DNA of 64,000 nt from an uncultured Pseudohongiella sp. (lineage in GTDB: Bacteria > Pseudomonadota > Gammaproteobacteria > Pseudomonadales > Pseudohongiellaceae): positions 91,320-155,319 of the forward strand of contig CACBCS010000003.1 in NCBI GenBank assembly GCA_902537815.1, written 5' to 3'. A program made the position numbers and the translations under genes. The notes under the pieces are model-generated. The model was not told the DNA's origin and did not search any database. It saw only the letters and a list, made by a program, of their open reading frames with translations. Below, piece by piece: positions 1 to 64,000 of this stretch (within the stretch, counting starts at the first letter, position 1; the number at the start of each line of letters is the position of its first letter).

Positions 1-30
1 ACGGTGTGTTGAGAACAATACCAGAGGTAC

Positions 31-107
<77 letters not shown>

Positions 108-188
108 AAACAGAGAAAAGCGTTGTCCGTTTGGTGAAGGTTATCAATTCTTCCTGCTCGCCCGCCAGGAAGACGAGCGAGGCGGCGT

Positions 189-216
189 ATTATACGCAAT
201 TAATGCAGGCTGACAA
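189..216 (-). promoter_or_regulatory. Sigma70-type promoter for tRNA-Ile: TTGTCA-N16-TATAAT with GC-rich discriminator
   Basis: Minus strand TTGTCA (211-216), 16-nt spacer, TATAAT (189-194), then ACGCCGCC; about 80 nt upstream of the tRNA. Confidence 0.65.
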
Positions 217-254
217 GACATCCCGGGGTCACCCGAATCGACTGTCGGACTGCC

Positions 255-860
255 TCAGGAACTGCGCAGATCAAAGGAGCGGATCAACCGAAAACCCAGC
301 AGTACCGCCAGCACAGCCCCGTACACGACGGCTTCCCGGACATCAGTGCGCAGTATCCATAGCAGATGCACGACGGCCAGAATCCCGGCGACATAAACCA
401 ACCGGTGCAGCTTCTTCCAGTTCTTACCCAACCTGCGAACCATCGCTTTCGGCGAGGTGACACCCAACACCAGCAAGATCATATAGGCGACAAACCCAAC
501 GGTGATATAAGGGCGCTCGATTAATTCCTCGCCGATGGCCTGCCAGCGAAAGACAAGCAGAAAGCTCATCCAAACCAGCAGGTGAATCGTGGCGTAAAAC
601 AGCGCGAACAGGCCGAGCATCCGGCGATGCCGGACAAACTGGGTGATACCAGTGAGGTGCCGGAGCGGCGTGAGCGCGAGTGCCAACAACAGAAACCGGA
701 TGGTCCACTCACCGGTGACCTTGGCCAGCTCCTGTGCGGGATCAGGGCCCAGATTATTCTGCAGGATCTGCACAACCATCAACGCCAGAGGCACAAGCGC
801 CAGCAAAAATACCGCAGGCTTCAGCCCCATGCTCACCGGCCAGACCGAGGAAGTCGCCAA
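255..860 (-). CDS. msrQ: Heme-binding membrane subunit MsrQ (YedZ)
   Basis: Multi-TM protein with conserved His residues, directly downstream of msrP. Confidence 0.93.
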   Translation of the reverse strand: MATSSVWPVSMGLKPAVFLLALVPLALMVVQILQNNLGPDPAQELAKVTGEWTIRFLLLALALTPLRHLTGITQFVRHRRMLGLFALFYATIHLLVWMSFLLVFRWQAIGEELIERPYITVGFVAYMILLVLGVTSPKAMVRRLGKNWKKLHRLVYVAGILAVVHLLWILRTDVREAVVYGAVLAVLLGFRLIRSFDLRSS

Positions 861-862
861 AC

Positions 863-1903
863 TCAGTAATTTACCGCCAGATCCATACTCGAATACAGAG
901 AAGCCACCTGATCGGCATAGCCATTGAACAGGCGGGTCTCAATGTATTGTCGACTGAACAGCGTTTGCGGCAGGCGCCGCTCCATATCCTGACGCCAGCG
1001 TGGATGGTGAACCTCAGGGTTTACATTGGCATAGAAACCATACTCATTCGCTTGCAGATCGTTCCAAGTCGTATTTGGCATGGTTTCCCGAAAGTTAATG
1101 CGCACAATCGATTTGATGCTTTTAAAGCCATACTTCCAGGGCACCACCAGTCTCATCGGCGCGCCATTCTGAGCAGGTAAATAACTGCCGTATAAGCCGA
1201 CCGCCATGAAAGTGAGGGGATGAGTTGCTTCATCGATGCGCAGTCCCTCACGATATGGCCAATCTACGATAGCAAAGCGGGAGGTGACGCCCGGCATTGT
1301 TTTCGGATCTACCAGAGTCTCGAACTCAACGAATTTGGCTTTTGAAGTGGGCTCAAAGCGCTTGATCAGATCAGCCAGCGGAAACCCGATCCAGGGAATC
1401 ACCATCGACCAGGCTTCGACACAGCGCAGGCGGTAAACCCGTTCCTCCAACTGCATCGGGCCAAGAATATCTTCCAGATCGTAAGTGCCGGGTTTGGCAA
1501 CTTCTCCACTGATCTCTACCGACCATGGGTCGGTCCGAAAGGCACCAGACCGCGAAGACGGATCTGATTTATCCATGCCAAATTCATAAAAATTGTTGTA
1601 GCGCGTCACATCTCGGTAGGGGGTCAGAGTTTCACCTGTGAAGTAAGGTTCCTGCTCAGGCGCCGGAGTCACTTCGGCAAATTTCGACTCCCACCATGGC
1701 GCTGGTGCCGCTAAACTAAGCGCTTCCGGGGCACGAGCTTTCAATGCATCGCCATCTTGGGCCAGTACAGGTGAAGCGCCACCGAGCAGGCTACCACCAA
1801 GCGCCAGCGCCGCCGTCTCTTTCATAAAGGCTCGGCGATTGCGATAGACTTTTTCCGGGGTGATTTCTGAGGATTTTACATCTGACGGTTTCTTTATGAG
1901 CAT
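863..1903 (-). CDS. msrP: Periplasmic methionine sulfoxide reductase catalytic subunit MsrP (YedY), TAT signal
   Basis: NRRAFMKET TAT-like N-terminus; RLRCVEAWSMVIPWIGFPL molybdopterin-site region; pairs with msrQ. Confidence 0.95.
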   Translation of the reverse strand: MLIKKPSDVKSSEITPEKVYRNRRAFMKETAALALGGSLLGGASPVLAQDGDALKARAPEALSLAAPAPWWESKFAEVTPAPEQEPYFTGETLTPYRDVTRYNNFYEFGMDKSDPSSRSGAFRTDPWSVEISGEVAKPGTYDLEDILGPMQLEERVYRLRCVEAWSMVIPWIGFPLADLIKRFEPTSKAKFVEFETLVDPKTMPGVTSRFAIVDWPYREGLRIDEATHPLTFMAVGLYGSYLPAQNGAPMRLVVPWKYGFKSIKSIVRINFRETMPNTTWNDLQANEYGFYANVNPEVHHPRWRQDMERRLPQTLFSRQYIETRLFNGYADQVASLYSSMDLAVNY

Positions 1904-2035
1904 TTAATTGCGCCTTCGAAAGTTTAAGTTATGTAACTCACTCAACGTAGCAATTGGGAAGAATTTCAGCCGACTTTTCCGCATTCCTTAAGTCCTGCGA
2001 ACCAACACCCGTTACGTTTAATTTTGTCGCTTAGA

Positions 2036-2872
2036 TTAATTTCTGGCATCAGAGCGTTCTGCAAACTGCCGTCGATACAACCAGTTAGCTGGACCCGAAG
2101 TTGCGTATGCTATGGTTGTAATCAAGAAAACTTCGTGAGGCCTCTGGGCAGTAATCCCGAGAACTAAAACCGCAAAAACAAAAAAAATATATGGGACCGT
2201 ACCCTTGAGCTTGAAGCTGTAATAACGATAATTCGAAATCATCAAAAGACCTGCAAATACTGTGAGCACTGCTGCTAAGTATGATACGAGGGGGGTAACC
2301 TCAATGTCATATTTAGAAGCCACCCACGGTACAAAAGTTACTAGACCGGCCGCCACTGGACTCGCTAAGCCGACAAAAAAGCGCTTATCAACGGTACCTA
2401 ATTGAACATTGAAACGGGCTAACCTGAGGGCCGCGCAGGACACATAGATAAAACTTGCAGCCCAACCAATGTTACCAAGCGATTCAAACGCCCAGCTAAA
2501 GATAATGAGTGAAGGCGCCACGCCAAAACACACCATGTCAGACATGCTATCAAATTCAGCTCCAAAGGCACTTTGTGAGTTTGTCAATCTCGCGATTCGT
2601 CCGTCCAATCCATCACATATTCCAGCTATGACTATCGCCCAACCCGCCTCATTAAAACTACCAGACATGCCAGCAATGATTGCATAGAAGCCAGCGAACA
2701 AGGCGCCAAGGGTTAATAAGTTCGGCAATAAATAAACACCGCGCAACTTGACCTTTCTACCACCTTCCGAAACTACTTCTTCATGCTCATCTATAGGTAA
2801 GTTAAATTCTTGGCTAAGAGAATCCTCTGCTTCCGAGCTAGCGATTTCTGAATCGTCTTTAAGATCTTGCAT
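2036..2872 (-). CDS. pssA: CDP-diacylglycerol--serine O-phosphatidyltransferase
   Basis: CDP-alcohol phosphotransferase motif region CDGLDGRIARLTNSQSAFGAEFDSMSDMVCFG; acidic N-terminal extension. Confidence 0.93.
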   Translation of the reverse strand: MQDLKDDSEIASSEAEDSLSQEFNLPIDEHEEVVSEGGRKVKLRGVYLLPNLLTLGALFAGFYAIIAGMSGSFNEAGWAIVIAGICDGLDGRIARLTNSQSAFGAEFDSMSDMVCFGVAPSLIIFSWAFESLGNIGWAASFIYVSCAALRLARFNVQLGTVDKRFFVGLASPVAAGLVTFVPWVASKYDIEVTPLVSYLAAVLTVFAGLLMISNYRYYSFKLKGTVPYIFFVFAVLVLGITAQRPHEVFLITTIAYATSGPANWLYRRQFAERSDARN

Positions 2873-3018
2873 TACGGTCTCTTTTCATAGACAAGGCGAT
2901 AGTATACAGCCCTATCAATCCGGTTATGTAAATTTTTCTGTAATTTACCCTCTCGATCAATTGCTATAAACTTCGCAGCTTTGTTTCCCTGATTCGACAA
3001 TGTGAAGGATACACTCTC

Positions 3019-4488
3019 ATGAACTACTTCAATACCTTACCGTTGAGGCTCCAACTGGAGCAGCTGGGAAAATGCCGCTTCATGGATCGTAGCGAATTCA
3101 GCGGAGGCGTTGACAAGCTAAAAGGCAAATCTGTTGTTATCGTCGGTTGTGGAGCGCAGGGCTTAAATCAGGGCCTGAACATGCGGGACAGCGGCCTGGA
3201 TGTCTCCTATGCTTTGAGAGATGCTGCCATCTTAGAACGCAGAGCCTCTTGGAAAAATGCAACTGAGAATGGCTTTGCGGTAGGCACTTACGAAGATCTC
3301 ATACCCGGCGCCGATCTCGTGTTGAATCTAACACCTGACAAGCAACACAGCGATGTAGTTAATCAGGTGATGCCTCTGATGAAGCAAGGGGCTTGCCTGG
3401 CCTACTCTCACGGCTTCAACATTGTCGAGGAGGGCATGCGGGTGCGCGATGATCTCACTGTCGTAATGGTTGCCCCCAAAAGCCCCGGCAGTGAAGTCCG
3501 GGAAGAATATAAACGTGGCTTTGGTGTTCCGACTCTGATCGCGGTTCACGCAGAGAACGATCCGAATAGAGACGGTCTGGAGATTGCCAAAGCTTATGCC
3601 GCCGCCACGGGAGGACATCGAGCCGGCGTACTGGAATCTTCCTTCATCGCGGAAGTGAAGTCCGATCTGATGGGCGAGCAGACCATACTGTGCGGCATGC
3701 TGCAAACGGGCTCATTGCTTTGCTATGACAAGATGGTTGAAAAAGGTATCGATGCCGCATACGCTTCGAAGCTGGTTCAGCACGGCTGGGAAGTCATCGC
3801 CGAAGGACTGAAGCACGGGGGCATCACGAATATGATGGACCGCCTGTCCAACCCGGCCAAACTGGTTGCCAATGAGCTCGCCGATGAACTCAAGGACATC
3901 ATGCGGGATCTTTACAACAAACATATGGACGACATCATCACCGGACGATTCTCAGCGGGGATGATGGAGGACTGGGCCAACGATGACGCGAAGCTATTGG
4001 CATGGCGGGCAGCAACCGCAGAGACCAGTTTCGAAAAATCAAGCGCGGGCGACATGGAGATTTCCGAACAGGAATACTACGACCACGGAATTCTCATGGC
4101 TGCCATGATCAAAGCGGGCGTAGAACTCGCCTTTGAGAGCCTGACAGACAGTGGCGTGATTGCTGAATCAGCCTACTATGAATCACTGCATGAAGTTCCG
4201 CTGATCGCCAACCTGATTGGCCGGAAAAAGCTCTACGAAATGAACAAAGTGATTTCCGATACGGCAGAGTATGGCTGCTATCTTTTCTCTCATGAATGTG
4301 TGCCGCTTTTGGAAGAGTTCATGAGAAAAATCGATACTGACGTCATCGGCAAAGGCCTGCAGCTGACCGATGAAGGCGTAGATAACGCCGAACTCATCGC
4401 AGTGAACGAGGCAATTCGTTCTCATCCTATAGAAGTCGTGGGCAAGAAACTGCGCAGCTACATGACCGCGATGAAGAAGGTCATCTAG
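3019..4488 (+). CDS. ilvC: Ketol-acid reductoisomerase, class II (long form, 489 aa)
   Basis: [26 protein letters not shown] start and [29 protein letters not shown] motif, close to the E. coli long form; duplicated C-terminal knotted domain length. Confidence 0.96.
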
Positions 4489-4522
4489 GCTGAGCCAGAC
4501 CCTCGAGCAGACAGTGCAAACC

Positions 4523-4546
4523 GGGCGGCTCTTCAAATAGCCGCCC
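4523..4546. terminator. Perfect 8-bp hairpin between convergent ilvC and ilvH
   Basis: GGGCGGCT-cttcaaat-AGCCGCCC located 35 nt after the ilvC stop; no strong T tract. Confidence 0.5.
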
Positions 4547-4602
4547 TATTCACCGGACTTACCGTACTTCTGCCCCACCGCCCACCGACGACATCTTCCG
4601 GA

Positions 4603-5094
4603 TTAGAGCGCCAGGGTCTTGTCGCCGCGTGCGATACCTGAAACCCCGGTGCGCGCAACCTCCAGCACCACACTCTCGCCCAAGGCTGCAATAAACGCGT
4701 CGAGCTTTTCTCCAGCGCCTGTAAGTTGAATAGTAAATACCGTTGCCGTCAGATCTACGATCTGACCACGAAAAATGTCAACCGTGCGCGCTATCTCCGC
4801 TCTTTGCGCACCCGATGCTTTCACCTTGATCAACATCAATTCGCGCTCGATGTGCGCGCCTTCGGTCAGGTCAACAAGCTTGACCACATCGACCAGCTTA
4901 TTGAGATGTTTGGTGATCTGCTCAATCCGGGCGTCATCACCACTTGTCGTTACCGTCAGCCGAGAAAGCGATTGATCTTCCGTCGGCGCCACTGTGAGCG
5001 AATCAATGTTGTAGTTACGCTGAGAAAACAAGCCGACAACGCGCGAAAGAGCCCCTGGTTCATTCTCGAGAAGTACTGAAATGATGTGTCTCAT
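4603..5094 (-). CDS. ilvH: Acetolactate synthase small subunit
   Basis: MRHIISVLLENEPGALSRVVGLFSQRNYNIDSLTVAPTED ACT-domain start. Confidence 0.97.
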   Translation of the reverse strand: MRHIISVLLENEPGALSRVVGLFSQRNYNIDSLTVAPTEDQSLSRLTVTTSGDDARIEQITKHLNKLVDVVKLVDLTEGAHIERELMLIKVKASGAQRAEIARTVDIFRGQIVDLTATVFTIQLTGAGEKLDAFIAALGESVVLEVARTGVSGIARGDKTLAL

Positions 5095-5095
5095 G

Positions 5096-6823
5096 TCAGG
5101 TACGCTCCGTCTTGCTCAGCACCATATCCTTCATTGCACCGCCTTTGATCGCCATGGGATAGACGTGCTCGGTTGGATCAACCAGAACATCGATAAATAC
5201 CAGCTTGTCCTTCATCGCGAGCGCTTCCTTCATTTTGCTGTGTAGCTCATCAGCTCTCTCGATACGCACACCGACGTGCCCGTACGCCTCGGCCAGCTTA
5301 ATGAAATCCGGCAAGGATTCAGAGTAGGTACTGTGAGAATGTCGCCCGCCATACTGCATATCTTGCCACTGCTTTACCATACCAAGCGCTTCATTGTTCA
5401 GACACACTATTTTAATCGGCAATCCGTACTGCATGCAGGTGGCAAATTCCTGTTGATTCATCATGAAGCTGCCCTCCCCTGTTACGCAGACGGACAGTGC
5501 GTCTGGAAAGGCAAGTTGCACCCCCATGGCAGCGGGAAAACCAAAACCCATGGTCCCCAGCCCACCCGAGTTTATCCAGCGCCTGGGCTTATCAAAGCCA
5601 TAATGCTGCGCTGCAAACATCTGATGTTGACCAACATCCGAGGAAATAAAGGCATCACCCTCACTCAGCTCATACAAAGCCTGGACAGCCTGCTGGGGTT
5701 TAATTATCCCCCCTTCAGCCGGAGCAACCGCGAGACATTTTTTTTCCCGCCACTGGTCTATCTGCTTCCACCACGCCTTGAGAGCCTGGTCGTCCACGGA
5801 CTGGTCGCTTTTATCCAGTTGATCGAGCATCTCCCGCAGCACGGACTGAACAGGACCAACGATGGGCACGTCAGCAGTTACCGTCTTTGAAATGGCAGCC
5901 GGGTCTATATCCACGTGCAAAATTGTCGCGTCCGGACAAAATTTACTGGTATCGGAATTTGTCACCCGATCATCAAAGCGGGCACCGACCGCAAGCAAAA
6001 CATCACAGTGATGCATCGCCATATTGGCTTCATAGGTTCCGTGCATACCAAGCATGCCGAGGAACTGTTTATCAGTAGACGGATAAGCACCCAGGCCCAT
6101 CAGGGTATTGGTAATGGGATAACCCAGCGTTCGCGTAAGCTGCGTCAATTCCTCACATCCCTCCCCCTGAATGACCCCGCCACCGGTGTAGATCATAGGA
6201 CGTTTGGCGCCCAGCAACACTTCAACCGCTTTTTTGATCTGGCCGGAGTGACCCTTTGACGGGACCTGATAGGACCGGAGTTTGATGTCCTGCGGATACT
6301 CATAGTCGATCTTCAGCTTCGGATCTGTCGCATCTTTCGGCACGTCAATGACAACAGGACCCGGCCGGCCTGTCGAAGCAATATGAAAGGCCTTTTTGAC
6401 AACCGCTGGGATATCAGCTGCACTTTGCACCATGAAGCTATGTTTCACGATGGGTCTTGACACACCCACCATGTCAGTTTCCTGAAAAGCATCGCTGCCA
6501 ATCATCCGGCTTTCCACCTGCCCGGAGATCACCACCATGGGGATTGAGTCCATGTAAGCCGTCGCGATGCCCGTAATGGCATTAGTCGCGCCCGGTCCCG
6601 ATGTCACCAGCACTACCCCCGGTTTCCCGGTTGCCCGGGCATAACCATCAGCCGCATGGGTCGCCGCCTGCTCATGGCGCACCAGGATATGCTCCACTTT
6701 ATCCTGCTGAAATAGCGCATCGTAAATGTGCAGCACGGCGCCGCCAGGATAACCAAATAGGAACTCAACGCCCTCGTCGTGCAAGGCGCGAATTAAAGCC
6801 TCTCCACCCGATAATTGTTCCAC
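5096..6823 (-). CDS. ilvI: Acetolactate synthase large subunit (biosynthetic)
   Basis: ThDP enzyme: [51 protein letters not shown]; operonic with ilvH. Confidence 0.96.
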
Positions 6824-7234
6824 GTCTATTTGCCTCTAAAACAGTTCAATTCACACAGTTATGACCGATTCACGGCCACGCCCGAAGCACGCGGCTACTC
6901 GTTCGAGCGTCTTTGATTCTCAGAAATTGATTGATGTCACGAGCCCACAGTTACTCCAAGCAACCGATAAGCTACATGTCGGCTTCGTCAGCGATTACGT
7001 GATCGAAACCGCATTAGAAGCCAGGGGTGGATGTTGTCCGACACCCGGAGACCAGTTCATCCGTCACCAGGTCTTGGCGAGCTCGAACTGCGGCGGACGG
7101 TAATGAGATGGCCATCACGACCGCCGAAGATCTATGATTCTGCCACTTTTATCTGGAAAGTCAAGCTCTTGCGGCGCTTCTACCGCACGGGTCAGGACGC
7201 CAGAGCAGCAATTTGGCCGCAACGCGGTGCGGAA

Positions 7235-9856
7235 TCAAGCCACCGCCTGCTCCGCCACTTTCGGCGAGAGCGAAAAAGTCAGATTCCCGTCAGTAGCGGC
7301 ATCCACATTGATGACATCACCTGCCCGGTATGCGCCCCGCAGAACATGCTCTGCCAGGGGGTTTTCGAGGCTATTCTGGATTGCACGCTTCAGCGGGCGA
7401 GCACCGTAAACGGGGTCGAAACCGGCTTCTGCAATGTGATCCAGCAAGTTATCGCTGACCCGCAAAGCCAGCTTACTGCTCGCCAGTCGCTCGTTTAAAA
7501 GCGCAATCTGGATGCCGGCTATGCGACGAATCTGATCTTTCTGCAACGGATGAAAGACCACTGTTTCATCAATCCGATTCACGAATTCCGGCGAAAAATG
7601 TCTGACCACCGCCTCCATGACACCGCGCTTAACCCGATCATAGGTATCTGCTTCAACCGTTTGCTGATTCATCATCTCCTGAATCCGGTCTGAGCCCAAA
7701 TTTGAAGTCATCACGATAACTGTGTTTCGAAAATCCACTGTGCGGCCATGACCATCTGTCAATCGACCGTCATCCAGCACTTGCAGCAGGACATTGAATA
7801 CGTCGGCATGTGCCTTCTCCACCTCATCCAGCAGCAGGACCGAATACGGACGGCGCCTGACAGTTTCAGTCAAATACCCCCCCTCTTCATAGCCAACGTA
7901 ACCCGGAGGTGCTCCGATTAAACGCGCAACTGAGTGCTGCTCCATGAATTCAGACATATCCAACCGAACCATCGCGTCCTCAGTGTCAAACAGAAACTCA
8001 GCCAGCGCCTTGCATAGCTCCGTTTTACCGACCCCGGTAGGACCCAGAAACAGAAATGAACCATTTGGCCGATTGGGATCTGACAACCCAGAACGTGAGC
8101 GCCTGACTGCATTGGCCACCGCAGAGATCGCTTCTGACTGACCCACTACGCGCTTTTGTAGGGCCTGTTCCATTTCCAGCAATCGTTGTCTGTCGCCCTG
8201 CAGCATCTTGTTTACCGGAATACCCGTGGACCGGGACACCACATCAGCAATTTCTTCTTCGGTCACCTTGTTGCGCAACAGCTGCTTTTCGGCCGCCTCT
8301 GCAACGGTGGCCAGCTCCAGCTTCTGCTCCAGCCCTGGAATGACACCGTATTGAATTTCCGACATCCGTGCCAGATCGCCTGATCGGCGAGCCGCTTCCA
8401 TATCCTGCCTGGCCTGCTCTAGACTCCCTTTGATTGATGCGGCGCCCTGCAGGGAGGCTTTCTCGGCCTTCCATATCTCTTCCAGATCTGCGTATTCCCT
8501 TTCCAGTCCGGCAATGTCTGATTCGAGCTTGTCTTTGCGCTCAAGTGCAGCAGCATCCTCATCTTTTTTTAGCGCTTCACGCTCTATTTTCAGCTGAATC
8601 AGGCGCCTTTCAAGCCTGTCCATTTGTTCCGGTTTGGAGTCAATTTCCATCCTAATTAAACTGGCCGCTTCATCTACAAGGTCGATCGCCTTATCCGGCA
8701 ATTGACGATCCGTAATGTACCGCTGCGACAGGCGAGCAGAGGCAATAATGGCCGAGTCCGTAATATCGACACCATGATGCACCTCATAGCGCTCTTTCAG
8801 CCCCCTCAGGATCGCAATAGTATCTTCCTCGGTCGGCTCGCTGACCAAAACTTTCTGGAACCTCCGTTCCAGCGCAGCGTCCTTTTCAATGTATTTCCGA
8901 TACTCATCAAGGGTTGTTGCACCGACACAGTGCAGCTCGCCTCGCGCCAGCGCAGGTTTGAGCATATTGCCGGCATCCATTGCGCCTTCTGCTTTGCCGG
9001 CCCCCACCATGGTATGCATCTCATCTATGAAGAGAATTACTGATCCTTCCTGCTTGACGAGCTCATTGAGAACGGCTTTTAGTCGCTCCTCAAATTCTCC
9101 TCGAAACTTAGCTCCCGCGATCAGCGAACCCATGTCGAGAGCAAGAATCTTTTTGTCCTTCAGCGCCTCTGGGACTTCACCATTGACAATGCGCTGCGCG
9201 AGCCCCTCTGCTATCGCTGTTTTGCCCACTCCCGGCTCGCCAATGAGCACCGGATTGTTTTTCGTTCGGCGCTGCAGCACCTGAATCGTACGGCGAATTT
9301 CTGCATCGCGACCGATCACCGGATCCAACTCAGAATTCTCAGCCCGTTCCGTAAGATCAGTACAGTAGTTATTTAATGCCTGCCAGGCATCTTCAGCGTC
9401 GGCCCTGTCCGCACTTTCACCGCCACGCAGATTAGTAATCGCATTTTCAAACGCCTGTGCAGACACGCCGAAGCCGTTTAGTATTTTGCCTACCTCATCT
9501 TTCCCCTGAATGGCAGCAAGCAGAACCGTCTCGCTGGAGACGTAAGCATCTCGTTTTTGCTGGGCAAGCTTGTCTGACTGGCTGAGTAATTTACCTAACT
9601 CCGGGGAGGCTGTGATTTCGCCATCATGATCAGGAACCACGGGCAGCTCGTCTACCGACTTCTGCAACGCTTGTCTCAGCTGCGAAACAGGAAACCCGGT
9701 TTGGCTCAGTAAAGGACGAACCGTGCCGCCTTTTTGGTCGATCAGCATCAGCATGAGATGCTCTGGTCTAATTTGGTTATGATCTTTGCCTAGCGCAAGA
9801 GATTGCGCATCAGCCAAAGCTGATTGCAGTTTACTTGTCAGTTTATCCAGTCGCAT
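7235..9856 (-). CDS. clpB: ATP-dependent chaperone ClpB
   Basis: Two AAA+ modules ([31 protein letters not shown]) and Clp_N domain; start set at [11 protein letters not shown] rather than the longest ORF start at 9904. Confidence 0.97.
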
Positions 9857-9926
9857 CGTTACGATCCTTTTCAGCACAAAACCCTGAAACACCGGGCTGT
9901 GCATTCCACTATCGATAACGTAAAGA

Positions 9927-9951
9927 TTGGGGTGAACAATAAATTTTTCAA
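9927..9951 (-). promoter_or_regulatory. Candidate sigma32 (RpoH) heat-shock promoter upstream of clpB
   Basis: Minus strand TTGAAA-N13-CCCCAAT, resembling the RpoH consensus CTTGAAA-N13-15-CCCCATNT; about 70 nt upstream of the ClpB start codon. Confidence 0.7.
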
Positions 9952-10024
9952 TATTGAATCTGTACAGGCGCTAACCGACGGAACGCCTGTTCAATTCCGG
10001 AGCACGGCCCAGAGGCTCAGTCAG

Positions 10025-10774
10025 TCACGCCGATGGGATACAGATGGTCGTCGCATTCCGACCGCAGACTGGCGAAACTCTGTAGGAGAAGAAGCGTCGC
10101 TGATCGCAAGAAGTGCACAATCCACCGCCACTTATTCTCTGAACGCCCTGCTGCCGGAGCAGGGCTGTCGCGACCTCATACAGATCTGCCATGAACTTTT
10201 CACCGACCGCTGGCGTGAAAGCGCTTGCCAGCGCATCGTCAGCGAGAATTGCACTCAGTGCAGCATGCACATCCCGCCCAACTTCGAAGTGGCAAGGGCC
10301 TATAGCCGGACCCATCCAGGCAAGAATTGACTCCGGCGGCGTCCGCATCGCCTTAATCGTGTTGTCAACAATGCCCGACGCCAACCCGCGCCAACCGCAG
10401 TGCACAGCAGCGATTTCACTGCCATCCTCGGCGGCCAGCAACAGAGGCAGACAATCCGCGGTCAGTACACTGAGCGCCAAACCTGCTTCTCGAGTAATGA
10501 CTGCATCCGCCTCTACAGAAGTAGTTTCCTCCCGCACGACAACTACTCGAGCACCGTGCACCTGCTTGAGCCACTGCCAACCTCGGATTCCGGGGAGAGT
10601 GGCCCGCAGCCGACGCCGATTCGAGGCCACCGCGTCCGAATTATCACCGACATGGTCTGCCAGATTGAACGAGTTAAACGCTGCCTGACTGACGCCTCCA
10701 GCGCGGGTCGTAACGAACGCCGACACCGTGTCAGGCGCCTCCCAATCAGGACAGATCAAGGACATATCGCTCAC
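10025..10774 (-). CDS. pgeF: Peptidoglycan editing factor PgeF / YfiH family (laccase domain)
   Basis: VSAFVTTRAGGVSQAAFNSFNLADHVGD, ADCLPLLLAAEDGSEIAAVHCGWRGLASGIV, WMGPAIGPCHFEVG. Confidence 0.94.
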   Translation of the reverse strand: MSDMSLICPDWEAPDTVSAFVTTRAGGVSQAAFNSFNLADHVGDNSDAVASNRRRLRATLPGIRGWQWLKQVHGARVVVVREETTSVEADAVITREAGLALSVLTADCLPLLLAAEDGSEIAAVHCGWRGLASGIVDNTIKAMRTPPESILAWMGPAIGPCHFEVGRDVHAALSAILADDALASAFTPAVGEKFMADLYEVATALLRQQGVQRISGGGLCTSCDQRRFFSYRVSPVCGRNATTICIPSA

Positions 10775-11769
10775 GCCGTCCCCTCTCCGGCATCCTGGTG
10801 CAAAAGACTCAACAAGCCCGCGAAGTCATCCGGCAATCGGGCTTCCCACCTGCACTCCAACTTGGTTGCAGGATGTAAAAGCGCCAGTTCAGACGCATGC
10901 AGAGCCTGGCGTTTGAATGTCTCCAGCGCACCTGCCAGCTCCTCTACGCAATTTGGCGGAACCCGATAGCGTCCTCCATAGAGCGGATCACCTACGATAG
11001 GATATTTTAAATGTGCCATATGGACCCTTATCTGATGAGTACGGCCGGTTTCCAGGTTCACACGGATGTGGGTATGAGCAGCATAGCGCTGAACCACTCG
11101 ATAATGGGTAATGGCTTCCTGACCATCTGCGGAAACGGCTCGCTTCATGCGATGCACCGGATGACGGGCTAGAGGCGCTGAAACAGTCCCTCCTGCAGTC
11201 ATAACTCCCTGAACCACTGCCTCATACTGCCTAGAAACCGACCGTGACTGCAGCTGCTGAACCAGGGCATGATGACTCTTCAGATTTTTCGCGACAACCA
11301 TCAATCCGGTAGTATCTTTATCAAGTCGATGGACAATCCCTGCACGCGGAAGAGATTCAAGGGTGGGGCAATAGTGCAGCAGACCATTAACCAGAGTGCC
11401 CTGATGATGACCCGCTGCCGGATGGACGACAAGTTCAGCCTGTTTATCAAGCACGAGCAGCTCTTCATCTTCGTAGACGATACTGAGCGGCATTTCCTCG
11501 GCGGCACAGTTCTCAGCCGATTGTGGCGTTGCGTCAAGGACCAGCCACGAACCGGCGAGCGCCGATTCTCTCGGTTTACAGCGCTGACCATTCACAGTCA
11601 GCTCGCCTGTTTTCATCCAGGCCTGCAGCCTCGCTCGGGAATAGTCGGGAAACAAGCGGGCGGCCACCTGGTCTATTCGGTGCCCCGCCTGTTCATCAGT
11701 CACCTGAGCCTTCAGCGAGATCGATTCTTTTTCATGTTCCGGCACCATCACACGCGCATGATACTCCAA
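10771..11769 (-). CDS. rluD: 23S rRNA pseudouridine synthase RluD
   Basis: S4 domain then GIVHRLDKDTTGLMVVAKN active site; GRTHQIRVHMAHLKYPIVGDPLYGGR. Start may be internal. Confidence 0.94.
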   Translation of the reverse strand: MEYHARVMVPEHEKESISLKAQVTDEQAGHRIDQVAARLFPDYSRARLQAWMKTGELTVNGQRCKPRESALAGSWLVLDATPQSAENCAAEEMPLSIVYEDEELLVLDKQAELVVHPAAGHHQGTLVNGLLHYCPTLESLPRAGIVHRLDKDTTGLMVVAKNLKSHHALVQQLQSRSVSRQYEAVVQGVMTAGGTVSAPLARHPVHRMKRAVSADGQEAITHYRVVQRYAAHTHIRVNLETGRTHQIRVHMAHLKYPIVGDPLYGGRYRVPPNCVEELAGALETFKRQALHASELALLHPATKLECRWEARLPDDFAGLLSLLHQDAGEGTA

Positions 11770-11892
11770 GCCATCAAAACACTCATCTGGGACGAATCAC
11801 CGCGCAGTTCATTGCCCTATTAGTGGGTTTCAGGCTCACCGTGTGGTTAAATACCGGGTTAAGGATCACCTACAGCGGAACTGCAGCCATTC

Positions 11893-12879
11893 ATGACACA
11901 GCCAACTTCGACCAGGTTTCTGCATGTTGCCGTCCTTTTGCTGCTCCTCGGCGGGTGCGGACTGTTCGACCGAGATGAAGCCGACGAATTCTCTGGCCTG
12001 ACCACAGAGGAGCAATTCTACCGAAGGGCACTGGAACAGCTGGAAAGCCGGAACTATTCGGGTGCAATTTCCACCTACCAGGCTCTTGAGTCGCGCTTTC
12101 CTTTTGGCCGCTTCGCAGCGCAAGCGCAGATTGAGATTGTTTATGCCTATTTCAGCAACGGCGACGAGGAGGCTGCCCGTGCCGCGGCGGATCGCTTCAT
12201 CAGACTGCATCCTGAGAATGAGAACATCGACTACGCCTATTACATGAAAGGACTGGCGTCCTTCAACGATCGCAGCGGCGTCCTGAGCCGCCTGATTCCT
12301 GTGGATTACACCAAACGTGATCCGGGTCTGGCTCAGGAATCGTTCAACGACTTTGCTCAAATGCTGGCGCTCTATCCAGACAGCGCCTATGCTGCAGACG
12401 CTCGAGCCCGGATGGTTTTTCTTCGGAACAACCTGGCAGCCTATGAGATACATGTGGCCAACTACTACCTAGATCGCCGGGCGTATATTGCGGCATTGCG
12501 ACGAGGTCAATATGTCGTTGAAAACTTCCAGGGCACTCCGGCAGTGGCCGACGGCGTGGCTATCATGGTGGAATCCTACCTCAGACTGGGACTGAATGAA
12601 CTGGCAGACACCTCTCTGGCACTGCTGAAAGAGAACTATCCAAACCATATTTCTATTGATGACGAGGGTGATTTTCGCGTCAGGACGGAAATTACCGACC
12701 CTTCACTGCTCTATACGGTCAGTTTCGGATTGCTCGGAGACAACCGGGGAAATCCTCCACTTGCCCCAACCCAGCGTCCAGGGACCTCGGGCAGCCAGCA
12801 AATCATCAATTCCCAGCGAAGTCAGCAATCAAACGGGCGATCATTTTTAAGCATCATCACCTTCGGACTGCTAAACTGA
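11893..12879 (+). CDS. bamD: Outer membrane protein assembly factor BamD (lipoprotein)
   Basis: LLLLGGC lipobox; TPR protein with [33 protein letters not shown]; divergent from rluD. Confidence 0.94.
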
Positions 12880-13084
12880 AACAACGGCATATTTCTGCCT
12901 GAAGCCCAATGCCAAGAATTCCGGGAGCACTTTAGTTGGGAGACCAACCATCTCCAACAGGAGCAGAGAGTGCAGCGTAAAGCGGAACGTACGATTCAAA
13001 AACCACAGCGCCGGGCAAATCGGACTATGCGCTAATTTCAATCCTCCGATCCGGATTAAAGCGCGATATAGCTTTTACCGGCGA

Positions 13085-14746
13085 TTAATCACCAAGCGAC
13101 CAACCATTAGTGATCGGATAGCGCCTGTCGCGACCAAATCCACGCTGAGTCAGTCTCACTCCGATCGGCCCCTGACGACGTTTGTACTCGTTCAGGTCAA
13201 CAAGCCGCAACACCCGCTTTACATCCGCTTCGAGAAAACCTTTCTCCACAATCGACTCAAAGCTCAAATCCCGCTCAACGTATAGCTCGAGGATCGCATC
13301 CAGAGTATCGTAATCCGGCAGACTGTCTTGGTCCAGCTGCCCGGGCTCGAGTTCTGCCGATGGCGGTCTGTTGATCACCTCAATGGGAATCGCTTCGCAA
13401 TCCGCTTTCTGCGCGTTTCTGTACCGGGCCAGTTTATAGACCAATGTTTTTGAGACATCTTTCAAAACATCAAAGCCGCCTGCCATGTCCCCATAGAGCG
13501 TAGAGTACCCAACAGCAATTTCGCTCTTGTTGCCTGTCGTCAAAACCAGCAAGCCCTTTTTGTTCGAAATTGCCATCAGCAGGACACCCCGCGCACGCGC
13601 CTGTATATTCTGCTCAGTGACATCAACAGGCAGACCCCGAAATTCCTGCTCCAGCGCTTCGAGAAAACTCGCATAAATTTCATTGATAGCAATTACCTGA
13701 TAGTCCACGCCAAGGGTCCTGGCTTGACGTTCGGCGCAGTCGAGGCTAAGTTGTGAAGTATAGGCAAAGGGCATCATGACAGCTTCGACACGGGCTGCGC
13801 CCAGTGCGTCCACCGCGATAGCCAGACTCAAGGCTGAGTCAATTCCACCGGACAGCCCTAAAACCACTCCGGAAAATCGGTTCTTGGTTACGTAATCCCG
13901 CAATCCCAGAACAAGCGTTTCATAGACCTGAGCTTCGAGACTGAGACTTGCCGAAAGCCGTTGTGAGGCGATCCGGCATACCCCGCTAATGTCGATTTGG
14001 ACTTCAAGTGGAAACAAACCCTCGACGAACTGGGGCACCTGGCAAGCCAGTTGGCCCTCGCTAGCCGCCAAAGATCCTCCGTCAAACACTAGCTCGTCCT
14101 GGCCGCCCAGTAAATTAACATACACAACTGGGAAACCCTCTTCCATGCTGCGCTTACAGACCAGGCCTTGTCTTTCCTCAAGCTTCGCAGTGTGAAAAGG
14201 AGACGCATTGATGTTGACTAACATCTGTGCGCCGGCGTTCTTAGCCTGACGAGCAGGCTCATCTTCCCAGAGATCTTCGCAAATGGTGAAAGCGATCGTC
14301 GTACCTTTCAGATCAAGCGTACAGGAGCGATCACCCGCAGCAAAATATCTTCGCTCATCAAAAACCTGATAGTTTGGCAGGCACTGCTTGCGATACCCAC
14401 CCACTACCTCCCCTTGCTGAGCAATCAGCAGCGAATTATAGACTGCCTCGCCGGTGCTCTCTGGAAAGCCAATGACCAGAATCGGATCGATGCTTTCCCG
14501 AAGAATGTGCTGCAGGGCCTTTTCCACTCTGAGTTTAAGGCTGGGTCGCAGCAGCAAATCCTCAGGCGGATAACCGGTCAAAGCTAGCTCCGGGAATACC
14601 ACGACGTCAGCCGCAAATTCCACTTCAGCTCGCTTGGCAGCGCTGATGATGCGTTCAGTATTACCGTCGATGTCCCCAACCAGCAAATTCAATTGGGCCA
14701 TGACTATATTCAACTTTTCTGACATAGGTTGCCTGAATGGAGTCAC
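13085..14746 (-). CDS. nadE: Glutamine-dependent NAD+ synthetase
   Basis: N-terminal nitrilase domain (VFPELALTGYPPEDLLLR) and LGLSGGIDSALSLAIAVDALG PP-loop. Start may be at 14725. Confidence 0.95.
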   Translation of the reverse strand: MTPFRQPMSEKLNIVMAQLNLLVGDIDGNTERIISAAKRAEVEFAADVVVFPELALTGYPPEDLLLRPSLKLRVEKALQHILRESIDPILVIGFPESTGEAVYNSLLIAQQGEVVGGYRKQCLPNYQVFDERRYFAAGDRSCTLDLKGTTIAFTICEDLWEDEPARQAKNAGAQMLVNINASPFHTAKLEERQGLVCKRSMEEGFPVVYVNLLGGQDELVFDGGSLAASEGQLACQVPQFVEGLFPLEVQIDISGVCRIASQRLSASLSLEAQVYETLVLGLRDYVTKNRFSGVVLGLSGGIDSALSLAIAVDALGAARVEAVMMPFAYTSQLSLDCAERQARTLGVDYQVIAINEIYASFLEALEQEFRGLPVDVTEQNIQARARGVLLMAISNKKGLLVLTTGNKSEIAVGYSTLYGDMAGGFDVLKDVSKTLVYKLARYRNAQKADCEAIPIEVINRPPSAELEPGQLDQDSLPDYDTLDAILELYVERDLSFESIVEKGFLEADVKRVLRLVDLNEYKRRQGPIGVRLTQRGFGRDRRYPITNGWSLGD

Positions 14747-14799
14747 TTTCCTGTTATGTCGGAATGTTTGAGCAATTCACTTACTCGTAACAATGGGAG

Positions 14800-14835
14800 T
14801 CGGTACCTGTTAACGGGCTAACCGGGCGGTACCGA
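14800..14835. repeat. Inverted repeat / hairpin: TCGGTACC ... GGTACCGA with inner GTTA ... TAAC
   Basis: Left arm 14800-14807, right arm 14828-14835; inner arms 14809-14812 and 14818-14821. Confidence 0.55.
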
Positions 14836-14891
14836 ACGAGGCAGGCTATTGTACGACAAATCCTAGGCATCAGTTTCACATTTCCACAAAC

Positions 14892-15131
14892 CAGACAAAA
14901 ACTAACCCACTACGCCACTCACGAGACCAAAATATTGTCCGAAACGTACTACCGTTAGGACAGGGAGAGGCCGACACCGAGGAAACTTTCTCGCTCTCTC
15001 AACATTCACAGACGATTGAAATCGAAGCGATTCAGCAAGCGCTGGAAGAAACTAGCTGGAATAAAAGCGCCGAGACAAGAAAGTTGGGCGTGTCCTTCCG
15101 ACACCGACTCAAGAAGCCTGGGCTTGAATAG
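14892..15131 (+). pseudogene. Relic of a PilR/NtrC-family response regulator C-terminus (Fis-type HTH)
   Basis: Open frame without a complete gene ends ...QTIEIEAIQQALEETSWNKSAETRKLGVSFRHRLKKPGLE*, the Fis-type HTH tail pattern; no AAA+ or receiver domain upstream. Confidence 0.75.
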
Positions 15132-16314
15132 CTTGCGATGACCCTCGCGGGTCCGTTCCGGGGCGGTAAGGCTGCGGATCAATAAAAGGCCGCTGATTCA
15201 TAATCAGTTCAGACAGCAGGCGTGCAGAAGCCGGCGCCAGCACCAGCCCATTCCGGAATTGGCCAGCATTCACGAACAGATTTTCATGTGGCTCTACCAA
15301 GCCGATCACCGGCAGGCCACCTGCCCTCCCGGGCCTCAACCCTGACCATTGCCGTACCGGCTCATATCGCGCTAAATCAGGCAGCATACCTACGGCAGCA
15401 TCTTGCAGTATTTTCCTGCCTTCTTCTGTCAATGATTTGTCAAAATCGGCGTATTCCAAGGTGCTACCCACGAGCAGATGTCTATCTCTGCGGGGTATCA
15501 GATACTTTCCCTTGTGGAGCACCATCGAATCAATCAATGGTTCAGCTAATCGGTACTGCAGCATTTGTCCCTTCACCGGCGCCACGCCGGATTCAACTTG
15601 CAGAGAACCCAGCAATTGTTGGGTCCAGGCGCCCGCAGTCAGGACAAAAGCCCCCGCCTGCACACTCTGCCTCTCTCCAGAACCAGTTGCGTTTGTATAT
15701 GCTGCAACAATCCTGTTGTCTGTCTGCTCGAATCCGGCAACGCGCGTGTGGGTCTGCAGCGCAAATGACGGTGACTGTTTGAGACTAGCAATCAGGGCCT
15801 TGCACAGCCGGGGGTTGCGCACATGACCCAGGTGCGGCATCCACAAACCCTTGCCAAAGTCCGCCGCCAGATTTTGCTCTGCTTCATAGATTCGGCCGGC
15901 TCCCCAGACTTCCATTGCCTTGCCTTCGGATACCGCCCAAGACACGGCGTCTGACTGATCAGGCGCATCAAGCATGAGCAGTCCACACGTCTCAAATTCG
16001 GCATCGACACCGGTTTCGGCAAGCAACTCACGCACTAGCTGCGGATAATATTCCTGAGCCCAGTTGGCCAGCGCAGTCACTGCCAGTGAATACCGCCAGG
16101 GATACAGCGGTGACACAATCCCGCCTCCCGCCCAGGAGGACTCGCGGGCCACCTCCCCCTGATCAATAAGCATGACCGAGGCGCCAAGCGCCAACAGATT
16201 GCGAGACACCAGCAGCCCGTTAATACCCGCGCCCACCACAAGAAAGTCAGGAATCTGTTTCAAATTTTGCCCTTTTTCCTCATCCACCCTTAAAGTATAG
16301 TCGCAAAAACTCAT
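15109..16314 (-). CDS. thiO: FAD-dependent glycine/D-amino-acid oxidase (ThiO-like)
   Basis: DFLVVGAGINGLLVSRNLLALGASVMLIDQG Rossmann motif; WSGLRPGRAGGLPVIG; C-terminal DAO motif. Confidence 0.87.
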   Translation of the reverse strand: MSFCDYTLRVDEEKGQNLKQIPDFLVVGAGINGLLVSRNLLALGASVMLIDQGEVARESSWAGGGIVSPLYPWRYSLAVTALANWAQEYYPQLVRELLAETGVDAEFETCGLLMLDAPDQSDAVSWAVSEGKAMEVWGAGRIYEAEQNLAADFGKGLWMPHLGHVRNPRLCKALIASLKQSPSFALQTHTRVAGFEQTDNRIVAAYTNATGSGERQSVQAGAFVLTAGAWTQQLLGSLQVESGVAPVKGQMLQYRLAEPLIDSMVLHKGKYLIPRRDRHLLVGSTLEYADFDKSLTEEGRKILQDAAVGMLPDLARYEPVRQWSGLRPGRAGGLPVIGLVEPHENLFVNAGQFRNGLVLAPASARLLSELIMNQRPFIDPQPYRPGTDPRGSSQAIQAQAS

Positions 16315-16478
16315 GCTTACCGGTAGTCCAACCCGCGTTGCAATCCCCGCAGAGGGCGACTCAAAGCCTAGTCGATACTCACCGCTTTGGCAGTGCCATC
16401 AGGTATAATCCGGACTGATCCGCTAACAAACCAGCCAGCGGCGGCCACCGGGCCGTCTGATCATTGTAGAGCCCCACT

Positions 16479-17249
16479 CTGGATATCGACCTCACAATTT
16501 TTCAAATCTCCGCGCTTTGCCTTGTGGGTTTCATTGCAGGCGGAATCAATACTCTGGCCGGCGGCGGTTCAAATCTGAGCCTACCCATGTTGATGATCAT
16601 GGGGCTGCCCGCCGATGTCGCCAATGCCACTAACCGCGTCGCCGTGTTAATGCAGTGCCTGGTCGGCGTCGCCGGTTTTGACCAAAACCAGATGCTAGAT
16701 CGACCGGCAGTCCGCCCAATTCTGGCGCCAACCCTCGCTGGAGGTGCTGCGGGGGCTCTGGGTGCGGCGCTCATGCCGAATATCTATCTGAAACCACTTC
16801 TGCTGCTTACGCTGTTAGGAATGTCGCTGCTGATTCTGCTGCGTCCGGGCATCATTGCCCCGCCCGCCAATACCCCCACTCTTTCTCCCAATGAGGAACG
16901 CCGGGCCTGGTGGGGGCTGTTTGCAGCTGGTTTATATGGCGGGTTCGTTCAGGCTGGTGTCGGGTTTATCCTGCTCGCCGCTCTTGCCGGCGGTCTCCGT
17001 TATGACCTGGTACGGGCAAATGCACTCAAAATGGTTTGCACGCTGGCTTTTACTATGGTGTCAGTCGCAATCTTTCTGATCTTTGACCTTATCGAATGGA
17101 TACCCGGCCTGATCCTCGCGGGCGGCAACATGGCCGGCGCCTACCTGATGGTTAAAATCGCCGTGCGCAGTTCTCAGAGCACGCTCAAATGGACACTCTT
17201 TACCATGACGCTCATCGCCGTGGGCGCAGGCTTTACACTCGGCGAATAA
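16479..17249 (+). CDS. TSUP (TauE/SafE) family membrane transporter
   Basis: GGINTLAGGGSNLSLPMLMIMGLPADVANATNRVAV; ORF track starts at GTG 16524, but the same frame continues as (M)DIDLTIFQISALCLVGF from CTG 16479 after an upstream stop. Confidence 0.82.
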   Translation: MDIDLTIFQISALCLVGFIAGGINTLAGGGSNLSLPMLMIMGLPADVANATNRVAVLMQCLVGVAGFDQNQMLDRPAVRPILAPTLAGGAAGALGAALMPNIYLKPLLLLTLLGMSLLILLRPGIIAPPANTPTLSPNEERRAWWGLFAAGLYGGFVQAGVGFILLAALAGGLRYDLVRANALKMVCTLAFTMVSVAIFLIFDLIEWIPGLILAGGNMAGAYLMVKIAVRSSQSTLKWTLFTMTLIAVGAGFTLGE

Positions 17250-17271
17250 AACTCCTGCTGAACGCTTTTAG

Positions 17272-18687
17272 TCATTGCGATCCAGGTGCGGGCAACGTCA
17301 ACATGACACTGGCTCCACCCAAGACACTGGTGGTAACGCTGACATCGCCTCCATAGCTGTCGACAATATCAGCGACCACCGCTAAACCGATGCCTTGACC
17401 TTGCATCAGAGTGTCAGCCCTGGCGCCTCTCTGCAGCACATAGGCAACCTGATGATTGGGTATGCCCTGACCATCATCCTCTACCTGAATAATGACGCCA
17501 TCCGTGAGCGTTGCCTCTCTTTTAATCCGAACGATCAATTCGGATCTACCATACTTGTAGGCATTGTCGAGCACGTTCCCCAGCAGCTCCATCAAATCTC
17601 GCTTGTCACCGATAAACTGGGCGTGTCTGTCAATTTCTCTGTGCACGAACATCTGTTTGTCTGCATAAACTTTCTGCAGTGCTTCGATGACTTGATCGGT
17701 CGTCTCAGCCACATTCACGCGTCGCGCAATCGACAGGCTGTTGCCTGCCTGAACGGCACGCTGGAGCTGGTAGGTCACGATCTGATTCATACGCTCGATT
17801 TGCTCATCTGCCGCACGCAGCTGGCTGAGAAATTCCGAACTGTTTTTCCCCTCAGCACTTTTCAGCCAGGGAATAATTCCCGACATGACCGCCAGCGGCG
17901 TTTTGAGGCTATGGGCAAGATCGCCGAGAGTTGTCCGATATCGGCTCTGCTGCTTTCGCTCGCTCTCTATCAGTTGATTAAGATTCGCCGCGACGCCCCG
18001 CAACTCTTTCGGGTACTCCGCCTCAAGCTTGTCCTTTTCACCCAATTCGATCGCCCGAAGATCAAGGGCCATCCGACTGAGGGGCGCCAGCCCCCATCGA
18101 AGCAGTAAAGTCTGGATCATAAGCAACAGGACAGCGACCCCTCCGAGCCACGACCAGAGATCCCTGCGGAAATTTCTGATCTCTGAGTAATAGGGATCTG
18201 CATTTTCCAGCACAGTGAAATTGAACTCACTGATGCCATCTTCCCAGAGAATTCCGTAGCTGAGGCGAAAATACACTGCAGCCTCACCCGGCATGACTTG
18301 AAAACGCGATTGCCCCACGCCTATGCGCTCGCGCAAAAACCCAAGCTCAGGTGGATCAAAAGCTCTGGCAGAATCACTTCGCCATAACTCCCCTATACTG
18401 GCACTGCTGATGTAGCCATAGAGCCCTGAATCAAGTTGATTAAAACGGGGCTCCTGCAGCGTCTCCAGAAAATAGAATTCGCCGTTGCGTTCGTCGACCG
18501 CAGAGAGTAACAGGTAAATCTGGACCTGAAGCTGCTCGGCCGCTCCGGCTTCAACGCTGGAACGAAAAGCCCGGTCCAGCACCACTCCGATCAAACCCAG
18601 AAACACGCACAGCAGGATACCGAAAACCCACATGAGTCGTGATCGCAGAGAATACGCCCGCATAGTCGAAGTGCTCGTCAAATGCAC
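17272..18687 (-). CDS. Sensor histidine kinase, PhoQ-like
   Basis: Two TM segments, HAMP region, LGDLAHSLKTPLAVMSG H-box, LLGNVLDNAYKYGRSE N-box, VEDDGQGIP G-box. Confidence 0.92.
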   Translation of the reverse strand: MHLTSTSTMRAYSLRSRLMWVFGILLCVFLGLIGVVLDRAFRSSVEAGAAEQLQVQIYLLLSAVDERNGEFYFLETLQEPRFNQLDSGLYGYISSASIGELWRSDSARAFDPPELGFLRERIGVGQSRFQVMPGEAAVYFRLSYGILWEDGISEFNFTVLENADPYYSEIRNFRRDLWSWLGGVAVLLLMIQTLLLRWGLAPLSRMALDLRAIELGEKDKLEAEYPKELRGVAANLNQLIESERKQQSRYRTTLGDLAHSLKTPLAVMSGIIPWLKSAEGKNSSEFLSQLRAADEQIERMNQIVTYQLQRAVQAGNSLSIARRVNVAETTDQVIEALQKVYADKQMFVHREIDRHAQFIGDKRDLMELLGNVLDNAYKYGRSELIVRIKREATLTDGVIIQVEDDGQGIPNHQVAYVLQRGARADTLMQGQGIGLAVVADIVDSYGGDVSVTTSVLGGASVMLTLPAPGSQ

Positions 18688-18699
18688 ACCTGAAATATG

Positions 18700-19380
18700 C
18701 TATCCGCTTTCAGCCAAGCAGAATCTGTAACCCTGGCCTCTGACCGTTTCAATGGGTTTCAGGGTTTGCTGTGGATCAAGCTTAAGCCTGAGTCGGCGTA
18801 CAAAGACTTCGAGGACATTGCTGTCCCGATCATAATCTTGTGCGTAAAGATGCTCAGTCAGTTCTGTTTTTGAAATAACCTGCCCAGGATGCATCATCAG
18901 ATATTCGAGCAGTTTGTACTCGTAGGCAGTGAGGTCTATATTTTCACCGCTGACCGACAACCGTTTGGCCGTCAGGTCGAGCGTGAACGGACCGAAGTTT
19001 AATTTGGGTTTGGCAAACCCGGCTGCTCTGCGCAGAAGCGCATTCAATCTGGCAACAATTTCTTCAAGGCGAAACGGCTTGACCACATAATCGTCTGCGC
19101 CCGCGTCGAGACCGGCAACCTTGTCCTGCCAGTCACCTCGGGCGGTCAGAATCAGGATAGGGAACTGCTTGTCGGCACCGCGGATCTGCTTAATCAGGGA
19201 AATGCCGTCTATCTCCGGCAATCCCAAGTCGATAATGGCAGCGTCATAGGCATACTCAGTGGAAAAATACAGACCGGCCTTGCCGTCTTCAGCGACGTCA
19301 ACGACGAAGCCTTGGTTGCTCAGACCCTGTTCAAGCTGTTGCCGGAGCAAACTCTCATCCTCTACAACCAGTAGTCGCAT
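18700..19380 (-). CDS. Response regulator, OmpR/PhoB family, PhoP-like
   Basis: MRLLVVEDESLLRQQLEQGL receiver start; winged-helix tail NVLEVFVRRLRLKLDP...IETVRGQGYRF. Confidence 0.94.
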   Translation of the reverse strand: MRLLVVEDESLLRQQLEQGLSNQGFVVDVAEDGKAGLYFSTEYAYDAAIIDLGLPEIDGISLIKQIRGADKQFPILILTARGDWQDKVAGLDAGADDYVVKPFRLEEIVARLNALLRRAAGFAKPKLNFGPFTLDLTAKRLSVSGENIDLTAYEYKLLEYLMMHPGQVISKTELTEHLYAQDYDRDSNVLEVFVRRLRLKLDPQQTLKPIETVRGQGYRFCLAESG

Positions 19381-19416
19381 TATCGGCTACCTCCGCAATC
19401 CCATCGGCGAGTCGGT

Positions 19417-19749
19417 TCAGTTTCCGCCCGTGACCTCACCGTTCCTGGCGTGGACGAACACCGTGAATACCTTGCCCGAATTTTCCATGCGAATCTGGTA
19501 GCGCTGGTTGCTCGATTCACCGACTAAGGTAATCCGCAGAATGTTACCGGCGAATCGTTGTCTGGCCAGATTCACTGCCTGTCGCTCAGTAATGACGCCA
19601 CTCAGTTGGCGGCTATTCCGGACTTCCCGCAGCGGACTCGTTTGGTCCAGCTGGTTCTGTTCAAGCGGCGGCGGAACCTGTCCCTGAACACTCTGACTCC
19701 AAAGTAGCAACAGAGAGAAGAGTAAACTCGGCGTTCCAGTAATTTTCAA
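19417..19749 (-). CDS. Secreted PepSY-domain protein
   Basis: Signal peptide; ITERQAVNLARQRFAGNILRITLVGESSNQRYQIRMENSGKVFTVFVHARNGEV. Confidence 0.82.
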   Translation of the reverse strand: MKITGTPSLLFSLLLLWSQSVQGQVPPPLEQNQLDQTSPLREVRNSRQLSGVITERQAVNLARQRFAGNILRITLVGESSNQRYQIRMENSGKVFTVFVHARNGEVTGGN

Positions 19750-19797
19750 TTCTCACCTCAGGGGTACAGGCCGCCAGTTTCGACAAGACAAGGAGCC

Positions 19798-20319
19798 TTA
19801 AATTTCAGGTTGTACGCTGACCCGAAGACGTATCTGATCTCCCGGATCAGTATCGGTGCGCACAGAATATTCCTCACCGTTATAAAGGTAAGATACTTGA
19901 TAGCCAACCAGACGCTCTTCTTCTGCCTGCTCATAAGCCGTTTCACAGCGCTGTACAAGCTCAACGTCACGAATCACGCCCCGGTTCCGCCGCACTATAT
20001 CACGTCCCACCGAGTGCCCCAACAGCGCCCCGACCACCGCGCCGACCCGTTTTTTGCTTTTGCCATTACCGACTGCGTTGCCGATTGCGCCCCCAATGAC
20101 AGTACTGAGCAGCACCGGCGTATTGGAGCGCTCATAGGTCGCATAGCGTTCAACCGCCACCTCTTCTTCCCAGCACTGTTCCACAGGTTCTTCGATCGCG
20201 ATGAGCTGGTAAACTGGTCGGGACTCGAGAACTTGGGCATATTCATAGCTCGTTTCCGCTGATGCGCAAGCCGCCCAAAAACTGATTACGGCTAACAAGT
20301 AAACTGACCGTCGATTCAT
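19798..20319 (-). CDS. Glycine-zipper 2TM domain protein, exported
   Basis: Signal peptide; VIGGAIGNAVGNGKSKKRVGAVVGALLGHSVGRDI glycine zipper. Confidence 0.83.
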   Translation of the reverse strand: MNRRSVYLLAVISFWAACASAETSYEYAQVLESRPVYQLIAIEEPVEQCWEEEVAVERYATYERSNTPVLLSTVIGGAIGNAVGNGKSKKRVGAVVGALLGHSVGRDIVRRNRGVIRDVELVQRCETAYEQAEEERLVGYQVSYLYNGEEYSVRTDTDPGDQIRLRVSVQPEI

Positions 20320-20480
20320 TGCTGACTCTCCTTTTCACTTCAGTACGGAACTGAAAGCTTCAACTGCCCTTTTGCAGTTAGTAACGATTAACCCTTTGAG
20401 GCGTTATCAAAGGTAGCAGCGCCAAGCTGAATCCAAACTGAAGCGATTGTAGATTGTATTGGTCTGCGGAAGGTCTGGGG

Positions 20481-20705
20481 TCAATAATGTGGCGGCTTTT
20501 CGCGGGCAGGATCGACCGCCGACTCAAGCGAACCGTCAGGCGGCGCGTTGAGCTGCTCCTGCAAAATGCGCAGCTGGGCCCGCAGCTCATCTATCTGCCC
20601 CTGCTGGCTGACAACGACCGCATTAAATTGCTCGAGGGCATCTTCCTGAAATGCCAGCTGGGTCTCTATGCCCTCCAATCGATCGTTCGTGTCCTGCATC
20701 TGCAA
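20481..20705 (-). CDS. slyX: SlyX family protein
   Basis: Short coiled coil RLEGIETQLAFQEDALEQFNAVVVSQQGQIDELRAQLRIL; C-terminal PPHY. Confidence 0.85.
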   Translation of the reverse strand: MQMQDTNDRLEGIETQLAFQEDALEQFNAVVVSQQGQIDELRAQLRILQEQLNAPPDGSLESAVDPAREKPPHY

Positions 20706-20806
20706 TTCTCCCGGCCTTGAGGTAGACCCGAAAGATTACACTACTGGCTCTTTAAGCAAAATCCGCTACACTGCAGGCTAAGTCACTCAACATTCTATCT
20801 GCAATT

Positions 20807-21952
20807 ATGGAAAAAGCACCGATTAACTGGACAAACATGCTGCTGTTCAGCCTGACACCACTGCTGGCTGTGATTCTGGTTCCACTGTACGGCTACCTCG
20901 ACGGCTACGATCTTTATGAGTGGCTGGTCTTTCTTGGCATGATGCTTTTTTGCGGCCTGTCGATTACGGCCGGATACCACCGGATGTGGTCTCACAAAGC
21001 CTATAAGGGGCATCCCTTCCTGAGATTGATCTTCGCATTGGGGGGAGCCTGCGCCCTACAGAATGATGTGATGCACTGGGCCTCAGATCATCGCCGCCAC
21101 CACCGCCATGTTGATCAGAACGACAGGGACCCGTACTCCGCTGGCCGAGGATTCTGGTTTTCCCATATCGGCTGGATTCTGCGGAACTATGACAGTGGCA
21201 AGGAAGACTTCTCAAACATCAAGGACATTCAGCAGGACAAGATAGCGCTCTGGCAGCACCAGCATTATCTGCTGCTTGTGCTGCTTACTAACATTGCCCT
21301 GCCGGCATTCTTAGGCTTTCTGCATGGCGATATTATCGCTTGTCTGCTCCTGGGAGGGTTACTTAGACTGGTGATGAGCCAGCATGTGACCTACCTGATC
21401 AACTCGATTGCTCACATGTGGGGCAAGCAAACTTACAGCGACGCGAGTTCGGCGCGGGATAACCCCCTGCTCGCACTCATCACCTACGGTGAGGGCTATC
21501 ACAACTATCACCATACGTTCCAATGGGATTATCGCAATGGGGTTAAATGGTGGCATTTCGATCCCACCAAATGGATGATTCGCAGTTTATCTTGGGTGGG
21601 TCTGACCACAGACCTGAAAAGGACCGATCCTGCCCGCGTGGAGACAGCAAGATTACAAATGCAGTACCAGCGAGCACGCGAACAATTCGAGTTTCGCGAC
21701 ATCCCGGACAACCTCCGGGCAAAGCTGGAGCAGGAGTATGAACAGTTCCAGCAATTACTCAGAGACTGGAACGCGACCCGGCAACAGTGGCTTGAAGCGC
21801 GGGAAAAGCGCCTTCAGGAAACGCTTGCGCAATGGGAGCGGATGGAACTGCGCGACAGCTACAGAGAATTGAAATTCGCACTGACAATTCAGCGCAAGCG
21901 ATGGCATGAAGTGTTGCGAAGTCTTCGCTCCGCCGTGGCGACCGCTGCCTAG
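20807..21952 (+). CDS. Acyl-CoA / fatty acid delta-9 desaturase
   Basis: His boxes HRMWSHKAY, HRRHHRHVD, HNYHHTFQWDYR; charged helical C-terminal extension. Confidence 0.92.
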   Translation: MEKAPINWTNMLLFSLTPLLAVILVPLYGYLDGYDLYEWLVFLGMMLFCGLSITAGYHRMWSHKAYKGHPFLRLIFALGGACALQNDVMHWASDHRRHHRHVDQNDRDPYSAGRGFWFSHIGWILRNYDSGKEDFSNIKDIQQDKIALWQHQHYLLLVLLTNIALPAFLGFLHGDIIACLLLGGLLRLVMSQHVTYLINSIAHMWGKQTYSDASSARDNPLLALITYGEGYHNYHHTFQWDYRNGVKWWHFDPTKWMIRSLSWVGLTTDLKRTDPARVETARLQMQYQRAREQFEFRDIPDNLRAKLEQEYEQFQQLLRDWNATRQQWLEAREKRLQETLAQWERMELRDSYRELKFALTIQRKRWHEVLRSLRSAVATAA

Positions 21953-22162
21953 CAACTCAGCTCTAAGTAGACGGATTTTTCGCGGGTGCGTTATAGTCCG
22001 ACAGGCGGGGTGAACCGGCCGGCACGAATACCAGTAATGTCAGGGAGCGTCTGAGATTGTGGCTAACAGACCGCAGGCATCAGCCAGTCTCAAAGGCGTT
22101 CGCGAAGAGTTTGACAACTCAGACAAACATTTACAGACTTTTGAAGAAATCAAGGAGTCATC

Positions 22163-22669
22163 ATGATGAAAAGAGGTTTTCTGACGCTGGGACTGGGGCT
22201 CATGACGAGCGCGCTGGTTGGTTTGGCCCATGCCGTTGAAGAGGGTGACCCTGCTCCTGACTTTTCCCTTCCGTCAATCTACGCGGACCAACCGGCCATT
22301 GCGCTGGCTGACATGCCGGGTAAAACCGTTTACGTTGACTTTTGGGCGTCTTGGTGCGCTCCGTGCCTAACCTCGCTTCCACTTTACAACGATCTGTACA
22401 ACAAATACCGGGGCCGGGGTCTCGAAGTGGTAGCGATCAATGTGGACAATCCGATCGAAGATGGCCTGGATTTCCTGCTGGACACCCCTTTAGACTTTTT
22501 GATTCCCTCAGACCCGGAAGGAGATATGGCGACACAGTTCAATGTCATCGGCATGCCGTCCTCCTACCTGATCGGACCTGATGGCGAAGTAAAACTGGTG
22601 CACATGGGATTTCGACCGACAGACATGGAGATGATCGAAGCCGCGATCGTCGCAAATCTGCCAGACTGA
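22163..22669 (+). CDS. Exported TlpA-like thiol-disulfide redoxin
   Basis: Signal peptide; VDFWASWCAPCLTSLPLYNDLY; cis-Pro GMPSSYLIGPDG. Confidence 0.92.
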   Translation: MMKRGFLTLGLGLMTSALVGLAHAVEEGDPAPDFSLPSIYADQPAIALADMPGKTVYVDFWASWCAPCLTSLPLYNDLYNKYRGRGLEVVAINVDNPIEDGLDFLLDTPLDFLIPSDPEGDMATQFNVIGMPSSYLIGPDGEVKLVHMGFRPTDMEMIEAAIVANLPD

Positions 22670-22687
22670 TTGGGGTTGCCCGCTAAG

Positions 22688-22894
22688 ATGCGACTGATAC
22701 TGTCTTTCATCATGCTTGCACTGCTTGCTGCCTGCAGTCAGGTTCAGCCCTGGGAGCGTGGCTATCTTGCCAAACAGGAAATGGCCTGGGACAGCGATCC
22801 TCTGGAACGCGCTCTCAACGACCACATTTTCTTCAGCAAAGAAGCCTCCTCAGGCGGCAACACTGCGGCCGGCGGCGGTTGCGGATGCAACTAG
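22688..22894 (+). CDS. DUF4266 small lipoprotein (68 aa) with C-terminal GGGCGCN
   Basis: LLAAC lipobox; PWERGYLAKQEMAWDSDPLERALNDHIFFSKEASSGGNTAAGGGCGCN. ATG 22688 preferred over TTG 22670. Confidence 0.87.
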   Translation: MRLILSFIMLALLAACSQVQPWERGYLAKQEMAWDSDPLERALNDHIFFSKEASSGGNTAAGGGCGCN

Positions 22895-22935
22895 CTTTCA
22901 AGGCTCGCCGGCCTTCAGACCATTGAGGTCACCCT

Positions 22936-24093
22936 GTGAAAAAGCCCGCGTCACGCAGCCTGATAGCTCTGTCCACTTCGGCACTTGCACTGCCCGGCAT
23001 CGCCGAGGCGGATGCACCGCCTCTGGCCTCATCACTCTCTTACAAGATCTCAAACTATCAGGAAGATGACTTAAGTCGTGAACAGGTTCCATTTGGCGAA
23101 CTTGAGCGGTACGACATCGACGTCCATCAATTTCAGTTTGTCTCCCCGCTTGGTCGTGACTATGCGCTGTTCATTGACGCTAATCACGAAAATATGAGTG
23201 GCGCTTCTCCCTGGTTCTCGACAGCAGGCTCCAACGGACAGCCAGTAATCAACATGAGCGGAGCAAGCGGCATCTACGATTCTCGGAGCGAGGTCAGCCT
23301 CGGTGTTCGGTACTATGGCGCACGCGGAAAAATCGGCGGCGCCATTGGCTACTCAGAGGAAAATGACTACCGCGCTAAATACGTCAGCATGAGCGGTTCA
23401 CGGAACTTCAATAACGATCTAACGACCCTGACGGTGAGCCTGAGTCATTCTGATGACAGCATCTTCCCGAGTGACGCTGAGCGCTTTAATCGCGTGCGTC
23501 ATGAGAACAAACAAGCAAGTTCGGTGGCAGTGAGTTTGAGTCAGGTGCTGAACCCAGTTGCCAGTTTCCAGACAGCACTGAGTCTGACCGGGCAATCGGG
23601 CTATTTGTCTGATCCATACAAACTGCAGGACAGCAGGCCTGATGAGAAGACCCAGATTGCTTTCTCGAATTCGCTGCGCTATTTCTTTATCAAGGCAGAT
23701 GGTGCGCTGCAGAGTGACTATCGCTACTACCGCGACGATTTTGGCATTCGTTCCCACACCCTAGATCTGTCCTGGTTCCAGAACGTAACACGATCATTCA
23801 AAATCGTTCCGATGCTGCGCTACTACAGTCAGTCTGCCGCCGACTTTTATACCAATATCGATGATTTTATGAAGCCGCTGTCTGAAAGCCAGTCCAGCGA
23901 TTATCGGCTGTCAGCATTCGGTGCCATCAGCGGGGGTCTGAGTTTCGTTGCGGATTTTGGTGGTTGGAGCGCTACCCTCACCGCCGAACGCTACGTAGCC
24001 AATGAAAAATACTCGGCTTTCACCGTAGCTCAACCCAGCCCCGGACTGGTCCAGTTCACCCGGCTATCGCTCGGCGTCGATTACGCATTCTAA
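22936..24093 (+). CDS. DUF3570 protein, predicted outer-membrane beta-barrel
   Basis: GTG start, signal peptide; NMSGASPWF and NMSGASGIYDSRSEVSLGVRYYG; alternating beta pattern; C-terminal LSLGVDYAF. Confidence 0.87.
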   Translation: MKKPASRSLIALSTSALALPGIAEADAPPLASSLSYKISNYQEDDLSREQVPFGELERYDIDVHQFQFVSPLGRDYALFIDANHENMSGASPWFSTAGSNGQPVINMSGASGIYDSRSEVSLGVRYYGARGKIGGAIGYSEENDYRAKYVSMSGSRNFNNDLTTLTVSLSHSDDSIFPSDAERFNRVRHENKQASSVAVSLSQVLNPVASFQTALSLTGQSGYLSDPYKLQDSRPDEKTQIAFSNSLRYFFIKADGALQSDYRYYRDDFGIRSHTLDLSWFQNVTRSFKIVPMLRYYSQSAADFYTNIDDFMKPLSESQSSDYRLSAFGAISGGLSFVADFGGWSATLTAERYVANEKYSAFTVAQPSPGLVQFTRLSLGVDYAF

Positions 24094-24108
24094 CCGCATG
24101 GAAATGCC

Positions 24109-25023
24109 ATGAGCACCAATCTGCGCCATGCCGGCTTCAGGGCAATGGGAACTTACTGCGAAATTCAGCTGTACGAAGCATCTCGGATCAGTGCCGCAAA
24201 ACTGGTTCGACGGCTGATCGACGAGGTCAGCCGGCTTGAAAGCAAATATACACGCTATCGAGACGACAGTTTTCTGAGCGAAATCAACCGCAGTGCGGGC
24301 AAGCAGACGGGTATCAAAATAGATATCGAAACTCTGAAGCTCTTTGAACATGCGAGGAGCTGCTATGAACAGAGCGACGGACTGTTTGATATCACGGCAG
24401 GCGTCCTGCGTCGCGTTTGGGATTTCAGTCGCAGGCAGATACCCGACGAATCGGAGCTTGAGGGGCTTTTGCCACTGATCGGGTACGAGAAACTCAACTG
24501 GCGGGACGATACGCTATTGATGCCCGCAAACATGGAAATTGATTTCGGCGGCATCGTAAAGGAATACGCAGCAGACACCCTCGCCACACTGGCGAGGGAA
24601 CTCGGCGTCAGGCGCGGTCTAGTCAATCTCGGAGGCGACTTCGCCGCGATTGGAACACAGCCAGAAAATCGACCCTGGCCGATAGGCATCACCCATCCGG
24701 AAGATTCAACGAAAATGATGTCACACTTTCACTTATCTGAAGGTGGCCTTGCCTCTTCCGGTGATTATGAGCGCTCTTTCATCCTGGAGGGGAAGCGTTA
24801 CAGCCACCTGTTGAATCCCAAAACCGGCTGGCCTTGCTCAGGACTGAGAGCTGTCAGCGTTGCTGCGAATCTCTGCACGGTTGCAGGATCCTTCGCTACA
24901 ATTGCCATGCTTAAGCCAGAGCAGGATGCCATAGACTGGCTGACTGATTCCGGTCTGCCGTTTGTTTTTATGGACGGCACCGGGCAGATCGGCGGGCCAG
25001 GGCTGACTGACTCGAGTTATTGA
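24109..25023 (+). CDS. apbE: FAD:protein FMN transferase (ApbE)
   Basis: RAMGTYCEIQLY, SRLESKYTRYRDDSFLSEINR, DFGGIVKEYAADT, VNLGGDFAAIG, YSHLLNPKTGWP. Confidence 0.93.
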   Translation: MSTNLRHAGFRAMGTYCEIQLYEASRISAAKLVRRLIDEVSRLESKYTRYRDDSFLSEINRSAGKQTGIKIDIETLKLFEHARSCYEQSDGLFDITAGVLRRVWDFSRRQIPDESELEGLLPLIGYEKLNWRDDTLLMPANMEIDFGGIVKEYAADTLATLARELGVRRGLVNLGGDFAAIGTQPENRPWPIGITHPEDSTKMMSHFHLSEGGLASSGDYERSFILEGKRYSHLLNPKTGWPCSGLRAVSVAANLCTVAGSFATIAMLKPEQDAIDWLTDSGLPFVFMDGTGQIGGPGLTDSSY

Positions 25024-26015
25024 ATGAGCTGCAGCGGCGGTTCGTCAAGGGCTGCAATCTGTTCACGCAGTTCCAGGATATGATCCGACCAATATCTCTG
25101 GGTGTTGAACCAGGGGAAGTTCAGGGGAAAAGCAGGGTCGGTCCAGCGTCTGGCCAGCCATGCACTGTAGTTTATCAGGCGCATGGTTCGCAGGATCTCG
25201 ATCAGCGCCAGTTCGCTCACCCGGAAATCATGAAATTCATTATATCCTTCGACCAGCTCGAGCAGTTGCGCCTGCCTGTGGTCTCGGTCGCCAGAAAGCA
25301 GCATCCACAAATCCTGTATGGCAGGCCCCATCACCGTGTCATCAAAATCAACAAAGTGCGGTGTGCCCTCATGCCACAGAACGTTCCCGAGATGACAGTC
25401 ACCATGGATCCGCAGTGATCGCCAGTCGCCTGTTGACGCAAGCTGTTCTGACATCCTGTCAAACAGATCCCGCATCAGGGTTTCGTACGCGGTAATCAGG
25501 TCAGACGGCAGGAAATCGTTCTCAAGCAGATAACGGCTGCTGTCTAACGCTGTCTCAAGGCGCAAATGTTGCCGATAGCTGAAGCTGCTCTGGGCGCCGA
25601 CGGCGTGGATTCTGGCGACAAATCTTCCCATCGTGAACAGACTATCCAGATCATCGAGCTCTGGAGTCCTACCGATGAGTTGTGGGAACAGCGCGAGCTC
25701 AAAGCCATCAACCTGCACATGTGTTTCATCGCTCGCCAGCTTCATGGGGGGAACTACAGGAATTTCCAGATCGAACAATTCCTGAGTAAAGGCATGCTCT
25801 TCGCGAATTTGCCGAGCCTCCCACCGACCGGGCCTGTAAAATTTCGCAATCAGACTGGTCCCATCGAGCAGACCGATCTGATAGACCCGATTTTCATAAC
25901 TGTTCAGAGCAAAAAAGCGGGCATCCGTGTCGAAGCCAAGGGACTCGACAGCGGCCAGAACCCGATCTGGTGTCAGTGCAGCGAACGGATGCTCGGACAG
26001 TGTCAACCACCCCAC
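25017..26015 (-). CDS. srkA: Stress response kinase A (SrkA/YihE family)
   Basis: SYENRVYQIGLLDGTSLIAKFYRPGRW; RIHGDCHLGNVLWHEGTPHFVDFDDTVMGPAIQDLWMLL. Confidence 0.93.
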   Translation of the reverse strand: MGWLTLSEHPFAALTPDRVLAAVESLGFDTDARFFALNSYENRVYQIGLLDGTSLIAKFYRPGRWEARQIREEHAFTQELFDLEIPVVPPMKLASDETHVQVDGFELALFPQLIGRTPELDDLDSLFTMGRFVARIHAVGAQSSFSYRQHLRLETALDSSRYLLENDFLPSDLITAYETLMRDLFDRMSEQLASTGDWRSLRIHGDCHLGNVLWHEGTPHFVDFDDTVMGPAIQDLWMLLSGDRDHRQAQLLELVEGYNEFHDFRVSELALIEILRTMRLINYSAWLARRWTDPAFPLNFPWFNTQRYWSDHILELREQIAALDEPPLQLIQ

Positions 26016-26054
26016 CCGTCACTCAGGTTGAAACCAGGTCGTTTCATTACCGGT

Positions 26055-26393
26055 TCAGGCATCCTTGTTATCGCTTTTGGTACTGCCGACCAGGGAAACC
26101 GGAAACGGCGTGATTTTATCGCCGTTGGAGATTTTGGCGACACCGGTTTTTTCGACTTCGTCTATTCTGATGATCGCCTGCATCGGGATGAAGCTACGCC
26201 TGACGCCGGAAAATTCTGATTTCAGTTTCTCCTCGCTGGGATCAACCACCACCTGAGAGCGCTCATCGAACAAAAATTCCTCTATTTCGATGAATCCGTA
26301 TAGGTCACTCTGGTAAACCTGTTTGACAAAAATTTCGTACACCTTGCCTTTGTTGAGAAAGGTTATCTTGTAGATTTCTGTCGTATTAGTCAT
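26055..26393 (-). CDS. DUF1820 family protein
   Basis: YKITFLNKGKVYEIFVKQVYQSDLYGFIEIEEFLFDERSQVVVDPSEEKLKSEF...RSFIPMQAIIRIDEV. Confidence 0.85.
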   Translation of the reverse strand: MTNTTEIYKITFLNKGKVYEIFVKQVYQSDLYGFIEIEEFLFDERSQVVVDPSEEKLKSEFSGVRRSFIPMQAIIRIDEVEKTGVAKISNGDKITPFPVSLVGSTKSDNKDA

Positions 26394-26696
26394 TTAAATC
26401 AATCTCTTAGAGAAACAAAGGTGACGGCAGACGAAACTGGATGCAAACCACGTCAGGAGTTTGCATAACCAGGTTTTCCGGCTACTTGCCGGCTATATAT
26501 TGCGTTCGAGCAGCATAATTCAAGGGCTGCAGCCACTGAGAAGACGCCTCAGACCTGCTATACTGCGCGTGCTCGGTTTGACCGACGCGACCTCGCGACT
26601 TCAGTACCGAACTGAGCGCAAGAGCACCCGATTAACGATGCTTTTGGGATAGAAGTCAATCAGCACATCAATTGAAACGAGTTGGCCGAGGATAGA

Positions 26697-28067
26697 GTGG
26701 AGAGTTCAGAGAAAAATCTGCAATCAGCAAAGTCGAAGCAGGAAGGCCAGCAGCGCGTGTTCATCAAAACTCACGGCTGTCAGATGAATGAATATGATTC
26801 CGCGAGAATGCTTGATTTGCTCAAGCAGAACGACGGCGCGGTCCTGGTGGACACGGCTGAACAGGCTGACGTATTGCTGCTGAATACTTGCTCTATCCGC
26901 GAAAAAGCACAGGAGAAGGTGTTCCATCAGCTGGGACGCTGGCGAACGCTGAAAGAGCAGAATCCGAATGTGCGCATCGCGGTCGGCGGTTGCGTCGCCA
27001 GCCAGGAGGGAGAAGCGATCGGTAAACGTGCGCCCTACGTCGATGTGGTATTCGGCCCGCAAACACTGCACAAGTTACCGGAAATGCTCGAAGCCTCTCA
27101 GTCAGGCGAAACGGTAGTTGACATCAGTTTCCCAGAGATTGAAAAGTTTGATCGTTTACCTGAACCTGAAGTGAGCGTCTGTCATGCCTTTCTCACCATT
27201 ATGGAAGGCTGCAGCAAGTACTGCAGTTTTTGTGTTGTCCCGTATACCCGAGGAGAAGAAGTCAGCAGACCCCTTGACGATGTACTGGCAGAAGCGGTTC
27301 ACCTGGCAGAGCAAGGTGTCAGGGAAATCAATCTGCTGGGACAGAATGTCAACGCCTACCGGGGACTGTCTCATGAGGGCAAGATCGTTGATCTGGCCTT
27401 GTTGATCAATTACATCGCTTCGATCGAGGGCATAGACCGAATTCGATTCACGACTTCGCACCCGGTTGAATTTAACCAGAACCTGGTAGAGGCTTACGGA
27501 CAGATATCGGAACTGGTCTCTCATTTGCACCTGCCGGTGCAGAGCGGGTCTGACCGTATACTGGCAGCCATGAAGCGCGGCCATACTGCACTGGAATACC
27601 GTTCATTAATACGCAAGATCAAAGCGAATCGGCCGGGGATAAGCCTGTCATCTGACTTTATTGTCGGCTTTCCCGGAGAAACAAACGCCGACTTTGAGGA
27701 CACCATGAAGCTGATTATTGATGTCGGCTACGACACATCATTCAGCTTTATTTACAGCGCCCGTCCGGGGACACCCGCCGCTGAACTTCCGGATCCCACC
27801 AGTGAGCAGGAGAAAAAACATCGCCTGGCTACTCTACAATCGCAAATCGTCTCCCAAGCCAGCGCGATCAGTGAGGCGATGGTAGGCGGGGTAGAGTCAG
27901 TACTGATTACCGGCATCTCTAAGAAAGACCCGGGCGCGCTGCAGGGTCGAACAGAAAATAACCGGGTAGTTAACTTCCGTTGCGATGACCATTCCTTGAT
28001 TGGACAGTTTGCTAGTATAGAGATTACTGATGCACTCCCGAATTCTTTGTTAGGAAACACCGTCTGA
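26697..28067 (+). CDS. miaB: tRNA-2-methylthio-N6-dimethylallyladenosine synthase
   Basis: [17 protein letters not shown]; radical [23 protein letters not shown] 26697 start (TTG 26682 alternative). Confidence 0.96.
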
Positions 28068-28131
28068 GCAAGCGAACGCAGCAACCATAAAGCCGGCAGG
28101 GCAGATTCTGCCTCCACTTTGTCTTACTATC

Positions 28132-29157
28132 ATGGCCAGTCATTTCATTAACCTAACCCTGCTCCCTGACAGCGCCCAACGTCTGTCCAACCTGTGCGGA
28201 AGGCTTAACGAGCATATCCAGCAGATTGAACTGGGATTACAGTTAAAGATCCGTCAGCGGGGCAATATATTTCAGCTCAATGGGGATGAACAGGCAGTTG
28301 CCAGTGGTTGCGAACTGCTTGAAATGCTCTATCGAGCGACCGAAAATGAAAAACTCCTGAGCCCGAACCAGATTCACTTAGCCATGCAGGAATTCCTGAA
28401 TAACGAATCTGCTGCAACTGAGAGCGATCGCGCCGCAGAGCCCTCTGAACTGATCAGCATCCCCAAAGGCAGCATCAAACCTCGCAGCAAACATCAGCGG
28501 GATTATGTTAGGAACATCTGGCGGCACGACATCAATTTTGGCATCGGGCCCGCCGGCACTGGCAAGACCTATCTTGCGGTTGCCTGCGCAGTTGAGGCAC
28601 TCACCAAAGAAAGAATCAACCGCATTCTGCTGGTCCGGCCAGCCGTAGAAGCGGGAGAAAAATTAGGCTTTCTGCCCGGTGACCTGTCGCAAAAAATAGA
28701 TCCATACCTGAGACCGCTCTATGATGCCCTGTACGAGATGCTGGGATTCGAACGGGTCGGGCGTCTTATTGACAAAAACGTGATTGAAGTCGCACCTCTG
28801 GCCTACATGCGAGGCAGAACGCTGAATAATTCTTTTATCATTCTCGACGAGAGCCAGAACACCACAACCGCTCAGATGAAAATGTTCCTCACCCGAATCG
28901 GGTTTGGCTCAACAGCAGTCATCACCGGGGATGTCACGCAAATTGATTTACCGAAAGGTGAACGCTCCGGACTGGTCCACGTCAGCCAGGTATTGAAAAA
29001 CGTCCACGGGATCGGATTCGCCCACTTCAGCTCTCAGGACGTTGTCAGACACCGACTCGTTCAGCGAATCGTTGAAGCCTATGACGCTTTCGACGACAAA
29101 TCAGACACACCCATTTCGCACCCGAACAGCAGCGGCAAACATGACAGCGACCATTGA
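28132..29157 (+). CDS. ybeZ: PhoH-like ATPase (YbeZ)
   Basis: GPAGTGKTYLAVACAVEAL; RPAVEAGEKLGFLPGDLSQKIDPYLRPLYDAL. Confidence 0.95.
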   Translation: MASHFINLTLLPDSAQRLSNLCGRLNEHIQQIELGLQLKIRQRGNIFQLNGDEQAVASGCELLEMLYRATENEKLLSPNQIHLAMQEFLNNESAATESDRAAEPSELISIPKGSIKPRSKHQRDYVRNIWRHDINFGIGPAGTGKTYLAVACAVEALTKERINRILLVRPAVEAGEKLGFLPGDLSQKIDPYLRPLYDALYEMLGFERVGRLIDKNVIEVAPLAYMRGRTLNNSFIILDESQNTTTAQMKMFLTRIGFGSTAVITGDVTQIDLPKGERSGLVHVSQVLKNVHGIGFAHFSSQDVVRHRLVQRIVEAYDAFDDKSDTPISHPNSSGKHDSDH

Positions 29158-29614
29158 GCTCGATGATGCCTGCCCGGATCACTGGTCTCCCGATTATGAC
29201 TTCTGCCTTCGTGTTCTGGCGACAGCCTGTCAGGCAGCCGGCTTGGATCATGATGTCACCGTCAGCCTGCGCTTTGTCGACGCTGAGGAGTCCCGGACCC
29301 TGAATCTCAGATATCGTGAGAAAAACGCCTCGGCCAATGTGCTTTCCTTCCGTGCTGACTTGCCTGAATCCCTCACGGCAAACCTCACCTCGGAGCCCCT
29401 TGGAGACATTGTGATCTGTCCGGTCGTTGTTGAAGCAGAGGCACGAGAACAATTGAAAACCGTGGAAGATCACTGGACCCATATGCTCGTCCATGGGCTC
29501 TATCACCTCATTGGCTACGACCATATTACCGAAAGCGAGAGCGCCACTATGGAGGCGCTTGAAATTGAATGCTTGAAAAAGCTTGGAATTAGTAATCCGT
29601 ATTTGTTAGTGTGA
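29141..29614 (+). CDS. ybeY: Endoribonuclease YbeY
   Basis: Zn motif HMLVHGLYHLIGYDH; SLRFVDAEESRTLNLRYREKNASANVLSF; start placed at MTATIELDD. Confidence 0.95.
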   Translation: MTATIELDDACPDHWSPDYDFCLRVLATACQAAGLDHDVTVSLRFVDAEESRTLNLRYREKNASANVLSFRADLPESLTANLTSEPLGDIVICPVVVEAEAREQLKTVEDHWTHMLVHGLYHLIGYDHITESESATMEALEIECLKKLGISNPYLLV

Positions 29615-29654
29615 CCTCTACCGCCATCCGAAGGAGGCTGATAGCCGCCCGTAC

Positions 29655-30533
29655 ATGACAGACGACCAATCTAGCATCGATCCGAGACCCCGGTCCTGGA
29701 TCGATAAAATCGCGCAAGTTTTTTCTGACGAACCCACTGACAAAAAGAGTCTCCTCGAGTTACTGCGCAACGCAGAGCAAGATCAGGTTCTGGACGCTGA
29801 TGCACTCGGCATCATCGAAGGCGCACTGCAGGTTTCCAGCATGCAGGTACGTGATATCATGATTCCCCGATCACAGGTTGTGACTGTACCGGCCGACCTT
29901 ACTCTGAGTGATATTGTCGAACTGGTCACCAAAGCCTCGCATTCACGCTTTCCAGTAGTTGGGGAAAACGTAGACAACGTGATGGGCATTTTGCTCGCGA
30001 AGGATTTACTTCCTCTGCTACTGACTGACAGTCAGGACCGTTTCGACATCAAGGATCTCGTCCGCCCCGCAACCTTTGTCCCGGAAAGTAAGAGACTGAA
30101 CGTGCTGCTCAAAGATTTCCGTGAAACGCGACAACACATGGCCATCGTGATTGATGAATATGGCAGTGTTTGCGGCGCGGTGACGATTGAAGATGTCCTT
30201 GAGCAGATCGTCGGTGAGATCGAGGATGAATTCGATGTCGATGACGACAGCTACATCAAAAAGTTTGACGAGACAAATTACATCGTGAAGGCACTGACTC
30301 CGCTAGATGAATTCAATGACTATTTTGGTACTGAGTTCAGTGATCAGGAATTCACTACTCTTGGCGGCCTGATTTTGCAACAGTTCGGTCGCATCCCTGA
30401 ACGCAGCGAATCCGTGATATTGGGCACTTTGCAGGTAACGGTACTCAATGCCGACAGTCGTCAGATTAAACTACTCAAAGTTAACACCAACACCCTGCTA
30501 GATTCAGACTCAGGCTCCCAGTCACCGGCTTGA
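29655..30533 (+). CDS. corC: CorC/HlyC family CBS-domain protein (YbeX)
   Basis: MQVRDIMIPRSQV; CBS pair; AIVIDEYGSVCGAVTIEDVLEQIVGEIEDEFD. Confidence 0.94.
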   Translation: MTDDQSSIDPRPRSWIDKIAQVFSDEPTDKKSLLELLRNAEQDQVLDADALGIIEGALQVSSMQVRDIMIPRSQVVTVPADLTLSDIVELVTKASHSRFPVVGENVDNVMGILLAKDLLPLLLTDSQDRFDIKDLVRPATFVPESKRLNVLLKDFRETRQHMAIVIDEYGSVCGAVTIEDVLEQIVGEIEDEFDVDDDSYIKKFDETNYIVKALTPLDEFNDYFGTEFSDQEFTTLGGLILQQFGRIPERSESVILGTLQVTVLNADSRQIKLLKVNTNTLLDSDSGSQSPA

Positions 30534-30654
30534 AAGGCAGCGCCCGTTTAGCCAGAAATATAGCGCCAAGACTACCTGCCGCCCGAGCCCTGCGGTATGC
30601 TTGCGCACACCGAAACAGGGCGCCAGAGCCGCCCATGAACACAGAATTTGATCC

Positions 30655-33138
30655 ATGACCAACGACGACATGTTTGCCTACAATCCACAGCAGGTGGAAA
30701 CTGAGGCTCAAGCCTACTGGGACGCTCACAGCTCTTTCAAAGCCACGGAAGACCCTGACAAAGAGAAATTCTACTGCCTGTCCATGTTCCCCTATCCTAG
30801 CGGCCATCTGCACATGGGGCACGTGCGCAACTACACCATCGGAGACGCTATCTCCCGCTTTCAGCGCATGCTGGGCAAAAATGTCCTGCAACCTATGGGC
30901 TGGGACGCGTTCGGACTGCCGGCAGAGAATGCGGCCATGCAGAACAAGGTCCCCCCTGCCAGCTGGACTTACAGCAACATAGATTATATGCGAGACCAAC
31001 TCCAGAAATTAGGTTATGCCTATGACTGGGGAAGGGAATTAGCCACCTGCCACCGTGATTATTACAAATGGGAGCAGTGGTTTTTTACCCGCCTGTTCGC
31101 TAAAGGGCTGGTGTATAAAAAGGAAGCCGAGGTTAACTGGGATCCGGTCGACCAGACAGTGCTTGCCAATGAACAGGTCGTTGACGGGAGAGGCTGGCGC
31201 TCGGGTGCTCTGGTCGAGCGACGCAATATTCCTCAATGGTTTGTAAAAATCACCGCCATGGCGCAGGAGCTCCTGGACGGTCTGGACAAGCTGGATGGCT
31301 GGCCAGAAAAAGTCAAGATCATGCAAAGCAACTGGATCGGCAGATCTGAGGGTGTGAACCTGGATTTCGAGGTGGCTGACGAAACAGACGAATCACTCAG
31401 GTGTCTCTCAGTCTACACCACCCGTCCTGACACCCTGATGGGCGTCACCTATCTTGCGGTGGCTTCCCAACACCCTGTTGCGAGAAAAGCTGCCGAGACA
31501 AACAGCGAGCTGGCTCAATTCATCGCAGAACAAAATCAGACCAAAGTTGCAGAAGCGGAAATGGCAACCATGGAAAAACTCGGGATGGATACCGGACTGA
31601 AAGCCACCCACCCGATCAGCGGTGACAGCGTACCTATCTATACCGCCAATTTTGTCCTCATGAGTTACGGCTCCGGCGCAGTGATGGCTGTGCCCGGACA
31701 TGATCAGCGGGACTGGGACTTTGCCACAAAATATGGCCTTGAGATCAAGCAGGTCGTAGAGCCGATATCCGATGAGCTGATCTGTGACCTGAGCCGGGAA
31801 GCTTTTGTTGAAAAAGGCAGGCTGATCAATTCCGGCCAGTTCAATGGCCTGACCTTCACCGAAGCATTCGACGCAATCGCGGCCTATCTGACGGAGCGAG
31901 GACGCGGCGAGAAAACCGTCAACTTCCGTTTGCGTGACTGGGGCGTTTCCCGCCAGCGGTATTGGGGAGCACCGATTCCAATGATCAACTGTGACGCCTG
32001 CGGCGCAGTGCCGGTTCCCGAGTCCGAGCTGCCCGTTTTGTTACCCGAAGACATTGAGATCGATGAATCCGGCTCACCGCTCGGCAAAATGGCCGAGTTC
32101 TACGAGACAGAGTGCCCCTCCTGCGGCGCTGCAGCCAGACGGGAGACTGACACTTTTGACACCTTCATGGAATCATCCTGGTATTTTGCGCGGTTTGCCT
32201 GCAAAGATCAGAATAATTCCATGCTAGATGCCAGAGCCAACTACTGGCTCCCGGTGGATCAGTATATCGGAGGTATCGAGCACGCCATTCTTCATCTGCT
32301 GTACGCCCGCTTCTACCATAAGTTACTGCGGGACGAAGGCCTAGTCACCAGCGATGAACCCTTTGCCCGTTTGCTGACGCAGGGTATGGTCCTGAAAGAC
32401 GGTGCCAAGATGTCGAAATCGAAAGGTAACACCGTTGATCCGATGTCCCTGATAGATCGCTACGGCGCAGACACGGTGAGGATGTTCACCATGTTCGCAT
32501 CAGCCCCGGATCAGTCTCTCGACTGGTCTGACAGCGGCGTGGAAGGCAGTTATCGTTTCCTGAAACGCTTCTGGAAGCAGCTTGCGGAACACGAAGCACT
32601 GGCCCTGCCAGAGATGAACAGCCTGACGCTGTCCGCCGAGCAGAAGAAGTTACGACTGAAAAGCCATCAGACACTGGCCAAAGTCACTGACGATTATCAA
32701 CGACGGCACACCTTCAACACTGCGATTGCCGCCACGATGGAATTACTTAACGCGGTTTCAAAATTTGCCGAAAATCACCAGGGTGAAACAGATCACATCG
32801 TTGTACAGGAAGCTCTGGAATTCAGCGTTCTGATGCTGGCTCCAATTGTCCCTCATTTTTGCCATGTCGCCTGGCAGCGACTCGGACACGAAGGCGCGGT
32901 TATGAACGCCCGGTGGCCCGAAGTGGCGGAAAGCGCCCTTGTTCAGGACAGTATGCTGATCGTGCTGCAGGTAAACGGCAGACTGCGCAGCAAAATTGAA
33001 GTCTCCCGGAATATCACCAGGGACGAGCTCGAAAAGTTGGCTCTTGAGGATGAGATCATACAGCGCTTTGTCAGCGAAGGATCGGTGCGAAAAGTTATCG
33101 TTGTCCCGGGGAAACTCGTTAATATCGTTATAGGCTAG
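30655..33138 (+). CDS. leuS: Leucyl-tRNA synthetase
   Basis: [32 protein letters not shown]; 827 aa. Confidence 0.98.
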
Positions 33139-33140
33139 CG

Positions 33141-33635
33141 ATGCGCAATACAGCTCTGACATTACTTCTCTTGGTCCTCGCACTTTCGGTACAGGCCTGC
33201 GGATTCACTCTGCGTGGTAATGACGCGATTGTATCGAGCTTTGACAATCTGAACCTTGAGCTGGCGCAACCGCAAAGTGAATTGTCTGCCCTTCTTCAGC
33301 GCAGCCTGCGAGCCGCAGGCGTCTCACTGTCGTCTCAGCAGCTTAAAACTGCCCCGACCCTAAAGGTGAGCAATGAACAGATTTCAACCCGACCGGTATC
33401 GATCAATCCGAGAGCTCGCGCCTCACAGGTTGAACTTAGACTCAGCGTCAACATCGCACTGACAGTCGGCGGAAAGCCGACAATCCCTGACGAGACGCTC
33501 ACCGTTGTCAGAACTTACTTTCAGGATATTGAGAATATTGCCGGCAATCAGGAAGAGGCCCAGATAATTGCCAATGAGCTTCGGCAAGCACTGATTAATC
33601 AACTGATGCGTCGATTAGAATCAACCGCCGAATGA
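33141..33635 (+). CDS. lptE: LPS assembly lipoprotein LptE
   Basis: Lipobox ALSVQAC followed by GFTLRG; between leuS and holA. Confidence 0.93.
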   Translation: MRNTALTLLLLVLALSVQACGFTLRGNDAIVSSFDNLNLELAQPQSELSALLQRSLRAAGVSLSSQQLKTAPTLKVSNEQISTRPVSINPRARASQVELRLSVNIALTVGGKPTIPDETLTVVRTYFQDIENIAGNQEEAQIIANELRQALINQLMRRLESTAE

Positions 33636-34684
33636 AGATCAAGACTGAGCAACTGGCCAGAACACTGAAAGCCGACGCACATCCAGTTTACTGGTTGAGC
33701 GGCGACGAGCCCTTACTGCTGCAGGAAGCCGCCGATCAGGTTCGACGGTATCACCGCGGCGCCGGTTTTGCCGACAGAGAAATCCACACCGTCGAACGGA
33801 ATTTCAACTGGGAGCGGTTCAGACAGTCTTCCGGCAACCTCTCTCTTTTTGCTGAACGTAAAATCATCGAGCTCCGCTTACAGCAACCCAAACTTGAAGA
33901 TGAGGCAAAGCTCGCGCTGGCAGATTTTCTCGAAACCGACAATAGCGATCTGGTCATTTTAATCAGCAGCCCGAAACTTGAGTCCAGCGTCATGCAGACG
34001 AAATGGTTCAAATCAATCGAATCAAGGTCAGTAGTGGTTCAGATATGGCCAATAGACCGTGAAAATCTACCGCGATGGCTGGAGTCAAGGATGTTGCAGG
34101 CGAATATCCATCTGGAACCGGACGCCCTCCAGATATTGATTGATCGTATCGAGGGCAACCTGCTCGCAGCTGTGCAGGAAATCGAAAAATTCAAACTGCT
34201 GGCCGGACCCGCTACCACGATCAAACTTGACGCGCAAACCGTCATGCAGATCGTAGCAGATAATTCTCGCTACAATGCCTATCAACTGGTAGACGCAGCT
34301 CTAATGGGAGATCTGGCACGTACTCAGAAAATCCTGAATGGTTTGCAGGCGGAGGATGTTTATCCTCTTGTTATCCTCGGGGCAGTGACGCGGGAACTCA
34401 GAACGTTACAACCAATGGTAGAGAAACGGGAAAGCGGTCAGCCTCTTACAGCAATCATGCAAACTGCCCGCATATTCTTCAACCGCAAGCAGACAGTCAG
34501 AACAGCAATCTCAAGACTGTCTAGCGCCCTCATCTGGGAACTGCTGGAGCAGGCCCGTCTGGTCGATCAGGCCTGCAAGGGCATGAGCCCGGCCAACCCC
34601 TGGGATGAACTCAGTATGCTGCTGATTCGCCTCAGCGGCAGCCGGGTTAGTACCGCGACTGAGCACCTAGTCGTATCTAATTGA
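33632..34684 (+). CDS. holA: DNA polymerase III delta subunit
   Basis: HPVYWLSGDEPLLLQEAADQVRR; family length and context downstream of lptE. Confidence 0.94.
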   Translation: MKIKTEQLARTLKADAHPVYWLSGDEPLLLQEAADQVRRYHRGAGFADREIHTVERNFNWERFRQSSGNLSLFAERKIIELRLQQPKLEDEAKLALADFLETDNSDLVILISSPKLESSVMQTKWFKSIESRSVVVQIWPIDRENLPRWLESRMLQANIHLEPDALQILIDRIEGNLLAAVQEIEKFKLLAGPATTIKLDAQTVMQIVADNSRYNAYQLVDAALMGDLARTQKILNGLQAEDVYPLVILGAVTRELRTLQPMVEKRESGQPLTAIMQTARIFFNRKQTVRTAISRLSSALIWELLEQARLVDQACKGMSPANPWDELSMLLIRLSGSRVSTATEHLVVSN

Positions 34685-36869
34685 GGCCTCGACGCTCAAG
34701 CAGCGGCAGGATTTGCGCGTCCCGCCCTCTGAAGTTTCGATATAGACCCATGGCGTCACTGCTGCCCCCTTGCGAGAGCAACGACTGTCTGAAATGGTCA
34801 CCATTTTCGCGTCGTAGTCCACCATTTTCACGAAACCACTCCACGGTGTCTGCGTCCAGCACCTCGCTCCAGATGTAGGAATAGTAGCCCGCCGAATAGC
34901 CTCCGATAATATGTGAGAAATAGGTCGCGCGATAGCGAGGAGGGACTTCATCAACCTGAATACCGGCAGCCTCCAGAGCCTGCGCCTCAAAATCCATAAT
35001 CCGTTCGGACGACGGCACTTCATTTACAGTCAGTTGATGCAGAGCCTGATCAACGATAGAGGCTGCCAGATACTCGGTCGTAGCAAAGCCCTGGTTAAAG
35101 GTTTGAGTCGATAACACCTTGTCCAGCAACTCACGAGGCATGGCTTCACCTGTTTCATAGTGCACAGCGTAATTCTCAAGCACCTCCGGCCAGGTAGCCC
35201 ACATTTCATTGACCTGGCTCGGATATTCGACAAAGTCACGAGGAACACTTGTTCCGGAGAAGTAGGGATACTCTACTTGTGAAAACAGACCGTGCAGAGC
35301 ATGTCCAAATTCGTGAAACATCGTGGTTACTTCATCGAAGGTAAGCAGAGTTGGTTCACCAGCAGGTGGCTTCGTAATGTTAAGATGGTTAGCCACCACC
35401 GGTGAAGTTCCCATCAGCGCACTTTGCGAAACATAGGAATTCATCCAGGCCCCACCCCGTTTACTGGGCCTTGCATAGAAATCTGCGATGAACATCCCTA
35501 GCGTTGAGCCGTTGACGTCAATCACCTCAAAGACCCTGACATCCTCCTGGTAAACAGGCAGTTCGTCACGCTCTTCAAAGCGAATCCCGAAAAGCCGTTC
35601 TGCCGTGTAGAAGACGCCACGAGTAAGGACATTATCCAGCTCAAAATACGGCCGCAGCTGATTGGCGTCGAAATTAAACCGTTCCGCCCGCAATTTTTCC
35701 GTGTAGAAATCCCAGTCCCACGCGGCAAGCTGAAAGTCATTCCCCTCCGACTCAATTAAAGCCTGAAGATCATTCGCCTCGCGTCTCACATTGACCACAG
35801 CAGGCGCTGCAAGCTCAGACAGCCTCTGATTAACCGCCTCCACGGTCTGAGCGGTTTGATTGGCCAGGATAAACTCAGCGTGATTTTCGAATCCCAGCAA
35901 TGCCGAGCGCTCTGCTCTGAGACTCAGAACTTTTGAGAGAACCTCCCGGTTATCAAATTCCCCTCCCCGGCTGCCACGGGACAAAGACGTTTCATAAATC
36001 CGTTGCCGGATACCCCTGTTCTGCAGGCTGGCCAGGGCCGGCTGACCACTGGTATTCAGCAGAGGGATCACGTACTTTCCCGGAAGGTCGCGTTCAGCAG
36101 CTTCCTCACTGGCTGCCTGCTTCAATGCTTCATCCAACCCCGTCATTTCTTCTTCAGAATCGACAACGATTGCCAGATCATTGACTTCACTCAGGACATT
36201 CTGGCTGAACTGCGTCTGCAGGGTCGCCATCTCGGCGTTGATCTCCCGCATTCTGTCCTGCTCCGACTCAGTCAGAGCAGCTCCGGCCCTGACAAAGTCA
36301 AGATGGTACTGCTCCAACAGGCGCAGCGCCTCAGGCTTGAGAGCCAGCTCCTGTCGCTGATCAAACAAGGTTTGTATCCTGGCGAACAGGGCACGATTCA
36401 ACAAAATGGCGTCACTGTGTGCAGCCAACTGGGGCGCAAGCTGTTGCTGCAGCGACCGGATCTCGTCATTGGTATGCGCGCTGCTCATGCTGAAAAATAC
36501 CCGGGACACACGGTCGAGCATCTGACCGGACAGTTCCAGCGCGAAAATCGTGTTTTCAAAATCAGGGTCCTCACCCAGACTGGCTATGCCCTCAACTTCG
36601 GCTAATTGTTCAGCCATACCGCGCTCAAAAGCCGGCAAGTAATGACCGGTCTGAATCAGGTCAAATTGGGGATAATTCAGAATTAGCGGACTCGCCTCGA
36701 AAAATGGATTTGCCGTCACGGCAGAGACATCGGTGTTTTCGGACATAGCAGACTCGCTGGATTGAACCGATACAGGATTATTGACGCTGGGTGTTTGCGG
36801 TTCAGAGCACGCGACCAGACCAACCGTGAGTATTGCCGGTGCCGCCAGAGATAAAATTTGGATTCTCAT
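34677..36869 (-). CDS. M3 family zinc metallopeptidase, predicted lipoprotein
   Basis: HEFGHALHGLFS; LVACSEPQTP lipobox. Confidence 0.92.
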   Translation of the reverse strand: MRIQILSLAAPAILTVGLVACSEPQTPSVNNPVSVQSSESAMSENTDVSAVTANPFFEASPLILNYPQFDLIQTGHYLPAFERGMAEQLAEVEGIASLGEDPDFENTIFALELSGQMLDRVSRVFFSMSSAHTNDEIRSLQQQLAPQLAAHSDAILLNRALFARIQTLFDQRQELALKPEALRLLEQYHLDFVRAGAALTESEQDRMREINAEMATLQTQFSQNVLSEVNDLAIVVDSEEEMTGLDEALKQAASEEAAERDLPGKYVIPLLNTSGQPALASLQNRGIRQRIYETSLSRGSRGGEFDNREVLSKVLSLRAERSALLGFENHAEFILANQTAQTVEAVNQRLSELAAPAVVNVRREANDLQALIESEGNDFQLAAWDWDFYTEKLRAERFNFDANQLRPYFELDNVLTRGVFYTAERLFGIRFEERDELPVYQEDVRVFEVIDVNGSTLGMFIADFYARPSKRGGAWMNSYVSQSALMGTSPVVANHLNITKPPAGEPTLLTFDEVTTMFHEFGHALHGLFSQVEYPYFSGTSVPRDFVEYPSQVNEMWATWPEVLENYAVHYETGEAMPRELLDKVLSTQTFNQGFATTEYLAASIVDQALHQLTVNEVPSSERIMDFEAQALEAAGIQVDEVPPRYRATYFSHIIGGYSAGYYSYIWSEVLDADTVEWFRENGGLRRENGDHFRQSLLSQGGSSDAMGLYRNFRGRDAQILPLLERRGLN

Positions 36870-37116
36870 AGGGTAGAAAGATGTCAGTCCTTAAAACAGC
36901 CACATAGGGCGCCGGGGTAACAGAGTTTAGCTGGCAATGCGCTGCCAACGGTAAATACCAAAGCCAGGACTCAGCGCCGGTACCCCGCAGGCGCACTCCG
37001 GGTATTCTAACGGCTTTCTCGACAAGTCGCAGCCATTCGATCATTGCTTACCGTGAAATCGTCAGCGGGCTCAGTGGGCGATTAAGCGAATCAGGCATCC
37101 GGCCTCGCACCAAACG

Positions 37117-37983
37117 CTATGCCCCCAGCTGACGGGCAAGGTCGAGAAAGCTTTCCGCATCAAAATCAAACTCGTCCGCTGTATTCCGCTCTCTGATCCG
37201 CTCTTCCCCCCATTCGAGAGGCCGGTAAACATAGGCCGTTTTTAAGCCTGCTTGTGCTGCCGCACGCAAGTCTCCAGGGTGTGCAGCGACCATCAAGACC
37301 TGAGCGGGCTGTAAATTCAGCAAATCCACGGCTTTCAGATACGCCCTCCGTTCTGGCTTGTAATGCTGCGCAAGCTCGGCGGAAAACACCGCGTCCCAGG
37401 GTAATCCTGCGTGCTTTGCCATGTTGGTCAACAAGGACACGTTGCCATTCGATAAGGTCGCAATGATAAATTGACTCTTCAGTCGATTCAGACCTCCTAC
37501 CGTATCAGGCCAGGGAGACAATCGGTGCCAGGCACGGTTGAGGTAATCAACTTCAGCTTCGGAAAGGCTATCGAGGCCGAACTCAATGACCAAATCATCC
37601 AAAATCATTCGGTGAAGATCATCAATGTCGGTCCAAGGAAGCTCTCCCGAGCGAACTTTGTTCATGGCGGGTCCGTAGCCTGCCCGCCAGCTGTCCGCAA
37701 ATGCGCCCCAATCGACCTGCAGGTTTTTTTGCTGTGCGAGCAGTCTGCCCTCTCTAATGATGGAAGAGCGCCAGTCAACAACGGTACCGAAGACATCAAA
37801 AAGCAGCGCCCTGATGCCTGTACGTTGAGAAGAAGAACTGTCCGTCTCCGCTCCCAGTAGAGGAAACGCGGTCATGAGGGAAGAGAGCCCCATAAACTGC
37901 AACGCTTTTCGCCTACGGTCAAACCGGCCAGTTGCCTCAGAGTCAGGAGCAGAAACCTCATTTTTGGTATCGAAATGGCGCAT
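37117..37983 (-). CDS. Haloacid dehalogenase type II (HAD superfamily) with putative TAT signal
   Basis: ALLFDVFGTVVDWRSSIIREG; ATLSNGNVSLL; N-terminal DRRRKALQFMGLSSLMTAFPLLGAE. Confidence 0.86.
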   Translation of the reverse strand: MRHFDTKNEVSAPDSEATGRFDRRRKALQFMGLSSLMTAFPLLGAETDSSSSQRTGIRALLFDVFGTVVDWRSSIIREGRLLAQQKNLQVDWGAFADSWRAGYGPAMNKVRSGELPWTDIDDLHRMILDDLVIEFGLDSLSEAEVDYLNRAWHRLSPWPDTVGGLNRLKSQFIIATLSNGNVSLLTNMAKHAGLPWDAVFSAELAQHYKPERRAYLKAVDLLNLQPAQVLMVAAHPGDLRAAAQAGLKTAYVYRPLEWGEERIRERNTADEFDFDAESFLDLARQLGA

Positions 37984-38028
37984 AGCTAAGGTGCCTCTGT
38001 TTACTCAATATCAGGATCAATAGAACAT

Positions 38029-38051
38029 CAGCATACCTATTTGGTATGCTG
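38029..38051. promoter_or_regulatory. Perfect 9-bp inverted repeat CAGCATACC-tattt-GGTATGCTG in a divergent intergenic region
   Basis: Read directly; lies between the HAD start (37983, minus) and the aminotransferase start (38096, plus). Confidence 0.6.
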
Positions 38052-38095
38052 ACGCAAAGCCTAAATCAATCCAGATATGCCGAATCGTCGCTCCT

Positions 38096-39265
38096 ATGAT
38101 TGACCTAGAAACCGTTCGGGCTGAGACACCCGGATGCGACAACATCCTCCATTTCAACAATGCCGGATGCGCGCTGAGCCCGCATCCTGTCATCGATTCG
38201 GTGATCAGCCATCTTCAGCTTGAGCAGCGGATCGGCGGATACGAAGCGGCCTCACAGGCTGAAAAAGAAGTCGCCAATTTCTACACCCAGATGGCACAAC
38301 TGCTTAATTGCGAAAGTTCAGAAATTGCGTTTATGGAGAGCGCGACGCGGGCATGGCAATCCGCACTGTTGTCACTGGACCTCAAAGCAGGAGACGAAAT
38401 CATCACCGCTGGCAACGAGTATGTTGGGAACTACCTCAGCTTACTTGCACTAGCCCGCCATCGAGGTATCAGGTTCCAGACGCTTGCCCTTGGCGCTGAC
38501 GGTCTCATCAAGGCTGAAGAGCTCGAAAATCAGTTAAGCACAAAAACACGGGCCATCGTAGTCACCCACATTGCCAGCCAGCGGGGAGATATCCAAGACA
38601 TCAAGGCAATCGCTGAAATCGCCCAGTCAGAAGGCATTTGCCTCATAGTAGACGCGTGTCAGTCCGTTGGCCAGTTGCCTCTAGATTTGCAGGAGATCAA
38701 ATGCGATTTTCTCTGCGGCACCGGACGGAAATACTTGAGAGGTCCCAGAGGGACCGGGTTTTTATTCGCGCGCAATCAGAGCACGGCAAGCTTCACTCCA
38801 CCCGTGTTAGATTTACAGTCTGCCTCTTGGGACGCTGCAGAAAGCTTTACGGTAAAGAAGAGCGCCGGCCGGTTCGAAAGCTTTGAACGCAATCTCGCAG
38901 GCCAGATTGGATTGGGTCGGGCCGCTGAGTATGCCAATGCACTGGGCATGACACATATTGCGGCCCGTATTCAGAGTCTGGCTGAGAAACTGGTGACTGG
39001 GCTTCAGAATCTTCAGGGGGTTCAAGTGCATGAATTGAATGAGCCCCGATCAGGGATTGTGACTTTTAGCAAAACCGGCACAGCAGCTGGGGCGCTTCAG
39101 ATCCATCTGCATCAACGGGGCATCAATACATCGACCAGTAAAAAAAACAATGCAAGACTGGATCTGGACCGAGAGACGCAAGGAGACGTTATCAGGGCTT
39201 CTTTGCATTATTACAACACCAACAGTGAGATTGAACGCTTCATTCAGGTCATTGACCACTTCTGA
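38096..39265 (+). CDS. Class V aminotransferase (PLP-dependent)
   Basis: HFNNAGCALSPHPV; CLIVDACQSVGQLPLDLQEIKCDFLCGTGRKYLRGPRGTGFLF. Confidence 0.9.
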   Translation: MIDLETVRAETPGCDNILHFNNAGCALSPHPVIDSVISHLQLEQRIGGYEAASQAEKEVANFYTQMAQLLNCESSEIAFMESATRAWQSALLSLDLKAGDEIITAGNEYVGNYLSLLALARHRGIRFQTLALGADGLIKAEELENQLSTKTRAIVVTHIASQRGDIQDIKAIAEIAQSEGICLIVDACQSVGQLPLDLQEIKCDFLCGTGRKYLRGPRGTGFLFARNQSTASFTPPVLDLQSASWDAAESFTVKKSAGRFESFERNLAGQIGLGRAAEYANALGMTHIAARIQSLAEKLVTGLQNLQGVQVHELNEPRSGIVTFSKTGTAAGALQIHLHQRGINTSTSKKNNARLDLDRETQGDVIRASLHYYNTNSEIERFIQVIDHF

Positions 39266-39338
39266 CTACGACACCGGAGACAGCGCGAAAGGCCGCTTGC
39301 ATCAGCGACGCCCAGCAATTCGAGGCCGCCTGATCTGA

Positions 39339-40679
39339 TTACTGGAAGTACACTACAAGTATCGCGACCGGGCAGATAAATTTGACGTAGAACGGCCAGA
39401 TTTTCCAGAAAATTCCTGACTCGACTTTAGGGCACCCCTGTTTAAGTTCCTTAAGAATTTCACTGCGCTGCCAGATCCAAGCAGCAAAAATACAAAAGGC
39501 GAATCCCAGAAGCGGCTGACTCACCTCAGTTGTCACTGTCACCACAAGATCGAAAAGCGGATCGAAGTTAAAGACAATAATTAACGAGATGACAGTAATG
39601 ATGGATCCTATGAGGATGGCCGCCCGACGACGTTCAAGCCCATGATGTTCAACTGCGTAGGCGACCGGTACCTCCAGCATAGAAATAGATGACGTCAAAG
39701 AGGCAATCGTCATCAGCGCGAAAAAGGCAATGGCGACAAATACCCCGATGGCACCCATGGTAGTGAACAACGAGGGCAACACTGAAACAATCAGTCCTGG
39801 TCCGGCGATCAAGCCGCCCGCGTCATCATATATTTCCACACCACTGGCAAGCGCGACATACATAGCCGGCAAAATCAGCATTCCTGCCAACACTGCGATG
39901 CCGACATCAAGCAGCGCGACCAGACTGCCGATTGTGGGCAGGTTTTCCTTGCTACTGATGTAGGAACCATAAATCAGCATCGTACCCACCCCCAAGGACA
40001 AGGAAAAAAAAGCTTGACCCATCGCATCAACAAGCAGCGAAGGGTCTGCTATCAGAGAAAAATCCGGGATGAGATAGGCACGGAGTCCATCCATAGCGCC
40101 CGGCAACGTCAGGACATACACAATAAGCAAAAGAAGAATCACAATCAGAGACGGCATCAGACGCGAAGCCCATTTCTCAATACCTTCCTTAACGCCCGCG
40201 CTGATGATGTAAATGGTCAGCAACATGAATAACACCACGAACAGGCTGTTCCGCATGACCGCATCAGCGGTCAGCCAGGCTGACAGTTGCGAAGCGCCCA
40301 ACAAACGGGCAATCGGATCGAAGAAAAATGCGATCATCCAGCCACTGACGATGCCGTAAAAACTTAGGATAAAACTGACCGTGACAATACCGATGAATCC
40401 TACCAGCAAGGCAGCAAGCCGTGTCTTGTTGCCGGAGGATATCGTGCGCAGTGCCGTGACTGCATTGGCTCTGGCATAGCGCCCGATGATGAGCTCGGCC
40501 ATGAGCGCCGGATAGGCCAGAGCAAAGGCCAGAATCAGATACGTGAATAAAAAAGCTGCTCCGCCATTAGAGGCCGCGTTCGTCGGGAACCCCCAGATGT
40601 TTCCCAGACCAACCGCCGAGCCGGATGCAGCCATCAAAAATCCGAAACGGGACGTGAATTCACCTCGGGGAGCCGCCAT
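39339..40679 (-). CDS. Neurotransmitter:sodium symporter (NSS) family transporter
   Basis: FTSRFGFLMAASGSAVGLGNIWGFPTNAASNGGAAFLFTYL signature. Confidence 0.93.
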   Translation of the reverse strand: MAAPRGEFTSRFGFLMAASGSAVGLGNIWGFPTNAASNGGAAFLFTYLILAFALAYPALMAELIIGRYARANAVTALRTISSGNKTRLAALLVGFIGIVTVSFILSFYGIVSGWMIAFFFDPIARLLGASQLSAWLTADAVMRNSLFVVLFMLLTIYIISAGVKEGIEKWASRLMPSLIVILLLLIVYVLTLPGAMDGLRAYLIPDFSLIADPSLLVDAMGQAFFSLSLGVGTMLIYGSYISSKENLPTIGSLVALLDVGIAVLAGMLILPAMYVALASGVEIYDDAGGLIAGPGLIVSVLPSLFTTMGAIGVFVAIAFFALMTIASLTSSISMLEVPVAYAVEHHGLERRRAAILIGSIITVISLIIVFNFDPLFDLVVTVTTEVSQPLLGFAFCIFAAWIWQRSEILKELKQGCPKVESGIFWKIWPFYVKFICPVAILVVYFQ

Positions 40680-40798
40680 GACGCCAATTCTCTTTTATTT
40701 GTATTTTGTGTTTCCCGCTAGTCGTCCAGTTGTCTTAGAGCCCGACGCGGATCCCGACATGAAGAGTAAATCAAAGCCAAGAGCGCGTAAATGAAGTC

Positions 40799-41752
40799 TT
40801 ATTGATCGTAGGAGACCAGCGTGAAAATCAGTGCGTCCGGGTCGGTTAGCTCGAACAGCACATTGCTCAGAACCATAACCTGGCCATTCTGATTGACTTC
40901 AAGCGAGGGGATCCGCAGCCGATTGTCTGAAGCGGAATATGTGGCTATGCCAGAAAAGCTGGTGCGGGCGATGACAGAGCCCGGGTCGACTTGTAATTGC
41001 AACCCGCTGCTGGACGGAATCTGGCGCAGGTAAAGGCTTACGATATCTTCGTCATTATTGACGTTAACGGATGTAATCAATAACCCCGAATTTGACTCAA
41101 AAACGTGGGCCGCCTCGCTGTAGCGCTCGACAACCGATACGTTCATGTAAACCAGATCGCGAGGGTCATTATAAACCCCGGTTATAAAGGGCGCATCCTG
41201 GGCCTTGAAGCCGAGGCTGATTTTGTTCAGACCGTTAATCGTGTCGAGTACCGCCATACCGTTACCAAGAACGCTGCCAAACACGGTGAAACCACCGTTT
41301 GATGTATCCAGTGAGGTATTGTCACTGAGATTCACAAACCATTGGTTGGTTGCACTGTCGGGATCGCCATCTATCTTGGCCATGGCTACGGTGCCTCTGA
41401 TATTAGAGGCACCGAATTCGTTAATCACCGGAGGGTCTGTCGGAACATCGACAGGTCCCACATAAGGCTGAAATCTGTAGGCCCCGCCCTGTACAACAAA
41501 GTCATCGGGCACCCGATGCAGGTAGGTGGCATTGTAGTCTCCGCGTCTGACGTAATTCAGAAAGTTCTGAACCGTAGCCGGTGCCGACTCATCGAGAAAC
41601 TCTATCGAGTAATCGCCGACAGAGGTACTCACCCTGACAATCGTGCCGGCCTGCCCAGAGGCACTGAAAGCCAAAATAACGACGCAACCGAGCAATCCCA
41701 CCAATCGGCGCAGCAACAGAAGTCGACGCAAATGAAAGTCTGAAATGAACAC
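40799..41752 (-). CDS. Exported cyclophilin-type peptidyl-prolyl isomerase with C-terminal extension
   Basis: VSTSVGDYSIEFLDESAPATVQNFLNYVRRGDYNATYLHRVPDDFVVQGGAY; GTVAMAKIDGDPDSATNQWFVNL. Confidence 0.88.
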   Translation of the reverse strand: MFISDFHLRRLLLLRRLVGLLGCVVILAFSASGQAGTIVRVSTSVGDYSIEFLDESAPATVQNFLNYVRRGDYNATYLHRVPDDFVVQGGAYRFQPYVGPVDVPTDPPVINEFGASNIRGTVAMAKIDGDPDSATNQWFVNLSDNTSLDTSNGGFTVFGSVLGNGMAVLDTINGLNKISLGFKAQDAPFITGVYNDPRDLVYMNVSVVERYSEAAHVFESNSGLLITSVNVNNDEDIVSLYLRQIPSSSGLQLQVDPGSVIARTSFSGIATYSASDNRLRIPSLEVNQNGQVMVLSNVLFELTDPDALIFTLVSYDQ

Positions 41753-41926
41753 GGTAATTTCCGCCTGAATGAGCGCTCGCAGGATAGGTCAACTGCCGAA
41801 AAACATCAACATATTCAATAACCAATACAAAGAGTTTGACACTCAGCTTATTTTTCTCTGCAGCTCTATTCTAAGTTATCATACGTCGGTCCAGACGGGT
41901 TAAATGGACATTAACTTTCTGCCACT

Positions 41927-43456
41927 GTGCTTCGGTCTGCTGACACTCCGGGCCCGGGCGATACCAAGACTCTAAGCAAGACATTGAACTCCTCTGATTC
42001 AACAGAATCTTCACCGCGAATCGGCATTGGTGTCGACTTCGGCACCAGTAACAGTGCCGCCGCTGTCTATGACGGCGAACGGATACACCTGATCCCACTC
42101 GAAGAGACTGCTGTGGTGATGCCTTCCGCGACTTACATCGACAAAGAGCTAAAAATCACTACAGGACAGGCAGCCATTAATCGCTACGTTGAAAGCAACA
42201 TGGGAAGAACTGTTGAACTCAGTGCCGAGATACTTGGTGAAGGCCGCTCCACCACCGGGCAAATCGGCGACAAAGGGCTGCCGGAAGAGGCGCAGACCCA
42301 ACTGATCTATGGTCAATCATTCATTGACGGAGGGCTACAGGGTCGATTGTTCCGCGGTATAAAACGACTTTTGGGAAACCGGAATGCGCCGCGCCTGATG
42401 GTGTTTGACCGACCATTCCGTCTCGTTGCACTGATCACTCCGCTATTGGTAAGTGTTCAGCAGCGTGTTGAACGGCTGATTCTAACATTCGAGTCAGATC
42501 CGAAGGCAGCTGACCATGCCTGTATCGGCCATCCAGTCAATTTCGAAGGGACCGAGCAAGGGCGGAACCAGCTGGCCCTCACCCTGCTCAAGGAAGCCTA
42601 CGGATATGCCGGCTTCAGCCGTCAGAGCCTGTATCCGGAACCCGTCGCAGCAGCCTTGAGCTATCTGCACCAATACCCGGCTGCCAGTCAGCAAACCATT
42701 CTTGCCGTAGACTTCGGCGGTGGAACGCTGGATCTTTGTTTGCTCAAGCGTTTCGAGGAAGGCTTCAAAGTCATTGGCACCCACGGGATTGGATTGGGCG
42801 GCGACCATATTGACCAACTGATGTTTAAAAAAATCCTCTTTCCCCTTCTGGGCAAGGGCGAACGCTGGCGGCGGGCAGGCTCAGACCGAGAAATTGAAAC
42901 GCTCTTCCCCTTCGAAGACTACGAGGAGCTGCTGCTGAATTGGGCGGTTTCCTACATGCTCAATCAGAATCGCTTCACCACGCCGCTGATGCAGCGTATC
43001 GAAGAAAAAGACGAAGCTTCGATTAAGTTCAGGCGTCTTTACGATCTGATAAAAAACAATTACAGCTACCTGGTTTTTCAGGCGCTTAAAGATCTGAAGG
43101 CTGAACTGTCCAGTCATGACACGGCCAGGCTGGACATCCCCGAGATTGATATAGACCTTAAGGTGTCCCGTGGACATTTTGAAGAAATCATCCTACCTGT
43201 CCTGACAGAGTTACAGGCGGCAATCGCGACTATCTTACAGCGCGCCAACATCAAAGCTGAGCAGATACAGCTGGTCCTTCGTACCGGGGGCTCCTCACTG
43301 ATTCCTGCCGTCAAGCGTTTACTGGACGAGTCGTTTCCAGACAAAGTGATTGAACATGACCCGTTCACCAGCGTTGCTGCGGGCTTGGCCATCGCAGAGT
43401 ATCGGAGTCTAGGCGCTCAGGCTTACAGCGGACCGGAATCGGTGAGCAGGTTTTAG
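41927..43456 (+). CDS. Hsp70-family protein (YegD-like)
   Basis: IGIGVDFGTSNSAAAVYDG; ILAVDFGGGTLDLCLLKR; true start uncertain. Confidence 0.87.
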   Translation: MLRSADTPGPGDTKTLSKTLNSSDSTESSPRIGIGVDFGTSNSAAAVYDGERIHLIPLEETAVVMPSATYIDKELKITTGQAAINRYVESNMGRTVELSAEILGEGRSTTGQIGDKGLPEEAQTQLIYGQSFIDGGLQGRLFRGIKRLLGNRNAPRLMVFDRPFRLVALITPLLVSVQQRVERLILTFESDPKAADHACIGHPVNFEGTEQGRNQLALTLLKEAYGYAGFSRQSLYPEPVAAALSYLHQYPAASQQTILAVDFGGGTLDLCLLKRFEEGFKVIGTHGIGLGGDHIDQLMFKKILFPLLGKGERWRRAGSDREIETLFPFEDYEELLLNWAVSYMLNQNRFTTPLMQRIEEKDEASIKFRRLYDLIKNNYSYLVFQALKDLKAELSSHDTARLDIPEIDIDLKVSRGHFEEIILPVLTELQAAIATILQRANIKAEQIQLVLRTGGSSLIPAVKRLLDESFPDKVIEHDPFTSVAAGLAIAEYRSLGAQAYSGPESVSRF

Positions 43457-43462
43457 CGACTC

Positions 43463-44701
43463 ATGAATCTTATTCTGTATGCTATCCCGGTATTCCTGCT
43501 GCTGATTCTCGTGGAATTCAGCTATGGCCTGCTGTGCGCTCGAAATACCTATCGTCTTGATGACACGATCAACAGCCTGTCAATGGGGACTCTCAGCAGG
43601 TTGCAAGCACTGGTGATCGTTGGGACTTCGGCTGGCCTGTATGAGTTTGTCGCGACCACTTTCGGGCTGTCGCAGCTTTCAGAACAGAGCCTGTGGACCT
43701 GGCTATCCTGTTTTGTACTTTACGATCTGGCGTACTACTGGAAGCACCGATTGGGGCATGAAGTCGCGCTGTTCTGGGGCGCCCATGTTGCACATCATCA
43801 AAGTGAAGATTTCAACCTTGGCACGGCCCTCCGTCAAACCAGCACAGACTTTTACAGTTTTATTTTCTATCTCCCGTTCTTCGCCGCTGGCTATCCCGGT
43901 GAAGTCCTGTTCTCCGTTGTCAGTCTCAATCTGATTTATCAGTTCTGGGTGCATACCGAACATATCCAGAAGTTAGGGCACCTGGAATGGCTGCTAGTCA
44001 CTCCTTCGAATCACCGCGTACACCATGGTCGGAACGAACAGTATATCGATCGTAACTATGGGGGCGTATTCATCGTCTGGGACCGCCTGTTCGGCACTTT
44101 TCAGGACGAATTACCGGAAGAACCCGTCATTTTTGGCCTAAGCAAGCCACTCAAAAGCTGGAATCCACTGTGGGCTAATGCCCATGTTTACTGGAGACTC
44201 ATGCTGGATTGCTGGCATACCCCCGGCCTGCTGAACAAACTCTCACTGCCGTTCCGTCGCCCCGGATGGCGGGCACCCGGTCATACCAGCAACTGCCAGA
44301 GTAAACAAATACCCCCAGCCAAGGCTGAAAAATTCGACCCGCAGATCAATCACTTCGGAAGAATCTATGTTTTCGCGCAATTCCTGGTCACCACCGGCCT
44401 TGCCTTGTACACCCTGATCAATGCGCCGGACTGGGATTATCAGACAACCGTATGGATGGTCGTATTTCTGACCTATTCGCTGTGCGTTCACGGCTTCTGG
44501 TTAGAAGGAAAAACCTTCAGTGCCCTGCATGAATTGCTGAGACTTGGCGGTACTGCCCTGCTTCTGTTTTTAATCCAGCCAACCGCCGGATACCAGCTGC
44601 TGTACTCCGGCTATCTCATCACCTCTCTAGCACTGCTCTGGACTGGAATGCGAAGCGCCAGGCACTCTGATCCGGACGATTTCACCTCGCTGTACCCCTA
44701 G
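43463..44701 (+). CDS. Sterol desaturase / fatty acid hydroxylase superfamily membrane protein
   Basis: YYWKHRLGHEV, WGAHVAHHQSEDFNL, SNHRVHHGRNEQYIDRNYGGVFIVWDRLFGTFQ. Confidence 0.9.
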   Translation: MNLILYAIPVFLLLILVEFSYGLLCARNTYRLDDTINSLSMGTLSRLQALVIVGTSAGLYEFVATTFGLSQLSEQSLWTWLSCFVLYDLAYYWKHRLGHEVALFWGAHVAHHQSEDFNLGTALRQTSTDFYSFIFYLPFFAAGYPGEVLFSVVSLNLIYQFWVHTEHIQKLGHLEWLLVTPSNHRVHHGRNEQYIDRNYGGVFIVWDRLFGTFQDELPEEPVIFGLSKPLKSWNPLWANAHVYWRLMLDCWHTPGLLNKLSLPFRRPGWRAPGHTSNCQSKQIPPAKAEKFDPQINHFGRIYVFAQFLVTTGLALYTLINAPDWDYQTTVWMVVFLTYSLCVHGFWLEGKTFSALHELLRLGGTALLLFLIQPTAGYQLLYSGYLITSLALLWTGMRSARHSDPDDFTSLYP

Positions 44702-45489
44702 AGCCGATCCAGAGGAAAGCTTGTAATCAGAGCCCCTGTCGCGGGATTTCTGATTTCGAATTCAGCCTTGAAGGCACTCGACAGCGCATCGGTAAAGCTG
44801 GTGCCATCATCCAGGCTTGAAATGATGAACACCATCCTCGCTTGAACCGTCTTCGCGGGCGGCAATGCCAGCGGATTGAACCGGTAATCCCCGTTGTTGC
44901 TGAGCATCCCGCGCACCGATGACTCTACGCTCAAACCGGAATCCGGCACTTCGGCGCGTACCGCGCGGAATAAAGCAGATCCGTCATTTGCATCGGTCAC
45001 TCTGAGAAACACATTGACATACTCGGTAAACAGCCCGGTATTTCGGAGAGTGATAAGAGGCGTATAAATCGGGTATGCAAAGCCGACCTCTACCAATCCA
45101 TTGCTGGATGCGTCTGTGATCAGCGCACTGTTCAGCTGATCTCCCTGAATTTCCCCCGGACTGCGCTGCGGTAGCAGCCAGCTAAAATACAGAATCGCAG
45201 GGAGCAGTGCAGGGAGGCAAACCACAAAGCCATAGGCTCCGGGCCGTTTAACAAACACCGGAGCCAGCGGATAAATGGCTGTCAGGAGCAGCAATATGGC
45301 GCAGTCCAGGATGGCAGCGCGGATAATCAGCGCTTGAGAACCGATAAACTCAGGGTTTGTGAGAAAGACCGCCAGCACGCCCGAGGCCGTGAGCATTGCC
45401 AGCAGGCTTAAAATCAGTTGTCGGACGGAGATCATGGCGGCTTTGCTACCCGCGCCCAGCAAGGAGGTAAGACTGGCCACCTGTATCAA
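44698..45489 (-). CDS. Hypothetical membrane protein with a C-terminal soluble domain
   Basis: Hydrophobic N-terminal half with several TM helices; no family recognised. Confidence 0.6.
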   Translation of the reverse strand: MIQVASLTSLLGAGSKAAMISVRQLILSLLAMLTASGVLAVFLTNPEFIGSQALIIRAAILDCAILLLLTAIYPLAPVFVKRPGAYGFVVCLPALLPAILYFSWLLPQRSPGEIQGDQLNSALITDASSNGLVEVGFAYPIYTPLITLRNTGLFTEYVNVFLRVTDANDGSALFRAVRAEVPDSGLSVESSVRGMLSNNGDYRFNPLALPPAKTVQARMVFIISSLDDGTSFTDALSSAFKAEFEIRNPATGALITSFPLDRL

Positions 45490-45496
45490 ACATCTG

Positions 45497-45973
45497 CTAG
45501 ACCCTTTTTAAACACCTGGCAACGGGATAGAGGTCAAAGCCCATTTTTTCATAGGTCTTTCTGGCAGCGGCGTGGGAGGATTCATCGCCAGTTTCAATCA
45601 TCACGAGAGCGAAACCGCGCTGTTTGATAATTTCGATGCCGGCATTAATGAGTGCAGTACCGATGCCTCTGCGCTGGCAGTCTGGATCAACGCCGATCAG
45701 ATATATCTGGCCGAGAAAGTCTTCCGGATGGAAAGATATGGCAGCAAACCCAAGGATTTTCTCATCTCGCTCGGCAACGATTGTATGGATATCGCCACTG
45801 TCGCAGACGGTATTCAAGGAACGAATCTGTTCAGCCTGCCAGTCGGGCACGAAGACTTCGTAAATTTCCGGCTTGATACTGCGCTCGAGATCGGCAAATA
45901 CAGGTTTCCAAGCTCTGAGGGTGATCTCTTTAAGTGCTGGTTTGTAGTCTGCTTCGTAGTCGCGAATATTCAT
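45497..45973 (-). CDS. GNAT family N-acetyltransferase
   Basis: IYLIGVDPDCQRRGIGTALINAGIEIIKQRGFALVMIETG. Confidence 0.92.
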   Translation of the reverse strand: MNIRDYEADYKPALKEITLRAWKPVFADLERSIKPEIYEVFVPDWQAEQIRSLNTVCDSGDIHTIVAERDEKILGFAAISFHPEDFLGQIYLIGVDPDCQRRGIGTALINAGIEIIKQRGFALVMIETGDESSHAAARKTYEKMGFDLYPVARCLKRV

Positions 45974-45987
45974 GCTGCCTAACGATG

Positions 45988-46965
45988 TCAGACGATCGTT
46001 TCTCCGTGAGCCTGCTTATCAGCATGATAGGAAGATCGCACAAGTGGGCCGCTGGCAACCTGATTAAACCCGAGGGTTTCGGCAAATTTCTTTAGCGCCT
46101 CAAACTCGGAAGGATGCACAAATCGCTCAACCTTCAGGTGGTCCTTGCTGGGCTGGAGGTATTGCCCCAGGGTAATCATGTTTACTCGGTGCGCCTTGAG
46201 ATCTCGCAGCACCTCCTTCACTTCATCCAGGGTCTCGCCCAGGCCCAGCATCAGTCCGGACTTGGTCACCACTTCCGGACATCTTTCCTTATAGGCCTTT
46301 AGCAGTTCCAGCGACCATTGATAATCAGCGCCCGGCCTGGCCTTACGGTACAGCCTCGGTACCGTCTCAAGATTGTGGTTAAACACATCAGGAGGCGTGG
46401 ACTGCAGGATATCGAGCGCAATGTCCATTCGCCCTCTGAAATCCGGCACCAGCACCTCGACCTTAATATGAGGATTCTGTAATTTGGTCTGGGTGATGCA
46501 GTCTGCGAAGTGCCGCGCACCACTGTCTTTCAGGTCATCTCTGTCTACTGATGTAATTACAACATAACTCAGATCCATTTCCTGAATGGCCCGGGCCAGC
46601 TCAGTCGGCTCGTTCGGGTCAAGCGGCCTGGGTTTTCCGTGCGCCACATCGCAGAACGGACAGCGCCGAGTGCAGATATCTCCCATGATCATGAAAGTTG
46701 CCGTGCCGTTGCTGAAGCATTCCCCGAGATTCGGGCAAGACGCTTCTTCGCACACCGAAGCCAGACGATGCTCTCTCAGCTTTTGTTTAATGTGGCTTAT
46801 CTTGGGGGAAGTCGAAATCTTGACCCGTATCCAGTCCGGCTTGGCAGGCAATTCGACGGTAGGGATGACCTTTACGGGAATGCGCTTTACTTTTTCTGCG
46901 CCCCTGAGTTTCTCGCCTTCCACCAATACGTTTCGTCTTTTACGCTCTGCCATGATCTGATTCAT
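45988..46965 (-). CDS. lipA: Lipoyl synthase
   Basis: [36 protein letters not shown]; adjacent lipB. Confidence 0.98.
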
Positions 46966-47687
46966 CCAACTTGAGTGGCTCGGCTGCCTTCTGACGATGA
47001 CAGACCGTAATGCGAATGATATCCCAGTCCCTGTAAGAGGGCATCAGCAAGCTTACGACTCACCGACTGCAGTAACTCCTCTTCGCCCGTGACAAGGTCG
47101 GCAACCTGAGTAATAGGTAATTTTTCGAAGCCACAGGGATTGATGTTGCCAAAAGGAGATAAGTCCATGTTTACGTTAAGACTGAGACCATGATAGGTCC
47201 ATCCGTTCTTTATCCGCAGACCCAGAGCCGCAATTTTAGCATCATTTACATACACGCCGGGAGCACCCGGCCGGGTGGCCGCCTCGATTTCATAATCAGA
47301 GAGAGTCTTGATGATCGCCTGCTCGATCATATCAACCAGACTGCGAACACCCATTTTTCTGCGCCTGACATTAATAAGCAGATAAGCGACCAACTGGCCA
47401 GGACCGTGATAGGTAATCTGCCCCCCGCGATCCACCTGCACCACAGGAATACCGCCCGGGTTCAGAATGTGCTCCGGCTTGCCTGCCTGACCCTGAGTGT
47501 AAACAGGCTTGTGACTCAGAAGCCATATTTCATCTGACCGGTCTGGCTTCGGATGCTCTGCAAGATAGCGCATCGATTTGAAGATCGGCTCGTAATTCTG
47601 CAAACCAAGCCGCCGCACCACCAGCGCAGCAGACGAATCGCTTCCTGCAGGCTGTGCGGCAAACCATTTGTAGTCGGGCAAATGCAA
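46962..47687 (-). CDS. lipB: Octanoyl-ACP:protein N-octanoyltransferase
   Basis: [39 protein letters not shown]. Confidence 0.96.
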
Positions 47688-47688
47688 G

Positions 47689-47994
47689 CTACAGCACCAA
47701 CTTGACGCTTTCGATCTCTTTTAGGTCGCTGAAGATGCTTTGTAGCTGAGGCTCACCAGTTGCAGCAATTGTCACTGTAATTGACAGATAATTACTGTGC
47801 TTGCTGGGTTTGAGCTGAATCAAATTGGGATCAATCGCGCCTGTGTGCCGCTCGATAGCCTCCAGCACCTGTGCCCGGAAAGTGTCTACTGCGTGACCGA
47901 TAACCTTGATCGGGTAGAGACAGGGAAATTCAATTTTCGGCGGCGCCTCTTCAGGTGAAGAAAGGTCTCGCTCTGGCTCATCATCCATAGACAC
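47689..47994 (-). CDS. ybeD: DUF493 family protein (YbeD)
   Basis: IEFPCLYPIKVIG...SKHSNYLSITVTIAATGEPQLQSIFSDL. Confidence 0.92.
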   Translation of the reverse strand: MSMDDEPERDLSSPEEAPPKIEFPCLYPIKVIGHAVDTFRAQVLEAIERHTGAIDPNLIQLKPSKHSNYLSITVTIAATGEPQLQSIFSDLKEIESVKLVL

Positions 47995-47997
47995 TGT

Positions 47998-49176
47998 CTA
48001 TTCCGTCATTGCGTCACTGAACATCAAGCTGACCCAGTCTACAAATTGCTTGAACATCCCGCCCGCTTCGACCGCCTGCGCAGCCACTACTTCGCCGCTG
48101 AAAACCTGCTCGTCACCGAGCATCACATTGACTGTCCCCATGGCCTGGCGCTGCTGAATCGGTGCTTGAATGACTTCATCAACATCAACTGTGGCCGTCA
48201 TAGATTCAGCCGCACCCCTAGGAATCGTGACGTAAACCTCCTCCTCAATGGCTAGGTCAACAGAATCGCTGGCACCAGAGTAGACCGGCACTGAGGCGAG
48301 AACCTGTCCGGCATCATACAGCTTGTGCGTTTCATAATATCGAAAGCCATAAGTGAGTAGTTTTTGCGTCTCTATCGCCCGGGCCTCTTCACTGCTCGTA
48401 CCCATAACGACAGAAATCAACCGCATACCGTCACGATCGGCAGAGGCTACCAAACAATAGCCTGCGGCGTCGGTCCAACCTGTTTTCATGCCATCCACAT
48501 TACGGTCGCGAAAAAGCAGCGTATTTCGATTACTCTGACGAATGTTGTTGTAGGTAAATTCTCTTTCCGCATACATGGGGTAGAACCGACCGTGCCGCTG
48601 AATGGTCGCGGTGGCAAGAATCGACAGATCTCTGGCTGACATCGTATTGTAGTAGAGCTCAGTGTCCAGCCCGCTGGCATTCATAAAAAAACTGTCCTTC
48701 ATGCCCAGTACTTCGCTGTACTGATTCATCATATCCGCGAACGCTTCCTCACTACCGGCGATGTGTTCGGAAATTGCAACGCTGGCGTCATTACCGGACT
48801 GAATAATAATGCCACGCAGCAGATCCTCAACACTGACATGGGAATTCACGTCGACAAACATTTTGGAGCCTTCCATACGCCAGGCTTTTTCACTGATGTG
48901 GGCCTGGTCAGTCAGTTCAAGATTGCCATTGATAATCTCTTCGATAGCAATGTAGGCAGTCATAATTTTGGTCAGGCTGGCAGGCGGCAGAGGCTCATCA
49001 GCATTCTCTTCTACCAGAATCTGACCAGTTTGCGCGTCCAGCAACACATAGCTGGTGGCGGCGATATCCGGTGCGCGCGGAATGATGACCTGCGCCATCG
49101 CGATAGACGGAGACACAAACAAGACAACACTGCAGAATAAGCGAATCATGAACGGCTGAAAGTGCTTCAAGGACAT
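47998..49176 (-). CDS. dacA: D-alanyl-D-alanine carboxypeptidase (PBP5/6 family)
   Basis: PPASLTKIMTAYIA SxxK motif, SGNDASVAISEHIAGS, KTGWTDAAGYCL; start at MSLKHFQPFMIRLF rather than 49308. Confidence 0.95.
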   Translation of the reverse strand: MSLKHFQPFMIRLFCSVVLFVSPSIAMAQVIIPRAPDIAATSYVLLDAQTGQILVEENADEPLPPASLTKIMTAYIAIEEIINGNLELTDQAHISEKAWRMEGSKMFVDVNSHVSVEDLLRGIIIQSGNDASVAISEHIAGSEEAFADMMNQYSEVLGMKDSFFMNASGLDTELYYNTMSARDLSILATATIQRHGRFYPMYAEREFTYNNIRQSNRNTLLFRDRNVDGMKTGWTDAAGYCLVASADRDGMRLISVVMGTSSEEARAIETQKLLTYGFRYYETHKLYDAGQVLASVPVYSGASDSVDLAIEEEVYVTIPRGAAESMTATVDVDEVIQAPIQQRQAMGTVNVMLGDEQVFSGEVVAAQAVEAGGMFKQFVDWVSLMFSDAMTE

Positions 49177-49267
49177 AAAGAATACCAATAGAAAAAATCT
49201 GGACTCATGGAACGGGAAAGACCGGCATTTCCGGCAGTGCAAATCGTTAGCGCACGCTACAAACTGG

Positions 49268-50152
49268 CTACTCAGCCACAGTGTACGGGCTTCCCAAGTT
49301 AGCGGCAACCACGCGCTGGCTCAGTTCCCGTATTTCTCGGTTGTCCCGCAACGGGCCTACTCTCACGCGATGCAGTACGTTACCCGAGCCACTGTTGACG
49401 GACCGAATGAACACCGGATGACGGGTGAGCTGCCGCAATTGATCGGAAACCCGTTGCGCGGAATGCATCTCTGAGAACGCGCCGACCTGAAGATACCTTC
49501 TACCGCCCACCTGTTCTCTGACACCCTGCTCGGGCGAAGCCGGCCGACTGCTTGAATACGTCACCGCCCGACGCTCTTGATTGACAACAATCGCATCGAG
49601 CTGGACCCTTGCCGTCCCGCGGTCAGCATATCCGAGTTTCAGCGCGGCCGCGTAGGACAAATCTATGATCCGATCTCCGTGAAAAGGACCGCGATCATTT
49701 ACCCGCACAATTAAACTGCGATTGTTATCAAGGTTGGTCACACGGAGAAAACTGGGAATGGGTAAGGATTTATGAGCCGCCGAGGCCTGATACATGTCAA
49801 AGACTTCCCCGTTTGACGTCTTATGCCCATGGAATTTTTCGCCATACCAGGAGGCAATTCCGGTTTCGCTATACCCCTTCTCCGTTCGCAGAACCGTATA
49901 GGTCTTCCCTAGGACCGTATAGGGGCTGCGATTTCCTGCCTGGGTTCGGGTCACCGGCTCGGGTATGACTTCAGGGATAGAGCCAAGGTGTACCTGCCCG
50001 GATGGAGCTCGATCTTGAGCAATCGAATAGCGACCCCCTGAATTCGATGTGGGAGAGGAACTCGGCGCGGAGCTGCAGGCGGCCAGCGTCATTACCACCA
50101 TCAGTCCCGGAATAAAGCGCCGCAAGCATATGCTCTGGAAATGTTTAAACAC
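49268..50152 (-). CDS. rlpA: Septal ring lytic transglycosylase RlpA (lipoprotein with SPOR domain)
   Basis: ETGIASWYGEKFHGHKTSNGEVFDMYQASAAHKSLPIPSFLRVTNLDNNRSLIVRVNDRGPF; SPOR-like C-terminus. Confidence 0.95.
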   Translation of the reverse strand: MFKHFQSICLRRFIPGLMVVMTLAACSSAPSSSPTSNSGGRYSIAQDRAPSGQVHLGSIPEVIPEPVTRTQAGNRSPYTVLGKTYTVLRTEKGYSETGIASWYGEKFHGHKTSNGEVFDMYQASAAHKSLPIPSFLRVTNLDNNRSLIVRVNDRGPFHGDRIIDLSYAAALKLGYADRGTARVQLDAIVVNQERRAVTYSSSRPASPEQGVREQVGGRRYLQVGAFSEMHSAQRVSDQLRQLTRHPVFIRSVNSGSGNVLHRVRVGPLRDNREIRELSQRVVAANLGSPYTVAE

Positions 50153-50313
50153 AATCAGTCACCGAAAACATCAATCGTTTGAGTTACTTAACGTCCGATT
50201 GCATGAAATTTTTAATGCCTTGACCCCTGCAGCTACACCGAATTATCGAGCTATCAGGGTAAAGGCGGGCCTTGCTGAGCGAAATTGAAATTTTTTGATT
50301 ATTTTTCAATATT

Positions 50314-51462
50314 TTAGCGAAATTTCTGGCGATCATGGGTCTGAATTGACATGAGCAGACCGAACCCAATGAACAGCGTCACAATCGAAGTGCCCCCTCG
50401 GCTAATCAGCGGCAATGGCAAGCCAATGACGGGCACCAGTCCGGACACCATGGCCATGTTGATGAAGACATAAAGGAAAAACGTCAGGGTGATACTGCCT
50501 GCCAACAGACGGCCAAATAAGTCTCTTGCAGCATAAGCGATCGCAAAACCCCTGAGCAAGACAAACAGATAAAGCCCGATCAGAAACAGTACGCCGAGCA
50601 GACCGAATTCTTCGGCCAGAACTGCCAAGATAAAATCTGTGTGGCTTTCCGGTATAAAGTCGAGATGAGACTGCGCACCGTTGCCGTACCCTTTGCCATA
50701 AATGCCACCCGAACCAATCGCGATCTGAGACTGGATGATGTTGTAACCGGCACCTGTCGGGTCGCGATAGGGATCCATAAAGGTCAGAATACGATTTTTC
50801 TGATGCGCTTGGGCCAGGAACAGATACCAGGCAGGCGAGCCCAGTAAGCCCGCGAACAGCCCTGCGAATACGATACGCCAGCGAATTCCCGCCAGCAAAA
50901 CCACAAACACACCGGACATGAACACCATAATCGCCGTGCCCGTGTCATTCTGCAGAACAATCAGTCCAGCAGGAATGACGCTCATGACAGCAGACCAGAA
51001 AAGATGTTTGAACTTGGGCGGTAAAGGACGGCTGGCGAGGTACCATGCGAGCAGCACCGGCACGACAAACTTCATAATTTCTGAGGGCTGAAATCTGGGC
51101 AAACCGGGCAAATCTATCCAGCTTTTCGCACCGTTTACCTCAGCACCGATATACAGAACCAGGATGAGCAAGGCGATCCCGGCTCCGTAAATCGGCGGCG
51201 CCCAGCGACGAAAAAAATGCACGTTAAATTGCGCAACAGCGCACATTACGATCAGACCGACGACCATGACAATCGCCTGACGCTGAATCACCGCCTGTTC
51301 TCCGCCGGTAGCACTGTTCAGCACGAATAACCCGAATGCACCGAGTAAACAGACTCCGATCAGCAGTGGGGGATCAATGTGAAGGGCTTGCCACAGGCTG
51401 GAGCCGCTTCTGCGGGACGCATTAAAACTGCTGGCCTGACGCACAAAATCAGGATTACTCAT
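50314..51462 (-). CDS. rodA: Rod-shape SEDS glycosyltransferase RodA
   Basis: SEDS fold; FIPESHTDFILAVLAEEFGLLG; GLPLPLISRGGTS. Confidence 0.96.
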   Translation of the reverse strand: MSNPDFVRQASSFNASRRSGSSLWQALHIDPPLLIGVCLLGAFGLFVLNSATGGEQAVIQRQAIVMVVGLIVMCAVAQFNVHFFRRWAPPIYGAGIALLILVLYIGAEVNGAKSWIDLPGLPRFQPSEIMKFVVPVLLAWYLASRPLPPKFKHLFWSAVMSVIPAGLIVLQNDTGTAIMVFMSGVFVVLLAGIRWRIVFAGLFAGLLGSPAWYLFLAQAHQKNRILTFMDPYRDPTGAGYNIIQSQIAIGSGGIYGKGYGNGAQSHLDFIPESHTDFILAVLAEEFGLLGVLFLIGLYLFVLLRGFAIAYAARDLFGRLLAGSITLTFFLYVFINMAMVSGLVPVIGLPLPLISRGGTSIVTLFIGFGLLMSIQTHDRQKFR

Positions 51463-53431
51463 CTAACTGCGTCACTATTGCCCCGGCAGCTTCAAGATCT
51501 GCCGCACCAAAATCCAATCGGAGAATATCAAGCAGATAGGTATCAATGACCTGCTTGGCAATGGGCCCGGCAACGCTGCTGCCATGTTCACCATTTTCGA
51601 CAAAGACTGCGACGGAGATTTTCGGGTCAATCTCGGGATGCATCGCCGGAGCAAAAGAAACGAACAGTCCGTGGTCCTTATTCAGGTCAGAAACGATAAT
51701 GTCTTCGCTGGACAGGATCTCCTGACTGATCCCGACAACTTGCGCGGTCCCTGATTTGCCGGCCATCAGGTAAGGCATGGCGCGATCCTGCATCGCAATT
51801 GACTCATAGGCTGTACCGTAGTCCCGGAACTCATCAGTAAACGGCCGGTGTACTACCATCGTCATCGCTTCATGGATATAGCGCCAATAATCGGCGTCGT
51901 CGACAAAGACTTCCGGCTTTGGGTTATTGTTCAGCGGCTCAAAAGACACGCCATCTACTGCTTTGAGGATTCGCGGCTGAACCATCGCGCCCCGGTTGGC
52001 CAGAATGGCGGTAGCTGTCGCCAGCTGGAGCGGTGTTGCCCACATATAGCCCTGCCCGATCGACGAGTTGATGGTATCACCGGGGTACCAGGGTTCTCCC
52101 CGACTTTCCCTCTTCCAGTCGCGGGAGGGAAGGACGCCGGTTCTGGCATAGCCGACGTCAAGCGCGAAGTTGTCACCGAACCCAAATTGGGAAAGAAACC
52201 CATGGATGCTGTCAATGCCAAGGCGGTGACCCAGATCGTAGAAAAAGGTGTCACAGCTTTGATAAATCGCTTTTTGTAAATCTGTCTCCCCATGACCACC
52301 CCCGATGGCGGTGCGAAGCGTGTAGTCACCCCAGCGGTAAGACACTCCCGGAAGCCTGAAATACCCCGGATCCTGAATCGTGAACTCATAGTCGATCGCG
52401 CCGCTTTGTAGCCCCGCAAGACCAATGAATGGCTTGACTGTTGACCCGGGTGGATAGGGATTGGTCGAACGATCGAAAAGCGGGGTATTCACCACATCGT
52501 TTACCAGCACAGAGTAATCCTTGTTGCTGATGCCGGTGACGAAGAGATTCGGATCAAATCCGGGTTTGCTGACCATGGCCAGAATGCCACCGGTAGCGGG
52601 TTCAATGGCCACAACAGCACCGCGAAAATCGCCTAATGCCTGCTCTGCCGCCATTTGCAGCTTTGCATTCAGGTGGAGCGTCAGATTCTTCCCGGCGACA
52701 GGGTCAGTACGGTCCAATCGCCGCATGATCTGGCCCCGATTATTTTTCTCAACAATTTCATAGCCTACAGTGCCGTGCAGCAATGCCTCGTACGTTCTCT
52801 CCACGCCACTTTTCCCCATATGGTAAGTGCCGCCGTAATTTTCTTTTTGAGCATCGGTTAGCGCATTCATCTCTTCACGGTTTATCTCAGAGACATAGCC
52901 CACCGAATGCGCTGTCAGTGAGCCCAGCGGATAGCTGCGTACAAATTGCGATTCAATTGTCACGCCCGCAAGCTGGTGGCTGTTGACCGCCACTCTGGCC
53001 TTTTCTTCTTCACTGAGCAGATAGCGCAACGTCACGGACGAGAAAGGTACCCGGCTGCGGTTCAAGCGGTTTTGAAATTGCGCAATATCATCGTCCGACA
53101 GCCGAATCAGTGTCGCCAGAAAAGCCAGGGTGGAATCAAGATCCTCCACCTGCTCTTTGACAATGGTTAGATTGAAGATTGGCTGATTGTCTGCCAGGAG
53201 TTCTCCCTGGCTGTCAAAAATCAGACCTCGCGCGGGGGGCACGTACTGAGAGTGGAGCCTGTTGCCATCAGACCGGGCCGAGAAATACTCATACTGTACA
53301 ACCTGAAGGTCAAGCAGTTTGACAATCAGCGCGCTGAACAGAAGCGCGACGATCACCGCAGCAACAGCCAGCCGCCGGGTAAAAAGCTGCTTCTCAGCTT
53401 CGTGGTCTTTTAGTTGCCATTTACCTGTCAT
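51455..53431 (-). CDS. mrdA: Penicillin-binding protein 2
   Basis: NPYPPGSTVKPFIGLAGLQSG SxxK; MAGKSGTAQVVG KTG-type motif; upstream of rodA. Confidence 0.96.
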   Translation of the reverse strand: MTGKWQLKDHEAEKQLFTRRLAVAAVIVALLFSALIVKLLDLQVVQYEYFSARSDGNRLHSQYVPPARGLIFDSQGELLADNQPIFNLTIVKEQVEDLDSTLAFLATLIRLSDDDIAQFQNRLNRSRVPFSSVTLRYLLSEEEKARVAVNSHQLAGVTIESQFVRSYPLGSLTAHSVGYVSEINREEMNALTDAQKENYGGTYHMGKSGVERTYEALLHGTVGYEIVEKNNRGQIMRRLDRTDPVAGKNLTLHLNAKLQMAAEQALGDFRGAVVAIEPATGGILAMVSKPGFDPNLFVTGISNKDYSVLVNDVVNTPLFDRSTNPYPPGSTVKPFIGLAGLQSGAIDYEFTIQDPGYFRLPGVSYRWGDYTLRTAIGGGHGETDLQKAIYQSCDTFFYDLGHRLGIDSIHGFLSQFGFGDNFALDVGYARTGVLPSRDWKRESRGEPWYPGDTINSSIGQGYMWATPLQLATATAILANRGAMVQPRILKAVDGVSFEPLNNNPKPEVFVDDADYWRYIHEAMTMVVHRPFTDEFRDYGTAYESIAMQDRAMPYLMAGKSGTAQVVGISQEILSSEDIIVSDLNKDHGLFVSFAPAMHPEIDPKISVAVFVENGEHGSSVAGPIAKQVIDTYLLDILRLDFGAADLEAAGAIVTQLDE

Positions 53432-53594
53432 TGCAGATTCAGCACCGTGAATACGTCCATCATCATGAACATGACCTGATCAACTTAGTCGGCAATTTGT
53501 TCTCCTGCTTGAAAATCAGGCTGCTGAGAATTTAGACCCCAAAAAAGATCAAAAGTTTTCCACTCTGAGCTGTCACTACCCGTATCCGGGAACT

Positions 53595-54065
53595 TCATTC
53601 GCGATGATAGGGATGACCGTTAATCATCGACATCGCACGATACAGTTGCTCCGTCACCAGCACCCTGACCAGCGGATGCGGAAGCGTTAACGCGGATAGA
53701 GACCAACGCTCATCTGCCCGCCCCAGACAGTCGCTATCCAGGCCGTCAGGCCCCCCAATCAGAAGCGCCAGATCTTTCCCTGACATCCTGAATGCACGCA
53801 GCTTGTCGGCAAGTTGCGCAGTGCTGATTGTTCTGCCCTTCACGTCCAGCGCGACGACATAGTCGTCCGATTGAATCTGAGACAAAAAGGCGGCTGCTTC
53901 TCTCGCTTTGCCAACTGCCGGCGATTGATTTTTCATCCTCTTGGCCAAGGGAATCTCAATAAGAGAGAAATTCATCTCCCGCTCAATGCGCTTGCTGTAA
54001 TGCTCTGTGCCCGCGACCACCCAATCCGCCATCTTGGTGCCGACTGACAGTAATCGCGTTTTCAT
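53595..54065 (-). CDS. rlmH: 23S rRNA (pseudouridine1915-N3)-methyltransferase
   Basis: FLIGGPDGLD-type motif LLIGGPDGLDSDCL; C-terminal LVRVLVTEQLYRAMSMINGHPYHRE. Confidence 0.96.
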   Translation of the reverse strand: MKTRLLSVGTKMADWVVAGTEHYSKRIEREMNFSLIEIPLAKRMKNQSPAVGKAREAAAFLSQIQSDDYVVALDVKGRTISTAQLADKLRAFRMSGKDLALLIGGPDGLDSDCLGRADERWSLSALTLPHPLVRVLVTEQLYRAMSMINGHPYHRE

Positions 54066-54460
54066 GAGTCTGGAGAAGGCCCCTCAGAAGAACCCTTCCG
54101 TGCTGCCCCTTTAGACGCATCAAAGCCCCACAGTTCCTCTAGGTTGTATAGGGCCCTGACTGATCCCAGCATGATGTGCACAACCACCCCTCCGACATCA
54201 ACAAGAATCCACTCAGACTGCAGCCTGCCCTCCATACCCAGAATATCAAGCCCTGCCTTTTTAACCTTCTTCTCAACCGAGTCAGACAATGCTTTGATGT
54301 GTGTACTGGAACGACCGGTTACGATAACCATGTAGTCAGTTATTTCTGTCAATTTCTGGACATCAATAGAACAAATCGACTCGCCCTTGAGATCTTCCAG
54401 CGCCTCCACTACCAGCTGCGCAATTTTCTTACTCTTCAATTCTTTTACCTGCCCACTCAT
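54062..54460 (-). CDS. rsfS: Ribosome silencing factor RsfS
   Basis: TDYMVIVTGRSSTHIKALSDSV; EWILVDVGGVVVHIMLGSVRALYNLEELWG. Confidence 0.96.
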   Translation of the reverse strand: MSGQVKELKSKKIAQLVVEALEDLKGESICSIDVQKLTEITDYMVIVTGRSSTHIKALSDSVEKKVKKAGLDILGMEGRLQSEWILVDVGGVVVHIMLGSVRALYNLEELWGFDASKGAARKGSSEGPSPDS

Positions 54461-54469
54461 TCTGTCTTG

Positions 54470-55123
54470 TCACTGCTTTGAAGGCTTACATCCGTAGAGC
54501 GAATGTTCCTCGATGTAATCAAATACTCTGGGGTTGAGCAGTCCGCTGACACTGCCATTTTCCCGGAGCCTGCTCCGCACTTGGGTGGAAGAAAGCTCCA
54601 CATCAAACAGCCGGGTCAAATGCACTTGGCCAACGCTCTGCTCAAATAATTCATGGGGCTCTGCCACCTGCCTGCGTTCGAGATCCAACTCCGCAGCAAC
54701 CAGTTCATCTACGTCCTGCCCAGATCTGCCAAGCACCAGGATATGACAGGAATCCAGAAAGCCCTGCCAATTATGCCAACCCGGCAGACCATTAAACGCA
54801 TCCATACCCATCACAAAGATCCGATGCTGCCAGCATCCGGACTCCGCAAAGGCGCTAACCGTATCTGACGCATAAGAAATATCGCCCCGGCGGATTTCGC
54901 AATCATCCGGCGTGATTGAGGGCTCATCCCGCAGGGCGAGTTTCAGCATCGCCATGCGGTGCATTGCGCTGGCTGACAAGGACTCTTTATGGTTGGGCAC
55001 ATTACAGGGGATCATCTGTACCGCGTCCAGATCCAGAGTTTCTAGTGCAAAGCGCGCAGCTTGAATGTGTCCCTGATGAACAGGATCAAACGCCCCTCCA
55101 AAGATACCGAGCCGCGATTTCAT
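54470..55123 (-). CDS. nadD: Nicotinate-nucleotide adenylyltransferase
   Basis: [36 protein letters not shown]. Confidence 0.95.
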
Positions 55124-56406
55124 TGCCTGATGTGGCCGTCACCGATCACGATGAATTTTTGCGATGTCAGACCCTCAAGACCAACCGGCCCTCGGGCATG
55201 TAGCTTGTCAGTCGAGATTCCGATTTCAGCTCCCAAACCGTATTCAAAGCCGTCCGCAAACCGGGTTGACGCATTGATCATTACAGAGCTCGAATCCACT
55301 TCACGCAGGAAACGCTGAGCCCTATTGAAGTCCTCAGTGATGATCGAGTCTGTATGCTGGGAACCGTGAGAGTTAATATGAGCAATCGCTTCTTCTAGCC
55401 CCTCAACCACTTTAATTGAGACAATAGGTGCCAGGTATTCTTCTTTCCAATCTTTGTCGCAGGCAGCAGAAGCTTCCGGAATAATCGCCCTCACCGCTTC
55501 GCATCCACGCATTTCAACCTGGTGCCTGGCAAACTCTGCCGCAATCCTGGGGATAGCCTGCTCCGCTACCGATCGTGCGATCAGCAGCGACTCCATAGTG
55601 CAGCAGGTGCCATAACGCTGGGTTTTGGCATTGACCACGACGGTTACTGCCTTCTCAAGATCCGCTCTGTCATCAACATACACGTGACAGTTGCCGTCAA
55701 GATGCTTGATGACAGGCACCTTTGCGTCGGCACTGACTCTCTCGATCAGCCCCTTGCCACCGCGCGGCACGATGACATCAACAAACTCCGGCATAGTAAT
55801 CAACTGGCCCACCGCGTCCCGGTCAGGGCGATCAATTACCTGAATAACATTTACGTCCAGCCCCGCGGCCGCCAGACCTCCCCTGACGCATGCAGCGATC
55901 GCCTGATTGGACAACAGCGCTTCCGAGCCCCCTCTGAGGATGGAAGCGTTGCCGGCCTTGAGACAGAGGCTGGCCGCTTCACAGGTCACATTAGGCCTTG
56001 ATTCATAGATTATGCCGATCACCCCCAGAGGCACGCGCATTTTCCCAACCTGAATCCCACTTGGCCGATACTTCAGATCAGTCACGGCACCCACCGGGTC
56101 TTCCAGGCCCGCAACCTGACGCAGGCCATCGATCATCGCATCTATTCTCTGCGGCGTAAGTTCCAGCCGGTCCATTAGGGCTGCGTCCAGATTTTTCCCC
56201 CGGCCCGCGTCCAGATCTTTCTGATTCGCCACGATCAATTGGTCACGCCGGATATCCAGAGAGTCAGCAATACCCAGCAAAGCCGCATTTTTCTGCGCCG
56301 TGCTTGCCCGATTGATCAATCGGGACGCCGCTCTGGCCCGCTCTCCCACGGCCTGCATGTATTCCGTGACATCGGCGATGTGATTTTCAGCATTGTTCAT
56401 GAGCAA
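55120..56406 (-). CDS. proA: Gamma-glutamyl phosphate reductase
   Basis: [66 protein letters not shown]. Confidence 0.97.
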
Positions 56407-56563
56407 AATTCTGCCTGTAGAGCCCCGCGGGGCCGAAGAAATACCGCCCCCTTAAGAGGAGACTGGATGGTTGTAAAACGATGACCGATTATACCCTATC
56501 TACGATTAGACAGGCAGTTAGGAATCTCGATATGCTTGCCGGTGAATCCAGAGAGGTTTCCCC

Positions 56564-58060
56564 ATGGCTGCCCCAGACAGCACCGCAGAGAATACGACAC
56601 AGGATACAGTTTCTCCCACAGTCATCGAGGCACTGATCCCGGTTGGCGTTCTGATCAGCCTGCTGTCTTTTTCTGTTTATCTGTTTGGTGAGGACTCAAG
56701 CTACGGCCCGAACCAGATCGCACTGTGCGCGGGTGCCGCCGTCGCATGCCTGCTAGGATGGAGGAACGGGCAAACCTGGACGGAACTCGAGGCCAGCATG
56801 ATAGCTGGTATCAGTGTGGCCCTGAAGCCGGTGATGATTCTGTTCTGCGTCGGGCTGCTGATCGGCAGCTGGATTCTGTCAGGAACGGTTCCGACCATGA
56901 TCTACTACAGCCTGCTGATTCTCGATCCCGACATATTCTACGCAGCGAGCTGTGTCATTTGCGCACTGATCTCCCTGAGCATCGGCTCCTCCTGGACGGT
57001 AGCGGGCACCATCGGCATCGCGTTGATCGGCGCAGCAGGAGGTCTTGGCGTCTCTCTCGAAGTCACAGCCGGTGCAATTATTTCGGGAGCCTACTTTGGC
57101 GACAAACTGTCCCCACTTTCCGAGACCACGAATTTAGCACCGGCGGTCGCCGGCACAGACCTTTTCTCACACATTAGTCACATGTTGTGGACAACCATCC
57201 CAAGCATCGTAATCGCCTTGGTCTTGTTTACCCTAATGGGCCTGAACATTGATTCGGAAGCCGCCAATACCGATCTCGAGCTCACCATGCGCCTGATCAG
57301 CGACAATTTCACCATTCACCCAATCATGCTACTGCCTGTTTTGACTTTACTGGTCATGGCAAACAAGAAATTCCCGCCCGTCCCGACCATCCTGACTGGC
57401 GCTTCACTGGCAGTGTTACTCGCACTGATTTTTCAGAGACCTGCGGTACTGGCGCTTGCAGGCGAGACGCAAAATGTCTTTCTGGCGTATTTCCGTGGAG
57501 TCTGGCAAACCCTGTTCGACGGTTTCTCGCTCAGCAGCGGTAACACAACTCTGGATGACCTCATGACCCGGGGCGGCATGAGTTCGATGCTCAATACGGT
57601 ATGGCTGATTCTGTGCGCGATGGTCTTCGGCGCCGTAATGGAACATACCGGACTGCTGAAGTGCCTGGTCAATTACGCCCTGTCTTTCGTTAGCAGTACC
57701 GGCAGTCTGATAGCCACGACCCTGCTCACCTGTATCGGCGCGAATCTGATCACTTCAGACCAGTACATTTCCGTGGTTCTGCCGGGACGGATGTATAAGC
57801 TGGAATTTCAAAACCATAATCTGGATATGAAAAATCTCAGCAGGACACTGGAAGACGCAGGCACAATTACCTCGCCACTGATTCCCTGGAACACCTGTGG
57901 AGCCTATATGGCCGGCACGCTCGGTGTTGCCACCTTCGCCTACCTGCCCTACTGTTTTTTCAACCTGGTTAATCCGGTAATTGCCGTGGTCTACGGCTTT
58001 CTTAATTTTAAGATAGTTCCTGCCAGTCACCGGGAGCCCGGAGCTGTCACAGCGTCCTGA
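56564..58060 (+). CDS. nhaC: Na+/H+ antiporter NhaC family
   Basis: SIGSSWTVAGTIGIALIG; AGAIISGAYFGDKLSPLSETTNLAPAVAGTDLFSHI. Confidence 0.93.
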   Translation: MAAPDSTAENTTQDTVSPTVIEALIPVGVLISLLSFSVYLFGEDSSYGPNQIALCAGAAVACLLGWRNGQTWTELEASMIAGISVALKPVMILFCVGLLIGSWILSGTVPTMIYYSLLILDPDIFYAASCVICALISLSIGSSWTVAGTIGIALIGAAGGLGVSLEVTAGAIISGAYFGDKLSPLSETTNLAPAVAGTDLFSHISHMLWTTIPSIVIALVLFTLMGLNIDSEAANTDLELTMRLISDNFTIHPIMLLPVLTLLVMANKKFPPVPTILTGASLAVLLALIFQRPAVLALAGETQNVFLAYFRGVWQTLFDGFSLSSGNTTLDDLMTRGGMSSMLNTVWLILCAMVFGAVMEHTGLLKCLVNYALSFVSSTGSLIATTLLTCIGANLITSDQYISVVLPGRMYKLEFQNHNLDMKNLSRTLEDAGTITSPLIPWNTCGAYMAGTLGVATFAYLPYCFFNLVNPVIAVVYGFLNFKIVPASHREPGAVTAS

Positions 58061-58074
58061 GCACACGGCTCAGG
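58056..58074. terminator. Hairpin CCTGAGC-acacg-GCTCAGG containing the stop codons of nhaC (+) and the VOC gene (-)
   Basis: 7-bp perfect stem across both stop codons; no clear T tract. Confidence 0.4.
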
Positions 58075-58471
58075 CTGCCAGTTTCAACTCGACAGTATTG
58101 CCTTCAGGGTCACTCAGATACAGCGATCGTCCGAAGCCCTGCGCGCCATACCGCGTCGCTACCTCTGAGTGTTGAATGGACCGGCTGGCCAGATACGCAC
58201 ACAATTCCTGCTCCGACACACCCGAAACGCTCAGGCAGAAATGATCCATATTGCGACCCTCATGACCCGGCGCAATACCTCCAGATTTTCCAAGTTCACC
58301 ATGAACAGCGACCAGATCAATCAGACTGCCACCGGCCCGCAATTGCACAAGACCCAGTTCCTCAACTTCCCTTTCCCTGATGCAGCCAAGCACGTCGCAA
58401 TAAAAACGAGCCATGCTGTCAAGCGAAGTCACCCTCAGCACAATGTGATCTATCGCAGATAACAACAGCAT
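58070..58471 (-). CDS. VOC family (glyoxalase/bleomycin-resistance superfamily) protein
   Basis: IDHIVLRVTSLDSMARFYCDVLGC; GRSLYLSDPEGNTVELKLAA. Confidence 0.9.
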   Translation of the reverse strand: MLLLSAIDHIVLRVTSLDSMARFYCDVLGCIREREVEELGLVQLRAGGSLIDLVAVHGELGKSGGIAPGHEGRNMDHFCLSVSGVSEQELCAYLASRSIQHSEVATRYGAQGFGRSLYLSDPEGNTVELKLAA

Positions 58472-58505
58472 GATCGTCTCGAATGCGGGCGCTCTACTGG
58501 CTTGC

Positions 58506-59459
58506 TCAAATCATATTTTGCAGACTCAACTGCGCCGGATAAGGTCGCATATACCACGAATTTTCGATGTACTCGTCGGGAAACTTTCGAAAAAAATGAT
58601 TGAGCAGCGTTATCGGAACGATCAGAGGCACTATACCAGTTCGATAATCCTCAATCACCCGGATCAACTCTTGCTTGTCATCTTTATCCAGATTGGTTTT
58701 GAGATAACCTAAGAGATGCTGCAATACATTAACGTGATTTTTCCGCGTTGCACGAATCTTCAGGGCATTCATGAGCTCTGACAAGTAAGACGGTGCCTGC
58801 TCTTTGACATCGAGCTTGGTTATTGCCGCAACCATCCTGCCGAGCTTTTTATAGCACAACTGATCATGACTCATAATAATGAGCTTATGCCGGGCATGAA
58901 ATTCGATTAGCCCCGCAAGTGTCAGCCCACTGTCGATCAGGTGGTACCAGCGCCAGAGGACGAATACCCGCTGAATGAAGTTTTCTCTGAGAATCGGGTC
59001 ACCCAGCCTGCCCTCCTCTTCAACCGGCAAAAACGGCAGGCTCTCCATCAGTCGGGCAGCATAGATTCCGACACCGTCCCGCGAGGGCATTTTTTCATCC
59101 CAGATTTTGACGCGTTCCATGCCGCAGCTTGGCGAATCTTTTTTCAGAATGTAACCACACAGGCGGCGTTGCCACGGAAGCTGCTCATCTGCACACCCCT
59201 TCATACGATCGGTGTAGTCTTTGCTGACGTCATTGCTTTCCACACAGCGCACTTCGCTTTCTGAACGGATCAACCGGATGGTTTTACGGGGAACGCCCAG
59301 CCCTATCGACAGTTCAGGACAGAACGCCTTGAACTCGAAATAGGCTCCGAGAGTCTGCACGATGTAGGAGTGCTTTTTGTGGCCGCCATCATAGCGCACC
59401 CGCTCGCCCAGCAGACAGCTGCTTATCCCGACTGGAATCTTAACGTGTTCGGCATCCAT
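58506..59459 (-). CDS. DUF523-DUF1722 fusion protein (YbgA-like)
   Basis: IPVGISSCLLGERVRYDGGHKKH; LIEFHARHKLIIMSHDQLCYKKLGRMVA. Confidence 0.9.
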   Translation of the reverse strand: MDAEHVKIPVGISSCLLGERVRYDGGHKKHSYIVQTLGAYFEFKAFCPELSIGLGVPRKTIRLIRSESEVRCVESNDVSKDYTDRMKGCADEQLPWQRRLCGYILKKDSPSCGMERVKIWDEKMPSRDGVGIYAARLMESLPFLPVEEEGRLGDPILRENFIQRVFVLWRWYHLIDSGLTLAGLIEFHARHKLIIMSHDQLCYKKLGRMVAAITKLDVKEQAPSYLSELMNALKIRATRKNHVNVLQHLLGYLKTNLDKDDKQELIRVIEDYRTGIVPLIVPITLLNHFFRKFPDEYIENSWYMRPYPAQLSLQNMI

Positions 59460-59467
59460 TAATGCTC

Positions 59468-59800
59468 TCAGTGTTTTGCGTCGCCAGCCAGTAACTCCCC
59501 GATTGGGAGCTGCCCAGCCACCAGTGCTTCTTTGCGAGCTTTGGGTAACTGTTTGATCGCGAATTCCAGTTTCAGCGCCTGAGATTGATCTGCTGCGGCA
59601 AAAGAATACACCAGCTGCAGATTCCGTTTACCCTTCAGGGCTTTGGCCCCCCGATAAGGCCCTGAGGCCTCTGCCTTGTGCTCTGCCAGACGCCGCTCTA
59701 CGTCTGTCGTCACGCCGGTGTATAGGCTTTGATCATCCGCGCGGATCATATAGACCCACCAACTTGCCGCAGGAAGGTCGTGCTCAAGCTCTCCACTCAA
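59468..59800 (-). CDS. GIY-YIG nuclease family protein
   Basis: WWVYMIRADDQSLYTGVTTDVERRLAEHKAEASGPYRGAKALKG. Confidence 0.93.
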   Translation of the reverse strand: MSGELEHDLPAASWWVYMIRADDQSLYTGVTTDVERRLAEHKAEASGPYRGAKALKGKRNLQLVYSFAAADQSQALKLEFAIKQLPKARKEALVAGQLPIGELLAGDAKH

Positions 59801-60636
59801 CCGGTCAGACTCCAGATGCCGTCTTGTTCACGCACGCTCTGATCTTTGACCAGCTTGATGAGATGAGCCGTCAATGTCTTTTTCGCCCACGGGATCAGAT
59901 GTTGAGCAACGTCATCGTACGCCTCCACCACCAGTTCATCGACTGTCACCGCACCAAGCGACTTCAGACAATCAAGAATTTTCGCTTCACGCTTCAGGCG
60001 ATGAGCAATTAACTGACGAATCTCTTCCTGCGGTTGCTCCATAAGCCGGCCGTGGCCGGGAGCAAGATAGCGCAAGTCACGATCCTGCAGCGATCTGAGA
60101 GAACTCAGATATTCAGCCATATCGCCATCTGGAGGAAGAATAACCGGAGTCGTGCCCTGAAGAATATGATCTCCCGTGAACAGCAGTTTCTCCTCGGTCA
60201 GCAAATAGCAGATGTGGTTGGACACATGACCGGGCGTAGCGATCAATTCAAGACGAAAATCACCGCAGTCGAGAACATCACCGCCCTGCCATAACCGATC
60301 TGGCCGGAAACTCTGGTCCTGTCCGGCCACGTTTGAAGCGGCGAGGCCAACCAGTTCGGCGCCAGTCGCCTCAGCCAGTGCCTTCGCTCCCGGTGAGTGG
60401 TCTCGGTGGGTGTGAGTGACACACACGTAGCGCAACCGGCCCCGCTCACAGCAGCGCATCAGCGCGCTGAACTGCTCGTCGCTGGCGGGCCCCGGGTCAA
60501 TCAGCACAAGTTGCCTGTCTCCCAGCAGATAGCTGTTGGTGCCCGGACCTGTCATCGGCCCCGGATTGTTCCCAAGAATTTGGTGAACAGGTATCGCCGT
60601 ATCACCAATGCGCAGCGGGCGCCCTGGCTCAAGCAT
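59797..60636 (-). CDS. MBL-fold metallo-hydrolase (LACTB2-like)
   Basis: VTHTHRDHSPGAKALAEATGAE; TPGHVSNHICYLLTEEKLLFTGDHILQGTTPVI. Confidence 0.93.
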   Translation of the reverse strand: MLEPGRPLRIGDTAIPVHQILGNNPGPMTGPGTNSYLLGDRQLVLIDPGPASDEQFSALMRCCERGRLRYVCVTHTHRDHSPGAKALAEATGAELVGLAASNVAGQDQSFRPDRLWQGGDVLDCGDFRLELIATPGHVSNHICYLLTEEKLLFTGDHILQGTTPVILPPDGDMAEYLSSLRSLQDRDLRYLAPGHGRLMEQPQEEIRQLIAHRLKREAKILDCLKSLGAVTVDELVVEAYDDVAQHLIPWAKKTLTAHLIKLVKDQSVREQDGIWSLTG

Positions 60637-60993
60637 CTGTCAGATCTCCGGTCATTGCACTCAAACAGGACGATATGCTTGGTGAGACGATAATCAGCTC
60701 AGGTAACGGCATACAGCCTCCAGTGAAGGGCAAACAGTCACGGCCCAGCGTGCTCATGATACCGCGCCCACCGCCTCATGTAACAGGTCGTTTCCAGGCC
60801 ACATGCAAACTGGAGTTTCCTCTGAAATCGCGAGATAATTCCAGTTCGAAGTTAGCCAGCCACAAAAAAGCCACCACTTCCTGACAGTAGTCTCGACTCG
60901 AGGACTAGAGTGACACGAGCGAGTCGGCATTTGTGAGTTTTATGGACTGATCAAAAGCCACCAAGTGCCCAGACACATTCAGGAACACCAAGC

Positions 60994-62175
60994 ATGTACC
61001 GCGTCCAAACCTTCAACTCAATTTCTGATAAGGGACTTACCCGTTTCACTGCTGAACGTTATACCGTAAGCCCGGACACCGAAAATGCAAATGCAATCCT
61101 GCTCCGGAGTCACAAACTGGCGCCCACTGCACTGACTCCGAACCTCAGAGCAGTGGCTCGCGCCGGCGCGGGCGTCAACAATGTCCCTGTCGCCGAGTGC
61201 ACAGAACGAGGGGTTGTCGTGTTCAACACACCGGGCGCCAATGCCAACGCCGTCAAGGAACTGGTGCTTTGCGGCCTGTTACTCGCGTCCAGAGGCATTG
61301 TTCCGGGGATCAGTTTCGCTGACTCACAGACGCAGATCAGTGATTATGCTGAATTGTCCAAGCTCATGGAGCAGGAAAAGAAACGCTTCAAAGGAAACGA
61401 AATAGCAGGCAAGACACTCGGCGTCGTAGGCCTCGGCGCAATCGGATCACTGGTCGCCGAGATGGCGATTGGGCTCGGCATGGAAGTAGTAGGCTTCGAT
61501 CCCGCTTTATCGGTGGATGCTGCCTGGCGACTTCCCAGTCAGGTGAAGCGCATTGGAAATCTGAGCGCCCTTGTTGCGGGTTCAGACTACATCTCTCTGC
61601 ATCTTCCGGTGCTCGATTCCACTCGCAAGCTAATCGATGCGAGCATGTTCGCCACGATGAACCAGGGAACCTGCCTCTTGAATTTCGCCCGGGATGAGAT
61701 TGTCGATTCAGCGGCGCTGATGAACGCACTGGATACAAAAAAACTGCGGGCCTATGTCTGTGATTTCCCACGAAGGGAGTTCATGGGTCGGGCTGAGGTG
61801 ATCGCCATGCCGCATATAGGAGCAAGCACGGCCGAGGCTGAAGAAAACTGCGCCATGATGGCGGCTGATCAGCTCAAGGACTTTCTGGAGCACGGCAACA
61901 TCAGGAACTCGGTAAATTTCCCGAATCTTACTCTTGATCGCGCAGCCAATTCAGAACCGGGCGCACGTTTGGCGATCTCAAACAAGAACGTCCCCAAAAT
62001 GCTTGGCCAAATTCTTTCTATTCTTGCAGACCAGGATATCAACGTGATCGACATGCTGAACAAGAGCCGAGGAGAGGTCGCCTACAATTTGATTGACCTC
62101 GAAAGCCCCGCCTCAGAATCGGCGCTCGCAGCGATCGCAGCAATTGATGATGTCATCAAGGTGACTGCCCTCTAA
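60994..62175 (+). CDS. serA: D-3-phosphoglycerate dehydrogenase
   Basis: ARAGAGVNNVPVAECTERGVVVFNTPGANANAVKELVL; GKTLGVVGLGAIGSLVAEMA; HIGASTAEAEENCA; ACT-like C-terminus; next to serC. Confidence 0.92.
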   Translation: MYRVQTFNSISDKGLTRFTAERYTVSPDTENANAILLRSHKLAPTALTPNLRAVARAGAGVNNVPVAECTERGVVVFNTPGANANAVKELVLCGLLLASRGIVPGISFADSQTQISDYAELSKLMEQEKKRFKGNEIAGKTLGVVGLGAIGSLVAEMAIGLGMEVVGFDPALSVDAAWRLPSQVKRIGNLSALVAGSDYISLHLPVLDSTRKLIDASMFATMNQGTCLLNFARDEIVDSAALMNALDTKKLRAYVCDFPRREFMGRAEVIAMPHIGASTAEAEENCAMMAADQLKDFLEHGNIRNSVNFPNLTLDRAANSEPGARLAISNKNVPKMLGQILSILADQDINVIDMLNKSRGEVAYNLIDLESPASESALAAIAAIDDVIKVTAL

Positions 62176-62200
62176 CAATCTGAGACTCAGGATTATCACT

Positions 62201-63289
62201 ATGAAACGCGTTTTCAATTTCGGAGCAGGCCCAGCAATGCTGCCCCTTGAAGTCATGCAGCATGCTCAGGCTGAATTTCTCAATTATCAGAATCTCGGCG
62301 CATCCGTGATAGAAATCAGCCATCGTTCGGGGGAATTTGACGACATCATCAATCGATGCGACGTATTGCTCACCGAACTCGCAGGCATTCCCGATAACTA
62401 TAAAATTCTGTACGTCCACGGTGGCGCCCAGATGCAGTTCTCTGCAGTCCCTCTGAATCTGATCAATCGTAAAGCCGCTAACAAGGCCTCTTTCGTACTG
62501 ACCGGCAACTGGGCCTCGAAGGCGAGCAAGGAAGCTACGCGCTACGGCGCGTCTATTAACCTTGCCAGCAGCGAAGACAGAAACTTCAGTTACATCCCGG
62601 ACTACGACATCGGATTACTGGACCCAAACAGTTCCTATCTGCACATCACGAGCAACAACACCTTATTCGGAACACGCTGGCACAGCTTCCCAGAAACAGG
62701 CGACGTACCCCTGGTCGCCGACATGACATCGGAATTTCTCTCGAGAAAATTAGACATCAACCAATTCGGCCTTATTTTTGCCGGGCTGCAGAAGAACCTC
62801 GGACCTGCCGGCCTCGCCCTGGTCATCATACGTGAAGATCTGCTGGGCTATGCGCTTCCCGCAACTCCCGGTTTGCTTAACTATCAGGTTTATGCCGAGC
62901 AACACTCACTGGCGAACACTACCAATACTTTTGCCATCTATCTGATGTCACTGGTTCTGCAATGGCTGAAAGATCAGGGCGGTGTAGCACTGATGGAGGC
63001 GCAAAACCAAGCCAAAGCGAAACTGATCTACGATGCCATTGATGGTAGCGACTTCTATTACGGAACAGCGGATGTAGCGCATCGATCGGTCATGAATGTC
63101 ACATTCAATCTTCACAAGGAAGATTTACTGGCTGAGTTCGTAAAGCAGGCAGAGGCCGCCGACTTGTATGCACTAAAAGGTCACCGCGCGGTAGGCGGCG
63201 CACGAGCCTCCATCTACAACGCCATGCCACGCGCTGGCTGCGAAGCTCTGGTCGAATTTATGACTGATTTTGAGCGCCGTATGGGTTAG
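62201..63289 (+). CDS. serC: Phosphoserine aminotransferase
   Basis: VFNFGAGPAMLPLEVMQHAQAEFLNYQNLGASVIEISHRSGEFDDI; DMTSEFLSRKLDINQFGLIFAGLQKNLGPAGLALVIIREDLL. Confidence 0.97.
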   Translation: MKRVFNFGAGPAMLPLEVMQHAQAEFLNYQNLGASVIEISHRSGEFDDIINRCDVLLTELAGIPDNYKILYVHGGAQMQFSAVPLNLINRKAANKASFVLTGNWASKASKEATRYGASINLASSEDRNFSYIPDYDIGLLDPNSSYLHITSNNTLFGTRWHSFPETGDVPLVADMTSEFLSRKLDINQFGLIFAGLQKNLGPAGLALVIIREDLLGYALPATPGLLNYQVYAEQHSLANTTNTFAIYLMSLVLQWLKDQGGVALMEAQNQAKAKLIYDAIDGSDFYYGTADVAHRSVMNVTFNLHKEDLLAEFVKQAEAADLYALKGHRAVGGARASIYNAMPRAGCEALVEFMTDFERRMG

Positions 63290-63352
63290 ACGATTATCAG
63301 AGACCGGCAGGCCTGTTAAGTCTTCCCGGTCTCCGCCCGGCCAAACTGGCGC

Positions 63353-64000
63353 ATGTCTGAAGAAAGAAAAATCATACACTGCGATTGCGATTGTTTTTAT
63401 GCTTCAATCGAAATGCGGGACAATCCTGAGCTGGTCGACAAACCCATTGCCGTTGGCGGCTCACCGGAGCGCAGAGGCGTTGTAGCAACCTGCAATTATG
63501 CGGCCCGGAAATTCGGTATCCACTCCGCAATGTCATCGGCAGTTGCACGCAAGCGCTGTGCGGACCTGATCATTGTTCGCCCGGATATGGAGAAATACCG
63601 GAGCGCATCGTCGAAAATCCATCGCATTTTTGAGCGCTATACTTCTCTCATCGAGCCCTTGTCTCTGGACGAAGCCTATCTGGACGTGACTGAGTGCAGT
63701 CTGTTTAGCGGAGATGCATCCGCGATCGCCCAGGCGATACGTGACGCAGTGCGGTCAGAAGTCGGCATTACCATTTCGGCGGGAATCGCACCAAACAAAT
63801 TTCTGGCCAAGATTGCCAGCGACTGGAACAAACCTGATGGCCAGTTCGCGGTAAGCCGAGACGAGGTCGAGGATTTCCTGACTGACCTGCCAGTCAGGAA
63901 ATTGCACGGAGTCGGAAAAGTGACTGCAGAAAAAATGGCCAAACTTGGCATCGGGTCCTGCGGCGACCTGCGAATGATGGAACTCTCAGAACTGAGGAAA
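63353..64000 (+). CDS. dinB: DNA polymerase IV, truncated by the window end
   Basis: MSEERKIIHCDCDCFYASIEMRDNPELVDKPIAVGGSPERRGVVATCNYAARKFG; SLDEAYLDVT. Confidence 0.95.
   Translation, partial: MSEERKIIHCDCDCFYASIEMRDNPELVDKPIAVGGSPERRGVVATCNYAARKFGIHSAMSSAVARKRCADLIIVRPDMEKYRSASSKIHRIFERYTSLIEPLSLDEAYLDVTECSLFSGDASAIAQAIRDAVRSEVGITISAGIAPNKFLAKIASDWNKPDGQFAVSRDEVEDFLTDLPVRKLHGVGKVTAEKMAKLGIGSCGDLRMMELSELRK

Follow-up and report, generated by a model that had tools for sequence, protein, structure and literature searches.

An operon for a putative flavin-bearing outer-membrane barrel, with an ApbE that lacks a signal peptide, in an uncultured Pseudohongiella

The operon and the published DUF3570 flavin system

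Flavinylation of a DUF3570 protein has been described by Meheust et al (eLife, 2021; PMC8238504), where, in passages of the main text, the DUF3570 of Chlorobium luteolum is flavinylated on co-expression with its cognate ApbE. The acceptors are the serines of two [S/T]GA[S/T] sites, and flavinylation was lost only when both were mutated. The constructs of both proteins lacked signal peptides, and the DUF3570 was recovered in the pellet. The same passages catalogue clusters of ApbE, DUF3570, thioredoxin and DUF4266, more than 220 with DsbD and 316 without, present them as a thioredoxin/DsbD-linked flavin system and point out the CXC end of DUF4266. They do not treat DUF3570 as an outer-membrane barrel, nor do they take up an ApbE without a signal peptide. 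The signal-less ApbE clade, the 16-strand barrel model with surface-side sites and the EF-hand candidate substrate set out below thus go beyond those main-text passages; of these, the clade and the prediction that the flavins lie at the surface are the most useful.

The window, the whole stretch of 64,000 nucleotides analysed here, contains four open reading frames on the + strand that form one codirectional array with intergenic gaps of 18, 41 and 15 nt. An earlier note made from the letters alone had read these as an exported redoxin, a tiny lipoprotein, a barrel and an ApbE, and this is borne out by the reading frames and by Pfam matches for all four. The first (22163..22669, +) encodes a TlpA/ResA-like thioredoxin of 168 residues with a signal peptide (AhpC-TSA/Redoxin, 2e-21) and a CAPC motif at 22355-22366 (+); its top match among solved structures is 3gl3 (E 2e-37). 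The second (22688..22894, +; DUF4266, 1.9e-23) is a lipoprotein of 68 residues, with the codon of the lipobox cysteine at 22733-22735 (+) and a C-terminal CGCN at 22880-22891 (+). The DUF3570 gene (22936..24093, +; 5.3e-60) starts with GTG and encodes 385 residues with a signal peptide at approximately residues 1-25 and Phe385 at the C-terminus, the domain PF12094 scoring 203.8 bits against a cut-off of 25. Two [S/T]GA[S/T] motifs are present, both SGAS, and match the motif for flavinylation: the first predicted site spans residues 88-91 (23197..23208, +), with Ser91 as the acceptor, and the second residues 108-111 (23257..23268, +), with Ser111. Finally, the apbE gene (24109..25023, +; PF02424, 6.7e-74) encodes an FAD:protein FMN transferase of 304 residues without a signal peptide. 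An APH-type kinase gene (25017-26015) is convergent to apbE and overlaps its end, so that the array stops there. Promoter and terminator scans gave values near those of shuffled sequence.

The operon is like the clusters described in the PMC8238504 passages in its four families, in the two SGA[S/T] sites on DUF3570 and in the CXC terminus of DUF4266; since the same families and the flavin target were published in 2021, the gene set is a member of the described system. The published clusters often include DsbD, which is variable and not required there, whereas no DsbD adjoins the operon in the window; one was found elsewhere in the same genome, on another contig. The thioredoxin also differs in being of the AhpC-TSA/Redoxin type, where those passages name PF13899. 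It had been proposed from the sequence that the substrate of the ApbE is one of its neighbours, which is right in that the barrel is the protein whose C. luteolum homologue is flavinylated (PMC8238504). The accompanying remark that no established function was known for the gene set is only partly right: flavinylation at two serines of DUF3570 was shown in 2021 in that work. Taken as a whole, the earlier interpretation is partly supported.

Upstream of the operon, at 17272-19749 on the - strand, lie genes for a histidine kinase, a response regulator and a small exported PepSY protein. PepSY proteins are tied to flavin systems elsewhere; among the surveyed clusters they have no conserved link to the DUF3570 operon.

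Linkage across genomes and a clade of ApbE without signal peptides

Conservation of the gene set was surveyed in 275 genomes of the same class, from which 80 neighbourhoods were fetched, together with 80 named relatives from public genomes. The relatives were retrieved with a set of five closer DUF3570s. DUF3570 was found in 74 of the 275 genomes, DUF4266 in 69 and an ApbE of any kind in 200. The order thioredoxin, DUF4266, DUF3570, apbE was repeated both in the class genomes and in the relatives, and the array is therefore not a chance arrangement; the neighbourhood survey proposed in the earlier note thus found the linkage, and the belief that the set co-occurs elsewhere proved correct. The nearest relative has a DUF3570 that is 98% identical, and most of the 80 have two SGA[S/T] sites. 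To judge from these relatives, the source is a marine gammaproteobacterium close to the OM182/Pseudohongiella group. Beyond the operon itself, little was conserved in the surroundings of the relatives surveyed other than lineage synteny.

Two groups of neighbourhoods can be distinguished. In group A the DUF3570 bears the flavin motif and an ApbE of around 300 residues usually adjoins it or lies nearby. In group B the DUF3570 is mostly without the motif, and the ApbE is either absent from the neighbourhood or longer and provided with a signal peptide. With a strict definition, the motif is present in 29 of the 35 DUF3570s that have an ApbE of the short type within 10 kb, as against 18 of the 38 others (p 0.003). 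With a relaxed definition the figures are 35/35 and 17/38 (Fisher 3e-8), but this motif was broadened after inspection of sequences such as TGSS, so that the strict figure is the conservative one. In a profile search of the 275 genomes, DUF3570 was present in 42 of the 43 with an ApbE of the signal-less clade and in 32 of the 232 without, the clade having been separated from other ApbEs by a cut placed at a gap in the scores after these had been seen. In one genome, G032, an ApbE of the clade is present (L276:7015-8064) and DUF3570 was not found by Pfam.

The group B loci (L113-L144; for example L141:13384-16341, -) retain thioredoxin, DUF4266 and DUF3570, mostly without the flavin motif. At 23 of them there is also a protein of approximately 990 residues bearing the middle domain of hydrazine synthase alpha (PF18582), accompanied by small OMP_b-brl proteins and a TPR protein, in what appears as a second use of the three-gene core.

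The earlier note was silent on the missing signal peptide of the ApbE. The N-terminus of the protein, MSTNLRHAGFRAMGTYCE, has neither a signal peptide nor a lipobox. To place this, 96 ApbEs of the short type were compared with 29 comparators, 20 of them unlinked ApbEs taken from genomes in which the short type is present as well, and the other nine belonging to group B. By a hydropathy rule applied to the N-terminus (threshold 1.6), a credible signal-peptide core was present in none of the 96 and in all 29 comparators (20/20 unlinked and 9/9 group B). Two of the 96 exceeded the threshold, L080 through an upstream extension not shared by the family and L086 by virtue of a short run, VVVA, unlike a signal peptide. 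Ahead of the catalytic domain the short type has a median of 12 residues, which is too short for a signal peptide, against 38 in the comparators. Missed upstream starts were considered as a cause and rejected, as every gene was read from the earliest start following a stop and the gap from DUF3570 is often too short to hold one. A tree of 75 rows separates the short-type proteins from the rest by one branch, supported at 100/100.

The clade has a signature of its own, with a cysteine after the first strand (98%) and KEYA (24559-24570, + in the window) in place of KGYA. At one position of the AD..ST motif, all 96 clade members have glycine and 28 of the 29 others aspartate; the window protein has Gly260 here (codon 24886-24888, +), where the metal-ligand aspartate would stand. 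The aspartate of our alignment is presumably D283 of E. coli ApbE. Published structures show D283 as a metal ligand (PMC4767422). The AlphaFold2 model of the window ApbE has a pLDDT of 93 and superposes on known ApbE structures with a Foldseek TM of 0.82-0.89 for the best chains. The change from aspartate to glycine could mean an altered activity, although the fold and the other motifs are preserved. Canonical exported ApbEs, such as those of E. coli and Vibrio cholerae and Treponema Ftp, have the fold, the conserved histidine and the FAD-pocket motifs in common with the window protein, but they carry a signal peptide or lipobox, the aspartate ligand and KGYA where it has no such leader, glycine, KEYA and the additional conserved cysteine. 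A separate sample of 349 genomes from the phylum, with only slight overlap with the first, again showed the signature together with a missing signal peptide. The clade could serve as a sequence marker in the search for further substrates.

In two genomes, G087 (100% complete) and G005 (96%), the signal-less protein is the only ApbE and the DUF3570 bears the motif. The draft genome of the window (71% complete) likewise yielded one ApbE, that of the operon. The earlier remark that no usual partner of ApbE is nearby holds locally; in the same draft, however, two NosR-like FMN_bind proteins are encoded on other contigs, at L033:1162-3234 and L034:781-2058. Either a second ApbE is missing from the incomplete draft or this pair needs a different enzyme.

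The predicted barrel and the position of the flavin sites

The mature DUF3570 of the window was modelled with AlphaFold2 together with 55 relatives, giving a barrel of 16 main strands (pLDDT 93.9, pTM 0.88). Foldseek matches the model to generic outer-membrane barrels, and a search of PDB sequences with the DUF3570 profile gave no credible match. The usual features of an outer-membrane barrel are there, namely a signal peptide, an even number of strands, short periplasmic turns and a C-terminal aromatic residue. The long loops follow odd-numbered strands, which is the usual extracellular side, with the orientation assumed from the general rule for outer-membrane proteins. The loop joining strands 3 and 4 carries both SGAS sites, with a small hairpin between them, which puts them on the predicted extracellular side of the model.

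The extracellular loops of outer-membrane proteins are usually their most variable part. Here the extracellular loops and the extracellular halves of the strands contain 41 of the 45 residues with the highest conservation, against an expected 28 (p 5e-6), and a rank test along the strands gave the same direction more weakly (rho 0.19 and 0.16). Since conservation peaks on the side that is normally variable, the model makes it likely that a functional site is located at the outer mouth of the barrel. MtrB of the MtrCAB porin-cytochrome conduit (6r2q chain B), a barrel that aids the passage of electrons through the outer membrane, is among the Foldseek matches. The TM of only 0.43, though, represents generic barrel similarity, and MtrB encloses haem proteins where DUF3570 would bear covalent flavins.

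Compartment of flavinylation, electron path and a second candidate substrate

Because the ApbE clade is without a signal peptide and tracks DUF3570 (42/43 genomes), sequence comparison suggests that flavinylation takes place in the cytosol, before DUF3570 is exported. Envelope flavinylation is generally taken to follow export. In G087 and G005, with a signal-less protein as the sole ApbE and a DUF3570 that has a signal peptide, the simplest reading would be that FMN is put onto the cytosolic precursor. The co-expression described in the PMC8238504 passages, of the two proteins without their signal peptides and with DUF3570 in the pellet, is compatible with a non-native chain being flavinylated in the cytosol. 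Known cytosolic ApbEs serve soluble cytosolic substrates (PMC12052999). The ApbE of Klebsiella fumarate reductase, likened here by its description in that review, is cytosolic and, like the window protein, has no signal peptide, but its substrate is a soluble cytosolic enzyme whereas the linked substrate here is an exported outer-membrane barrel. Preproteins with bulky conjugates are the subject of earlier work cited in passages of PMC8082313. Export of DUF3570 through Tat was considered and set aside, RR occurring within the first 35 residues in only 9 of 118 sequences. If flavinylation does come before export, the cell would require no periplasmic FAD, and Sec and BAM would have to handle a chain bearing two bulky cofactors.

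A complete path can be proposed on this basis. Drawing on FAD in the cytosol, the dedicated signal-less ApbE would place FMN on Ser91 and Ser111 of the DUF3570 precursor while this is still unfolded. The precursor would then be exported by Sec and folded by BAM into the 16-strand barrel, placing the two FMNs in the strand 3-4 loop at its extracellular mouth. In the periplasm the TlpA-like thioredoxin, for which DsbD is the probable reductant, would hand electrons to the CXC tail of DUF4266; this glycine-rich tail may enter the barrel, bring its dithiol to the FMNs and reduce them, and from the FMNs the electrons may go on to a surface acceptor, which could be ferric iron. The relatives show CxxC in nearly all of their thioredoxins, although about ten have no recognisable thioredoxin gene adjoining the operon, and the C-terminal CGCN of DUF4266, following a glycine-rich stretch, is present in 78 of 79, the exception being a frameshift fragment. 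We give an even chance to the explanation as a whole, that the product of the operon is an outer-membrane redox protein carrying flavins, with FMN added in the cytosol and electrons relayed outward. It would amount to an outer-membrane electron route of flavin and thiol without haem.

The same flavinylated barrel could arise with FMN added in the periplasm, if export of the ApbE goes unrecognised or if a second, signal-bearing ApbE acts in vivo. Bacterial ApbEs are mostly exported (review, PMC12052999) and a signal-bearing ApbE also occurs in most genomes that have the signal-less type, yet G087 and G005, both near complete, have the signal-less type only, DUF3570 is tracked by that clade, and the median of 12 residues before the domain is insufficient for a signal peptide. 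Periplasmic addition would on this evidence seem unlikely. It is highly improbable that DUF4266 is the flavin acceptor and the barrel merely its carrier: DUF4266, the small partner that varies least, does have conserved serines in SKEASSGG, but it has no [S/T]GA[S/T] motif, is equally conserved in group B, mostly without the short ApbE or the DUF3570 motif, and it is DUF3570 for which flavinylation is experimentally demonstrated in the passages of PMC8238504.

A further alternative is compatible with the flavinylation steps proposed above and differs from the electron relay in purpose: the cluster may serve chiefly in metal uptake or the maturation of metal centres, with the thioredoxin and the CXC protein handling metal that the flavins reduce; ferric iron brought to the ferrous state at the surface would be an example. 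Copper handling is a known setting for both TlpA-type thioredoxins and CXC motifs. In the PMC8238504 passages, 25 DUF3570 clusters also include the VIT1 iron transporter. Set against this, no metal transporter or metal-binding gene adjoins the operon of the window and none is conserved in the surveyed clusters, which leaves a mainly metal-related purpose somewhat unlikely.

The signal-less ApbE may have a second kind of substrate. Signal-less ApbE genes with no DUF3570 alongside, in a few genomes from other classes, led to small EF-hand proteins that lack a signal peptide and bear an [ST]GAS motif at the N-terminus (L302:1130-1465, L303:1053-1454, L307:1492-1905, L305:13-390, L326:3631-4455 and L328:318-872). 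No such protein came up in a text search of the literature for EF-hand together with ApbE. Its gene adjoins that of the signal-less ApbE in genomes G439, G362 and G297; it is present in G694, and G353 has several paralogues. Among 78 genomes of one class the EF-hand protein was found in only two, the same two that had a signal-less ApbE in the sampled search, and the genes are adjacent in both. From its motif and gene context the EF-hand [ST]GAS protein is a candidate new substrate of ApbE. That an ApbE clade with an altered metal site flavinylates in the cytosol a barrel that displays its flavins at the surface after export, and has these proteins as a second substrate family, is a combined proposal to which we would give slightly less than an even chance. 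G694 holds a DUF3570 operon too, which is followed by two tandem copies of the signal-less ApbE, one apparently frameshifted (L330:10-1841), and in the same genome one EF-hand [ST]GAS protein adjoins a PepSY_TM protein.
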